From contig JAUJNI010000003.1 of the NCBI GenBank assembly GCA_030446465.1, positions 174,147-223,475 on the forward strand: a stretch of DNA of 49,329 nt, in the 5' to 3' direction. Shown piece after piece: positions 1-49,329 of the stretch. Position numbers and translations under genes: made by a program. This DNA is from Actinomycetota bacterium (GTDB taxonomy: Bacteria; Actinomycetota; CADDZG01; WHSQ01). Position 1 is the first letter of the stretch. The number at the start of each line of letters is the position of its first letter. Below the pieces are notes generated by a model. The model was not told the origin of the DNA and did no database searches. It was given only the letters and a program-made list of their open reading frames with translations.

Positions 1-447
1 GACGGCTTCGAGGTCATCGAGCAACGGGGCGGCGGGCTCGGCGAGAGACTTGCGGGTGCCTTCGAGGATGTCGGCGGCATGTCGCTCGTAATAGGGATGG
101 ACACTCCTCAGGTGACGCCCGGGTTGCTCAACCGTTGCATGGCCCGCCTCGAAGAGCACTCGATTGACGCCGTCTTGGGCCACGCGTTGGACGGAGGCTA
201 CTGGGCACTGGGATTGAGGGAACCTCAACCGGGCGTCTTCGAGGGGGTTCCGATGAGCACGCAGTTCGCCGGGGTCGTTCAGGCTCAGAAGCTCTCCGAC
301 CTGAACCTTCGCTGGAGCAGCCTGCCCTTTTTGCGCGACGTCGATCACTTCGCGGATGCGATTGCCGTCGCGCAGCAAGGTCCGCACACGCACTTTTCGT
401 CCACGTTGGCGAAGGTGAAAACGGGGGTGGAGGCCCGCTGCGCATGA
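1..447 (+). CDS. DUF2064 / TIGR04282-like glycosyltransferase, 3' part
   Basis: The reading frame is open from base 1, so the gene starts upstream of the window and about 148 codons are seen. The N-terminal visible part reads GGLGERLAGAFEDV and then LVIGMDTPQVTP, the pattern of the DUF2064 (TIGR04282, selenodomain-associated transferase 1) family of nucleotide-diphospho-sugar-transferase fold proteins. The GMDTP segment corresponds to the acidic metal/nucleotide-sugar site of that fold, and the later LDGGYWALGL is also typical. Its substrate is not known. The stop overlaps the next start by four bases (ATGA), so it is translationally coupled to the methyltransferase, a pairing consistent with a small-molecule glycosylation/methylation operon. 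An internal ATG at 79 is not the real start, because homology extends in front of it. Confidence 0.8.
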   Translation, partial: DGFEVIEQRGGGLGERLAGAFEDVGGMSLVIGMDTPQVTPGLLNRCMARLEEHSIDAVLGHALDGGYWALGLREPQPGVFEGVPMSTQFAGVVQAQKLSDLNLRWSSLPFLRDVDHFADAIAVAQQGPHTHFSSTLAKVKTGVEARCA

Positions 448-1034
448 GCCGCACTCAACTGGTATGCGACGACGGCTCGATCATTGTGCTGGATGTCCAC
501 CGTTTCATGTGCGCTGCGACGCCCGAGGAGAAGAGGCTGTTGGCCAAAGCCACCTCGCCGGTGCTCGACATTGGATGCGGACCCGGACGCCACGTGCTGG
601 CCCTGGCTTACTCGGGCAAGATTGCGTTGGGGATCGACCCCGCGCCCAGCGCGGTGGCCCTTGCCCATCATCGTGGCGCAACGGTGATTCAGCGTTCGGT
701 CTTCGAGCATCTGCCGGCCACCGGCCGGTGGAACTCCGTGCTTCTTCTGGACGGGAATATCGGCATCGGTGGCGATCCCGTAGCCCTGTTGACGAGGGTC
801 GCAGAGCTGCTCTCTTACGGCGGTGTCGCGTTCGTCGAGCTCGAGGCTCCCGGAGTAGCCACTTCGCTGCTACGAGCACGGATTCAAACCGGAGGCAAGG
901 TCACCGGGTTCTTCGCGTGGGCGCGGGTCGGGGCGGATGACATAAGGCGGGTCGGCGCCCGCGGCGGACTCACGTTGGATGAGCTGTGGAGCGTGGGTCC
1001 GAGATGGTTCGCCAGCCTTCGAAGGGCTCTGTGA
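444..1034 (+). CDS. class I SAM-dependent methyltransferase
   Basis: A protein of 196 residues. Residues about 38-48 (SPVLDIGCGPGRH) are the glycine-rich motif I that binds S-adenosylmethionine, followed by an acidic strand end (ALGIDPAP) that would contact the ribose, and LLLDGNIGIGGDP in the motif IV position. This is a compact class I fold with no extra domain; the methyl acceptor cannot be read from the sequence. The ATG overlaps the stop of the upstream DUF2064 gene, so the two form one operon. The last 50 or so codons, plus about 20 bases after the stop, are repeated at 8107-8295 as a fragment. The stop is followed by unrelated sequence, so the original downstream neighbour may have been lost. 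Confidence 0.85.
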   Translation: MSRTQLVCDDGSIIVLDVHRFMCAATPEEKRLLAKATSPVLDIGCGPGRHVLALAYSGKIALGIDPAPSAVALAHHRGATVIQRSVFEHLPATGRWNSVLLLDGNIGIGGDPVALLTRVAELLSYGGVAFVELEAPGVATSLLRARIQTGGKVTGFFAWARVGADDIRRVGARGGLTLDELWSVGPRWFASLRRAL

Positions 1035-1212
1035 CGCTCCAGCGAGCTCCCAATCGGGATTCCGCCAACAGGCCCGCCACGACGATGACTGTGGCTGCGC
1101 CCATGAGCAGGGGGCGAACGCGGCGGCGGGCGAGGGCAATGGCGAGCACGACGGCGCCGAGGGACGCGGTCCCGTACCGTAAGAACAGCCCGGCGCCGAT
1201 CTGCTCCGACAA
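970..1212 (-). CDS. possible small membrane protein or remnant
   Basis: A minus-strand frame of 80 codons (TTG start; the frame is open back to about 1307) that overlaps the last 65 bases of the methyltransferase gene. Residues about 9-27 and 32-50 are two convincing hydrophobic segments separated by an arginine-rich loop (ARRRVRP), which is not what a chance antisense frame usually gives. The C-terminal part lies inside the repeated block also present at 8143-8295, where the same minus-strand frame is also open. I do not recognise a family. It could be the 5' remnant of a membrane protein gene fused by rearrangement to the methyltransferase end, or a chance frame. Confidence 0.2.
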   Translation of the reverse strand: MSEQIGAGLFLRYGTASLGAVVLAIALARRRVRPLLMGAATVIVVAGLLAESRLGARWSVTEPFEGWRTISDPRSTAHPT

Positions 1213-1504
1213 GACGCTGACCGGGCATTGATGATCCCAGGCAGCTGTCTGTCGGCCTCCGCGTCTCGTCGACCTGCGCCGGTGCGGATATCGTCGATTA
1301 GGACCCGGTTAAGGCTGATGTCCGAGGGATGCGCCGCCCTCGGATGGGTGCGTGGATGACACGGAAGGATTCGAACCGGTACCAACGCTGCCGCGGCAAA
1401 TGGTGGGCTGTTGGCATGAGTCCCGGCGCCGGGGGTGGGGGGAAGAGGGGGATTCGTTTCTATAAACCCGAGGCGGTTCAGTGGCTCACTCGGGAGCGAG
1501 CATG
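1035..1504. other. gene-poor stretch in front of the IS21 element
   Basis: No confident gene. It contains the membrane-like minus-strand frame described separately, and a stretch at 1353-1377 that on the minus strand looks like the 3' end of a tRNA (T-loop TTCGAAT, ending TCCA) but has no pairing T-stem and no body. A plus-strand frame from about 1329 (ending in residues FYKPEAVQWLTRERA) would, in the uninterrupted target DNA, have stopped a few codons past the IS insertion point. I cannot assign it to a family. Confidence 0.4.
1500..1504. repeat. target-site duplication of the IS21 element, left copy
   Basis: GCATG directly before the left IS end; the same five bases follow the right end at 3672-3676. 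Five bases is within the range known for the IS21 family and shows that the element arrived by transposition at this site. Confidence 0.85.
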
Positions 1505-1555
1505 TGTCGACGCCGGGTGAAAACTGAGCACTTTCCGCCGGTCGAAAACTGCGCG
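1505..1555 (+). repeat. left terminal repeat of IS21 element
   Basis: Begins TGTCGACGCCGG. It contains unit 1 (1513-1530) and unit 2 (1537-1554) of the 18-bp repeat, which pair with the two units of the right end in inverted orientation with a few mismatches. Expected to be bound by IstA. Confidence 0.9.
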
Positions 1556-1627
1556 ATTTCCATCGCTTGAGCAGTCCATCGACCGAGTCTCAGGTCAGTC
1601 CATGACGACCGATCTGAGGAGGAAGGG

Positions 1628-2854
1628 GTGTACTCAGTGCATGACTGGGCCGAGGTCCACCGGCTCCACCACCGGGAGGGGTGGTCGAAGACCGCTATAG
1701 CCAGAAGGTTCTCGATGTCGCGCAACACCGTCGACCGCCTCCTGAGGCTTCAAGAGCCACCGTGCTACGAGCGCCGCGTCAAGGGCTCGCTGCTGGATCC
1801 GTTCAAGCGAGACATCGCCGAGATGCTCGACACCGATGCCGAGGCGCCGGCGACGGTGATCCTCGAGCACCTCCATGCGCGCGGCTACGAGGGTCGCATC
1901 ACGATCCTCAAGGACTACCTGAAGCAAGAGCGCCCTCGCTATCTGGCCCGGCGCAGCTTCCAGCGCACCAGCTACATCCCCGGCGAGATCGGCCAGTTCG
2001 ACTGGTGGGACCTGCCGATCCAGATCCCGGTGGGCAAGGAGCGCTTCCGCAGGCCGCACGGGCTGGTGGCGACGCTGCCGCATTCGGCCGCGCACGAAAC
2101 GGTGTTCACGTTCACCAAGACAATGGGCGACTTCTGCCCCGCGTTCATGGGAACGCTCGAGCGCTTCGGCGGTGTGCCCACAGCCGGCGTGTTCGACAAC
2201 GACTCGTCGATCATCGCGACTGGATCGGGCAAGAACGCGGTGCTGCACGACGAGGTCGCCGCGCTGTTCGGGCAGCTCGCTCTCAAGCCGATCATCTTGG
2301 AGAAGGAGCGCCCGGAATCCAAGGGCCAGGTCGAGCGCACCGTCGGCTACCTGGAGCGCAGCTTCCTGCCGCTGCGGAGCTTCGAGTGCATCGAGGACCT
2401 CCAGGACCAGCACGACACATGGGCGCGCGACAAGGCCCATCCCCGCCATCACCGCCGCGTCGGAGCACGGGTGGCCGACGCCTACAACGTCGAGCGCGGC
2501 TACCTGCACCCGCTACCTGACCCTCGACCCGACACCGACTTCCGCTTCGAGACAAGGGCGACCAAGGACCTGTTCATCCGGGTCTCGGGCGCCGACTACT
2601 CGATCCCGCCGGGACTCAGCGGACGGCGCCTGGCGGTCCGCACCTCGTTGCATGAAGTCGTCGTCTACCTTGAAGGTTCCGAGATCGCCCGCCACTCACG
2701 AAGCTACGTGCCGGCCGACGTCGTGCTCGATCCGACACATGCTCGTGCCCTGAGGCTGTCGCGGGAGGCCACCAACCACCTGGCGTCAGGTGACGTTGAG
2801 CTCGAGGCCCCCGACCTGTCGCGCTATGACGAGCTCATCGGGGCGTTGACGTGA
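1628..2854 (+). CDS. istA: IS21-family transposase IstA
   Basis: A protein of 408 residues starting at GTG with a strong GAGGAGGAAGG ribosome-binding site upstream. Residues about 10-42 form a helix-turn-helix (WSKTAIARRFSMSRNTVDRL) for end recognition. The retroviral-integrase-type catalytic core has D125 (GQFDWWD), D190 (VFDND) and E230 (RPESKGQVER), the complete DDE triad that performs strand transfer. The C-terminal region (about 310-400) resembles the Mu-transposase C-terminal domain. It works with the ATPase IstB, whose gene overlaps the istA stop. Length and motif order match intact family members. Confidence 0.95.
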   Translation: MYSVHDWAEVHRLHHREGWSKTAIARRFSMSRNTVDRLLRLQEPPCYERRVKGSLLDPFKRDIAEMLDTDAEAPATVILEHLHARGYEGRITILKDYLKQERPRYLARRSFQRTSYIPGEIGQFDWWDLPIQIPVGKERFRRPHGLVATLPHSAAHETVFTFTKTMGDFCPAFMGTLERFGGVPTAGVFDNDSSIIATGSGKNAVLHDEVAALFGQLALKPIILEKERPESKGQVERTVGYLERSFLPLRSFECIEDLQDQHDTWARDKAHPRHHRRVGARVADAYNVERGYLHPLPDPRPDTDFRFETRATKDLFIRVSGADYSIPPGLSGRRLAVRTSLHEVVVYLEGSEIARHSRSYVPADVVLDPTHARALRLSREATNHLASGDVELEAPDLSRYDELIGALT

Positions 2855-3618
2855 GCACGGTCGCATCCGAGGTCGCCTACCTATCGCGCGCCCTCAAGGC
2901 GCCGCGCGTCCCCGAGGCGGCCCGGGTGCTGGCCGAACGGGCGCGTGACGAATCGTGGGACTACGAGGCCTATCTCGCCGCGGTGCTGTCTGAGGAGGTC
3001 AGCTCGCGTGAAACGCATGGTGGCCAGGCTCGCGTCAAGCGCGCCCGCTTTCCTCAGGTCAAGACCCTCGACGACTTCGATTTCACCTTCCAGCGCTCGA
3101 TCAAGCGCCAGCAGATCGCTCATCTCGCCCAGCTCGACTTCTTGGCCGAGGCCAAGAACGTCGTTTTCTTGGGCCCACCGGGGACGGGCAAGACCCACCT
3201 CGCGATCGCACTCGGGGTCCAGGCCGCCCGTCGCGGTCACCGGGTCGCGTTCGCAACCGCCCATGAATGGGTGTTGCGCCTCGGTGAGGCCAAGCGAGCG
3301 GGCCGTCTTGACGGCGAGCTCGAACGACTTGGGCGCACGCCTTTGGTGATCTGCGACGAGGTCGGCTACATCCCCTTCGATCCCGAGGCGGCAGCGTTGT
3401 TCTTCGCTCTGGTCAGCTCCCGCTACGAGCGCTCGTCGCTCATCGTCTCGTCCAACAAGACCTTCTCCGCGTGGCCGGAGATCTTCGGCGATGCCGTCGC
3501 CGTCGCAGCGATGGTCGACCGGCTCGTCCACCACGCCGAGGTCATCCTGCTCAAGGGCGACAGCTATCGGCTGAAGGGCAAGCACAAGGAGGTGATGGGA
3601 TCCGAGAACACCCGCTAG
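2851..3618 (+). CDS. istB: IS21-family helper ATPase IstB
   Basis: A protein of 255 residues of the AAA+ DnaA/DnaC-like group that assists IstA in target selection and strand transfer. The Walker A motif GPPGTGKT lies at residues 108-115 and Walker B (PLVICDEVGYIPF) at about 164-176; a sensor-1-like SSNKTFSAW follows. The GTG start overlaps the istA TGA by four bases (GTGA), the usual translational coupling in IS21 elements. The right terminal repeat begins directly after the stop. It looks intact. Confidence 0.95.
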   Translation: MSTVASEVAYLSRALKAPRVPEAARVLAERARDESWDYEAYLAAVLSEEVSSRETHGGQARVKRARFPQVKTLDDFDFTFQRSIKRQQIAHLAQLDFLAEAKNVVFLGPPGTGKTHLAIALGVQAARRGHRVAFATAHEWVLRLGEAKRAGRLDGELERLGRTPLVICDEVGYIPFDPEAAALFFALVSSRYERSSLIVSSNKTFSAWPEIFGDAVAVAAMVDRLVHHAEVILLKGDSYRLKGKHKEVMGSENTR

Positions 3619-3620
3619 AC

Positions 3621-3671
3621 CGCGCAGTTTTCAACCGGCGATTCCCGCGCAGTTTTCGACCGGCGTTGACA
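3621..3671 (-). repeat. right terminal repeat of IS21 element
   Basis: The inverted counterpart of the left end. Read on the minus strand it begins TGTCAACGCCGG and carries two 18-bp units (GGTCGAAAACTGCGC core) spaced like those of the left end. Confidence 0.9.
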
Positions 3672-3676
3672 GCATG
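3672..3676. repeat. target-site duplication of the IS21 element, right copy
   Basis: GCATG directly after the right end of the element, matching 1500-1504. Confidence 0.85.
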
Positions 3677-3884
3677 CCAAGATTGATGAGTCTATATTTT
3701 GTCGCCTGGACGCTAGCCTCAAAGAGGCTGGCCAGTAATTCCGGACTTACGGCTCGTCTACCTCTGTGGAGACGCGCTACGGCGTCGCACCAATAGAGTT
3801 CGGGGCGTCAATACTGCCGCGGCAAAGCTATTAGCTTCAATCTCTTCGGGGTCTGTCCGAAGGTGGAAATTTCGTCCCTCCGAT
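3677..3884. other. non-coding stretch after the IS21 element
   Basis: No gene seen. It has a small perfect hairpin at 3712-3732 (arms of AGCCTC with AAA loop) without a T-run, and the 13-mer CTGCCGCGGCAAA at 3814-3826, which also occurs at 1388-1400 on the other side of the IS element. GC is lower than in the respiratory operons. Confidence 0.4.
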
Positions 3885-3999
3885 TCAGTCAACACCTACC
3901 TGGAGCTCGGCAGCTATCGAGGCGCGGCCGACCTCTGCGGGTCGATCACAAAACCGTGAAACGGCTCGTGCAGCGGTGGCGGGCGGGTGAGCGCACGCG
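3885..3999 (+). pseudogene. remnant of a second IS21-like istA (N-terminal part)
   Basis: The plus strand reads TYLELGSYRGAADLCG and, after a one-base slip near 3940, VDHKTVKRLVQRWRAGER. This is the N-terminal helix-turn-helix region of another IS21-family transposase subgroup, split over two frames. No catalytic core follows and the reading frames collapse after about 3999, so only a fragment of roughly 40 codons survives. It is different from the IstA of the neighbouring intact element (which has a WSKTAIARRF helix-turn-helix), so it records an older insertion at the same place. Confidence 0.6.
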
Positions 4000-4096
4000 G
4001 CGTGGCCTTGATGGCGGTTGCAACATCGAGGTCGGATCACACCGGCGATCTTTGCTCTGTCGCAGGCGGCGGGCTCCCGTCGTAGCCATGGTTGAT

Positions 4097-5634
4097 TTAC
4101 GAGCGTGGAGGTGCAAGGACAATATATGCTGTCCCGGAAGCGGCTCGAGATCGGTGCCCGGCTTCTGGCGCTCCACCAATCACGTCGTCGCGAGCATCGC
4201 CGTTCACGTCCGGTAAAGCGGACACCGACCAACCGAAGAAGTCAAACTTGCTCTCTCCGTCGACACGGTATCCTTTGCGAAGCTTGCCAACGTAAACAGA
4301 TGAGTCAGAGGTCTTACCCGGAACGACGTACACGGACCCGGACTCCGTCCTGCCATTGTTGCTCGCAAAGGGGGCTCCGAGAACGGCTTCATCACGGCCA
4401 TCATTATTAATATCGCCAACTACTGACACTGACGTTCCCGTTGCGTCAAAGGGTGTCGCTCCACTAATGCGGTAACCGCTCCCCTCAAGTGAACGAATAC
4501 TCACGGTGGAGGTCTCGTCTCGACCGAAGACTATTACGGCTGATCCTGATCGATCAAGCCCACCCACTGACGCACCTGGTGCGCCAACGAGAAGGTCGTC
4601 TCGGCCATCTCCATTCGTATCACCGCCCCCTGCTACTGCGCTACCGAAGTCCTCGCTTGCTGTGGCGCCTGCGATCTTGAAGCCCCTTTCGCCAAGGGAC
4701 GCCAGGTCCACAGTGGACGACGCGGTCCCTCCAAAGAGAACATATGCTGAACCCCTCCTATCGAAATATCTGGCAGGGGCTCCTACGATCAAGTCATCGA
4801 TTCCGTCGCTATTAACGTCGCCAGCGCCCGCCACACTCCAACCAGTTGTTTTCTCTGGCTTCTCGCCATCGATGCGATATCCCTACCTGTCAGTCTCTGC
4901 AGGTCTACCGGGCTAGTAGACACTCGACCGAACACAACATAAGCGGACCCGGAGTAGCCTCGCCCATGTCGGCCCGCCAACGGTGCACCGAGCGCGACGT
5001 CAGCTAGTCCATCTCTATTGACATCCCCGATACCCGCAACCGACGAACCCGCGTAACTCTTAACTCCTGAGCCCTCAATTCGAAAACCTTCACTCCCAAT
5101 ATCGGCGAGGTGAACTGCAGACGTGTCTCGGGCCTTGCCGAAGACGACATACGCGGTCCCGGCATTGGTCCGTGACGAAGCGTCGGCCCAGGGGGCACCT
5201 ACGATCACATCATCGAGACCGTCTCCGTTGACATCACCAGCTCCTGCCACAGAAAACCCGGTGAAGTCTCCTGGCTCGGCACCTTTGATGAGAAACCCGC
5301 CATCGCCGAGATCGCGCAAGTCCACCTTGCGAAAGAAGGGCCCGAAGACAACATACGCCCGCCCGAGGTTGACCCTGCCATCGTTGCCCGATGTTCCTAC
5401 GATGACATCTCCAGCCCCATCTCCATTGACGTCGCCCGCGCTGCTCACCGAGGTTCCTGCATTGTCGTAGCGGTGGGCACCGTCAATAGGGACATCGTTC
5501 CGGTCGCGGAGGTCCGTGCTGGCCATTGCGTTCTGGACTCGGCGCTCCCGAACCTCGGGAGATGCCCCAGACGGGCTCATGCCCAGCAGGGGGACAATCA
5601 AGATCAACCCCAGAGCCGTTCTTTTCCGTCTCAT
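4097..5634 (-). pseudogene. secreted FG-GAP (integrin-alpha-like) seven-repeat beta-propeller, frameshifted
   Basis: The ATG at 5634 overlaps the stop of the upstream gene (ATGA) and is followed by a signal peptide (MRRKRTALGLILIVPLLG). Seven FG-GAP repeats follow, each about 64 residues with a calcium-binding-loop pattern like AGDVNGDGLDDVIVGAP. Repeats 1-3 are in one frame and repeats 4-7 in another. Near 4880-4886 the frame breaks at LTGRDIA; adding one base to the GGG run (CCC on the plus strand, 4881-4883) restores GYRIDGEKPEKTTGWSVAGAGDV and joins the frames. Seven repeats make one complete seven-bladed propeller, so the two pieces are clearly one protein of about 512 residues. As written, translation stops at 4789. 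Proteins of this kind act outside the cell in adhesion or ligand binding; the ligand is unknown. The break may be true decay or a base-calling error. Confidence 0.85.
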
Positions 5635-6257
5635 TCCAGCGTCAAATGAAAGGTCCAAACAGCATCCTGGTCATTGGCCGATCCCTCTACGTCATCCCAT
5701 TTCCCAAAGATCTCAAGGTACAGGTGTCCCTTCCTATGGGGCAACCGAAAGACTGCGTCGTAGATGACATCGCCGTCCACAGTTCTCTTAACCAGCTCAT
5801 GTGACACCGACTGCCCCGGTCCTCGCGGAGTCCCATTGCGTTCTACCTCTCTCCAGCGGTGAATACGCAGCTGCTTGGGGATCTGTGCCTTGTAAAGGCG
5901 CACTCGCGCCTTTCGACCAGACCAAGCGGGGCGCGCTCTGGGAAAGTCTTGCGTTGTATCGACGCACTGAGTGCCGAAAAGACCAGGCTCTCCCGTGGCT
6001 CTAGTCCAGCAGTACGTTCCAAGCTGACCCCGTTGGGTAGTCGTCGCGCTCACCAGCCGCGTCTTGGGGGGCTCGTGATCATGTGCGTGGGCAGATCCAG
6101 AGAAAGACAGCAACAAACCCATCAAGAGAGTTAGCGTGGCTCGACGACCGTCTTTCTCCTCACGCTCAAGGTCGCTCAAAGGTGCGCCTGAATATTCGCG
6201 AGACGCGATGATCGCGCTCCTCCGTACCCCAACCCCAATTCGCGAAGCAACCGGCAT
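5631..6257 (-). CDS. secreted protein of unknown function
   Basis: At most 208 residues. A signal-peptide-like stretch (RRATLTLLMGLLLSFSGSAHA) begins about 38 residues in, so the annotated start at 6257 is probably too long; a TTG at about 6179 is a closer candidate, but no clear ribosome-binding site decides it. The mature part begins HDHEPPKTRL and has a QRGQLGTYCW segment and a second cysteine (TQCVDTT) that could form a disulfide, then a beta-rich end (DAVWTFHLTLE). I have seen the G-x-x-G-(T/S)-Y-C-W pattern in actinobacterial secreted proteins but know no function. Its stop overlaps the start of the FG-GAP propeller gene by four bases, so the two are translationally coupled and likely work together at the cell surface. 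Confidence 0.6.
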   Translation of the reverse strand: MPVASRIGVGVRRSAIIASREYSGAPLSDLEREEKDGRRATLTLLMGLLLSFSGSAHAHDHEPPKTRLVSATTTQRGQLGTYCWTRATGEPGLFGTQCVDTTQDFPRARPAWSGRKARVRLYKAQIPKQLRIHRWREVERNGTPRGPGQSVSHELVKRTVDGDVIYDAVFRLPHRKGHLYLEIFGKWDDVEGSANDQDAVWTFHLTLE

Positions 6258-6396
6258 CCACCAGATCCGATACCCGCAAACCGCGGAGTTCCCATCGGCT
6301 TGCCGAACACCCAGGGCTGACGTGGACGTGCAAATAAGGTCTGACTTTCCAGACCAATCAGCGTCTCGGATGTCGACTCCCGGCGGAACACGTCCA
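6258..6396. other. gap between two minus-strand genes
   Basis: Short minus-strand frames run through this stretch (for example one reading VFGKPMGTPRFAGIGSGG) but none has a convincing start or family. It could be the damaged 5' part of the secreted-protein gene or plain spacer. Confidence 0.3.
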
Positions 6397-6675
6397 CTAT
6401 CGACTCCTTCTCAGCGAGCTCCTTCTGGAACTCTCTCGCTGAGAGAGCACATGCAGCAACCAGAAAACGATTCCAGCTGCCACTATTCCTGCCATTAGCG
6501 CTATGACCATTCCCACGGCGCCGTTTTCACCGCTATACCGTACGAGAACACTGTCCGACCAACTCTCGCATTTCCCGCCCCCGGTCGTATCCGCGCACTG
6601 GCTCGTCCCTCCCGTTGGGAAGAAGAGAGCCATGACAAATAAACCGATTACTGCAGCGACAAGTTTTGCTCTCAC
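6397..6675 (-). CDS. small membrane protein, unknown
   Basis: 92 residues from a GTG start. Residues about 4-22 (KLVAAVIGLFVMALFFP) are a signal peptide or first membrane segment; a short outer loop with two cysteines (SQCADTTGGGKCESW) follows, which could form a disulfide; a second membrane segment (about 53-76, GMVIALMAGIVAAGIVFWLL) is followed by a basic, serine-rich cytoplasmic tail (RESSRRSSLRRSR). This positive tail supports an inside C-terminus. It lies between the metalloprotease and the secreted-protein genes on the same strand, so it is probably part of the same surface-protein cluster. No family is recognised. Confidence 0.55.
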   Translation of the reverse strand: MRAKLVAAVIGLFVMALFFPTGGTSQCADTTGGGKCESWSDSVLVRYSGENGAVGMVIALMAGIVAAGIVFWLLHVLSQRESSRRSSLRRSR

Positions 6676-6816
6676 GATGTCATTCCTTGCTGTATGTGCT
6701 GAAGCCGACGGGCCACCGGTTCAAGAAACCCGATGATTGAAGGACCCAATCCCAGGAACATAGGGACCTCAAGCATCCGAGATCCCTTCTACCACGGGAG
6801 GGCAGCGTCCGTACCT

Positions 6817-7847
6817 TCAATACTTCCTCTCCAGCCCTTCCCAATCGCCCTTGCCAATTGTTCGCTCTGCGGTCTTGCAGGCTCTTATGAACGGATTCAT
6901 CGTGAGAGACGTGTGGGAGTCGTCATCACCTACATGGCCCATACCTAAGCTATGCCCTCTTTCGTGGGTCATGACCGCCTCCACGTCGTACTTGTCATCA
7001 CAGCGGGAGCCGGTTGGATTGTTTGTCCACACGGCCTCATACTTATTGAACTTTACGTCCGACTCCTGTATCTCGTCGTACCCAATGCGCTCGATGCCGA
7101 GATTGGTGCACTCGACCGCCAGCGTCTTCCTGCCCGATAGCGCGCCAGGTAGGTTGCCCCAAGAAACTTCACTGGCCGTGTCGCCACCGCCACAGTTTGC
7201 GTTCTCGTCGATCTCGGTCAGGCTATCCGTGGTCCCTTGGTAGGAAAACCCGGCCGAAACGTTGTCGCCATGACCGCAGACGTTCGTCACGTTAGCCATG
7301 TTCGAGCCGCCTTGTCTGAGCGCTGAAAGCGTTTCGGAAGCACCAACCTCGAACGGCCTGCTATCGGAGTTGTACCACCACCGGAGATCTTCATCGATCT
7401 TCTCGTCCTTGTCGTGAGGATTGGTGCCGTCGTTGCACTGATTGCTGCTCGATGTCGTCCCCTGGTCTTCCTCACCACCGCCAGTCTCAAGGGAGTAGTC
7501 AGGACCTACATAACCAAACTCGACCAAGCCTCCGACGTGATGAGTAATCATCAGTTCTTCGGCGCCAAGAGTGTCCCCGAGCGCGTCTGTGACAACGAGA
7601 GCCTCTGCATATATTGAATGGCCCTCCTCGGGAACGACAGCCCCGATCTCATGGTCCCTGACTAGCCGGTTTCGAGATCGCACACATCAACAGAAACAGG
7701 ATTTGGAAGCGTTGACGCGTCTATGGGAGCGTTGCCTTCACACACCGCTAAGGGCGCCGGCATAGAGGCGGTCAGTGCCGACACCGGCTGACTCATCTGA
7801 ACTACGACCATTACAAGAGGAATTGCCCACCTTCCACGGATGTTCAC
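6817..7847 (-). pseudogene. secreted metzincin-type zinc metalloprotease, frameshifted near its N-terminus
   Basis: The catalytic part has HERGHSLGMGH at about 6966-6934, the full HExxHxxGxxH zinc site of metzincins, with a likely Met-turn (SLTMNP) 22 residues after the first histidine. Upstream the protein has many Asp and Cys residues and no other named domain. The best start is the GTG at 7845-7847, seven bases after AAGGAG, giving a signal peptide (RGRWAIPLVMVVVQMSQPVSA) and a mature start that runs to VSVDVCDLETG and a stop at 7662. The catalytic frame takes over in the overlap 7662-7683 (RLVRDHEIGAVV). One missing base there would join them, so I read this as one gene with a one-base deletion. 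Alternatively a shorter, leaderless protein starts at GTG 7683. Substrate unknown. Confidence 0.75.
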
Positions 7848-8094
7848 AGACACGCTCCTTCCCAGCCCGTCAAGATTGAACGAGTGCCGTGTGGTCAGCA
7901 CCTGCGTCAGTCCCGCAGCCAGGCTCCTCCCACCCACAGGCAACGTACTGCGGGAACACCTCGATCCCATAGCCCGAACGGGTCATCTTTGGTTGCCTCC
8001 GGGACTAGTTAGTTAGGTTGCCGAGCAAGGTTGTAAGACGGCGAGTTAGACGAGCCGCGATCCCACGTTCCCCGGTTTGAAGGACATCTGGATA
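7848..8094. other. upstream region of the metalloprotease gene
   Basis: It holds the ribosome-binding site AAGGAG (minus strand, 7855-7860) of the metalloprotease and otherwise no gene. The heptamer GGTTGCC occurs twice on the plus strand (about 7990 and 8014) around ACTAGTTAGTTAGG. I considered riboswitch folds and could not fit one. Confidence 0.4.
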
Positions 8095-8113
8095 CTAGGA
8101 CAATAAGTCCTAG
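8095..8113. repeat. short perfect inverted repeat
   Basis: CTAGGAC, loop AATAA, GTCCTAG: seven paired bases. It lies exactly at the left boundary of the repeated methyltransferase fragment, so it may mark a recombination or insertion junction. It has no T-run, so I do not call it a terminator. Confidence 0.5.
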
Positions 8114-8295
8114 GGAAGGCAGTTTTAACCGGGGCGGAGACCACCGGGTTGTTCGCGTGGGCCCGGGTCGGGGATGGCATAAGGCGGGTCGGCGCCCGCG
8201 GGGGACTCAGGTTGGACGAGCTGTGGAGCATGGGTCCGAGATGGTTCGCCAGCCTTCGAAGGGCTCCGTGATCCTCCAGCGAGCTCCCCGATCGG
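8107..8295 (+). pseudogene. fragment of methyltransferase gene (repeat of 867-1057)
   Basis: From 8143 to 8295 the sequence matches 903-1057 at about 90 percent by eye, with one in-frame three-base deletion (ADD in the full gene, D-G here) and the same stop codon (8269-8271). The frame reads TGLFAWARVG, RRVGARGGLRLDELW and GPRWFASLRRAP. Similarity continues weakly upstream to about 8107, before which there is an in-frame TAA (8104), and about 24 bases past the stop. No motif I is present, so it cannot be a working methyltransferase. Together with the full gene it brackets the accessory region as a direct repeat. Confidence 0.8.
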
Positions 8296-8355
8296 CAACT
8301 CCTCGAGTTAGTCGATGGCCTCTGCACTTGAACGATCCGGCTCCTGCTGCTCCCA

Positions 8356-8763
8356 CTACATTCGAGACATTTTTCTGCAATTGTTGGGACCGAGACAGCC
8401 TTCCAGGGCTCGACTTCCCAACGGGGCCTCCAGCTGTATTTTGACCTCTTGAAAGACGAGATCTGCAGGACAAAGGTCCCTAGGCGTCAGCAGCTTTCGC
8501 CATACGTACACCTTTAGATCCACGGAATTCTTTGTCTCACTGACTTCGGAGTGGCGGACACCCATGCACCCTCGGCCATCGGCGACGACGCCGGTGAGTC
8601 TTACCAGCACAGTAATCGTCCGTGCATGATCGTCGATGTCTTTCAAACTCCATGGCACGGCCGACACGCTTCTAAAGGAAGCTCCGACGAACACTGCTAG
8701 TACGCAAATCGCCACCGCGCCCACTCCGGCGATTAAGAGGAGGCGCCGCCTATGGCCCTTCAT
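8356..8763 (-). CDS. membrane-anchored or secreted protein, unknown
   Basis: 135 residues. The N-terminus is MKGHRRRLLL followed by a hydrophobic segment (residues about 9-27), a signal peptide or anchor. The outer part has the pattern GCMGVRHSEVSETKNSVDLKVYV-like (cysteine, then V-x-E-T-x-x-S-V-x-L-x-V-x-V), a short beta-sandwich signature I have seen in small exported actinobacterial proteins without known function; later cysteines (RDLCPAD, EGCLGPNNC) could form disulfides. The ATG overlaps the TGA of the acetyltransferase gene (ATGA), so the two are co-translated. Confidence 0.6.
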   Translation of the reverse strand: MKGHRRRLLLIAGVGAVAICVLAVFVGASFRSVSAVPWSLKDIDDHARTITVLVRLTGVVADGRGCMGVRHSEVSETKNSVDLKVYVWRKLLTPRDLCPADLVFQEVKIQLEAPLGSRALEGCLGPNNCRKMSRM

Positions 8764-9411
8764 TCTCTTCGCCCCTGTTCGGTCGGAGGCGAAACTGACC
8801 CACTACCCGACGTCTTCCCAGGTGGTCGATCCGCCTCCTGCTGCTCCCACTCCGTCCTGGTCAGCGCATACTCGACGTCTCCATGCTCCTCGCCTTCGAT
8901 GTGGTACGGCCACGGCTCGTGGAAAACCCGAACGAGCCTCAGGCCCGCCTTCTCCATCACTCGACGGGAGGCCACGTTGACGACCATCGCCTCCGCCACC
9001 ACCCGCTGCACCCCATGCTCGGTGAAGCCGTCGGGGATGAGCGCACGCGACCCTTCGGTGCCGTAACCCTTGCCCCAAGCCGACTTGCGCAGCCGGTAGC
9101 CGAGCTCTACCTCCCCGGGCGGGCAGCCTTGCTGCGGCCGGAAATCGAACCAGCCCAGAAAGGCACCGGTTGACTTCTCTATGGCCGCCCAGAGCCCGTA
9201 GCCTTCAAAGCGCTTGTAGTAGTGGAGCCATGCCGGCAAGACGTTGTTGGCCATTTCGTCGCGGGGTGTCGTTCTGCCTCCGGTGATGAAGTGCATGACG
9301 TCGGGATCACTCGAGATCCACCAGGTTGTCGAGGTCGGCCTCGGTGAACCGGCGAAGCACCAATCGCTCGGTTTCCAAGAAGACACGCGCACTCTCTTCT
9401 TCCGGAGGCAC
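8760..9411 (-). pseudogene. GNAT-family N-acetyltransferase (RimJ/RimL type), frameshifted
   Basis: The main frame carries ELGYRLRKSAWGKGYGTEG, the acetyl-CoA pyrophosphate loop of GNAT enzymes, then VNVASRRVMEKAGL, the conserved end of RimJ/RimL-like members. The family N-terminus, FLETERLVLRRFTEADLDNL, is present but in a different frame, starting at a GTG at 9409-9411. It runs into a stop at about 9306-9308, just where SDPDVMHFITGG continues in the main frame. Two bases missing at GAGAG-TGATCC (about 9308-9315) would join them. Read without repair, the protein starts with a non-homologous N-terminus (start 9392). Either a real pseudogene or a sequencing error. These enzymes acetylate N-termini or small molecules; the acceptor is unknown. 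Confidence 0.8.
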
Positions 9412-9421
9412 GACTTGCCGA

Positions 9422-10969
9422 CTAGCTTGCAGTGTCCGTAGCGTCGGCCGCATCGGAAGCATCCTGCATCGGCTCGAGCGGCTTGACGGCAGGCCCCTGG
9501 ATCACCTTGCCGTCGTAGCTGAAACGAGACCCGTGGCAGGGGCAGTCAAAGCTCTTCTCTGCGTCGTTGTACTCGACGATGCACTTCAAGTGAGTGCAGA
9601 CCGCTGAGTGGGCGTGGAGCACGCCGTCCTCGTCCCGATAAGCGGCAACGGAGCCGAGTCCTTTCTTAAAGACGCCGCCCTCGCCGTTTCCGAGGCCGGA
9701 CAGCGATCTCTGAGGCTTGGTGACTCGGTCGAGGACGAAATGACGAGCCACGTCGACGTTCTCCTTCACGAATTCCTTGGCGGAGGAGAGGTTGAGGCGC
9801 TTGGAGTCATAGAACGGCGCCCAGTCATTGGGCCGCTCGAGAATGTGGTCCGAGATGATCATCGCCGCGACCGTCCCATTGGTGAGGCCCCATTTACCGA
9901 AGCCGGTCGCAACGTAGACGTGCTCGGAGCCGCGGTTGAGGCGGCCGATGTAAGGAACGCCGTCCAGGGTCGAGGGGTCCTGCGCCGACCACCGATACTC
10001 GGGCTCTTCTATGCCCCAGCGCTCCCGGGCCCAGTCTCCCAAGCTCCGGTAACGGGCCTCGGTGTCGACCTCGGTACCGACGATGTGACCCTCGCCCCCG
10101 ATGATGAGCATCGTCTTGCCGTGGTGAGGGGTTCCCCGGATTGATCGAGTGGGCGATGACGAGCTTATGTACATGCCTTCACGAAGGTCGTTGGGTTCGA
10201 CGGTTGCGGAGATGGCATAGGAGCGGCTCGGACGGTTCTTGGGGAAGAAGAAGCCTCGGTCGAGGAATGGGTAGTGCGTCGCCATGATGACGTCGGTGGC
10301 CTCCAAGGTCCCCTTGTCGGTTGTGATCGTGCAGGGAGAGCCTTGACGCACGTCGAGGGCCCGGGTGTTCTCGAAGACATGGCTCCGGTCATCGGGAATC
10401 GATGCAGCTACCGGTAACAGGTACTTACGTGGATGGAACTGGGCCTGGTTCTCCATCCTCACCGCGCCGGCTATGGGGTAGGGCAAGGAGGTCTCTGTAG
10501 TGAAGGTGCTCGGGAGCCCGGCCTTCTGCTCTGCCTCGACCTCTTCTTCGATCGATCTCAGCTCGCCGGCGTCCTCGGTGTAGACGTAGTTCGGTTGACG
10601 TTGCCAATCGCAATCGATCCCTAGCTCTTCGATGATCTGAGCTATCTGGATGATGGCGTTCAGATTGGACTGGGCGTAGATCTGCGCCCCCTCGACGCCG
10701 AAGGTCTTGATGAGCTTCGTATAGATCATGCCGTGTCCCGCGGTCACCTTTGCGGTCGTGTAACCGGTCACGCCTCTCCCCACTCGGTCGGCCTCGATTA
10801 GCGCGACGGACTTACCGGCTTTCTTGAGCAGGTGGGCAGCATTGATGCCGACGATGCCGCCTCCAAGAACCGCGACGTCGACCCTTATTCCAGGCGGCAG
10901 GGACGGGTAGTCGGTGTCAGGCGTGCTCTCTATCCAAAACGACGGGTTAACCGGCACGTCGGTGGTCAT
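9422..10969 (-). CDS. FAD-dependent oxidoreductase with C-terminal Rieske [2Fe-2S] domain
   Basis: 515 residues from the ATG at 10969, which has GAGG five bases upstream; a longer frame to 11059 has no homology. Residues about 31-50 ([19 protein letters not shown]) are the Rossmann FAD-binding motif of the DadA/glycine-oxidase family. A central region with [10 protein letters not shown] near residue 400 closes the FAD site. The C-terminus is a small Rieske domain with CTH (C458, H460) and CPCH (C476, H479), a complete set of ligands for the [2Fe-2S] cluster. Proteins of this architecture are common in soil bacteria; the substrate is unknown (amine or amino acid is inferred from the FAD family). 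It diverges from the AbrB gene at 11037 across a 67-base gap. No signal peptide, so likely cytoplasmic. Confidence 0.9.
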
Positions 10970-11036
10970 GGGCCTCGTTTCCGCCTCGCAGTCGGCGCTC
11001 GAGAGTCGTCTCTTGTGGCTGGTTAGGCTACTCGGT

Positions 11037-11261
11037 ATGACTTCTAAAGTGGGGCCCAAAGGTCAGGTCGTCATCCCCAAGGAGATGCGGGATCGGCTTG
11101 GGATCAGGCCCGGTGACCGAGTGGCGTTCTCACTTGCGGACGGAGGACTCCTCGTGGAGGCAGTCGATGCCAAGGCACCTCTGAAGGCGCGGTTCGAAGG
11201 CTCGGGGATGCTGGGAACCCTGGAGTTGGAGCACAGGCACGAGGTCGCGCACGATCGGTGA
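11037..11261 (+). CDS. AbrB/MazE-type antitoxin (VapB-like)
   Basis: 74 residues. [19 protein letters not shown], then [11 protein letters not shown], is the swapped-hairpin AbrB DNA-binding fold that autoregulates toxin-antitoxin operons. The start at ATG 11037 is chosen because the family begins right there; the longer frame upstream has no similarity. The stop overlaps the GTG of the damaged PIN gene (GTGA). With the toxin broken, the antitoxin may be a solitary remnant, or it may still act as a regulator, for example of the divergent FAD/Rieske gene. Confidence 0.85.
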
Positions 11262-11425
11262 GCTTCTGTCTCGACGCGAGCGCAATCAAGGCCGATCACA
11301 GAGTTGCGTACGCGGACGCGTTCGCGGTTGCTACCGCACTTGCCCATGACGCCGTCCTCCTGACCGGCGATCAGGAGATCCTTGACCTCGCAACGAAGTG
11401 GCCTGTCGAGGACCTACGGCACTAG
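11258..11425 (+). pseudogene. PIN-domain toxin (VapC) with internal deletion
   Basis: 55 codons in frame. The first ten residues ([10 protein letters not shown]) are the start of a PIN domain with the first catalytic aspartate, then the sequence jumps directly to ADHRVAYADAFAVATALA and LLTGDQEIL, the conserved C-terminal third with the later two acidic positions. About 70-80 residues, including the usual second acidic residue, are missing against normal VapC proteins of about 130 residues. The frame is kept, so the deletion is clean. It is very unlikely to be an active RNase. The stop is 30 bases from the convergent end of nuoN. Confidence 0.8.
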
Positions 11426-11455
11426 CCGACCGGGCGGCGAGGTTGGCGACGAATG

Positions 11456-12940
11456 TCACCCTCCGGCGAAGAAGAGGGTGGCCCGCTCGGCGACGTCGAT
11501 GAGCGGCCCCCAGTAAAGCCCCAAGACGATCGTCGCGAGGGCCGCCAGGCCGATGACGCCGGTGGAAAGAGGCCCGGATCGCACCCGCTCGGCATCCTCC
11601 GTCTCTTTCTCCTGCATGTACATCACGACAAGCACCTTCAGGTAAAAGAACGCGGCAATGGCGCTGGTGACCATGCCCACGACCGCGAGCCACCAGTAGC
11701 CCTCTTGGATGGCCGCACCGAACACCACGAGCTTTGCGACGAACCCAGATGTCACCGGGACGCCCGCCAGTGACAGCAGAAAGAGTGTCAGCGCACCGGC
11801 CAACAAAGGACGGTCGTAGAACAAGCCCCTGTAGTCCCGCAGAGTGACCTTCTCGTCGTCGCGACCCGACAGCACCGCGACCACCGCAAAAGCGCCAAGC
11901 ACAGTGATCCCGTAGGTGGCCAGGTAGAAGAGCGAGCCTGAGACCCCTCGGTCGTTTGCAGCGATGAGTCCGGTGAAAACGAACCCCGCATGTGCGATGG
12001 AGGAGTAAGCAAGCAGTCTCTTGACGTCCTCCTGGACCACGGCAAGCACCGATCCGACGACCATCGTCAACACAGCCACCCCTATGACGAGAGGCCGCCA
12101 GTCCTCGCGCAGCGGATAGAGCGTCACGTCGAGCAGGCGGAGAAGCGCTGCAAAACCGGCGATCTTTGAGCCGGCCGCCATGAAACCTGTAACGGGCGAC
12201 GGCGCTCCTTGATAGGCGTCAGGCGTCCACATGTGAAAGGGAACCGCCGCGACCTTGAAGCCCAGGCCCACGATCAGCAACCCCATGGCGAGGATAAGCA
12301 AGCCGACGTCCGAGGCTCCCGTCGCCATGAAGCTGGAGACGATGCCGGGACCGTCTTCCCCTCCGTAGAGGTTGGTCGACCCCACCGCTCCGTAGACGAA
12401 GGCGATTCCCAGCAGGAAGAAGGCCGTCGAGAAGGAGCCTAGCAAGAAGTACTTCATGGACGACTCCTGGCTGAGCAGCGATCGGCGCCTGAAGCCGACC
12501 AGCACGTACAGGGCCAGAGAGAAAGTCTCCAGAGCAAGAAAGACGACGATGAGATCGGCCGCTCCTGCCATGAGCATCATGCCTGCCACTGCAAACAGGA
12601 CCAACCCGTAGAACTCGCCCTCCTCGGCGCGTTCCCGGACGAGGAAGTCGCGCCCCAGCCACACCGTGAGCAACCCGAACACTGCCAGCGTGATCTTGAC
12701 GAAGGAGGCGAACCCATCGACCGCAACCATCCCCGACAGCTCCAGCCTCGTAGTCCCCCAGGCCTCAGTCGCAAAGTAGATAGACAGGCCGAGCCCGATG
12801 CTCGCCAGTGCCGGCAGATACCAGCGGTTCCTCCGTTCGCCCAGCACCGCATCGATGACCAAGAGAAGAAGCGCAGTCGCGCACAGCGCAATCTCTGGAG
12901 CGATGCCCGTCAGTCGAACGGCAGGAATGTCAAGGGGCAT
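11456..12940 (-). CDS. nuoN: NADH-quinone oxidoreductase subunit N
   Basis: 494 residues with about 14 membrane segments, one of the three antiporter-like proton-pumping subunits of complex I. Typical marks are the conserved glutamate in an early helix (FLALETFSLALYVLVGF), SSMKYFLLGSFSTAF, the lysine helix GLGFKVAAVPFHMWTPDAYQGAP, and VKRLLAYSSIAHAGF. It is the last gene of the operon. Its ATG overlaps the end of nuoM by 11 bases. No clear terminator is visible between its stop and the convergent PIN remnant. Confidence 0.97.
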   Translation of the reverse strand: MPLDIPAVRLTGIAPEIALCATALLLLVIDAVLGERRNRWYLPALASIGLGLSIYFATEAWGTTRLELSGMVAVDGFASFVKITLAVFGLLTVWLGRDFLVRERAEEGEFYGLVLFAVAGMMLMAGAADLIVVFLALETFSLALYVLVGFRRRSLLSQESSMKYFLLGSFSTAFFLLGIAFVYGAVGSTNLYGGEDGPGIVSSFMATGASDVGLLILAMGLLIVGLGFKVAAVPFHMWTPDAYQGAPSPVTGFMAAGSKIAGFAALLRLLDVTLYPLREDWRPLVIGVAVLTMVVGSVLAVVQEDVKRLLAYSSIAHAGFVFTGLIAANDRGVSGSLFYLATYGITVLGAFAVVAVLSGRDDEKVTLRDYRGLFYDRPLLAGALTLFLLSLAGVPVTSGFVAKLVVFGAAIQEGYWWLAVVGMVTSAIAAFFYLKVLVVMYMQEKETEDAERVRSGPLSTGVIGLAALATIVLGLYWGPLIDVAERATLFFAGG

Positions 12941-14447
12941 CTGCGTCTCCCACGGCAGCCTCCGGAAGGGCCGAGGAGTCCCTCAGCTGATCGACGACCT
13001 TTTGTGCAGACGGCTCGATCCGGTCGAGGAACGGCTTGGGATACACCCCGATGAAGGCGATCAAGACCAGTATGGGCGCCAGCATGACCATCTCGCGAGG
13101 ACGCAGGTCGGGGATCCTCAGATTGGCATCGTTGGTGATGGGTCCATGGAAGACCCGTTTGTAAGCCCACAGTAGGTAGATCGCCGCAAGGATGATGCCG
13201 AAGGCAGCCGGGACCACCCACCACCGGTAGCGAAAGAAGGTCCCGAGAAGAACCAGGAACTCTCCGACGAAACCGTTCAGACCGGGGAGGCCCAGGGAGG
13301 ACAACGCGACGAAGAGGAACACGCCGGCAAGCACGGGGGCCGACCTGGCAACGCCTCCATAGTCCGCGATCCGGCGTGTATGGCGGCGCTCATAGAGCGC
13401 TCCGAACAGCATGAAGAGAGCGCCGGTTGAAAGTCCGTGATTGAGCATCTGCAGAATGCCGCCGCTCATCCCCTGGATCGACCCGACGAAGACTCCGAGG
13501 ACGATGAATCCGAGGTGCGCGATCGAGGAGTACGCGATCAGACGTTTCATATCTCTCTGCACAATCGCAACCGCGGCGCCGTACACGATCCCGATGATTG
13601 CAAGCGTCATCACCAGTGGCACCAGCTCACGCGCCGCGTCGGGGAACAGAGGGATGGCAAAGCGGATCAGTCCGTAGGCTCCGAGCTTGAGAAGCACCGC
13701 GGCAAGCATCACGGAGCCTGCTGTGGGGGCCTCGGTGTGCGCGTCGGGCAACCAGGTGTGAAGCGGCACCAGCGGCACCTTTACCGCAAAAGATGCGAAG
13801 AAGCCCAAGAAGAGCAGACGCTGGGTCCCCAAAGACAAGGGCGTCCCGAGCAGTTCCTGATAGTTGAACGTCGGGGAGCCGGGGAACGAAAAATATAGAA
13901 AGAGGATGGCGACCAGCATCAGCAAAGAGCCCACCAGCGTGAACAAGAAGAACTTCATTGCTGCGTAGACCCGGTTCCTGTAGCCCCATATCCCGATAAG
14001 CAGATACATGGGGACGAGCGACGCCTCCCAGAAGACGTAGAACAAGAAGAGATCGAGCGAGACGAATACGCCGAGCAGCCCGGTCTCCAGCGTTAGAAGA
14101 AAGATGAAGTAGGGCTTCGCGCGTCGCTCGACCGACCATGAGGCCAGCACAGAAAGAGGCATCAGGAAGGTCGTCAGCATCACCATCCATAAGCTGACGC
14201 CGTCTACTCCTGTGATGTAGCTGATCCCCCACTCCGGAATCCACTCAACAGACGTCCCCAGTTGGAAGTCTGCAGTGCCGGTATCGAAGTTCATCAGGAT
14301 GCCCAACGAGAGCAAGAAGGTGACCACCGTGACCGCGAGCGCCCCAATCCGCAGCGCGCCGACCCTGGCCCGCGGGATGAGGCCGATCAACAAGGTCCCG
14401 GCAAGGGGCAGGAACACAACTATGTCGAGGAACGGCCACTCGCTCAT
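12930..14447 (-). CDS. nuoM: NADH-quinone oxidoreductase subunit M
   Basis: 505 residues, antiporter-like membrane subunit of complex I. FYVFWEASLVPMYLLIGIWG holds the essential glutamate, FFASFAVKVPLVPLHTWLPDAHTEAPTAG is split here as the conserved FAVKVPLVPLHTWLPDAH with its lysine, and MKRLIAYSSIAHLGF is the later channel helix. Length and motif order are normal. The ATG overlaps the nuoL stop by four bases. Confidence 0.97.
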   Translation of the reverse strand: MSEWPFLDIVVFLPLAGTLLIGLIPRARVGALRIGALAVTVVTFLLSLGILMNFDTGTADFQLGTSVEWIPEWGISYITGVDGVSLWMVMLTTFLMPLSVLASWSVERRAKPYFIFLLTLETGLLGVFVSLDLFLFYVFWEASLVPMYLLIGIWGYRNRVYAAMKFFLFTLVGSLLMLVAILFLYFSFPGSPTFNYQELLGTPLSLGTQRLLFLGFFASFAVKVPLVPLHTWLPDAHTEAPTAGSVMLAAVLLKLGAYGLIRFAIPLFPDAARELVPLVMTLAIIGIVYGAAVAIVQRDMKRLIAYSSIAHLGFIVLGVFVGSIQGMSGGILQMLNHGLSTGALFMLFGALYERRHTRRIADYGGVARSAPVLAGVFLFVALSSLGLPGLNGFVGEFLVLLGTFFRYRWWVVPAAFGIILAAIYLLWAYKRVFHGPITNDANLRIPDLRPREMVMLAPILVLIAFIGVYPKPFLDRIEPSAQKVVDQLRDSSALPEAAVGDADAP

Positions 14448-16345
14448 GCCACACCGATCCTCAAGAACAAGATTCCAACCAGCACCACGACGCCGAGCAG
14501 AGTGATGACCGCGTAGTTGCGGACGTAGCCGGTCTGGACGTGCCGGCCCTCTTCAGCCCCGCGCCCGATCAGCCACGCCACCCCGTTGACCACACCGTCG
14601 ATCACCTTGGTGTCGAGGACGCTCGAGCTGAACGACGCCAGAGCTTTGCCTGGAAGCACGATGCCTCGTCCGTAGATGCGATCGACGAAGAACTTGTTGC
14701 GGACTGCGGTGACGAACCAGGGGGCAAGTCGTTGCAAGCGTTGGCGACGCGTTGCTCCAGCCGTAGTCGTGTAGAAGGCCCGCGCAATGAGGATCCCCGC
14801 GATCCCTACGAGCAGCGCGATGCCGCCGAGCACCCACGGCGTCAGTCCGGTTGGGACGTGAGATTCCCCCACCACCGGCTCGAGGAAGTGCTCGAGCGTC
14901 ACGAGGCGGGGCAGGTTGATGACGCCTCCGATCACGGCAAGCACGGCCAGAGGAACGAGGGCAGCGGCCATGGACCTGGGCGCGTCGTGCGGGTGCGCTC
15001 CCTCCGGCACCTTCAGGTCGCCCTCGAACACCCGAAAGAAGAGCCGCGCCATGTAGAAGGCGGTGAGCAGGGTGGTGAACACGGCGATTCCCCACAGCGC
15101 GTACTGGTCCTCGAACCAGGCGGAGGCGAGAATTGAATCCTTCGAGAAGAACCCCGCGAACGGCGCCACTCCCGATATCGCAAGGACGCCGGCCAAGAAC
15201 GTCAAGCCGACCACCGGCATGGCCTTGCGCAGGCCTCCCATCTTGCGCATGTCGACCTCTCCTGCCAGGGCGTGCATCACTGCGCCGGCCCCGAGGAACA
15301 TGAGGGCCTTGAAGAAAGCGTGGGTCACGAGGTGGAACATCCCGGCCGAGTAAGCCCCTACGCCCGCGGCGAGGAACATGTAACCGAGCTGACTGATCGT
15401 CGAGTAGGCCAGCACCCTCTTGATGTCGTACTCGGCGCAGGCCATGAGGGCCGCCCACAACGCCGTAATCGCCCCGACCCAGGCAACCACAGCCAGCGCC
15501 GTCCCTCCCGATGCTTCGAACACCGGGCTGAAGCGAACCACCATGTAAACGCCGGCCGTAACCATGGTTGCGGCGTGGATCAGAGCGGACACCGGTGTCG
15601 GACCCTCCATCGCGTCGGGAAGCCAGACGTACAAGGGGATCTGTGCGCTCTTTCCGGTAGCGCCTCCGAACAACAGAAGAGCCGCTACGGTGGCGGTACC
15701 CGCGGTCAACTCGCCCGCGGCGGCGGAATTGACGCCACCGATGGTGAGGCTGCCGACCGTGAAGGCGAGAAGCAGGATCCCTAGCAGGAACGAGAAGTCG
15801 CCGATCCTGTTGACGATGAAAGCCTTCTTTGCGGCGTTCGCCGCGGCGCGCCTCTCGAACCAAAACCCAATAAGCAGATAGGAGCAGAGGCCGACGCCCT
15901 CCCACCCGACATATAGCAACAAGAGGTTGTCGGCGAGGACCAGAACGAGCATGAATGCGACGAAGAGATTGAGGTACGCGAAGAAGCGCGGGTAACGCTC
16001 GTCCCCGTGCATGTAGCCAATTGAATAGACGTGGATGAGGGCTCCCACCCCCGTGACCACCAGCACCATCACGATGGAGAGCTGGTCCACCAGCAGGTCG
16101 ACGCCCGCTTGGAAGCTCCCCGCAGTGATCCACTCGAAGAGGTGGCGGCTTACCGCCCGTTCTTCCTCCGGACGCGACAACAATGAAAAGAAAGAGATCA
16201 CTCCGAGGATGAAGGCCACCCCGACGGTTGCGGAGCCGATCACCCCGGCAACTCGTCCCATGCGCTTGCCGAAGAGCAGCAGGATCACTGCTCCGGCAAG
16301 CGGGAGCCCGATGATGAAGGGCGCCAGAACGGCGTCTGTGGTCAT
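14444..16345 (-). CDS. nuoL: NADH-quinone oxidoreductase subunit L
   Basis: 633 residues, the largest antiporter-like subunit of complex I. It has YVGWEGVGLCSYLLIGFW with the conserved glutamate, SAQIPLYVWLPDAMEGPTPV with the channel lysine, ALIHAATMVTAGVYMVVR, and DIKRVLAYSTISQLGYM. The C-terminal region (residues about 520-633) holds the long amphipathic lateral helix and a last membrane segment that clamp the pump modules. It is seven bases downstream of nuoK. Confidence 0.97.
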   Translation of the reverse strand: MTTDAVLAPFIIGLPLAGAVILLLFGKRMGRVAGVIGSATVGVAFILGVISFFSLLSRPEEERAVSRHLFEWITAGSFQAGVDLLVDQLSIVMVLVVTGVGALIHVYSIGYMHGDERYPRFFAYLNLFVAFMLVLVLADNLLLLYVGWEGVGLCSYLLIGFWFERRAAANAAKKAFIVNRIGDFSFLLGILLLAFTVGSLTIGGVNSAAAGELTAGTATVAALLLFGGATGKSAQIPLYVWLPDAMEGPTPVSALIHAATMVTAGVYMVVRFSPVFEASGGTALAVVAWVGAITALWAALMACAEYDIKRVLAYSTISQLGYMFLAAGVGAYSAGMFHLVTHAFFKALMFLGAGAVMHALAGEVDMRKMGGLRKAMPVVGLTFLAGVLAISGVAPFAGFFSKDSILASAWFEDQYALWGIAVFTTLLTAFYMARLFFRVFEGDLKVPEGAHPHDAPRSMAAALVPLAVLAVIGGVINLPRLVTLEHFLEPVVGESHVPTGLTPWVLGGIALLVGIAGILIARAFYTTTAGATRRQRLQRLAPWFVTAVRNKFFVDRIYGRGIVLPGKALASFSSSVLDTKVIDGVVNGVAWLIGRGAEEGRHVQTGYVRNYAVITLLGVVVLVGILFLRIGVA

Positions 16346-16352
16346 CCCGCCC

Positions 16353-16661
16353 TTACCACTTCAGAAGGCGCACGTCGTCGACGTTGGCAGAAGCGCGGCG
16401 TCTCGCAATAAGCATGATGATCGCAAGGCCGACGACGACCTCAGCCGCCGCCACGACGAGCACGAAGAAGACGAGGACCTGCCCATCGATATTGCCCTTC
16501 ATGCGGGCAAAGGTCACGAACACGAGATTCACTGCGTTCAACATCAGCTCGATGAACATGAACAAGACGATGGCGTTCCTTCTAACCAGAACCCCTATGA
16601 CGCCGATCGTGAACATGAGACCGGCAAGCGCGAGGAAATATCCGGGAGGAACGTCCGTCAC
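16353..16661 (-). CDS. nuoK: NADH-quinone oxidoreductase subunit K
   Basis: 102 residues with three membrane segments. The two membrane glutamates that are part of the proton path in this family are present: E38 ([14 protein letters not shown]) and E74 ([12 protein letters not shown]). GTG start; the start overlaps the nuoJ TGA by four bases. Confidence 0.97.
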
Positions 16662-17242
16662 GCGGCTTCCTCTTTGTCTGCAACGGACGAACCCGAGCGA
16701 GCCGATACGGGGCTGATGGCACTCATCTGTCGTGCCAGGACCATCACTCCGACCACCGCGACGACGAGCAGGATCGAAGTGACCTCGAACGGTAGCAAGT
16801 ACCTGCTGAACACCACCCTTGCGAGAGCCTTGACGTTGCCCGGATCCGCGTTGAGGTCCTGGAGGGCCTGAGAACCACCTCCAGTCGTAATCAGGTCACT
16901 ACCCTTGTAAGCCACATAGAGGACCTCGGCAGCGAGCAACGCTGCGAGCCCCACTGCGAGGGGACGCTGCCCGCGCAACGGCTCGTTGAGCGCTTCCCGT
17001 CTGTCGACGCCGAGCAACATGATCACGAACAAGAACAGCACCATGATGGCGCCGGCGTACACGATGATCTGGATCGCTGCGATGAAGTAGGCGCCTTCGA
17101 GCAAGAACGCCACCGCGAGCCCGATCTGGGTAACAACCAGAAACAGTGCTACGTGCACGGCATTGCGGGCGAACAGCATCGCAATGGACGAACCCAAGAC
17201 CACGACGAACATCACTCCGAAGACGGCGACGTCGATGCTCAC
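16658..17242 (-). CDS. nuoJ: NADH-quinone oxidoreductase subunit J
   Basis: 194 residues from GTG 17242, which shares one base with the nuoI TAG (TAGTG). Five membrane segments are seen. The pi-bulge-bearing helix [20 protein letters not shown], which couples quinone reduction to the proton path, is conserved. The C-terminus is longer than the minimum and ends in a short charged tail. A longer frame reaching to 17569 overlaps nuoI and is not the gene. Confidence 0.95.
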
Positions 17243-17724
17243 TACGAAAAGACCTGTCGCTCGGGAGGAAGCTCCTTCTTGGTGGTCCAATGGCGCACGA
17301 TGGGGGTGTCGATGATCAACTGATCCTTCGTATAGATCAGCTGCTCGCGGGACGAGCCGGATAGCTCGTACTCCGTCGTCATCAGCAGAGCCTCCGTTGG
17401 ACACGCTTCGACGCAGAGCCCACAAAAGATGCAGCGCAGGTAATTGATTTGATAGATCTGCGCGTACCGCTCGCCCGGCGAGAAGCGCGCCTCTGGCGTG
17501 TTCTCGGCGGCCACCACTTGAATGGCGTCCGCCGGGCACGCCCCCGCGCAAAGCTCGCAGCCGATGCACTTCTCGAGCCCGTCGGGATGACGGTCGAGGA
17601 TGTGACGCCCCTTATAGCGGGGGAACGGCTGACGTCGGACCTCCGGATAGGAGACGGTGTCCTTCTTCTTGAAGACGTTCTTCACGACCGTCTTCATGCC
17701 GTTGAGGATCTCAGGCAGCGCCAC
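17242..17724 (-). CDS. nuoI: NADH-quinone oxidoreductase subunit I (two [4Fe-4S])
   Basis: 160 residues. Two ferredoxin-type motifs are complete: C53, C56, C59, C63 ([16 protein letters not shown]) and C98, C101, C104, C108 ([16 protein letters not shown]). These bind clusters N6a and N6b that carry electrons to NuoB. GTG start; it overlaps the end of nuoH by 14 bases. Confidence 0.97.
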
Positions 17725-18949
17725 GACTCAACCTCCCCTGAGTTCTTCTCCTTTGGGGTGTGACCGCTTCCTTGAGACGGGGATCACCGCGGAGCACCAC
17801 GGCCAACACAAGCAGGAACAGCGCAGCGAAGACCCCGAGCCGCACATTGCGCGAAACCCCTTCGGTGTTCACGACGGCCGTCACCATGATCCACAGCAGC
17901 GCGGCAGGTATGAGTCTCTTCCATCCGAGCCACATCAATCGGTCGTAACGCAGTCTGGGCAGCGTGGCCCTCAGCCAGACGAACAGGTACACGAACAGAG
18001 CAGTCTTGAAGAAGAACCAGAACAACGGCCAGAGCCACGGAAGGAAGTCGAACCCCGGCCCGCTCCAACCGCCGAAGAAAAGGGTGACCGCCATTGCGGA
18101 GATGACCACCACGTGGATGTACTCGCCCAGATAGAACATGGCGAAGCGAATCCCCCCGTACTCGGTGCTGAACCCCTGGACGAGCTCGGTCTCTGCCTCG
18201 GGGAGGTCGAACGGGGGCCGGTTGGTCTCGGCGATCCCCGCCACGAGGAAGATTGCGAACGCGGGCCACTGTGACCAGATGTACCAGTTGGGCACGTAAC
18301 GGAAGATGTTCGCGACCTGCTCCAGCACAGGGATGCCGTCGAAGAAGGTGACGTTTCTTATCGTCCCCGCCTGCGCTCCCACGATATCTAGGGTCGACAG
18401 GCTGTGCGCAACGAGCGCAATGGGAACGAGAGAGAGACCCAGCGCGATCTCGTACGAGATCAACTGTGCGCTCGAGCGAATCGCACCCAGCAACGGGTAC
18501 TTGGAGCCTGAGGCCCACCCCGCCAGGACGATGCCGTAGACGCCCAGCGAGCCCATCGCGAGGAAGTAGAGGATGCCGATGTTGAGGTCGCTGACGATGA
18601 AGTTGATCGGATGTCCCGCGATGGTCACTTCGTTTCCGAAGGGGACTACCGCAAAAGCGAGAAACGCCGGCACCATGGTGGCGATGGGCGCGATCGCATA
18701 GGTCCACCGATCGGCGGTGCGGGGGCGAAAGTCCTCTTTGAAAAAGAGCTTGATACCGTCGGCGAGGGTCTGGAGCAGCCCGAAGGGCCCCCACCTGTTG
18801 GGTCCGACGCGCGACTGCATGTCGGCGATGATCTTGCGCTCGGCCCACACCACGAGAAGCGTTATGCCGAGGAGCATGACGAACGTCACGAGCACCTTGA
18901 CCAGGGCGATGATGACCGCGGGCCCTATGGCGTCGATCAAACCGCTCAC
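17711..18949 (-). CDS. nuoH: NADH-quinone oxidoreductase subunit H
   Basis: 412 residues from the GTG at 18949, which overlaps the nuoG TGA (GTGA). It has eight membrane segments with [20 protein letters not shown], the family signature near the quinone site, and [20 protein letters not shown], the conserved acidic loop between helices 5 and 6. The C-terminus extends about 50 residues beyond helix 8 as a basic, proline/arginine-rich tail, longer than in the E. coli protein. It forms the floor of the quinone chamber with NuoB and NuoD. Confidence 0.96.
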
Positions 18950-21768
18950 GGATGCCTCACTTCCACCACGGGGTTGACGCCGCGGATGATGGAGTTGGCG
19001 CGCCACCCCGGCTGGTCGTAGGGAATGAACACCGCCCCGCGAGCGATGTCACCCAGACGCACCTCGAGCGTCGCTCGCACACCGTTTCCCCCGACGAGCG
19101 CTTCATCGCCTTCTGAGAGCCCAAGCTCCTTCGCATCTTCTTCGTTCAACTCCACGAAAGGCCGGCGGGCAAGGGATTTGAGAGCCACGGTCTTGGACAC
19201 CATTGCCCCCTCGTCATAGAGAAGCCTGCCGGTATACAGAACAAAAGATCGACGCCCTTCAGAAAAGGAAGGGAACTCGTCTTCGACGGAGTGCCAGGTG
19301 GCTGCGGGCGACGACTCGCCGCTCCGTTCAGGCACCCCACTTTTCCCAGCCTTCACTTCGGGCGAGTCGCCGTCCTCGCCACCGGTTCGAGACCACCCTT
19401 TCGCCGAGGACGGGGATGCCTCCGAAGCGAAGGCTGAAGAGAGTGGGGTGCCTGAGCGGAGCGAGGCATCCCCGCCCGCAGGCGTATCGGTCCGCGGGAT
19501 GAGTCGCAGCGCGGCATCGTCGCCCGCAGGCGCCCCCGGCGCGGGCGCTGGCGAGACCGGGTCGTCGCCCGCAGGCGGCTCGGGTGGACGCGATGGGATG
19601 ATGCCGGGTCGTTGGCGGGCTTCGAAGCCGCGCAGCTCCCAGCTCAGCGGCCAGTTCTGGCCCGTGTGGAAGGGGGCCCCGGACCGGTGTCCCTTCGGAT
19701 AGCCGGCCCCCGGGCCTGCCGACACGGAGCGGCCGTGGGTCGGGTCGGGTTGGAAGGGGCTTTCGTAGTGCAACGAAAGAGGGCGTGACTCCTGTCCTGC
19801 CCAGGTGAGATCGACGTGCGCATGGGTTGGGACGGTGGCCCTGATCTCGGTCCAGACGTCGTTGAAGCCCGCCCAGCCCCAGTCATCGCCGAGGCCGTGC
19901 GCGATGCGCGAGCAGATACGCCAGGGCTCGCTTGCCGATCCCGGGGGCGCGGTGAGCGGCTCCAACTTCTGGATTCTCCGCTCGAGGTTCGTGAAGGTTC
20001 CCTCTCGCTCGGCATACGCGGCGCTCGGGAAGACCACATCGGCGTGAGCGACGCTCTCCGTAGGAAACAGCTCGACCGCGACCGTAAAGACTCCACTGCC
20101 GAACGCCCTGGCCACCAACCCGCCGTCCGGAAAGTCGGCAACTGGATCCGCCCCGATGAGCAACAGGATGTCGAGCTCCCCCGCGGCGGCGGCCTGCAGG
20201 ATCCCTCTTGTGTCCTTACCGCGGCTATCCGAGGGGGTGTAACCGGGGTCGAGGGAAGGATGCACACCCATGTCGATCATGCCCTGAGAGCCTGCGTGCG
20301 GAGGGCACACCAGAAGCTTTGCATTCTTGTTGCGCGCGAGTGCGACCACTGCGTCGACGATGGGGCCTTCGTCGCGGCCGGGTGACGAAGGCCCCCAACA
20401 AACCACCAGAGGATCGCCAACGTCACCCGCCACCGCGGTGTCGAAGCCCCATGTCAGCCCGTCGACCGCCTCCGCCTCGCCCCCCACATCGCATCTGATG
20501 ACGTGGGTCGCGATGGCATCCAAGGAGATGCGCCGAGGGGACACGACGATGAGCTTGGCGCCTTCTTCGAGGACCGACTTGCGAAGCCTCAGGTAGAGAA
20601 CCGGAAGCACCTCTTTGGGGTCGGGGCCAACCCACACGATCGTGCGGGCCGACTCGAGATCGTTGAGCGTCGCAGTGGAACCGGCCACTCCGCTCAGGGC
20701 CGCGGCGCGCTCGTAGGGGGCCCCGGCATCTTGCAGCCGAGAGTCGACGTCCGAGGTCCTCAGGGTTTTCTTTGCCAGCTTGGAGACGGCGTACGCGTCC
20801 TCAGTCGTCAGGTGCGCGCCTGCGATGATTCCTATTCGTCGAGCCGTCCTCAGTCTGCCGGTCACGACGTCAAGGGCCCGCCCCCACGACGTCGCCTCGA
20901 ACTCGTCGGCGTCGGTTCGCACCAGAGGGCTCGCCAGGCGCTCCTCCGAGCTCACGTAGTGATATCCGAAACGCCCCTTGTCACACACCCAGAAGTCATT
21001 CACATTCTCATTGGGAAGCGCCTGACAGCGCACCACCTTCTCGGCTCTGGCCTCGTTCGTGAGGGGGCAGCCCACAGCACAATACGAGCAAACGCTCGGC
21101 GCACTGGTGAGGTCCCAAGGCCTCGACACGAAACGATAGGGCTTCGACAAGAGGGCGCCGACCGGGCAGATCTGGATGGTGTTGCCCGAGAAGTAGCTGT
21201 CGAAGGGGTCATCCTTGAAGGTGAGGACCTGCGTCCCGGCCCCCCTATCGATCAATTGGATGAACGCATCGCCCGCGATCTCCTCGGAGAAACGCACGCA
21301 GCGCCAGCACAGCACGCACCTCTCACGGTCCAGAACGACCAGATCGGAGATCTCGAGAGCCTTCTCATAGGTCCGCTTTGGCTCGATGTACCGGCTCGAT
21401 CCAGGACCGTGCTTGTAGGTCTGATCCTGCAGAGGGCACTCACCGGCCCGGTCACAGATCGGGCAGTCGAGCGGGTGATTGATCAGCAGGAACTCGAGCA
21501 TCCCCTCCTGGGCATCGACGGCTTCTTCGTCCACCGTGTCGACCACCATGCCGTCGGTCACCGGAGTGGCGCACGCGGGCAGGAGCTTCCTCGACCCCTC
21601 AACCTTCACGAGGCACATCCGGCACACCGCCACCGACTTCATGCCGGGGTGGTAGCAAAAGCGGGGCACGTAGACACCGAGCTCTTCGGCCACGTCGATG
21701 AGCAGCCGGTTCTCCTCCGCCTCGACGTCATGGCCGTTGATCGTGAGCGTGACCTTGCCGTCGCTCAT
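18946..21768 (-). CDS. nuoG: NADH-quinone oxidoreductase subunit G, with a low-complexity insertion
   Basis: 940 residues, about 130-150 longer than usual. N-terminal [2Fe-2S] ligands: FCYHPGM, CRMCLVKV, PACATPV. Then the His/Cys region CPICDRAGECPLQDQTY, the [4Fe-4S] ligands ERCVLCWRCVRF, and CSYCAVGC, which with a later VCDKGRFGY matches the extra N7 cluster site. A molybdopterin-oxidoreductase-like domain (without cofactor in complex I) spans about 230-700 and its C-terminal cap domain is at about 830-940 (ELGLSEGDEALV). Between them, residues about 726-823 are Pro/Ala/Gly/Ser-rich and include three PAGDD or PAGGD units; this segment is encoded by an in-frame palindromic repeat element (19301-19481). 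The ATG overlaps the nuoF stop. Confidence 0.95.
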   Translation of the reverse strand: MSDGKVTLTINGHDVEAEENRLLIDVAEELGVYVPRFCYHPGMKSVAVCRMCLVKVEGSRKLLPACATPVTDGMVVDTVDEEAVDAQEGMLEFLLINHPLDCPICDRAGECPLQDQTYKHGPGSSRYIEPKRTYEKALEISDLVVLDRERCVLCWRCVRFSEEIAGDAFIQLIDRGAGTQVLTFKDDPFDSYFSGNTIQICPVGALLSKPYRFVSRPWDLTSAPSVCSYCAVGCPLTNEARAEKVVRCQALPNENVNDFWVCDKGRFGYHYVSSEERLASPLVRTDADEFEATSWGRALDVVTGRLRTARRIGIIAGAHLTTEDAYAVSKLAKKTLRTSDVDSRLQDAGAPYERAAALSGVAGSTATLNDLESARTIVWVGPDPKEVLPVLYLRLRKSVLEEGAKLIVVSPRRISLDAIATHVIRCDVGGEAEAVDGLTWGFDTAVAGDVGDPLVVCWGPSSPGRDEGPIVDAVVALARNKNAKLLVCPPHAGSQGMIDMGVHPSLDPGYTPSDSRGKDTRGILQAAAAGELDILLLIGADPVADFPDGGLVARAFGSGVFTVAVELFPTESVAHADVVFPSAAYAEREGTFTNLERRIQKLEPLTAPPGSASEPWRICSRIAHGLGDDWGWAGFNDVWTEIRATVPTHAHVDLTWAGQESRPLSLHYESPFQPDPTHGRSVSAGPGAGYPKGHRSGAPFHTGQNWPLSWELRGFEARQRPGIIPSRPPEPPAGDDPVSPAPAPGAPAGDDAALRLIPRTDTPAGGDASLRSGTPLSSAFASEASPSSAKGWSRTGGEDGDSPEVKAGKSGVPERSGESSPAATWHSVEDEFPSFSEGRRSFVLYTGRLLYDEGAMVSKTVALKSLARRPFVELNEEDAKELGLSEGDEALVGGNGVRATLEVRLGDIARGAVFIPYDQPGWRANSIIRGVNPVVEVRHP
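19301..19481. repeat. 80-bp-arm palindromic element inserted in frame in nuoG
   Basis: Arms 19301-19380 and 19402-19481 are inverted copies, about 60 of 80 positions pairing without any gap, around a 21-base loop. The best-conserved core is GTGGGGTGCCTGA with CGGAGC, and the outer edge CGCCCGCAG. The edge motif (GTCGCCCGCAGGCG) recurs nearby at about 19519 and 19564, in steps that encode PAGDD. Both arms are read without stops, and the two strands of the arms encode similar peptides (SGVPERSGESSPA on one, SGVPERSEASPPA on the other). This is the behaviour of palindromic repeats that insert inside coding genes, as known from Rickettsia; whether it is such a family here is inference. Confidence 0.75.
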
Positions 21769-23150
21769 GGTTGCGCGGCCTCCGGCTCTGAGTCGGCGTC
21801 GATCCCGGCCGCCGGCTGTGATGTGATGCCTGCCTCGCCGAGGCCCGTGGCTCCAACCCGCGCGCCGACGTGAACCCTCTCACCACCGCCAAAGGGACAG
21901 CTGCCTTCTGCGACGTGCTGCTCGAACTCGTCCCTGAAGGTCTTCACTCCGGAGCGGAGCGCCCACGACGCAGCGTCTCCCAGCGGGCAAAAGGAGCGGC
22001 CGTCCATGCCGTTGCAGATGTCGAGCAACAGATCCATGTCCTCTTGCCGGCCGTCGCCGTGCTCGATCCTCTCGAGCACCTTGACCGCCCACCAGGTCCC
22101 CTCGCGGCATGGAGTGCATTTGCCACACGACTCGTGCTCGAAGAACTCCGTCGTCACGAGGGTGTTTCGAACCATGCAAGTGGTCTCGTCCATGAACACG
22201 ACGCCGCCCGAGCCGAGCATCGAACCGGCCTCTTGAAGGGATTCGAAGTCGAGCGCGACGTCGGTCGAGGTCAACAGCGGGGCGCTCGCGCCACCGGGGA
22301 TGATGGCCTTCGGCTCCTTGCCGTTTTGCATGCCACCTGCGAGCTCGAGAAGGTCGGCAAGAGAGGTCCCCAGCGGCACCTCGTAGTTTGCGGGTCTGTT
22401 CACATGACCGGAGACGGAGAAGATCTTGGTTCCCGGAGACTTCTCGGTCCCCCACTGCCTGAACCACTCGCTGCCGTTCAGTATCAAGTGTGGCAACGTC
22501 GAAAGGGTCTCGGTGTTGTTTATCACGGTTGGCTGCCCGTAGAGGCCCTTGACCGCCGGGAATGGGGGCCGGAGGCGTGGCTGACCTCTGAAGCCCTCGA
22601 GTGAATCCAAGAGCGCGGATTCTTCTCCGCAGATGTAGGCGCCGGCGCCGCGGTGCAACACGATGTCGAAGTCGAAGTCGGAGCCGAAGATCCCCTCGCC
22701 GAGGAAACCGGCTCCGTAGGCGTCCCGGATTGCCTGATCGAGGCGACGGGAGCCGAGCGCGAACTCGCCACGGCAGTAGATGAACGCCTTGTTAGCTCCA
22801 ACGGCACGAGCCGCGATGATCATGCCCTCGAGGAGCTGGTGCGGGTCGCGCTCGCCGAGCTCTCGGTCTTTGAACGTCCCCGGCTCCCCTTCGTCGTGGT
22901 TGACGACGACGTACTTGGGGCTCACGTCGGCGGGGACGAAGGACCACTTGACCCCGGTCGGAAACCCGGCCCCACCACGACCTCGCAGCCCCGACGATTT
23001 CACTTCACCGCCGAGCTCCTCGGGCGCCATCTCCACGACGGCCTTCCTGGCGCCGTCGTAGCCGCCGGTGTCGAGCACTCGTTGCAGGGTCCACGAGTCT
23101 TCGGTGTGCTCGCGCATCCGCTTGGTGACGACCCTGACCTCCTCAGCCAC
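21765..23150 (-). CDS. nuoF: NADH-quinone oxidoreductase subunit F (NADH- and FMN-binding)
   Basis: 461 residues. GLRGRGGAGFPTGVKW (about 54-69) binds NADH, GAGAYICGEESALLDSLEG binds FMN, and ESCGKCTPCREG with a later SFCPLGD supplies the four cysteines of the N3 [4Fe-4S] cluster. It is the electron entry point of the complex. GTG start, overlapping the end of nuoE by eight bases. The C-terminus has a short extra tail (about 30 residues). Confidence 0.97.
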   Translation of the reverse strand: MAEEVRVVTKRMREHTEDSWTLQRVLDTGGYDGARKAVVEMAPEELGGEVKSSGLRGRGGAGFPTGVKWSFVPADVSPKYVVVNHDEGEPGTFKDRELGERDPHQLLEGMIIAARAVGANKAFIYCRGEFALGSRRLDQAIRDAYGAGFLGEGIFGSDFDFDIVLHRGAGAYICGEESALLDSLEGFRGQPRLRPPFPAVKGLYGQPTVINNTETLSTLPHLILNGSEWFRQWGTEKSPGTKIFSVSGHVNRPANYEVPLGTSLADLLELAGGMQNGKEPKAIIPGGASAPLLTSTDVALDFESLQEAGSMLGSGGVVFMDETTCMVRNTLVTTEFFEHESCGKCTPCREGTWWAVKVLERIEHGDGRQEDMDLLLDICNGMDGRSFCPLGDAASWALRSGVKTFRDEFEQHVAEGSCPFGGGERVHVGARVGATGLGEAGITSQPAAGIDADSEPEAAQP

Positions 23151-23871
23151 TGTGGCTGCCCTCGTCGTGGCTGAGCTTGGGGCGGGAGTCGGGAAGGAAG
23201 TCCGAGGGCTGTGCCTCTCCCCCGACCGTTCGAGCTCGATGGTCTCCTGCGGTTCCGGGCAATCGAGCGCCTGCGGTAGCGGTCTCGAACGAGATCTCCC
23301 TCACGGTCCTTACCCGCTCGCCCGCTGCGCTCCTTACCTCTTCACCGCGTTCCAGCTTGTCCACCAGCGCCACCGCATCCTGCGGAGTGACATCGTAGAA
23401 GTCGTCGTAGTTGATCTGAATGCTCGGAGCACCATCGCAGGTCGCGAGACACTCGGCCGTCTCGAAGGTGAACCGACCGTCCGCCGTCGTGTTGCCCGCA
23501 TCGGTCCCAAGGCGTTCACTGAGAGCTTGAATGACGTCGTATGCGCCCCTGTGCGTGCACGAGATGTTCCTGCACACCGAGATCAGATACTCGCCTTGTG
23601 GTTGCTTCTTGAGCATCGTGTAGAAGCTGCCGGACGCAAGGATCTGCGCCGGCGTGAGTCCGATCATGTTGGCGACCGTCCGCATGCCGTCTTCGGTCAC
23701 GTAGCCTTCGACACTTTGCACCAGGAAGAGCAAAGGAAGAACCGCCGAACGAGGATTCGGGTACTTGGCGACGATCGCATCCGCCCATGCTTGCTGCTCG
23801 TCGTCAAAGACGTTCCTGTAGCCGTTCTGCTCATCGATGTCGCCACCGGTGGCCTGGTAGCGACGGGTCAC
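23143..23871 (-). CDS. nuoE: NADH-quinone oxidoreductase subunit E ([2Fe-2S])
   Basis: 242 residues. The thioredoxin-like [2Fe-2S] domain has C100 and C105 (CRNISC) and C141 and C145 (ECLATCDGAP), all four ligands of cluster N1a. The usual N-terminal helical bundle is residues about 20-90. Residues after about 195 form an extra, probably disordered tail of about 45 residues, longer than in E. coli NuoE. GTG start overlapping the nuoD TGA. Confidence 0.96.
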   Translation of the reverse strand: MTRRYQATGGDIDEQNGYRNVFDDEQQAWADAIVAKYPNPRSAVLPLLFLVQSVEGYVTEDGMRTVANMIGLTPAQILASGSFYTMLKKQPQGEYLISVCRNISCTHRGAYDVIQALSERLGTDAGNTTADGRFTFETAECLATCDGAPSIQINYDDFYDVTPQDAVALVDKLERGEEVRSAAGERVRTVREISFETATAGARLPGTAGDHRARTVGGEAQPSDFLPDSRPKLSHDEGSHSG

Positions 23872-25109
23872 CTGTCGACGCCACCCATGATCGGATCGAC
23901 CGACGCGATGACTGCGATGAGGTCGGCCAGCATGCCCCCCACCGCCATCGGCGCAAGCGACTGGAGGTTGACGAAGCTGGGGTCGCGTACGTGACAGCGG
24001 TATGGGGAGGTTCCTCCGTCGGACATGACGTAGCAGCCGAGCTCCCCGCGCGGCGACTCGACGGCGGCGTACTCCTCACCCGCCGGCACGGAGTATCCCT
24101 GCGTGACCAGCTTGAAGTGGTGGATCACCGCCTCCATCGAACGGTTGAGCTCGGCGCGCGGAGGAGGCATCAGCTTGGGATCCATGTTCTTGTAGTCGCC
24201 GTCCGGCATCTTGTCGACTAGCTGCCTCACGATCTTCACCGACTCACGCATCTCGGCCATCCGCACCTTGTAGCGGGCGTACACGTCGGATGCTTGCTCC
24301 AGCGGGACGTCGAAGGTGACGTCGCCGTACGCCTCGTAGGGCATGTCACGCCTTAGATCCCAGTCGATCCCTGCTGCACGAGCAATGGGACCGGTCGCCC
24401 CTAGCTGCTTGATCTCGTCCGCGCTGATGACGCCCACGCCGAGAGTGCGCTCGAGAAAGACGGGGTTCTGCGACAGCAGGTCCTCGTACTCGTCCAAGCG
24501 TCCCGGAAGCATGTCGAGGATGCGACCGAGGACGTCCTCCCATCCTTCGGGAAGGTCCTCCCACACGCCGCCGGGGATCAAGTAACCGTTGTTCATGCGC
24601 AGGCCGGTAACCATCTCGAAGAAGTCGAGAATTAGTTCCCGTTCTCGGAATCCGTAGAAGATCGCGGACATCGCGCCCATGTCGAGCCCCTGTGTCCCGA
24701 ACCACACGAGATGCGAATTCAGCCGGTTCATCTCAACCATCAACGTTCGGATGTACTTACCTCGCGGAGGGACATCGATGTCCAGCAGAGTCTCGACGGC
24801 CATCGAGTAGACCTGCTCGTTGAACATCTGGGCGAGGTAGTCCATGCGCGTGACGATGGTCACCGCCTGGCGCCAGTTCTGGTCCTCGCACTCCTTTTCC
24901 ATACCGGTGTGGAGGTATCCGATGATGGGCTCGCAGCGAGCGACGGTCTCGCCCTCCAACTCCAGAAGCAGACGCAGCACGCCGTGGGTCGAGGGATGGA
25001 CCGGGCCCATGTTTATTGTCATGCGACCTTCTTCTGGCTGATAGGACTCGACGTACGCGCCCTGGCCGCCTGCCTCGATCTCCTCGACCACCGTCTGTGC
25101 CCTGCTCAT
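23868..25109 (-). CDS. nuoD: NADH-quinone oxidoreductase subunit D (49 kDa)
   Basis: 413 residues. INMGPVHPSTHGVLRLLLEL carries the quinone-site histidine in the conserved HPSTHG loop, and the remaining core (MDYLAQMFNEQVYSMAVE, ELGCYVMSDGG) is as in other NuoD proteins. It is separate from NuoC, unlike in E. coli where the two are fused. With NuoB and NuoH it builds the quinone-reduction chamber. The ATG overlaps the nuoC stop by four bases. Confidence 0.97.
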   Translation of the reverse strand: MSRAQTVVEEIEAGGQGAYVESYQPEEGRMTINMGPVHPSTHGVLRLLLELEGETVARCEPIIGYLHTGMEKECEDQNWRQAVTIVTRMDYLAQMFNEQVYSMAVETLLDIDVPPRGKYIRTLMVEMNRLNSHLVWFGTQGLDMGAMSAIFYGFRERELILDFFEMVTGLRMNNGYLIPGGVWEDLPEGWEDVLGRILDMLPGRLDEYEDLLSQNPVFLERTLGVGVISADEIKQLGATGPIARAAGIDWDLRRDMPYEAYGDVTFDVPLEQASDVYARYKVRMAEMRESVKIVRQLVDKMPDGDYKNMDPKLMPPPRAELNRSMEAVIHHFKLVTQGYSVPAGEEYAAVESPRGELGCYVMSDGGTSPYRCHVRDPSFVNLQSLAPMAVGGMLADLIAVIASVDPIMGGVDR

Positions 25110-25675
25110 CCGCCGCGACCTGCTCTTGGAAGCTCGATGGGAACCTCGACCGGAGCCTGTCGAAACGGATCTCCGTTTGGCGACACGCCATTATCGGGCT
25201 GTCCCAATTCGTCGACGCGCACGTCGGCTTCCCGCGGCTTGGAGGATTGGCCAGGGGCATCCAGTTGGATCAACGGTTGCTCCCGGAACTCGATCTGCAC
25301 CTTTCCCACCCCATAGTCCTTGCGCAGCGGATGGCCCTCCCACTCATCCGGCATCATGATGCGACGGAGATCGGGGTGACCGTCGAAGCCGATTCCCATG
25401 AGGTCGAAGACCTCCCGTTCCATGAAGTTGGCGGTTGGCCACACGTCAACTACCGAGGGAACAACGGGGGGATCGCCGGCGGCGTGGACATGGAGCCTTG
25501 CTCTCTCCTTACGCTCGTGCTGCAGCAGATGCACCACGACATGAAACCGATCCTCGCCACCAATCGCTCCCATCAGGTCGAGACCCGTCAGGTCCGCAAG
25601 CCACCACCCCTCGTCCTTCAGCCGGCGAGCCCGCTCTGACCACTCCGCAGAGGGAATGTGCTGCGTTTCCATCAC
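25106..25675 (-). CDS. nuoC: NADH-quinone oxidoreductase subunit C (30 kDa)
   Basis: 189 residues. [20 protein letters not shown], then [15 protein letters not shown], is the family signature. The first codon is either GTG 25675, which overlaps the nuoB TGA, or the directly following ATG 25672. The C-terminal 60 residues are a proline-rich, charged tail not needed for the core fold. Confidence 0.95.
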
Positions 25676-26166
25676 GCGCTGCTGACTCGCCGCGTCGAGT
25701 ACTCACCTGCGGAGATCCGCTCGTGAAGAAGCATGATGCCGTCGATGAGCATCTCGGGGCGCGGAGGGCATCCGGGAACGTAGATGTCGACCGGAACAAT
25801 CTGGTCGACCCCTTGCAGCACCGCATAGTTGTTGAACACTCCTGCCGTCGATGCGCAAGCCCCCATTGCAATGACCCACTTGGGCTCGGTCATCTGGTCG
25901 TATATCTGCCGCACGACGGGCGCCATCTTCTGCGATACGCGCCCCGCGACGATCATCAGGTCCGACTGCCGCGGCGACGCACGGAACGCCTCCATCCCAA
26001 AGCGCGCCAGATCATGGCGCGGCATCGTCGTTGCTATCATCTCGATAGCGCAGCAGGCGAGCCCAAAGGTAATCGGCCACAACGAGGACTTGCGGGCCCA
26101 GTTGACAAGCTTGTCGAGCCTCGCGGTGACGAAGTTGGCGTTGACAGCGTCGCTTACTCCGCCCAT
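25672..26166 (-). CDS. nuoB: NADH-quinone oxidoreductase subunit B (N2 cluster)
   Basis: 164 residues from the ATG at 26166, which overlaps the end of nuoA by 13 bases and has GGAAAGG upstream. C38 and C39 (GLACCAIEM), C104 (GACASTAG) and C133 (PGCPPRPE) bind the terminal [4Fe-4S] cluster N2 that donates to quinone. A longer in-frame extension to 26424 overlaps nuoA and has no similarity, so it is discarded. Confidence 0.96.
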
Positions 26167-26525
26167 TCGAGCGCGCCTTTCCTCCATACGTAGACGTAGG
26201 CCGCCACGAGGATCGCTACGAACACCAGCATCTCGATCAGGCCGAAGACCTTGAGCTCGTCGTACGCGACCGCCCACGGATACAAGAAGACCGTCTCTAT
26301 GTCGAAGATGATGAACAGCATCGCCAGCAGATAGAACTTCACGGGGAAGCGCTCGCCACCTGGAACGCCTCCCTCTTGGGGCTCGATTCCACACTCGTAG
26401 GGCTCCACCTTCGCGGCGGTCCACTTGGCAGGCGACAGCTTCGAGGCAACGAACATCGACCCGGCGGCGAAGAGAGTCGAAAGGATTACCAAGAACAGGA
26501 CCGGCAGGTAGGCGGGAAGACTCAC
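26154..26525 (-). CDS. nuoA: NADH-quinone oxidoreductase subunit A
   Basis: 123 residues, three membrane segments. [15 protein letters not shown] holds the conserved loop cysteine next to the quinone channel, and [13 protein letters not shown] is the helix-2 signature. GTG start, overlapping the geranylgeranyl reductase TGA (GTGA), so nuo translation is coupled to that gene. Confidence 0.97.
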
Positions 26526-27754
26526 GGCTTGACCTCCGCCAACAGCTTCAGGAACCGGAACCCGCGCTGCTGGAGGTTGTTGGACTTGCTGTCCTCGAGG
26601 TTACCCAAGAGGGTCAGGGCAAAGCTCATGATCGACTTAGAGCTCATCCCGAGAGAGACGAGCTTCTCCATGAACACCGGATTACCGATGCGCTTCACGA
26701 ACCTGCGCCCCAGCCTGTAGTAGGGACCGTAGGTCTCTTTCAGCTCCTCGGTGTAACCGGGCAGCGCAGGAGATGAGCCGTTTCTCAACGCCTCGTCCAC
26801 GTGGCGGGCAGCGATGCGCCCAGTCTCGTAGCCGTACGCAATCCCCTCGCCGTTGCAGGGGTTGATCATCCCCGCGGCATCCCCGACCAACAAAAAGCCA
26901 GGACCGTGGGGGGGCCACACGCTTCCGCCCATGAACAGACGCCCACCCCGGGGCTTGCTGCACACCGTCTGGTGGCTGACCTCCCACTCTGCCGGAAGGC
27001 CGCGAATGAAGCTCTCCTGCAACCGGTTGAGGTTGACGTCACGCCATCCGCCGAAGGTCGACAGCACGCCCACGCCGGCGTTGACGGTTCCATCCCCTAC
27101 CGGGAAGACCCAGCCGTAACCGGGGAGCGCCTCTGGTCCCGAGCGTACGTCGAGGTACGCCTCGAACCAGCCGGAGTGCTGCATCGGTGACTTGAAGTAC
27201 TGGCGTATCGCAAGCCCCATGGGGTAGTCCAGTGCACGGTCACGCCCGAGCTGCCGCGTGAACTTAGTGGCGGCCCCCTCGGCAGAGAGGACCCACTTGG
27301 CGCTAACCGTTTCCTTTTGACCGTCGCGCTGTGCAATGAAGCCGGTGACCACACCTCGGTCGAAGATCGCCTGCTTCACCTCGGTCCCTTGAAGGACCTT
27401 GGCGCCTGCCGTCTCGGCCCTCTCCAGCACCAGCTTGTCGAGGTCCTTGCGGGGTTTGACCAAGCCGTAGTCGCTCCACGCGGGCAGTTGAGGGAAAGGA
27501 AGCTCGAGGACCTTGCCCGCAGCGTGGACGCGCAAACCTCTAACGTGCTCCCACGTCTCTAGCTCGTCTTGAAGGCCCATCTCAGCCAGGACCTTCACGG
27601 CGCGCGGAGTGAGGCCGTCGCCGCAGGTCTTCTCGCGAGGAAACGTCTTCTTCTCACAGACGAGTACGGAGTGGCCCCTGGAGGCAAGGAAGTGGGCCGC
27701 CGCCGCTCCGGATGGCCCGCCGCCGACGATGGCGACGTCGACCTCGGTGGACAC
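26522..27754 (-). CDS. geranylgeranyl reductase family FAD enzyme (probable menaquinone tail reductase)
   Basis: 410 residues from the GTG at 27754, with GGGAGG six bases upstream; a longer frame to 27817 is unsupported. The N-terminus has the FAD motif [19 protein letters not shown], then [12 protein letters not shown], the family signature that follows, and [18 protein letters not shown], the second FAD contact. Relatives reduce double bonds in geranylgeranyl chains of lipids, chlorophyll or menaquinone. Here the gene opens the nuo operon and lies near a polyprenyl synthase, so reduction of the menaquinone side chain (the MenJ role) is the best inference, not proven by sequence alone. Confidence 0.85.
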
Positions 27755-27912
27755 GGCTGACCTCCCTCTTGGCCGGGACGGGATGTGCTTCGTGGCTGAG
27801 CTTGTGAAAAGTTTCACGAGCGCGTGGACAGTCTATTACGAACGCGCTTGCCATTCTTGCCGCCGTTTGACCGATTATTTTGTGTCAATTCGCGGCGAGA
27901 ACGGGGGCCCTC
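27755..27912 (-). promoter_or_regulatory. promoter region of the nuo operon
   Basis: A 158-base non-coding gap in front of a 16-kb operon, so it must contain its promoter or receive transcription from the cupredoxin gene. A TTGACA lies on the minus strand at 27888-27883, but I see no good -10 box at the right distance. The ribosome-binding site of the reductase gene (GGGAGG) is at its 3' end. AT content is higher at 27865-27892. Confidence 0.4.
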
Positions 27913-28974
27913 CTATTTGGTGACCGTCAGCGTCCCCGTCATCGTCGTCGGGTGGAAGTCGCAGATATACGGATAGTCGCCCGGCTTCTTTGGCGGGGTG
28001 AAGCTGAAGTCGACCGACTCGGGGCCTGTGGTGTCGGGGCTCGCGAAGAGGGGGTCCTCGCCGGCTGCAACGGCATCCTCGCTGTCGTAGACCGCCCAGT
28101 TGTGCGGCACTCCCTCATCTCGATTGTCGAGGGTGTAGGTGACTTCTTTGCCGGCGGGCGCTTCGAGCGTGCCGGTCTCGAAGCTGGTGTCCACCGCGAC
28201 GATCGTATTGGCGGGGACATCGCCGCCTTCGGTCTGCTCGGTCCCGGTCTCGGTCCCCTCGGTGGCGCCGGTAGCATCCGGCCTGTTGCTCGCGAGGAAG
28301 AGGATCACCGCCAGCGGTATCAGCAGATAGAGGATGGCGAGGGCCGCCGAGCCCGAGCGCTCGGACCTGGCGGCTGCGGTGGCGGGGACGCCGGTCTGGA
28401 TGACCTCGTCGATCAGGCGCCGCCGCTCGTACATCGCCCGCTGCCCGTCGAACTGAGCCTCCGTCGAGACCTCGTCCTCGGGCCGAAGCCTCGTGCCCGT
28501 TGAGACCCCGTGAGTAACCCCCGTAGTCACAGGGGCGGTTGCGGGCGCGGTAGCAACCGCTGCAGGCGCCGCGGCTGCAGGTGCGGCGGCGACCGGGACG
28601 GGCTCGGCCGGTTGGGGGGCCGGATGAACAGGCGCCGGCTCGGCCGGGGCAAGGGGCGCGTCCGACTCCACCACGGGCTGCTGCTGTTCCTCCGTCGCAG
28701 CGGGGGCAGGCGAAGCAGCCTCGTTTCCCGCCTCAGCCTCCACTCGAGGCTCTTCTGCCGGTGCTTCGTCAACCTCCGCAGTCGCCTGGGGTGCAGCACC
28801 GTCGGCCTCGAGATGAGGCTGAGCGCCCGGCCACCACTTCGGTTCCTTGGGATGAGGGGAGCCATGCTCCGCTCGGGCGCGGGCCGCCTTTGCGCGCCCC
28901 TCGGCTACTGGCGCAGCGCTGCCCTTTTGCTGCTCTTCTTGAAGCACCTCTTGATAGATCTGCTCTGGGTCCAC
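27913..28974 (-). CDS. membrane-anchored cupredoxin (blue copper protein) with long N-terminal cytoplasmic region
   Basis: 353 residues. Residues 1-57 are a charged helical module (IYQEVLQEEQQKGSAAPVAE), residues about 60-155 are Pro/Ala/Glu-rich and probably disordered, 160-205 are charged again, a single membrane segment spans about 208-228, and the outer C-terminal domain is a cupredoxin. The type-1 copper ligands are H291 (VPHNW), C338, H341 and M345 (CDFHPTTM). This suggests a membrane-tethered electron or copper carrier. It stands between the nuo operon and a polyprenyl synthase. The copper domain is almost the same as that of the 46391-47311 protein, although the membrane parts differ. 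Confidence 0.85.
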   Translation of the reverse strand: MDPEQIYQEVLQEEQQKGSAAPVAEGRAKAARARAEHGSPHPKEPKWWPGAQPHLEADGAAPQATAEVDEAPAEEPRVEAEAGNEAASPAPAATEEQQQPVVESDAPLAPAEPAPVHPAPQPAEPVPVAAAPAAAAPAAVATAPATAPVTTGVTHGVSTGTRLRPEDEVSTEAQFDGQRAMYERRRLIDEVIQTGVPATAAARSERSGSAALAILYLLIPLAVILFLASNRPDATGATEGTETGTEQTEGGDVPANTIVAVDTSFETGTLEAPAGKEVTYTLDNRDEGVPHNWAVYDSEDAVAAGEDPLFASPDTTGPESVDFSFTPPKKPGDYPYICDFHPTTMTGTLTVTK

Positions 28975-29053
28975 TCCTGCTCCTGTTTAGAAGCTGCCTC
29001 GGCGAGAGCTCAAATCTACATGGCCCAGCAATCTGGCAGCCCCATATCGGCGG

Positions 29054-30067
29054 TCACACGGTGCGCGTGGTAACGAAACGCGCAAGATCCCTCAACGCCG
29101 CTCTTGCCCCTTCGTCGATGGGGGCCTCATCTAAGGACCGGTTCGCGTTGTGGGCGAGTTCCACGATCAGCTGCTCTGTCTTTGCCCGGGCGCCCGAGGC
29201 CTCGATTAGCCCGCGCAGTCCCCGAAGATCCGAGTCCGAAAGACTCGAGCCCCCGCCCCACCGCTGCACCAGGAACGCTCGATCTTCTTCCTCGAGCGCC
29301 TCCACCGCGAGCGCGTAAAGGAGGTTTCGCTTGCCCTCCCGAATGTCCGAGTCGATCGGCTTTCCGATGGACGATCGGTCGCCGAAGGTTCCGAGCAGGT
29401 CGTCCCTGAATTGGAAGGCCTCGCCCAGCGGCTCGCCGAAACCAGACAACGCGTCCACCAAATGCGGTGGGGCGTCGGCGAGCTTGGCACCAATGACGAG
29501 CGGCTTCTCGATGGAGTAGCGCCCCGACTTGAGCGCCGCTATGTGCCTCACCTCTGTTTCCGAGATCTCTTTCTTTGAAGTGGCGCGCACGTCGAGGTAT
29601 TGCCCCGCAATGACCTCCTGACGCATTACCGAATAGGGGCCGAAGGCGCGTACGAGCCGGGAGTCAACGAACCCAGAGCCAAAGAGACACTCATCGGCGA
29701 GCGCGAGGGCCAGATCGCCTACCAGCAGGGCGACCTCGACACCATGCAGGGCATGAACGCTCGGCTGACCTCGCCTTTCATCCGAGGCATCCATGATGTC
29801 GTCGTGAACTAAGGCGAAGGTGTGAAGCAGCTCGAGGCTCGCCGAGGCGGTCACGATGGCGTCGCCGTGTGTGCCCCCGGCAGCCCTGAAACCCCAGTAG
29901 CAGAACGCTGGCCGAAGGCGCTTGCCTCCTGCTTGTATGACCCTCAGCAGCTCGTGGATGAGCGGCTCGTTCTCAGGGAGCCGGACGGCGCACCCGCGAA
30001 GGAATCCTTCGAGCTCCTCATCCACCTCGCGGCGCAGGTCATCGAGTGAGGGACTCAAGGCAGACAT
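29054..30067 (-). CDS. trans-polyprenyl diphosphate synthase (menaquinone side chain or GGPP)
   Basis: 337 residues. The first aspartate-rich motif is DDIMD at 89-93 in LVHDDIMDASDERRG, preceded by GGKRLRP (48-53) for isopentenyl diphosphate binding. The second motif is FQFRDDLLGTFGD (DD at 222-223), with glycine in place of the last aspartate, as in many actinobacterial GGPP synthases. It condenses allylic diphosphates with IPP in the cytoplasm; the chain length cannot be read with certainty. The company of a geranylgeranyl-type reductase and complex I points to menaquinone tails. ATG start at 30067, 79 bases upstream of the cupredoxin gene on the same strand. Confidence 0.9.
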   Translation of the reverse strand: MSALSPSLDDLRREVDEELEGFLRGCAVRLPENEPLIHELLRVIQAGGKRLRPAFCYWGFRAAGGTHGDAIVTASASLELLHTFALVHDDIMDASDERRGQPSVHALHGVEVALLVGDLALALADECLFGSGFVDSRLVRAFGPYSVMRQEVIAGQYLDVRATSKKEISETEVRHIAALKSGRYSIEKPLVIGAKLADAPPHLVDALSGFGEPLGEAFQFRDDLLGTFGDRSSIGKPIDSDIREGKRNLLYALAVEALEEEDRAFLVQRWGGGSSLSDSDLRGLRGLIEASGARAKTEQLIVELAHNANRSLDEAPIDEGARAALRDLARFVTTRTV

Positions 30068-30081
30068 CGACAGGACACTAG

Positions 30082-30131
30082 TTTGGCCCCCCGATTAAGA
30101 GGGCCCAACAAGCAAGGAGGCGGATGACTCC
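30082..30131. repeat. direct repeat left of vapBC
   Basis: Starts TTTGGCCCCCCGATTAAGAG and ends GGAGGCGGATGACTCC. It matches 30829-30872 with a few changes and small gaps. The hairpin present in the right copy is damaged here. Confidence 0.7.
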
Positions 30132-30160
30132 ACCACCCGTCGTCCCGCTGCTATACCCTT

Positions 30161-30173
30161 AAGTAATACTCTT
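30161..30173 (+). promoter_or_regulatory. probable VapB operator and promoter
   Basis: AAGTAATACTCTT is a near-perfect palindrome (one inserted base) 14 bases before the vapB start, just upstream of the AAGGAG ribosome-binding site. TATACC and TAATAC in it or beside it could be the -10 box. AbrB-type antitoxins repress their own promoters at such sites; the assignment here is inference. Confidence 0.45.
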
Positions 30174-30186
30174 ACAAGGAGCAAAG

Positions 30187-30420
30187 ATGAAGATCACATC
30201 CAAGGGGCAGGTCACCATCCCGGTAGAAATTCGAGAGCGGCTCGGGTTGTTGCCCGAGACCGAGGTCGATTTCGTGATCGACGGCGATGCGGTCAGAATC
30301 CAGCGGCGCCCCCCGCGCCACAGCGACGGTCGCGGCACGAATGTCGTTCGTCGCCTCCGGGGCACGGGCAGCGTGCGAATGACTACCGACGAAATCCTTT
30401 CCCTCACCAGGGAGCCATGA
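30187..30420 (+). CDS. vapB: AbrB-family antitoxin VapB
   Basis: 77 residues. MKITSKGQVTIPVEIRERLG, followed by LLPETEVDFVIDG, is a complete AbrB swapped-hairpin domain that binds the operator; the C-terminal 35 residues would wrap the toxin. AAGGAG is seven bases upstream of the ATG. The stop overlaps the vapC ATG (ATGA), the normal arrangement. Confidence 0.9.
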   Translation: MKITSKGQVTIPVEIRERLGLLPETEVDFVIDGDAVRIQRRPPRHSDGRGTNVVRRLRGTGSVRMTTDEILSLTREP

Positions 30421-30821
30421 CCGCCGTTCTGGTGGACAGCAACGTGCTCCTCGATGTCGCCACGGAGGATCCCCGTTGGGGGGAGTGGTCATCGAGCGCT
30501 CTTGCCGAAGTCGCGCATGCATCGGCCCTCGCGATCAACCCGATCATCTACGCCGAGGTCTCGATCCGCTACGACACCATCGAGGAGCTCGAGCGCGTGC
30601 TCCCTGTCGGCGTCTTCCGGCGAGAACCTCTGCCGTATGAGGCGGGGTTCCTGGCCGGCAAGGCTTTCATCGGATACCGGCAGCGAGGGGGGCTGCGCTC
30701 CACGCCCCTGCCCGACTTCTACATCGGCGCCCACGCCGCGGTCGCGGGGTTCCGATTACTGACGCGCGACGCCCCGAGGTACGTGACCTACTTCCCCGGC
30801 GTAGAGCTGTTCGCTCCCTGA
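30417..30821 (+). CDS. vapC: PIN-domain ribonuclease toxin VapC
   Basis: 134 residues. All four acidic positions of the PIN active site are in place: D7 (VLVDSNVLLD), E47 (NPIIYAEV), D100 (PLPDFYIGAHA) and D118 (LLTRDAPRYVTYFPGV). Magnesium-dependent RNA cleavage is known for the family; the target (often tRNA or rRNA) is unknown here. The gene is intact, unlike the copy at 11258-11425. A strong hairpin follows. Confidence 0.9.
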   Translation: MTAVLVDSNVLLDVATEDPRWGEWSSSALAEVAHASALAINPIIYAEVSIRYDTIEELERVLPVGVFRREPLPYEAGFLAGKAFIGYRQRGGLRSTPLPDFYIGAHAAVAGFRLLTRDAPRYVTYFPGVELFAP

Positions 30822-30828
30822 GGCGCTG

Positions 30829-30872
30829 TTGGCCCGATAAGAGAGCCCAAAAGCGAAGGAGGCGGATGGCTC
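30829..30872. repeat. direct repeat right of vapBC
   Basis: Starts TTGGCCCGATAAGAGAGCCC and ends GGAGGCGGATGGCTCC, matching 30082-30131. It overlaps the terminator hairpin. Confidence 0.7.
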
Positions 30873-30884
30873 CGCCTCCTTCGC
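30853..30884. terminator. strong hairpin, probable bidirectional terminator
   Basis: GCGAAGGAGGCGGA pairs perfectly with TCCGCCTCCTTCGC around a TGGC loop: 14 base pairs. It lies between the convergent ends of vapC (30821) and the secreted protein gene (30913). No long T-run follows, so it may work as a weakly U-dependent terminator, as is usual in high-GC bacteria. Confidence 0.75.
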
Positions 30885-30912
30885 GATAACTCTGAGCTAG
30901 AGAGAAAGCGGC

Positions 30913-33327
30913 CTACTCGCAGTTCCTGACCTGGTCGTTGCCCCTTCCGGGGAGACACTGATCCCTGCCTGCGTCGCCGTTCAAGAGGTCGTCTCCGTCA
31001 AAGCCTCTGAGCGAGTCGTTGTCCCTGCCGCCGCGAAGGACATCGTCCCCATTGCCACCTTGCAGCGAGTCTTTGCCTGAGTCGCCCCGCAGCGTGTCTA
31101 TGCCTCTGTTTCCCTTGAGCTGATCCCGGCCCCCGTTTCCTGTCAGCGTGTCGTGGAACTTGTCGCCGACGATCGTGTCGGAACCGGAGTCGCCCCGGAT
31201 GTCGTCCTTCCCTCCGCCCCCACGGGCGGTGTCGTTGTCGGCGCCTAGAACGACGATGTCCTTGCCTCCGCCGGCAGTGACGAGATCGGCGCCGCTCAAC
31301 GTGCAGATCACGTCGTCTCTATTCGTCCCCAAGATGACGTCCTTCTCTCTGGTACCTATAAACGTCTGGCCGCTCAGGTCACGCCCCGCTTGCAAGCGGC
31401 ATGCCCTTGGCACCTCGGGAGGTCCGAGCAGCGAAGGCCCGGAAAGCTGACGGATGGCGATGCCCCTCATGTCGCTAGAGGCGTTGTCCTCGTCGCCGTC
31501 GAAGCCCACCTCGCGCTCGCTGTTGCACTTTTCCTTGTCTGTGCAGGTGTCCACTGCGGTCGCCCACACCGCGCCGTCCGCAGGTGACATCTGGATGTCC
31601 AGGAAGTCGAACATGTTGCCGCAGCGGTCGGGGCACTCGCCACGGTGGACGGGATCGCCAGGCTTGTTGGCGATGTTCGATACGAACAGAGGGTTGCTGC
31701 TCAGCGCGTTGGTGGACACCACCACGTAGCTGTTCCACGGCCGGGTCAGGTCCTCGTCGTCGCTCACGGTCGTGCCCGGGAAAGTGATGGCGATGCGTCC
31801 CCTGTCGCCCGCCACGATGGTCGGGAAGGTTGCCTCGTGCACACCCGGGGGGGCGATCATCAGCGGATCGCTCCAGGTCTTGCCGTGGTCCGTAGATGTC
31901 GCGAGGTAAGGCAGCTGGTGCTTCTTGTCCCAGTAGGTGTAGTAGAGGTTATCGGCGGAGTCGACCGCGACGTTCGCCTCGTGGTCCTCTGACTTCACCT
32001 TGTCCGAGACCGTAGACCTCCTCCAGGTCGTCCCTGCGTCGTTGGAGATGGACAGCGTGGGGATCTCGTTGGTCAAGAAGTTGTCCCGGCAGTAGCCGCG
32101 GGGCACAAAGACGCGACCCTCGCTGTCGGTGCGGACGTGACCGTGCAGGCCGCCACAGGTCTCACCCGTCTCCGGGTTGATGCCCGGGTAGGCGGGCTCT
32201 CCGCTCGGGGTGAAGTTACGGCCCCCGTCAATGCTACGGGCGCAGTTGGAGCTGTCTATCTCGTTCACGCAGTAGTAGACGATCTCGTTGAACTTCGGAT
32301 CCAGCGCGCGCACGCCCGGAGGAGCGTTCTTCGGCACCGGCCCCGAGAAGATGGTCTGGTGGTCGTTGATGCCGGTCGGGTTGCTGATGATGTTGCTCTC
32401 GAAGGTCTCACCCTTGTCGTCGGTGAAGGACAGCTCCGATCCGACGAGCAGGAGATCGAGGAAGAAGGTGCGTCCTGACTCCGTCTCGGTGAAGACGTAC
32501 GGGTCGAAGGTTATGGGATGGGTATCGGCGCCTGCCTCGCGAGGACCGATGTCCTCCCACGTCAGCCCCCCGTCTTTGGAACGTAGGAGCTGCGTGTTTG
32601 CGAACCGCCTGTTTTCGAACCCGATGGCACTGTCGAAGGTGGCCGCGGCATAAAAGGCGGTGTTGCTCTTGTCGATGCCGATGGTCGGCTCTGCCGCCTC
32701 ACGACCGACGTCGACCGCCTGAAGGAGCAGCGGCGGGCCGTCGTAGGCGGCCGGCTTGTTCTGCGGCTCCTCCTTGGGGTTCGCCCCGCGTATGCGGGTG
32801 CCGTGATACGCCTGCGGACCGCCCTTCTTGGCCCGCTCGAGCTTCGTCTTGACGAACCTCGCAGTGCCCTTGTAGCCCGACTCTGTGACCAGGAACGGCG
32901 TGACCCGCACTTCGTACTTCCCGAATGCATCAGGTATGAAGGCCTGCTCGTTGGTCGTGCCTCCCTGCGCCGAGCTCGCCACACGCTTGCCGTTCTTGTA
33001 GATGAAGAGGTCGAAGTCGTCGTCGGGGTCGTCCCATGTGATCGTCACCGAAGCGCCACCGGCGCGGTCGTCCCAGTAGCTTTTTGACACGTCCACGGTT
33101 AGCTCGAAGTGGTCGCACACAACGTCTTCGGGGTCCTCCTCGGAGGGAGGACAAGCCTCTGGGTCGACGGTCGCGCCGACCACGTAGTTCTGGCCGTCCC
33201 AGGTGACCTGCCGATCTTGCGGGCCTATCTTTCCGCCCGGAGGCTGAGCCGCCCGGACCCCCGCGACGGGCGCCACCAGAAGCAGTGCGGCGGCAGTAGT
33301 GGCCAGCATCGCAATCGAACGCTTCAC
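30913..33327 (-). CDS. large secreted Asp-box (sialidase-like) protein with C-terminal RTX calcium-binding repeats
   Basis: 804 residues from the GTG at 33327 (GGGGAGGGG upstream); the longer frame to 33426 has no support. Signal peptide at about 1-26 (SIAMLATTAAALLLVAPVAG). Residues about 60-165 resemble a PPC-type beta-sandwich (ASVTITWDDPDDDFDLFIYK). Then a beta-propeller with Asp-boxes: SKDGGLTWEDIG, SIDGGRNFTPSG, SNDAGTTWRRST, STDHGKTWSDP. The last ~150 residues are RTX nonapeptides (GGGKDDIRGDSGSDTI, GGNGDDVLRGG), which bind calcium and suggest export. I see no catalytic residue set of true sialidases, so substrate cleavage is not claimed. Paralogue of 39580-42075 in its propeller part. 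Confidence 0.8.
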   Translation of the reverse strand: MKRSIAMLATTAAALLLVAPVAGVRAAQPPGGKIGPQDRQVTWDGQNYVVGATVDPEACPPSEEDPEDVVCDHFELTVDVSKSYWDDRAGGASVTITWDDPDDDFDLFIYKNGKRVASSAQGGTTNEQAFIPDAFGKYEVRVTPFLVTESGYKGTARFVKTKLERAKKGGPQAYHGTRIRGANPKEEPQNKPAAYDGPPLLLQAVDVGREAAEPTIGIDKSNTAFYAAATFDSAIGFENRRFANTQLLRSKDGGLTWEDIGPREAGADTHPITFDPYVFTETESGRTFFLDLLLVGSELSFTDDKGETFESNIISNPTGINDHQTIFSGPVPKNAPPGVRALDPKFNEIVYYCVNEIDSSNCARSIDGGRNFTPSGEPAYPGINPETGETCGGLHGHVRTDSEGRVFVPRGYCRDNFLTNEIPTLSISNDAGTTWRRSTVSDKVKSEDHEANVAVDSADNLYYTYWDKKHQLPYLATSTDHGKTWSDPLMIAPPGVHEATFPTIVAGDRGRIAITFPGTTVSDDEDLTRPWNSYVVVSTNALSSNPLFVSNIANKPGDPVHRGECPDRCGNMFDFLDIQMSPADGAVWATAVDTCTDKEKCNSEREVGFDGDEDNASSDMRGIAIRQLSGPSLLGPPEVPRACRLQAGRDLSGQTFIGTREKDVILGTNRDDVICTLSGADLVTAGGGKDIVVLGADNDTARGGGGKDDIRGDSGSDTIVGDKFHDTLTGNGGRDQLKGNRGIDTLRGDSGKDSLQGGNGDDVLRGGRDNDSLRGFDGDDLLNGDAGRDQCLPGRGNDQVRNCE

Positions 33328-33444
33328 GAATCCCCTCCCCAACAGTCGTGGAAGTCCGTCTGCCACGCGGCGAGCCGGACGATGTCCCATCGTTGTTATT
33401 CGCCCCATCGGGGCGCTGACCTTCATGTTAGGGGCAAATTGCGT

Positions 33445-33924
33445 TTAGTGAGATTTGGGCAGATTGAGATAGGCGAGCAGGGTCCCCTCACATCCGGTCT
33501 GCCTGATCTGAATCAGCCCGAGGGCCTTGGCGCGCCGGACGTAGAGCTCTGCCTCAAAACCCTCGAAGTCCTCGTCAACCACCTCGAGGCCAGCCCTCGG
33601 CGCCACCTTTTTGTACGACTCGAAGACCTCCTCCACGGAGCCATCGAGGGCGACGATGGCGGTGTTGAAACCACGCGTGGAGCTAACTCGTTGCACTTCG
33701 CCTCCCAGGAGGAGCTCGCGCGGCACCAACGAGACATCCGGCTCAGACTGCGGACGGGGGACACCACACGATTGCAAGGAACGCGGCTCGGGGGTGCTAG
33801 CCGCTCGGGGAGATCTGGCGTCATCGCTGTCGCTGCACCCAACCGTCATGCCAAGAGCGACGAGGCAGACGATCAACACATGGAGACGAGAGCTCGATCC
33901 AAGCGTTGCGAAGGGGGTGCGCAT
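33445..33924 (-). CDS. small lipoprotein, paralogue of 42142-42624
   Basis: 159 residues with a lipoprotein signal peptide: LHVLIVCLVALGMTVGC, so cysteine 30 would carry the lipid. The mature part ends with a small alpha/beta domain: SVEEVFESYKKVAPRAG, then EAELYVRRAKALGLIQIRQT. The same pattern is found in the 42142 protein (SLEDAYDRYHDDLPGGG, AEVYFQTAKGQGFIQLRQI). It lies 117 bases upstream of the Asp-box/RTX gene on the same strand, as its paralogue does with the other Asp-box gene. Function unknown; the linkage suggests a shared surface role. Confidence 0.7.
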   Translation of the reverse strand: MRTPFATLGSSSRLHVLIVCLVALGMTVGCSDSDDARSPRAASTPEPRSLQSCGVPRPQSEPDVSLVPRELLLGGEVQRVSSTRGFNTAIVALDGSVEEVFESYKKVAPRAGLEVVDEDFEGFEAELYVRRAKALGLIQIRQTGCEGTLLAYLNLPKSH

Positions 33925-33945
33925 GGGCTCGCTACCCTAGCGGCC

Positions 33946-34278
33946 GTGCAAAGCAACTCCTTGGTGGTCTTATGCCTCTCGTGCGCAGTCTTCGTAACAA
34001 GCTGCAGCGGGTCTTCTGAAGAGGCTCAGGATCCACCGCAGGTGCCGTCGGAAGTAACCGGTGTCGTGGTTGGCGTTGACTCCGCCGGGCTCGGTGACGT
34101 CCGTAGCTTCGAGCTCAAAAAGGCCGACGACACCTTCCGCATCTTCATCGATCCCGCTGTCGACTATGGCTTCGACGTCGGACACCTCAGCGAGCATCTC
34201 GCCAGCGGCGACCCGGTCAGGGTTGGGATTCACGAGCGCGACGGCCGGCTCTTCGCCGAGTTCATCGAGGACGCTTGA
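33946..34278 (+). CDS. small lipoprotein, unknown domain
   Basis: 110 residues from GTG 33946. LVVLCLSCAVFVTSC is a lipobox (VTSC), so it is likely lipid-anchored. The mature part, EVTGVVVGVDSAGLGDVRSF and then a FDVGHLSEHLASGDPVRVGI stretch, is a small beta-rich domain that I have seen in actinobacterial proteins, without a known activity. It lies 46 bases before the sugar-transporter operon on the same strand and is divergent from 33445-33924, with only 21 bases between start codons. TACCCT at 33933-33938 would place a -10 box directly in front, so a leaderless transcript is possible. Confidence 0.6.
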   Translation: MQSNSLVVLCLSCAVFVTSCSGSSEEAQDPPQVPSEVTGVVVGVDSAGLGDVRSFELKKADDTFRIFIDPAVDYGFDVGHLSEHLASGDPVRVGIHERDGRLFAEFIEDA

Positions 34279-34324
34279 GGCTCGCCCGTATGCCAAAGGC
34301 TTGCTATGCGGCATCCTGTTCACC

Positions 34325-35155
34325 ATGGGGATGACCGGGACGGCCTCCAGAAGGGCGTGGCTCCGGCGCGTCACCGTGCTGGTTCTTAGCGTCCTGTTTC
34401 TCTTGCCCCTGGTGTTCATGGTCGTCGGCTCGCTCAGGACCCCCGGCCTTGCGCCTCCCGAGGGGTTCGAATGGCTGCCCGAGCCGCTGCGCTGGGCAAA
34501 TTTCCAAACCGTCTTCAGCCTCGTGCCGCTACGCGATTACCTGGGCAGCTCGCTGCTCGTAGTTGCGATCGCAGTGCCGGTCACCGTAGTGGTTGCATCG
34601 TGGGCCGGCTTCGCGATCGCAACCGCGTCCCCGCTGACGCGGCTCCGCCTGATCGCGATCTCCGTCGCGGCCCTGATGGTGCCTCTCAGCGCGCTGTGGG
34701 TCCCCCGCGCCGTCCTCTACCGTTGGCTGGACATCATCGACACGCCATGGTCGTTGATTGCCCCGGCCGCAATGGCCACCACTCCTTTCTATGTGTTGAT
34801 CTTCGCCCTCGCTTACGCCCGCGTGCCGAAGCCCATGTACGAGGCTGCACAGCTCGAGGGACTGTCGCCATTCGCCGTGTGGCGCCGCGTGGCATGGCCG
34901 CTCGCTCGACCCGCAGCCTTCGCCGTCGCCGTCCTCGCGTTCGTGTGGCACTGGTCCAACTTCGTCGACGCGCTGCTGTACGTGTCGTCCGAAGAAGAAG
35001 CAACGCTGCCTCTTGGCCTGCGTGCTCTGCAGACGCTCGAGCCGACGAACTACTCGCTGTTGCTGGCGGCATCGGTCATGGTCACGGTTCCAGCGGTGGT
35101 GGCCTTCCTGCTCGCTCAGCGGGCCTTCTTCACCAAGACACTGGAGGTGGGGTGA
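34325..35155 (+). CDS. sugar ABC transporter permease (MalG-like, CUT1)
   Basis: 276 residues from ATG 34325 (or 34331). Six membrane segments. EAAQLEGLSPFAVWRRVAWPLARP is split by the conserved glycine of the EAA loop (EAAQLEGLSPFAVWRRV), which contacts the ATPase. The C-terminal pattern PLGLRALQ is typical for MalG/UgpE-type subunits. The stop overlaps the start of the binding-protein gene (GTGA). The frame extends upstream to 34061 but there overlaps the lipoprotein gene and is not used. Confidence 0.9.
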   Translation: MGMTGTASRRAWLRRVTVLVLSVLFLLPLVFMVVGSLRTPGLAPPEGFEWLPEPLRWANFQTVFSLVPLRDYLGSSLLVVAIAVPVTVVVASWAGFAIATASPLTRLRLIAISVAALMVPLSALWVPRAVLYRWLDIIDTPWSLIAPAAMATTPFYVLIFALAYARVPKPMYEAAQLEGLSPFAVWRRVAWPLARPAAFAVAVLAFVWHWSNFVDALLYVSSEEEATLPLGLRALQTLEPTNYSLLLAASVMVTVPAVVAFLLAQRAFFTKTLEVG

Positions 35156-36423
35156 AGCGCTCGGCAGTCCTCTTTACCGTCAGCATGATGCTGTTTGCGG
35201 CCTGTTTCGGCGGGGGGTCCGCGGGTGAAGATGGCGGCGTCATCCGCCTTCAAGTGTCAGGCGAGGTCGAAGAGCTTGCGATCTACGAGACCCTTGTCAC
35301 CGCCTTTGAACAGGATCACCCCGGCATCGACGTGAAGCTCATCGGAGTCGCCGACAAAGACGACCACCTCGCCAAGCTGACCACCGCCTTTGCCACAGGA
35401 GATCCACCCGAGGTCTTCCTCATCAACTTCCGTGAGTACTCCCAGTACGTCGCTCAAGGCGCCATCGAGCCGGTCGGGCCCTTCCTCGAAGACGCCGGGG
35501 TGTCGCAAGACGACTACTTCCCTCAGCCCCTCGAGGCGTTCACGCTCGAAGGAGAGCTTCAGTGCATGCCGCAAAACGTCTCGTCGCTCGTCGTCTACTA
35601 CAACAAGACGCTATTCAAGAAGGCGGGACTCGAGCGGCCCCCCAAGGACTGGGACTGGGAGGACTTCCGCGCTACCGCCCAATCGCTCACAAAGGGCCAG
35701 GTAAAGGGGCTCGGGATCGAACCCAACGTCATTCGCATCGCACCGTTCGTATGGTCGAACGGCGGAGAGCTCGTCGACGATAACGATGCGCCCTCGCGCT
35801 TCACTCTGGACGAGCCGAAGGCGCGGGAGGCACTCGAGTACATCGTCTCTCTGGTCCGGGATGACAAGGTCGTGCCGACCGCCCAAGAGGTCGCGGCCCA
35901 GGACCTCGAGACGCGTTTTAGCGCGGGCAAGCTTGGCATGCTGTTGTCGTCGCGCAAGGACACGCCGGTGTTCCGCGAGGTGTCCGCCCTGAACTTCGAC
36001 GTCGCGCCGCTTCCAACCTCCGAGCAGCGTGCCGGGATACTACACTCCGACGCCTACTGCATCGCGGCCGGCTCGGACGCCGCAGAGGACGCATGGACCT
36101 TCATCGAGTTCGCAACCGGGGAACCGGGTCAGACGATCACGGCCCTCGGCGGACGCACCGTCCCCTCGCTCATGAAAGTAGCTCGTTCGTCTGCGTTTTT
36201 GGATCCGGTGCAACGCCCCAGGCACTCTGAGGTGTTCCTCGAGGGCATCGACTTCATACGCCGCACGCCCGTCATCCCAACCTGGCCGGAGATCGAAGAC
36301 GAAGCCGAAGAGATACTGACCCGGGTCTTCTACGAGGACAACTACACGATCGACGACGCTCTCGCCGACCTCGAAGATCGGACGACACCGCTGTTCGAAG
36401 AGGCTTCCGAGGCCTCTCAGTGA
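35152..36423 (+). CDS. sugar ABC transporter substrate-binding lipoprotein
   Basis: 423 residues from a GTG in the permease stop. Lipobox MLFAAC at residues about 13-18. The mature part has FEQDHPGIDVKLIGVADKD, the classical cluster B (MalE-like) start, and PEVFLINFREYSQYVAQGAI; the second half has GMLLSSRKDT and WTFIEFATGEPGQ. It would bind an oligosaccharide or polyol-phosphate outside the membrane; the exact sugar cannot be deduced. It belongs with the two permeases and the ATPase encoded in the same operon. Confidence 0.92.
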   Translation: MKRSAVLFTVSMMLFAACFGGGSAGEDGGVIRLQVSGEVEELAIYETLVTAFEQDHPGIDVKLIGVADKDDHLAKLTTAFATGDPPEVFLINFREYSQYVAQGAIEPVGPFLEDAGVSQDDYFPQPLEAFTLEGELQCMPQNVSSLVVYYNKTLFKKAGLERPPKDWDWEDFRATAQSLTKGQVKGLGIEPNVIRIAPFVWSNGGELVDDNDAPSRFTLDEPKAREALEYIVSLVRDDKVVPTAQEVAAQDLETRFSAGKLGMLLSSRKDTPVFREVSALNFDVAPLPTSEQRAGILHSDAYCIAAGSDAAEDAWTFIEFATGEPGQTITALGGRTVPSLMKVARSSAFLDPVQRPRHSEVFLEGIDFIRRTPVIPTWPEIEDEAEEILTRVFYEDNYTIDDALADLEDRTTPLFEEASEASQ

Positions 36424-37439
36424 GCATTTCGATCTCCGGTCTAAAAAAGGACTACGTCCGCTCGCGTCGCCGAGTTGTCCCCGCATTGGAGGGCATCGAC
36501 CTCGAGGTCAAAGAGGGGGAGCTTCTGGTCGTCGTCGGGCCGTCGGGCTCGGGCAAGACGACGTTGCTGCGATGCATCGCAGGGCTCGAGACCCCCGATG
36601 AGGGAACCATAGAAGTCGGCGGGCGCGATGTCACCAAGCTCCTTCCCGGTGACCGGGACGTCGCGATGGTGTTCCAGGAATACGCCCTCTATCCGCACCT
36701 AACGGTGGAAGCAAACGTCTCTTTTGGGCTGAAGGCCCGGAAGGTAAGCAGTACGGAGGTGCGGCGACGGGTGGATCAAGCGGCCGAGAGCCTCGGGCTG
36801 CAAGACCTTCTGGATAGGAGGCCCCCTGAGCTTTCTGGAGGGGAGCGCCAGCGGGTTGCCCTGGCCCGCGCGATCGTGCGGGAGCCGAGCGCCTATCTCT
36901 TGGACGAGCCGCTCTCCAATCTCGATGCCGAGCTTCGCACCAAAACGCGAGCCGAGATCCGTCTGCTCCAAAAACGCCTCGGAACCACGACCGTCTACGT
37001 GACGCACGATCAAGTCGAGGCTATGACCATGGGAGATCGCGTCGTCGTCCTGCGGGGCGGCCAGGTCCAGCAGATCGACACCCCGGCCATGCTCTACGAC
37101 CATCCCGCCAACGCCTTCGTCGCCTCTTTCTTCGGCACTCCACCGATGAACCTCTATCCGGCTCAGTCGGGCGGGGGGCCGAGCGGCGCCTCGACCGTGG
37201 GCGTCAGGCCAGAGCACCTCCGGCTGGTGCCGCCCGCGACCGGGCGGCTACACGGTCGGACCGAGACGGTCGAGACCATCGGCAGCGACGCCATCGTTCA
37301 CCTCAAAGTGGACGGGAGAGCATTGCTGGTCAAGACGAGCAGAGCGGACGCGCCGATCGACGGCCAAGAGGTCGGCGTCGATTTCTCAGACACCGACATG
37401 TACGGGTTCGACGAGAACGACAATTCCCTGACGCCGTGA
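36420..37439 (+). CDS. sugar ABC transporter ATPase (MalK/UgpC-like)
   Basis: 339 residues. Walker A GPSGSGKTT at 40-48, Q-loop Q86 (MVFQEYALYP), signature LSGGERQRVALARAI at 138-152, Walker B YLLDEPLSNLD at 159-169, switch H196 (YVTHDQVEA). The C-terminal 100 residues hold a TOBE-like regulatory domain (GVRPEHLRLVPP). GTG start overlapping the binding-protein stop. The chain is complete and should energise the neighbouring permeases. Confidence 0.95.
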   Translation: MSISISGLKKDYVRSRRRVVPALEGIDLEVKEGELLVVVGPSGSGKTTLLRCIAGLETPDEGTIEVGGRDVTKLLPGDRDVAMVFQEYALYPHLTVEANVSFGLKARKVSSTEVRRRVDQAAESLGLQDLLDRRPPELSGGERQRVALARAIVREPSAYLLDEPLSNLDAELRTKTRAEIRLLQKRLGTTTVYVTHDQVEAMTMGDRVVVLRGGQVQQIDTPAMLYDHPANAFVASFFGTPPMNLYPAQSGGGPSGASTVGVRPEHLRLVPPATGRLHGRTETVETIGSDAIVHLKVDGRALLVKTSRADAPIDGQEVGVDFSDTDMYGFDENDNSLTP

Positions 37440-38299
37440 GGCTCCTGCGGCATCACTCCTCGTTGGCGTGGCCCTATCTCGCCGGACTCATCGTCCTGGT
37501 CGCCCTTCCCCTATTGGGGACTCTGTGGTTGGCCTTGACCGAGTTCTCCGGAATCGTTGCGCCGCGCTTCGTCGGTCTCGCCAACTTCGAGACGCTTATC
37601 GGCTCGGACCGCTTCTGGTTGTCGTTGGGGAACTCGTTGGTGTACGTCGCGATAGCCGTGCCTCTGAGACTCCTGGGGACCGTAGCGTTCGCACTGCTGC
37701 TCAACAACCGGTTCAAGGGAGCGGGGGCGGCACGGGCCGTCGCCTACTTGCCCACGGTCGTCCCCGATGTCGCTTACGCCTTGCTGTGGCTGTGGATACT
37801 CAATCCGCTCTACGGCCCCCTCACCGCGGGGCTGGAGGCTTTGGGCGCGTCGTCACCGGGGTGGCTGACCGACCCGTGGGCGGCCCGCTTCTCGGTGGCC
37901 TTCATGGGGGCCTTCCAAATCGGCGAGGGCTTCGTCATCGCACTTGCGGCCCGCCGCAGCATCCCGCAACGCCTCTACGAAGCGGCCGCTGTCGATGGCG
38001 CGCGTCCCTTGTTGATCCTGCGCCGCATAACGCTGCCCCTGATGGCGCCGATCCTGGCGGTGCTGGCCCTTCGGGACGTGCTGTTGAGCTTCCACACCAA
38101 CTTCGTCCCCGCGCTGATCGTGACCGGCGGCGGCGACCCCCGCTATGCGACCTTCTACCTGCCCCTGTACGTCTACCAGACGGGCTTTAGGTATGGACGG
38201 CTGGGTTACGCGTCGGCAATCACCGTGGCGATCTTCGCCATCATGGCGATCATTCTGGTGGTCCAATACCGGCTGTTGCGCCGCTGGCGCCTGACATAG
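37436..38299 (+). CDS. sugar ABC transporter permease (MalF-like, CUT1)
   Basis: 287 residues, six membrane segments, with the EAA-loop motif YEAAAVDGARPLLILRRITL. FVGLANFETLIGSDRFWLSL is the conserved start of MalF/UgpA-type subunits. GTG start overlapping the ATPase stop. The order MalG, binding protein, ATPase, MalF is unusual, since the two permeases are normally adjacent. No terminator is clear behind it. Confidence 0.92.
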   Translation: MRLLRHHSSLAWPYLAGLIVLVALPLLGTLWLALTEFSGIVAPRFVGLANFETLIGSDRFWLSLGNSLVYVAIAVPLRLLGTVAFALLLNNRFKGAGAARAVAYLPTVVPDVAYALLWLWILNPLYGPLTAGLEALGASSPGWLTDPWAARFSVAFMGAFQIGEGFVIALAARRSIPQRLYEAAAVDGARPLLILRRITLPLMAPILAVLALRDVLLSFHTNFVPALIVTGGGDPRYATFYLPLYVYQTGFRYGRLGYASAITVAIFAIMAIILVVQYRLLRRWRLT

Positions 38300-38348
38300 T
38301 CTGCAGTTCACCACTTGAAGCCCTCGAGGAGGGCAATCGCTTCTCTAT

Positions 38349-38388
38349 GACTAGTCACATCGCGGTCCCGTGTAGGAGAAGACTAGTC
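38349..38388. promoter_or_regulatory. twin GACTAGTC palindromes, possible operator
   Basis: Two identical perfect 8-bp palindromes GACTAGTC at 38349-38356 and 38381-38388, start-to-start distance 32 bp, close to three helical turns, which would place both on the same face of DNA. They are about 115 bases before the start of the secreted EEP-fold protein. This looks like a regulator site, but no regulator gene is adjacent. Confidence 0.35.
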
Positions 38389-38502
38389 CGAACGGGCCTA
38401 AATCCGCACGAGCGATTCAAATGCCTCAACACTTTTTGGCCCCCTGTCGATCACAAACCGCGAGGAGTAATCGACTTCATTACATACGACAGGAGAACCG
38501 AC

Positions 38503-39444
38503 ATGACCAGGAACAGATTCTTTGCCAGGATACTGGTCGTGTCCTTCGCCGCCCTTGCATCAATGCAGTTCACGCCGGAGGCCCTCGCCGCTCCAACAAG
38601 GAGTCCCCAGGGCCAAGTGGTCGTCGTAACGAACAATCTGCATTCCAACAATGGCGCAGAGCTCGACGACCTCTCGGAGGCCGGCGTATTCGCTCGACGC
38701 GTTCTCGAAGATGTGCCCTACCGACCCGACGTAATCCTGCTGCAAGAAGTCGTCCGCAAGAGCGCCAAAAAGGTGGCCGCAGAATTCACCACGAGGACTT
38801 CAGACCAGTACGTGGTCGTCAGATCGTCCCCGTTGTCACGCGGGTGGGTCCGAGTGTCGACGAACAAGGTCATCAACACCGACACCGCCATCATCATCAA
38901 CGCGTCCACGACCGAGCTGCTCGACCAAGGGGGATGGATAAACATGGCCGTGGCTGCCTCGGATGTCGCCGGCGAGCAGGTAGTGAGAAGGACCGCCTAC
39001 GCCATGGTGACCGAGATCGGCAGCAATGTCCAGATGCCTGTCGCCAGCCTGCACTTCCTTAGACCCTCTGAAATGAGGACCCGAGAGCTCGCCTTCAAGT
39101 ATCAGGAGAAGTGGACGACGAACATCGCGAATCTGCTCCGGGATAAATACCCCGGGGGCAGCCTGAAGGTCATCGCGGGAGACTTCAACGAGGACCGCTG
39201 CGTAAACGACCCGTATCCGAATTGCGAGCCACTTGCGCCTTACTACGCCAAGCTCACGGGCTCACCGTACAACTACGTTGACACCGTCTGGACGATGATC
39301 AGAAAGGGTGCAGTGGACCACTTGTTTGCGACTGGCGCCCTCCTCGCCGCAGGGGCCGATACCGACTATGACAAGGCAGCTGCGCTAGGTGACCCCACCG
39401 AGTGGTACTCGGACCACATCTTTCACTGGGCGCTCATCCACTAG
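38503..39444 (+). CDS. secreted endonuclease/exonuclease/phosphatase-fold protein
   Basis: 313 residues from ATG 38503 with AGGAGA ahead. Signal peptide of about 30 residues (FARILVVSFAALASMQF, cleavage after EALAA). The EEP core is visible: N44/N45 (VVTNNLHSNN), E82 (ILLQEVV), D227 and N229 (VIAGDFNED), D272/H273 (AVDHLF), D304/H305 (YSDHIFHW). These fit the metal and catalytic set of DNase I/sphingomyelinase-like phosphodiesterases. The substrate (DNA, RNA or phospholipid) cannot be told. Likely exported; the gene has its own 200-base upstream region. Confidence 0.85.
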   Translation: MTRNRFFARILVVSFAALASMQFTPEALAAPTRSPQGQVVVVTNNLHSNNGAELDDLSEAGVFARRVLEDVPYRPDVILLQEVVRKSAKKVAAEFTTRTSDQYVVVRSSPLSRGWVRVSTNKVINTDTAIIINASTTELLDQGGWINMAVAASDVAGEQVVRRTAYAMVTEIGSNVQMPVASLHFLRPSEMRTRELAFKYQEKWTTNIANLLRDKYPGGSLKVIAGDFNEDRCVNDPYPNCEPLAPYYAKLTGSPYNYVDTVWTMIRKGAVDHLFATGALLAAGADTDYDKAAALGDPTEWYSDHIFHWALIH

Positions 39445-39525
39445 ACGTTCCGGTTGGCTTCTCTTGTGCACCAGGGCGCTATATGTGACCCACCATGTAG
39501 AAGAGAAAGCTACTAAGTGGGCTCA

Positions 39526-39560
39526 CAAAAAGGGGGCGGCCCAGCGGGCCGCCCCCTTTC
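39526..39560. terminator. bidirectional rho-independent terminator
   Basis: GGGGGCGGCCC pairs perfectly with GGGCCGCCCCC around AGC (39532-39556), preceded by AAAAA and followed by TTT. It lies between two convergent genes and can serve both strands. Confidence 0.9.
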
Positions 39561-39579
39561 GCTCTTGTTGTGCTTGCTT

Positions 39580-42075
39580 CTAGCGCGGCGCCTTCTTGAG
39601 CTGGTGGTCGAACGAAGGCGTCGAGTCTGCCTGGTTGTAGTAGTCGGCCGGGAATCCCTCCCTCGGGGAAGCGCCCTGCGGGCGCCCGAAGGTGAAGGCC
39701 GTTACCTCATAGATCTTGTCGCCGGGCTGGGCCGGGCCGACACTCGGCTTAGCTTCCAGGTTCGACCCGAGATCAAAGTCCTGGATCCCACCGTACGGCA
39801 TGAACATGGTGATGGTCCCCTTCTTCTGGTTGACGTTGCCCTTGATCTCCTTACGCCGAGGGGCGGGGGCCGGGTAGATCTCGAGCTTGCCGTCGTCGGT
39901 GAGCTCTCGCCTGAGGTTGCCCTCATAGAACTTGGAGAAACCTTGGACCGGGTCCCAGTTGACCACCGTGAAGTCGGGCCGGTAGGCGGAGAACCACCTG
40001 ACGACGAACTTGAGCTGCGGACCCAGACGGAGGGCTGCCCTCTCCAGCTCGGCGTCGCTCAGGTCGTTGAGCTTCATCCGGATCTTTAGGCCCTGTCGCC
40101 GCTTATCGTTGAACGTGAATCTCGCGGGGCTCACTCGCAGCGACTCTAGGTCCAGCGCCTTGAAGTTCTGTCGCTCGGGCACGGTTCCGAAGCTCGAGAA
40201 CCTGTAGCGAGCGTCCTTCAGTGGATCATTGCTCCCGCTTCTGACGATCTTGCGGCGGTCGGGCTGCACGCGGCCCACGTTCTCGTACATGCTCGGACCG
40301 ACCTTCTGCTTGGCCTCCGTCACGATCGCGATAGGCCCGACATCCGCCCGGGGCTTCTTGTTCGACTCGTTGAACACGACGTGCAGGCGGCCGTCCGCGG
40401 GGTCCAAACGCATCTGGAAGAAGTCGAGGAGCGTGCGGTCGCCACCACTCACGGAGCAGCCGAGGCCGAGCGTGCAGATCGAATCCCAGTGGATCGGGTG
40501 GTGCGTCGCCTTGACCTGGCTGAAATCGGCGCTGTTGCCGAGGGCATTGAAGCTCTGGTTGACGCACACGTGCCACGGGGAGTGGAACCCTTCCTTGCCT
40601 CCGATCTCGGGATTGCCATCGACCGAGCTGCAGTAGGTCGACACGGCGACGCGACCGGGGCTTCCCGCGACGATCCACGGCATCAGGGTCGACTCGGCCC
40701 CCCTGCGGTTGACCAGCTGCTTGCGCGACCAGGTCTCGCCCCGGTCCTTTGAGTACGAGTAGTAGGTGTTGTAGGTGCCCTTTTCTGTCCACGCGACGTA
40801 GAGGTTGCCGGCGAGATCGATGTCGATGGACGGGAACAGGTTGTCCGGCCTGCCCTCTGCCTCGACCACCGTAGACCGCTCGAAGGTCTTGCCCTGATCG
40901 GAGGTGCGGAAGACCTCGACCTTCAGGCCGTTCGTGTAGGTGCCGTACACGGTCTCGTTGTCCAAACCTGCAGGGTTCCTCGAAGACTTCGTGTCGATCA
41001 CGATGTTGCCCGGCCGGCTGATGTCGGGCGCTGCGTTGCCTTGCTCGGAGGCCGGCTCGTACTCGAGGCCGCCGACGGAGCGCTGGAGCGTGCCTCCGAA
41101 CGGGATCTGGTTGTAGAAGAGGTAGGTCTCGTTCTCACCGACCGCTTCGAGCCACTGCCGGTCCACGAGGGGAACGCTCTCCGACAGGTTGTCCCCAATG
41201 AACGTGCGACCTGCGTTTCGCGAGATCGCGGTCGAGAAGTTGAGGAGCGCCTCGAGCCCTACGTAGTAGAGGTTGTACTTACCGAGCTCGTTTTTCTTCG
41301 GCGCGACCGCAAGGTCGCAGTCGCCGCCACCTCCGGGGGCAATGCGGCCCTCGGGCGGCTCGCCGAGCACGCGGAAGGTGTCGCCACCGTCTTCCGACTT
41401 GTTGGCGTAGTCGGCGCCACGCGAGGCGCCAAAAGGCCCGCAGGCGTAGACGTTGCCGGCCTTGTCGATGCGGAGCGACGGCTCCGCCACGTCACGCTGG
41501 GGGTCAACCGTGACGATCGGCATGAATTTGAGCCCTCGGGAGTCCGACGCCGAGGGGAGAGGCTCCTGGGGCCCCTGAACGGTCAGGCTGACGTCCGCGT
41601 CGTACGGCTGCGGCGTGGCATTGTCGAACGCACAGGTGATGATCTGGTAGTCGCCCGCCACCGGCGTGTCGACCAGCACATCCTCGGTGGGGACGCCCCC
41701 GTCGGACGACCCGACGGTCTTTCCGTCCTTGACCACATACAACGCAAGGTCGTTCAATGCCGGTTCCCCGGTGGTCGGGTTCCACTTGATCGCGACGCTG
41801 AGCTGGGCCGTGTGGTCGGCATAGAACTCCTCGCTGAGTCCCACGAGCGTCAGCTTGAAGAAGTCGGCGTTGAAGCCGTCCTGACAAAACTCGGCGTCAA
41901 TTCCGCCGGTGCCCGCGTTGACCGTGCCCTTGTACTGGAGCGCCGAGGTCCCGACGTCCTTGGCCGTCAAAGTGCCGCTATCGGGTTCCGCTGCGCTCGC
42001 CCCGGTCAGGCCCTGGCTCACCGCCACCGATGCAAGCAACAGAACCGCAAGCATGATCTGAAGAACGCGACGCAT
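39580..42075 (-). CDS. large secreted Asp-box (sialidase-like) propeller protein
   Basis: 831 residues, ATG at 42075 with AAGGAGAAG directly upstream. Signal peptide of about 28 residues (LQIMLAVLLLASVAVS). Residues about 50-165 form a beta-sandwich with a disulfide pair candidate. Asp-box repeats follow: SEDGGDTFRVLG, SRNAGRTFIGDN, TSDQGKTFERST, SKDRGETWSRKQ. The C-terminal ~200 residues are charged and beta-rich, without RTX repeats, unlike its paralogue at 30913. Both share PxVTVDPQRDVAEPSLRID-like and AGSPGRVAVSTYC-like segments. No proven enzyme activity. Confidence 0.75.
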   Translation of the reverse strand: MRRVLQIMLAVLLLASVAVSQGLTGASAAEPDSGTLTAKDVGTSALQYKGTVNAGTGGIDAEFCQDGFNADFFKLTLVGLSEEFYADHTAQLSVAIKWNPTTGEPALNDLALYVVKDGKTVGSSDGGVPTEDVLVDTPVAGDYQIITCAFDNATPQPYDADVSLTVQGPQEPLPSASDSRGLKFMPIVTVDPQRDVAEPSLRIDKAGNVYACGPFGASRGADYANKSEDGGDTFRVLGEPPEGRIAPGGGGDCDLAVAPKKNELGKYNLYYVGLEALLNFSTAISRNAGRTFIGDNLSESVPLVDRQWLEAVGENETYLFYNQIPFGGTLQRSVGGLEYEPASEQGNAAPDISRPGNIVIDTKSSRNPAGLDNETVYGTYTNGLKVEVFRTSDQGKTFERSTVVEAEGRPDNLFPSIDIDLAGNLYVAWTEKGTYNTYYSYSKDRGETWSRKQLVNRRGAESTLMPWIVAGSPGRVAVSTYCSSVDGNPEIGGKEGFHSPWHVCVNQSFNALGNSADFSQVKATHHPIHWDSICTLGLGCSVSGGDRTLLDFFQMRLDPADGRLHVVFNESNKKPRADVGPIAIVTEAKQKVGPSMYENVGRVQPDRRKIVRSGSNDPLKDARYRFSSFGTVPERQNFKALDLESLRVSPARFTFNDKRRQGLKIRMKLNDLSDAELERAALRLGPQLKFVVRWFSAYRPDFTVVNWDPVQGFSKFYEGNLRRELTDDGKLEIYPAPAPRRKEIKGNVNQKKGTITMFMPYGGIQDFDLGSNLEAKPSVGPAQPGDKIYEVTAFTFGRPQGASPREGFPADYYNQADSTPSFDHQLKKAPR

Positions 42076-42141
42076 GGCTTCTCCTTGGGTCGTCCGCCTC
42101 TATCCGCCACAGAGTTTATGCCCTGTTCAGCTTTAGTAAAC

Positions 42142-42624
42142 CTAAGGGAGCTTCTCCCCAATCAGCTTGACGTATCCAAAGATCCTGCCCGGGCATTCGA
42201 TCTGCCGGAGTTGTATGAACCCCTGGCCCTTGGCAGTCTGAAAGTAGACCTCTGCGTCTGCGCCGTCGAACTCGTCGCCCAGGATGTCGTAACCGCCGCC
42301 GGGGAGATCGTCGTGATAGCGGTCGTAAGCGTCCTCGAGCGACATGGGCACGTGGAGCTTGACCGAGTAACCCTGCTGGTCCTCGGTGATACCGATCACC
42401 TCGGCCTCGCCCTCGAAAGTGAACACGCCCGGAACGCGCTCGGCGTCCCCCTCACTCAGGCTGCGGGGCGCACATCCGCGCCCCGAGGGCGTGGCGGACG
42501 GTTTCGCGGCCTCTTCTTCCTCGTTGGGGGAGCACCCGGCCACCAACAAGAAAGCCGTGGCACAGGCCGCGAGAAGGACCATGAAACGGCGTGTGCCCTC
42601 GGATTTAGATCCCGCCATCCGCAT
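42142..42624 (-). CDS. small lipoprotein, paralogue of 33445-33924
   Basis: 160 residues from ATG 42624 (ATG 42618 is also possible); the frame runs upstream to 42801 but overlaps the thioredoxin-like gene. Signal peptide and lipobox: MVLLAACATAFLLVAGC. The mature C-terminal half, SLEDAYDRYHDDLPGGGYDI then AEVYFQTAKGQGFIQLRQI, matches the other small lipoprotein. It lies 66 bases upstream of the 39580-42075 gene, the same order as in the first pair. Unknown function. Confidence 0.7.
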   Translation of the reverse strand: MRMAGSKSEGTRRFMVLLAACATAFLLVAGCSPNEEEEAAKPSATPSGRGCAPRSLSEGDAERVPGVFTFEGEAEVIGITEDQQGYSVKLHVPMSLEDAYDRYHDDLPGGGYDILGDEFDGADAEVYFQTAKGQGFIQLRQIECPGRIFGYVKLIGEKLP

Positions 42625-42631
42625 GGGCGAG

Positions 42632-43540
42632 CTAGAGGCCCTCGAGCTCGGCCCGGAGCTCCCCGGCCCCCACGACCCCCTCGTACTTGGCGTCGAGCTT
42701 CCCGCGCTCGTCCACGACGAAGACCCATGGCTCGCTCGGAAGGCCCCACTCCTGTGTGGCCGGCACCGGCTCGAGCGTCGAGCCGTCGGTGGGGAGCTCA
42801 TAGGGCTCGACGTGAATGAAGGTCAGGTTCTTGAAGTCGCGCGCCACCGACTTCACGGTGTCGAGCGTCGGCCCGCACACCGCAGAAGCGCAGAACTTCG
42901 GTGTCGCAAAGACCACCACGAAGGGCTCTCGCTGCTTCAGCGCTTCGTCGACCGACGTCTCGTAGAAGCGGGGGTCGGGATGGTGGTCGGTGCTGATGGA
43001 CGAGAGCTTGTCCACCTCTGATGAGGTAGGGGTGTCGGAGGCCGGCACGGGTGCCCCCAAAGCGGGCGTGCTCGATTCCTCTACCACCTCGAAGGTGGCC
43101 TTGACGCTCTCGTCGAGGCCTCCTCCGGTCATCGTGACCTCCGCTCCCCACTCGCCGGCCCGGTCGAAGGTCGTCTCGGTGACGTAGAGCCCTCGCTCCC
43201 CCCTAACCGCCCAGATGAAGTCCATGTCGGCCTGGGCCACCGCTTTGGTCGCGGACTTGGCGAGGTCGTAGAAAGAGACGTGCACCTGTATCCGGGGGTC
43301 GCCGATCGGCGCGTCGTTGCGATCGAGGAGGCCGAGCAAGAAGCGGTTCTTACCGGTCACCAGCTCGCTCGAGATGAACACAGGGTACGCGTCGACGTCG
43401 CTGAACCCTTCATGGAAGGCAGCGGCCGGATCGGGGGTCTCTTTTGGGGCTACCCCCTCTTTGGCGCTCTCCGCACAGCCCGCCGCAACAAGCGCTAGGA
43501 CCAGCACCACGGTCATCATTCGAATCGTCCGAAGGCTCAT
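42632..43540 (-). CDS. thioredoxin-fold lipoprotein, possible copper/heme oxidase maturation factor
   Basis: 302 residues from ATG 43540, with lipobox LVLALVAAGC. Residues about 30-155 form a beta-sandwich-like region (GKNRFLLGLLDRNDAPIGD). The C-terminal domain, VVVFATPKFCASAVCGPTLD and PSEPWVFVVDERGKL, is thioredoxin-like, with two cysteines separated by four residues (CASAVC), not the CxxC of true thioredoxins. Such CxxxxC pairs recall Sco-like metal binders, but the spacing is different. It diverges from ctaA across a 55-base gap, so a role in oxidase assembly is inferred from location. It is just upstream of the small lipoprotein gene, seven bases away. Confidence 0.7.
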   Translation of the reverse strand: MSLRTIRMMTVVLVLALVAAGCAESAKEGVAPKETPDPAAAFHEGFSDVDAYPVFISSELVTGKNRFLLGLLDRNDAPIGDPRIQVHVSFYDLAKSATKAVAQADMDFIWAVRGERGLYVTETTFDRAGEWGAEVTMTGGGLDESVKATFEVVEESSTPALGAPVPASDTPTSSEVDKLSSISTDHHPDPRFYETSVDEALKQREPFVVVFATPKFCASAVCGPTLDTVKSVARDFKNLTFIHVEPYELPTDGSTLEPVPATQEWGLPSEPWVFVVDERGKLDAKYEGVVGAGELRAELEGL

Positions 43541-43595
43541 GGATGCGAGCGTAGCCCCGCTGACCAATTACGGGCCCCGGTTAACATGACCCCGA

Positions 43596-44531
43596 ATGGC
43601 GCTGTTCAGACGACTTTCGATCGCTTCGATGGTCGCCACCTTCATCCTCGTGGGCATTGGCGGCCTGGTGCGCGCGACCAAATCCGGGCTCGGCTGCGGC
43701 ACCGACTGGCCTGATTGCAACGGCGCGCTCGCGCCTGCGCTTGCCAACCGGGCAGTCCTCATCGAGTTCAGCCATCGCCTCGCCGCCGCAGTAGTCGTCG
43801 TGTTGCTCGGAACCCTGGCGGTGCTCGCGGTACGCCGCTACAGAAGCTCCCCGCGAGTCATGTGGGCCGCGCTCGGCGCCTTTGGACTCGTTCTCTTCCA
43901 GGCCGCCCTCGGCGCGCTGGTGGTCAAGCTCGAGCTTCAAGCGGTTTCGGTGCTCCTGCACCTCGCAACCGCCATGACCCTCGCGGCCCTGCTGATCTAC
44001 GTCGTCGCGGCCGTCCATGCCTCAGAGGGGGGGTTCGCTCCTGCCTCCGACGCATCAATCAGCAGGCGTGCCGCAGCAGTGGGGGCAGGGGTCCTCGTCC
44101 TCTTGCTCGTCGGTTCCTACGTTGGTTCCTATCCGGACCGGCCCCCAAGCTGGCCGCTGATCGATCGGCAGCTGGTGCCCGATCTGGGCAACGAGTTGTT
44201 TCTAGTCCACTTCTTGCACCGGAGCCTGGCCCTGATCGTCGGCGCCGCGCTGGTGGTTCTGGGGCTGCGCGTGATTCGGAGGAAGAGCGAGCTGCCCCTC
44301 GCCGCCAAGCTCGCTCATGGCGCTCTCGGCCTCTTCCTGCTCGAGATCCTCGTGGGGGCCGCCAACGTGTGGACCGATCTGGACCCTGCCGTGGTGACCA
44401 TTCACCTGGTGGGCGGCAGCCTTATCTGGGGAAGTCTCGTGGCGCTGGCGATAGTGACTCATCCGAGCCTCGCCCGCGCCGCCAGCCGCAATGAGATCCC
44501 ACGTGCAAGACCCGCTCTGGAGAGTCGCTGA
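43596..44531 (+). CDS. ctaA: heme A synthase
   Basis: 311 residues, eight membrane segments. GGLVRATKSGLGCGTDWPDCNG contains the loop cysteines C34 and C41, split here as CGTDWPDC, and IEFSHR contains E57 and H60, conserved residues of the active half. A second histidine pair (HFLHRS, TIHLVGG) completes the heme sites. It oxidises heme O to heme A for cytochrome c oxidase. The TGA shares one base with the ctaB ATG (TGATG). Confidence 0.95.
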   Translation: MALFRRLSIASMVATFILVGIGGLVRATKSGLGCGTDWPDCNGALAPALANRAVLIEFSHRLAAAVVVVLLGTLAVLAVRRYRSSPRVMWAALGAFGLVLFQAALGALVVKLELQAVSVLLHLATAMTLAALLIYVVAAVHASEGGFAPASDASISRRAAAVGAGVLVLLLVGSYVGSYPDRPPSWPLIDRQLVPDLGNELFLVHFLHRSLALIVGAALVVLGLRVIRRKSELPLAAKLAHGALGLFLLEILVGAANVWTDLDPAVVTIHLVGGSLIWGSLVALAIVTHPSLARAASRNEIPRARPALESR

Positions 44532-45496
44532 TGCGTCGAGTCATCGCAACGGACGGGGCAGCGAGCCTCGCCCCGGAAGCCGCAACATCGCTGAGGGAAG
44601 ACGCTGTGGAGGGCCGGCCCCGGCCCGCCACAAAGGAGCTCGTCCGCGCCTATTTCGCGCTGACTAAGCCGCGCATCATCGAGCTGCTGCTCATAACCAC
44701 GGTTCCGGCGATGATCCTCGCCGCCGGGGGATGGCCCCCTCTGTCGCTCATTCTGCTAACGGTGGCGGGTGGGGCTCTGGCGGCGGGCGGCGCCAATGCA
44801 ATCAACTGCTACGTCGATCGCGACATAGACGAGGTCATGGACCGGACGAGCAAGCGGCCGCTTCCCATGCACATGGTGCCGCCGCGCCATGCACTGGTGT
44901 TCGGCGTCGTCCTCGGGGCCGCATCGTTGGCGCTGCTGTGGGCGACGGTCAACCTGATGGCCGCTGCGCTTGCTATGGGAGCGCTGCTCTTCTATGTGGT
45001 GGTCTACACGATCTGCATGAAGCGTTCGACGCCTCAGAACATCGTCATAGGGGGTGCGGCGGGGGCGGTGCCCGTGCTGGTTGGCTGGGCGGCGGTCACC
45101 AACTCGCTCGACCTGCCGGCGCTCGCGTTGTTCGGGATCATCTTCTACTGGACGCCGCCCCACTTCTGGGCCCTCGCCATGAAGTACGAGTCCGATTACG
45201 CCGCGGCCGGAGTTCCCATGATGCCGGTCGTGTACGGACGCGAGGAGACCGCCAAGCACGTGGTGCTCTATTCCTTTCTTCTGCTCGCGATGTCTCTTGT
45301 GTTGTTCTCGGTCGCGCGCATGGGGTTGCTCTACCTGGCCTCGGCCGTCCTGCTCAATGCCGTCTTCATCGTCCGAGCCTTCAAGCTGTACCGAAGGCCA
45401 GAGGTCGACGTGGCGTGGGGGCTGTTCCGCTACTCGATCCTCTACCTGGCCCTGTTGTTCTTTGCGATCGCGGCCGACGTGCTAATCCGCTCCTAG
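44531..45496 (+). CDS. ctaB: protoheme IX farnesyltransferase (heme O synthase)
   Basis: 321 residues, UbiA superfamily with about nine membrane segments. NCYVDRDIDEVMDRTSKRPL (92-111) holds the first aspartate-rich motif, D96 to R105, and YTICMKRSTPQNIVIGGAAG is the second conserved region. It attaches farnesyl to heme B, giving heme O for CtaA. It is co-translated with ctaA; the convergent CtaG gene ends nine bases away. Confidence 0.95.
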   Translation: MRRVIATDGAASLAPEAATSLREDAVEGRPRPATKELVRAYFALTKPRIIELLLITTVPAMILAAGGWPPLSLILLTVAGGALAAGGANAINCYVDRDIDEVMDRTSKRPLPMHMVPPRHALVFGVVLGAASLALLWATVNLMAAALAMGALLFYVVVYTICMKRSTPQNIVIGGAAGAVPVLVGWAAVTNSLDLPALALFGIIFYWTPPHFWALAMKYESDYAAAGVPMMPVVYGREETAKHVVLYSFLLLAMSLVLFSVARMGLLYLASAVLLNAVFIVRAFKLYRRPEVDVAWGLFRYSILYLALLFFAIAADVLIRS

Positions 45497-45505
45497 ACAG
45501 TCCCG

Positions 45506-46381
45506 TCACCTAGCGCCGGTCAGGCGGCGATCGATCCTCTCCGCGTCCTTCAGGTCGCGGCGCATCCATGCCCCCACCGCAAAGGCGAGGGCCACGATGA
45601 ACAGGAGGTCCCCGCCGACCCACATCATGATTCCCGCGGTGCGTTGGTCCGCGAGTGCCTCGAGCGGGGGATGAAGCTCCGCGTAATGCGGGTACAGGAC
45701 TCGGCCGGACGAATAGATGGCAAGTCCCAGAAACGACTGCTGCGGCATGGCGAGAACGAGATAGCCGATGCGAGCCGGCCACCGGAGCGGCCGCGAGGTC
45801 GGGTCGAGGCCGACGATAGGCCACCAGAACAAGAACCCGGCTGCCAGATAGACGAGGTGCTCCAAGACATGGACTGCCTCGTTGCGGAGGGCCAAGTCGT
45901 AGACCGGCGAGAAGTGGCTGGCCCACATCACCGCAGCAAAGGCTCCCCAGGTAACGAGGGGATGAGTGAGCACCTGTAGAGCTCTCGAGTGCAGAGCCCT
46001 CCCGAGCTTCTGCCTCACGGCCGGAGAGGAAGCGCGAAGGGCGAGAGTCGCCGGCGCGCTCAACGCGATGAGGGGCGCCGCAACCATGGTGAGGAGCAGG
46101 TGCTGGACCATGTGGACCCAGAAGTAAGAGTCCGCATAGACCGCGACCGGCGTGACGAGCGCGACGGCAATGGCACCAATGCCCATGAGAAAGTGAGCTC
46201 GTCGTACGGACGGATACCCCGGCACGCGGGCGAAGAGGCGGATGTATGCAACGGCGGCGGCGATCAGCGCGATCCATAGGAGAGGCTCGAGCGGCCACGC
46301 CGTAACAAAGGAGGTTGGACCCGGATCGAGGGCCCCATGGGCGATCGACCTGCCGAGGCCGGTCAGCCGGGCTGCGAGCAC
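45506..46381 (-). CDS. cytochrome c oxidase assembly factor CtaG-like (caa3-CtaG)
   Basis: 291 residues, seven membrane segments. HMVQHLLLTMVAAPLIALSAP and the later HVLEHLVYLAAGFLFWWPIVG are the histidine-rich helices of the caa3-type CtaG family (not related to CtaG/Cox11). These proteins help to build the copper centre of caa3 oxidase. GTG start at 46381, ten bases behind the cupredoxin stop, so co-transcribed. The second CtaG at 47311 is a distinct paralogue. Confidence 0.88.
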   Translation of the reverse strand: MLAARLTGLGRSIAHGALDPGPTSFVTAWPLEPLLWIALIAAAVAYIRLFARVPGYPSVRRAHFLMGIGAIAVALVTPVAVYADSYFWVHMVQHLLLTMVAAPLIALSAPATLALRASSPAVRQKLGRALHSRALQVLTHPLVTWGAFAAVMWASHFSPVYDLALRNEAVHVLEHLVYLAAGFLFWWPIVGLDPTSRPLRWPARIGYLVLAMPQQSFLGLAIYSSGRVLYPHYAELHPPLEALADQRTAGIMMWVGGDLLFIVALAFAVGAWMRRDLKDAERIDRRLTGAR

Positions 46382-46390
46382 CGAACGCTA

Positions 46391-47311
46391 CTAGCCGTTG
46401 CCCTTCGAGTCCCCGCCGCCCTTGGTGTTGCCGTCCCCAGAACCATCACCCTTGGTGTTGCCGTCCCCAGAACCATCACCCTTGGTGTTGCCGTCCCCAG
46501 AACCGCCACCCCTGGTCTTGCCTGGCCTGGCGCCTTCCTTGTTACCTCCGCCGCCCGTGGTCTTGCCTTCCTTGGTGCGTTCCTTGGCGCCGTCCTTCTT
46601 ACCTCCGCCGCCCGTGGTCTTGCCGGACGCCCCCTCGGCCGCTGCGACCACGAGCGTCCCCTTCATCGTCGTCGGGTGGAAGTCGCAGATATACGGATAC
46701 TCGCCCGGCTTCTCGGGCGGGGTGAAGCTGAAGTCGACCGACTCGGGCCCGGTGGTGTCTGGGCTCGCGAAGAGGGCGTCCTCGCCGGCTGCCACGGCAT
46801 CCTCGCTGGCGTAGACCGCGAAGTTGTGCGGCACCCCCTCATCGCGGTTGTCGAGGGTGTAGCTGACCTCTTCACCGGCGGTCGCTTCAAGGGTGTCGGT
46901 TTCGAAGCTGGTGTTCACCGCGACGATCGTGTTTGTGTCCGCCGGGGCCGCCGCGCCGCCTGCCGGTTCCTCGGTTGAGGCCGCGGCCTCCTCGGCCACG
47001 TGACCGTAACCAGTTTGCGCCACCGCGATCCCGATCAAGACGGGATAGAGGACGACCGCAAGGAGCTCTGGCCATCTGCGACGGGCCGCTTCAGGCCTGA
47101 GCGCCATGAAGGTGGCGGCTCCCAACAGGTTTGCAGCACTCACCAGCGCAATGACCGTGGCTACCTCGGCTTCAAGAGCAAGGAGCACGCGGGAGAACCC
47201 GAAGGCCACCAAGCCGATTGCCAGCAAGATGAGAACAGGCAGTAAGACCAGAGGGACCCTGAAGCGGATCTCGCCGGTCATGCGGGGCCGAGATGAGGCT
47301 CGCTGGCTCAT
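46391..47311 (-). CDS. membrane cupredoxin with glycine-rich repeat tail
   Basis: 306 residues. Three membrane segments at about 19-41, 45-70 and 82-100, then an outer cupredoxin domain (126-224) with ligands H162 (VPHNF), C209, H212 and M216 (CDFHPTTM), a full type-1 copper set. The C-terminus (226-306) is lysine/glycine-rich and ends with three exact ten-residue units SGDGNTKGDG encoded by a 30-bp tandem repeat. It is placed between the two CtaG genes and touches the upstream one (the ATG shares a base with its stop, TAATG). An electron or copper donor to the oxidase is a good guess from position. Confidence 0.85.
   Translation of the reverse strand: MSQRASSRPRMTGEIRFRVPLVLLPVLILLAIGLVAFGFSRVLLALEAEVATVIALVSAANLLGAATFMALRPEAARRRWPELLAVVLYPVLIGIAVAQTGYGHVAEEAAASTEEPAGGAAAPADTNTIVAVNTSFETDTLEATAGEEVSYTLDNRDEGVPHNFAVYASEDAVAAGEDALFASPDTTGPESVDFSFTPPEKPGEYPYICDFHPTTMKGTLVVAAAEGASGKTTGGGGKKDGAKERTKEGKTTGGGGNKEGARPGKTRGGGSGDGNTKGDGSGDGNTKGDGSGDGNTKGGGDSKGNG
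46421..46510. repeat. 30-bp tandem repeat, three units
   Basis: Units of 30 bases at 46421, 46451 and 46481, the first two identical and the third with a few changes at its end. Each unit encodes one SGDGNTKGDG decapeptide of the cupredoxin tail. A second pair of longer repeats (TTACCTCCGCCGCCCGTGG core) lies at 46542-46567 and 46599-46624 in the same gene. Confidence 0.9.
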
Positions 47312-48183
47312 TACTTCCTCATGTCCCAGGCTTCGAGCTCGCGCTCGAAGTCATCCCAACTGACTTCATCGACCTGTTGTCGTTCCTCGCGCGCGTTCCA
47401 GCGAAAGAACAACACCGTGATGATGGACCACAGTAGCAGACCGCCTCCGATCTTCATGATGAGGCCAGACATCATTTGGTCCGTCTGAGCGGACAATCCC
47501 CACAGCCTCGGGACGGTCTCGTAGTGGTGATAGAGCACTCCATCCGCGAACGTCAAAAAAGACGCCGGGACGGTCGGCAACAGCGACGTCACGAACAGAT
47601 ACCCCATCTTGACCGGTTCGCTCAGCCGGCCCATCTCGGGCAGCGGTGCAACCACCGGCCACCACATGATCGTGGACGCGCCCAGAACGAGAAGGTGGAT
47701 CAGCCCGTGCCCCATCTCGGAGGTGACTTGAAGGTCCACGATGACCGGCCAGTGGATGAAGGCGACCATCACATTGAAAAAGATCAGGGCGGTGACGGGT
47801 CTCGTTAGCCACCTGAACGCAGAGAACAACCGGCCGCGGCCCAGCAGCGACCGAAGCAGCCACTTGGGCGTTCCCAGCAACAGCAGGGGAGGTACGACCA
47901 TCATGAAGATGAGGTGCTGCACCATGTGGGCACTGAAGAGGTAGCCCTCGGCGAGATCGTGCAGCGGCCAGTCCGCCGACAGCCACAGCAGGACGACTCC
48001 TGAATAGAACAGAAGCTTCTGCTTGGTCGTTGCGGGTCTCGAGCCGGTCGGGGCCGCCTTGGGGCCAAGGACCCGCAGGGCCACCGCATAACCCAGCCCG
48101 AGCGCCACGATGCCGGCCGTGATGTCGGGATGGAGGTGCCAGGCCCACGGAGATTCAGAAGCGGCTAGAGCCGGCAGGGACAT
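47311..48183 (-). CDS. cytochrome c oxidase assembly factor CtaG-like, second paralogue
   Basis: 290 residues, seven membrane segments. LFSAHMVQHLIFMMVVPPLLLLG and GHGLIHLLVLGASTIMWWPVV, given here as the cores SAHMVQHLIFMMVVPP and HGLIHLLVLGASTIMWWP, are the CtaG histidine helices. The C-terminus (about 265-290) is charged. It is the first of a set of three co-directional genes with the cupredoxin and the other CtaG, nine bases behind the oxidase subunit IV gene. Having two CtaG copies is known in other actinobacteria. Confidence 0.87.
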   Translation of the reverse strand: MSLPALAASESPWAWHLHPDITAGIVALGLGYAVALRVLGPKAAPTGSRPATTKQKLLFYSGVVLLWLSADWPLHDLAEGYLFSAHMVQHLIFMMVVPPLLLLGTPKWLLRSLLGRGRLFSAFRWLTRPVTALIFFNVMVAFIHWPVIVDLQVTSEMGHGLIHLLVLGASTIMWWPVVAPLPEMGRLSEPVKMGYLFVTSLLPTVPASFLTFADGVLYHHYETVPRLWGLSAQTDQMMSGLIMKIGGGLLLWSIITVLFFRWNAREERQQVDEVSWDDFERELEAWDMRK

Positions 48184-48191
48184 GAGCCTGG

Positions 48192-48611
48192 TCAGCCTCT
48201 AGAAGGGTGGTGCCACAAAGAGCTCGCCGCCGAGCCGACGCCTGCCTGAGCCGTTGTGCCGACGTCGCCTCCCGGAGACGCTCCGCCGCGGGTAAAGAAG
48301 ATGACCAAGACGACGCCGAACACGAACAGGGCCAGGATCACGCCCGTGATGAACAGCCGCCTGAACAACGCGCTGTCGAACTTGAGATGCATGAACCACA
48401 GCACCACGAGCGCGAACTTGATTACCGACAATGCGATCAAGGCCGGCACGAGGACCGAGCTCAAGGCTTCGACGTAGAAGATCGCGACCTCGACGGCCGT
48501 GATCACGGCCAGGATGATTGCAACATTGACGTACTGGCGGGGGCCGGGATGGTGGCCCAGCTCGGCCTGCTCCCTTATTTGAACGCCTTGGCTGGTGGCC
48601 GCAGGGTCCAT
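48192..48611 (-). CDS. cytochrome c oxidase subunit IV (caa3 type)
   Basis: 139 residues from ATG 48611, two bases after the subunit III stop. Three membrane segments, with VEVAIFYVEAL and FALVVLWFMHLKFDS, the signature of the CyoD/CtaF-like fourth subunit. The N-terminus is charged and the C-terminus a short glycine/alanine tail. A small stabilising subunit of the caa3-type oxidase. Confidence 0.9.
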   Translation of the reverse strand: MDPAATSQGVQIREQAELGHHPGPRQYVNVAIILAVITAVEVAIFYVEALSSVLVPALIALSVIKFALVVLWFMHLKFDSALFRRLFITGVILALFVFGVVLVIFFTRGGASPGGDVGTTAQAGVGSAASSLWHHPSRG

Positions 48612-48613
48612 CG

Positions 48614-49228
48614 TCAGCTCGTCGGGATTAGGTAGACGACGGTGAAGATGACGATCCAGATGATGTCGACGAAGTGCCAGTAGAGGCCGATGAGCTCGAC
48701 CTTCCGAGAGTCCGCGGGGGCCTCGAGCCGCCCGAAGACTGACATGGCGACCAGCAGCAGCAGCATCAGGATCCCGACGGTTACGTGGGCGCCGTGGAAA
48801 CCCGTCAGGACGAAGAAGGCAGATCCGGCGGGGCTTGCGCCGAGCGTCAAGCCCTCTTCGACGAACGCCGTGAACTCGTAGATCTGCCCGCCGATGAAGA
48901 TCATCCCGAGCGCCGCGGTCGCAAGGAGCCACAGCCGCAGGCCCCCATGATCTCCGCGTTGAATGGCCGCGAGGGCAAGAACCATGGTCAGCGATGACAT
49001 CAGCAGCACGAACGAGCTCACCGACGTATAGGGGATGTCGTAGAGCTCATGCGGGGCCGGCCCAGAGGCGGCCTCGTTGCGGTAGAGCAAGTAGGTCGAG
49101 ATGAGCGACCCGAAGAAGAGGCACTCGGACCCGAGAAAGGCCCACATGGCCATCTTGACGTTGTCGAGTCCGGTGGAGGTCCGGTGCTCCGCAACGTGCG
49201 CAGGCGCGGTCACGTCGTGGGTGCTCAC
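48614..49228 (-). CDS. ctaE: cytochrome c oxidase subunit III
   Basis: 204 residues from GTG 49228, which overlaps the upstream TGA (GTGA). Five membrane segments, the short version of subunit III without the first two helices, as in caa3 and actinobacterial oxidases. MAMWAFLGSECLFFGSLIST, TGFHGAHVTVGI and LIGLYWHFVDIIWIVIF are the family signatures. Confidence 0.94.
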   Translation of the reverse strand: MSTHDVTAPAHVAEHRTSTGLDNVKMAMWAFLGSECLFFGSLISTYLLYRNEAASGPAPHELYDIPYTSVSSFVLLMSSLTMVLALAAIQRGDHGGLRLWLLATAALGMIFIGGQIYEFTAFVEEGLTLGASPAGSAFFVLTGFHGAHVTVGILMLLLLVAMSVFGRLEAPADSRKVELIGLYWHFVDIIWIVIFTVVYLIPTS

Positions 49229-49329
49229 TCGGCCTCCGCGGGCTCGAGGACCCACCCGAACAGCCCGAGCAGGACGATCACCGCACCGGCGACGATCAGC
49301 ACCGGGTGATAGATGACCCCGTAGGCCAT
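49225..49329 (-). CDS. C-terminal end of an oxidase-operon membrane protein (probably subunit I, CtaD)
   Basis: The frame is open to the edge of the window, so only about 34 codons are seen. They read YGVIYHPVLIVAGAVIVLLG and then GWVLEPAEAE with a TGA that overlaps the ctaE start. A single membrane segment followed by an acidic end, directly before subunit III in the operon, fits the C-terminal extra helix of actinobacterial or caa3 subunit I, but the family cannot be proven from this piece. Confidence 0.5.
   Translation of the reverse strand: MAYGVIYHPVLIVAGAVIVLLGLFGWVLEPAEAE

Follow-up and report, generated by a model that had tools for sequence, protein, structure and literature searches.

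A probably decaying actinobacterial locus that may have encoded an integrin-type binding unit with a secreted metzincin

Do four adjoining genes for exported proteins in an actinobacterial genome constitute an extracellular system, and are they intact? The genes lie at 4097-7850 of the 49,329-nt stretch of DNA analysed here (the window), in a 2.76-Mb assembly of six contigs with a completeness of 95.7%. An initial annotation described them as a surface cassette in which a secreted zinc protease, a membrane partner and an adhesion-type propeller could form a processing or attachment system. Examination of the sequence reveals four coding regions, for a metalloprotease, a small membrane protein, SEC (our working name for the product of 5631-6257) and an FG-GAP propeller, in that order; the ORF list places them all on the minus strand, as had been described. 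They are not all intact, at least two being frameshifted, and the metalloprotease and the propeller each occupy two ORFs:

7662-7850, minus strand: N-terminal part of the protease, a signal peptide (VNIRGRWAIPLVMVVVQMSQPVSA) and about 40 residues, then an in-frame stop (from translation)
6817-7683, minus strand: metzincin body, M10/matrixin, with HExxHxxGxxH and Met-turn (PF00413, E = 1.4e-7, above cut-off)
6397-6675, minus strand: small membrane protein of 92 aa with N-terminal hydrophobic segment, Cys-x8-Cys stretch, second transmembrane segment and basic tail (from hydropathy)
5631-6257, minus strand: SEC, predicted secreted beta-sandwich domain of about 145 aa (from homologues and an all-beta model, pTM 0.62)
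4789-5634, minus strand: propeller part 1, signal peptide and FG-GAP blades 1-3, with an ATGA overlap with the SEC gene (PF01839)
4097-4885, minus strand: propeller part 2 (ORF at 4097-4834), in another frame, FG-GAP blades 4-7 and the natural C-terminus (PF01839, E = 3.1e-33)

The reading that we prefer, on which the evidence is evenly poised, is that of an eroding locus, horizontally acquired or lineage-specific, for a binding unit of propeller and SEC accompanied by a secreted metzincin. The lower GC content noted earlier is evident: 57.5% against 63% for the window, where stretches of equal length (3.75 kb) located beyond 8.5 kb all exceed it, at 61.1-65.7%. Likewise, GC3 is 0.59-0.66 in the cassette and mostly 0.74-0.86 in the adjoining chromosomal genes. 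The ATGA coupling of two genes can also be read directly in the sequence, where the SEC stop overlaps the propeller ATG (5634) at 5631-5634. This is the only tight coupling. Three of the genes are spaced more widely, about 140 nt apart, which counts against the preferred reading, as does a weak terminator-like stem at 6355-6338.

The zinc metalloprotease is correctly identified, as a PF00413 matrixin match with VMTHERGHSLGMGHV...LTMNP is present; the motif HERGHSLGMGH with the Met-turn LTMNP is that of a metzincin of the Peptidase_M10 type. Its signal peptide, encoded from 7850 down to about 7675, and its catalytic body occupy different frames, with the change near 7665-7675. That the two ORFs are one protein is shown by a paralogue in the same genome (L033 6382-7140), whose N-terminus matches the 7662-7850 part in layout and with which the body aligns (blastp) from paralogue residue 58 onwards. 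This paralogue is itself frameshifted, further downstream; the source genome thus holds a second, likewise broken metzincin (G000:C1:263137-263971; L033 6126-7140). The cassette protease shares its catalytic motif, Met-turn and secreted layout with M10-type metzincins and the MXAN_2677/2678 family of myxosortase-dependent metalloproteases (NF041905). It is not a member of the latter, to which it gives a partial match of 38.1 bits against a cut-off of 250. It differs from the known metzincin models in matching them in the catalytic C-terminal part only and in being frameshifted, and its similarity to solved MMP structures is weak.

The propeller proved, as claimed, to be of the FG-GAP type: seven matches above cut-off, spread over two frames, define an integrin-type propeller. 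A pattern match locates DxNxDG calcium loops in six of its blades; the seventh has a variant, DVNGDA, recognised by eye. These blades do not lie in one continuous frame. The break near 4882-4888 is delineated by a 783-aa relative from another genome, G013 (L014), whose residues 38-228 align to window positions 5487-4888 and residues 231-494 to 4882-4106 in a different frame, two residues being skipped at the junction. Bacterial integrin-type seven-bladed beta-propellers (PF01839) carry a DxDxDG-like calcium loop in all seven blades, according to the excerpted account of them (PMC3192720). The cassette protein shares with them seven FG-GAP repeats and a signal peptide, and has the GAP tripeptide in six of its seven blades; unlike them, it is split by a frameshift and partnered by SEC, which is absent from that excerpted description. 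Its close relatives occur in just two of the 24 genomes of the class in our collection, both times at a SEC gene.

A third frameshift probably lies in the SEC signal peptide. The 5631-6257 ORF begins about 40 codons upstream of the signal-peptide core, and the true start is probably a family-like GTG at 6163 (MRRK...), whose frame differs from that of the downstream sequence and runs into a stop at 6131-6133; the remaining part of the signal peptide shares the frame of SEC. The export signals or membrane segments suggested for all four products are largely borne out: the membrane protein has two hydrophobic segments and the propeller a signal-peptide core, and the protease has a signal peptide that lies in the other frame.

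Do these frameshifts reflect decay of the genes or errors of the assembly? Elsewhere in the window the chromosomal genes, among them the neighbouring nuo operon of about 15 kb, are unbroken ORFs of normal length; since this operon reads without interruption, real decay is the more likely cause. Were the lesions assembly errors, the genes would all be intact and functional, which we consider rather unlikely. Long-read assembly errors also yield single-base losses, and every lesion here resembles the loss of one base, one of them inside a G run, a pattern that counts against our preferred reading; furthermore, the six-contig, 95.7%-complete assembly is probably of long-read origin. Such errors would, however, have had to break two, probably three, of the four cassette genes within less than 4 kb and spare the nuo operon and other chromosomal genes, and the protease paralogue at 263 kb of contig C1 is broken likewise. 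Phase variability is frequent among bacterial surface genes, and this general knowledge is what would favour programmed or phase-variable switching; this is very improbable, as the two junctions are unlike each other, only one has a run of three Gs, and neither has a repeat tract or an evident slippery heptamer. Given that frameshifts affect two or more of the four genes and that no other occurrence of the complete four-gene set was found, a working four-gene cassette in the source genome is doubtful; judged from sequence, the set is probably no longer functional there.

Searches with SEC returned no match in Pfam, NCBIfam or the phage families of PHROGs, nothing of meaning in a profile search against PDB sequences and no match in plasmids. 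A nine-sequence profile detected homologues in five of the 24 genomes of the class and in 13 of 396 Actinomycetota genomes (two of the 13 weakly), the nearest named record with a homologue being an Actinomycetota MAG. The distribution is patchy, with multiple copies in some genomes, as is typical of accessory genes. Two AlphaFold models, built on two-sequence alignments, are all-beta sandwiches with pTM of 0.53 and 0.62, and Foldseek returned nothing for them at E below 0.001. In its predicted all-beta sandwich within a secreted protein SEC resembles Ig-like and NEAT-type surface domains, and NEAT domains were the best Foldseek matches of the trimmed model. It could not be assigned to NEAT, having no Pfam match and a best Foldseek E of 0.023 at a TM of about 0.3 for a model of moderate confidence. 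The matches to RhoGDI and NEAT were not significant, and neither was accepted as a homologue.

An association with FG-GAP and metzincin genes, as proposed for both small-protein families of the cassette, recurs for SEC and not for the 6397-6675 family. In G013, a single 783-aa protein (L014 5463-7814) combines a signal peptide, FG-GAP repeats and two C-terminal SEC domains; its propeller is 36-45% identical to that of the window and collinear with its seven blades. In G060, from another family, a SEC gene directly follows the gene for a 608-aa secreted M10 protease on the same strand, the ORFs overlapping; this protease is 28% identical to that of the cassette over 304 aa, and an FG-GAP_3 protein is encoded about 2.7 kb upstream. 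Thus, SEC is linked elsewhere to both partners, by fusion to the propeller and in tandem with the metzincin. Moreover, a close relative of the cassette protease occurs in four of 60 relatives, three of which are among the five SEC carriers (hypergeometric p about 0.001, uncorrected for phylogeny). Several observations count against our reading: the gene order in the window differs from that of the fusion, the fusion and the tandem pair are each known from one locus, and SEC elsewhere mostly stands alone, with no adjoining protease or propeller. A search for further protease-SEC pairs in the G060 order, covering five genomes, returned only the known pair, and no description of an FG-GAP/metalloprotease operon in actinobacteria was found in the literature.

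The small membrane protein has hydropathy peaks at residues 1 and 56, and the short stretch between them that contains Cys-x8-Cys is predicted to be extracellular. Across 396 genomes of the phylum, its family is represented only by a paralogue on another contig of the source genome (G000:C4:358093), 57% identical in the core, and by one marginal match. A weak match to a 409-aa CvpA-like serine protease was attributed to chance similarity between transmembrane segments. The protein is probably an unrelated passenger. Its paralogue (L032 7088-8050) adjoins fragments resembling Rhs/YD-repeat proteins.

The surroundings of the cassette contain a mobile element and a partly duplicated gene:

887-1051, plus strand: left direct-repeat copy, the 3' end of a methyltransferase gene at 444-1034 (repeat families D1/D2, 93% and 83%)
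1505-3671, plus strand: insertion element, which we take from its IstA and IstB to be of the IS21 family, with istA 1628-2854, istB 2851-3618 and imperfect 51-nt terminal inverted repeats (from ORFs and inverted repeat)
8127-8288, plus strand: right direct-repeat copy, a methyltransferase 3' end lacking the rest of the gene (from a repeat search), 75% identical in protein over residues 142-195

The methyltransferase gene lies about 2.6 kb from nuoN in the relative G002 and 10.4 kb from it in the window, where the interval holds the IS21 element, the cassette and the partial second methyltransferase 3' end. The stretch is accordingly an insertion or replacement specific to the lineage. The low GC and GC3, the frameshifts, the IS21 element and the flanking repeats speak for its insertion and erosion. 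In several relatives an oxidoreductase-like gene adjoins the methyltransferase. The imperfect direct repeats, of about 160 bp, bracket the IS21 element and cassette at a spacing of about 7.2 kb. Between the element and the propeller gene, a remnant ORF at 3863-4216 without a Pfam match contains a stretch resembling a helix-turn-helix (HKTVKRLVQRWRAGE) and is perhaps an old transposase fragment.

Given this setting, it is a less likely but real possibility that accessory secreted genes were gathered at random at an IS-associated hotspot and had no joint function. The standalone state of SEC in most genomes, the unlinked state of the membrane protein elsewhere, the wide intergenic gaps, and the presence of own-genome paralogues of the protease, membrane protein and SEC at three separate sites are all consistent with this. 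Against it stand the ATGA coupling at the cassette and two findings from other genomes, the SEC-propeller fusion in one and the protease-SEC tandem pair in the second. Since SEC elsewhere forms one protein with an integrin-like propeller or lies beside a similar protease, the grouping is partly real. Of the processing or attachment system envisaged at the outset, the SEC-propeller and SEC-protease associations are retained, the membrane partner is not, and a working four-gene cassette is doubtful.

Returning to the eroding binding-unit locus, we propose that the locus, when intact, would have given rise to SEC and a calcium-stabilised integrin-type propeller of seven blades by co-translation via the ATGA overlap, and that the two, once exported, might have acted as a single extracellular unit of binding. 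The metzincin, exported on its own, could then have trimmed or released the ligand of this unit, or processed a surface partner. The physical SEC-propeller interaction, the binding role and the protease target are each inferred. A broader and tentative proposal, which we regard as unlikely, is that SEC represents an undescribed family of secreted actinobacterial domains with a beta-sandwich fold, dedicated to integrin-type propellers and metzincins in a small surface system of protease plus adhesion. The gain is that a secreted domain which recurs across genomes, and for which Pfam and NCBIfam have no family, is tied by fusion to bacterial integrin-type propellers, the roles of which are mostly unknown; the fused G013 protein offers a single testable construct.

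Among the SEC neighbours examined in genus g118, none was recognisable as an M10 or FG-GAP gene; some SEC genes there adjoin genes for RTX calcium-binding or bacterial Ig-domain proteins (L072 5906-7102, L073 4194-5917, L074 2490-5374). A further locus in G013 (contig C62; L034 3929-8442) encodes two metzincins, one of which carries fibronectin type III domains, alternating with three small secreted proteins; these belong to a further unclassified type, marked by DxNDxxGxxDVKxxxHGH.
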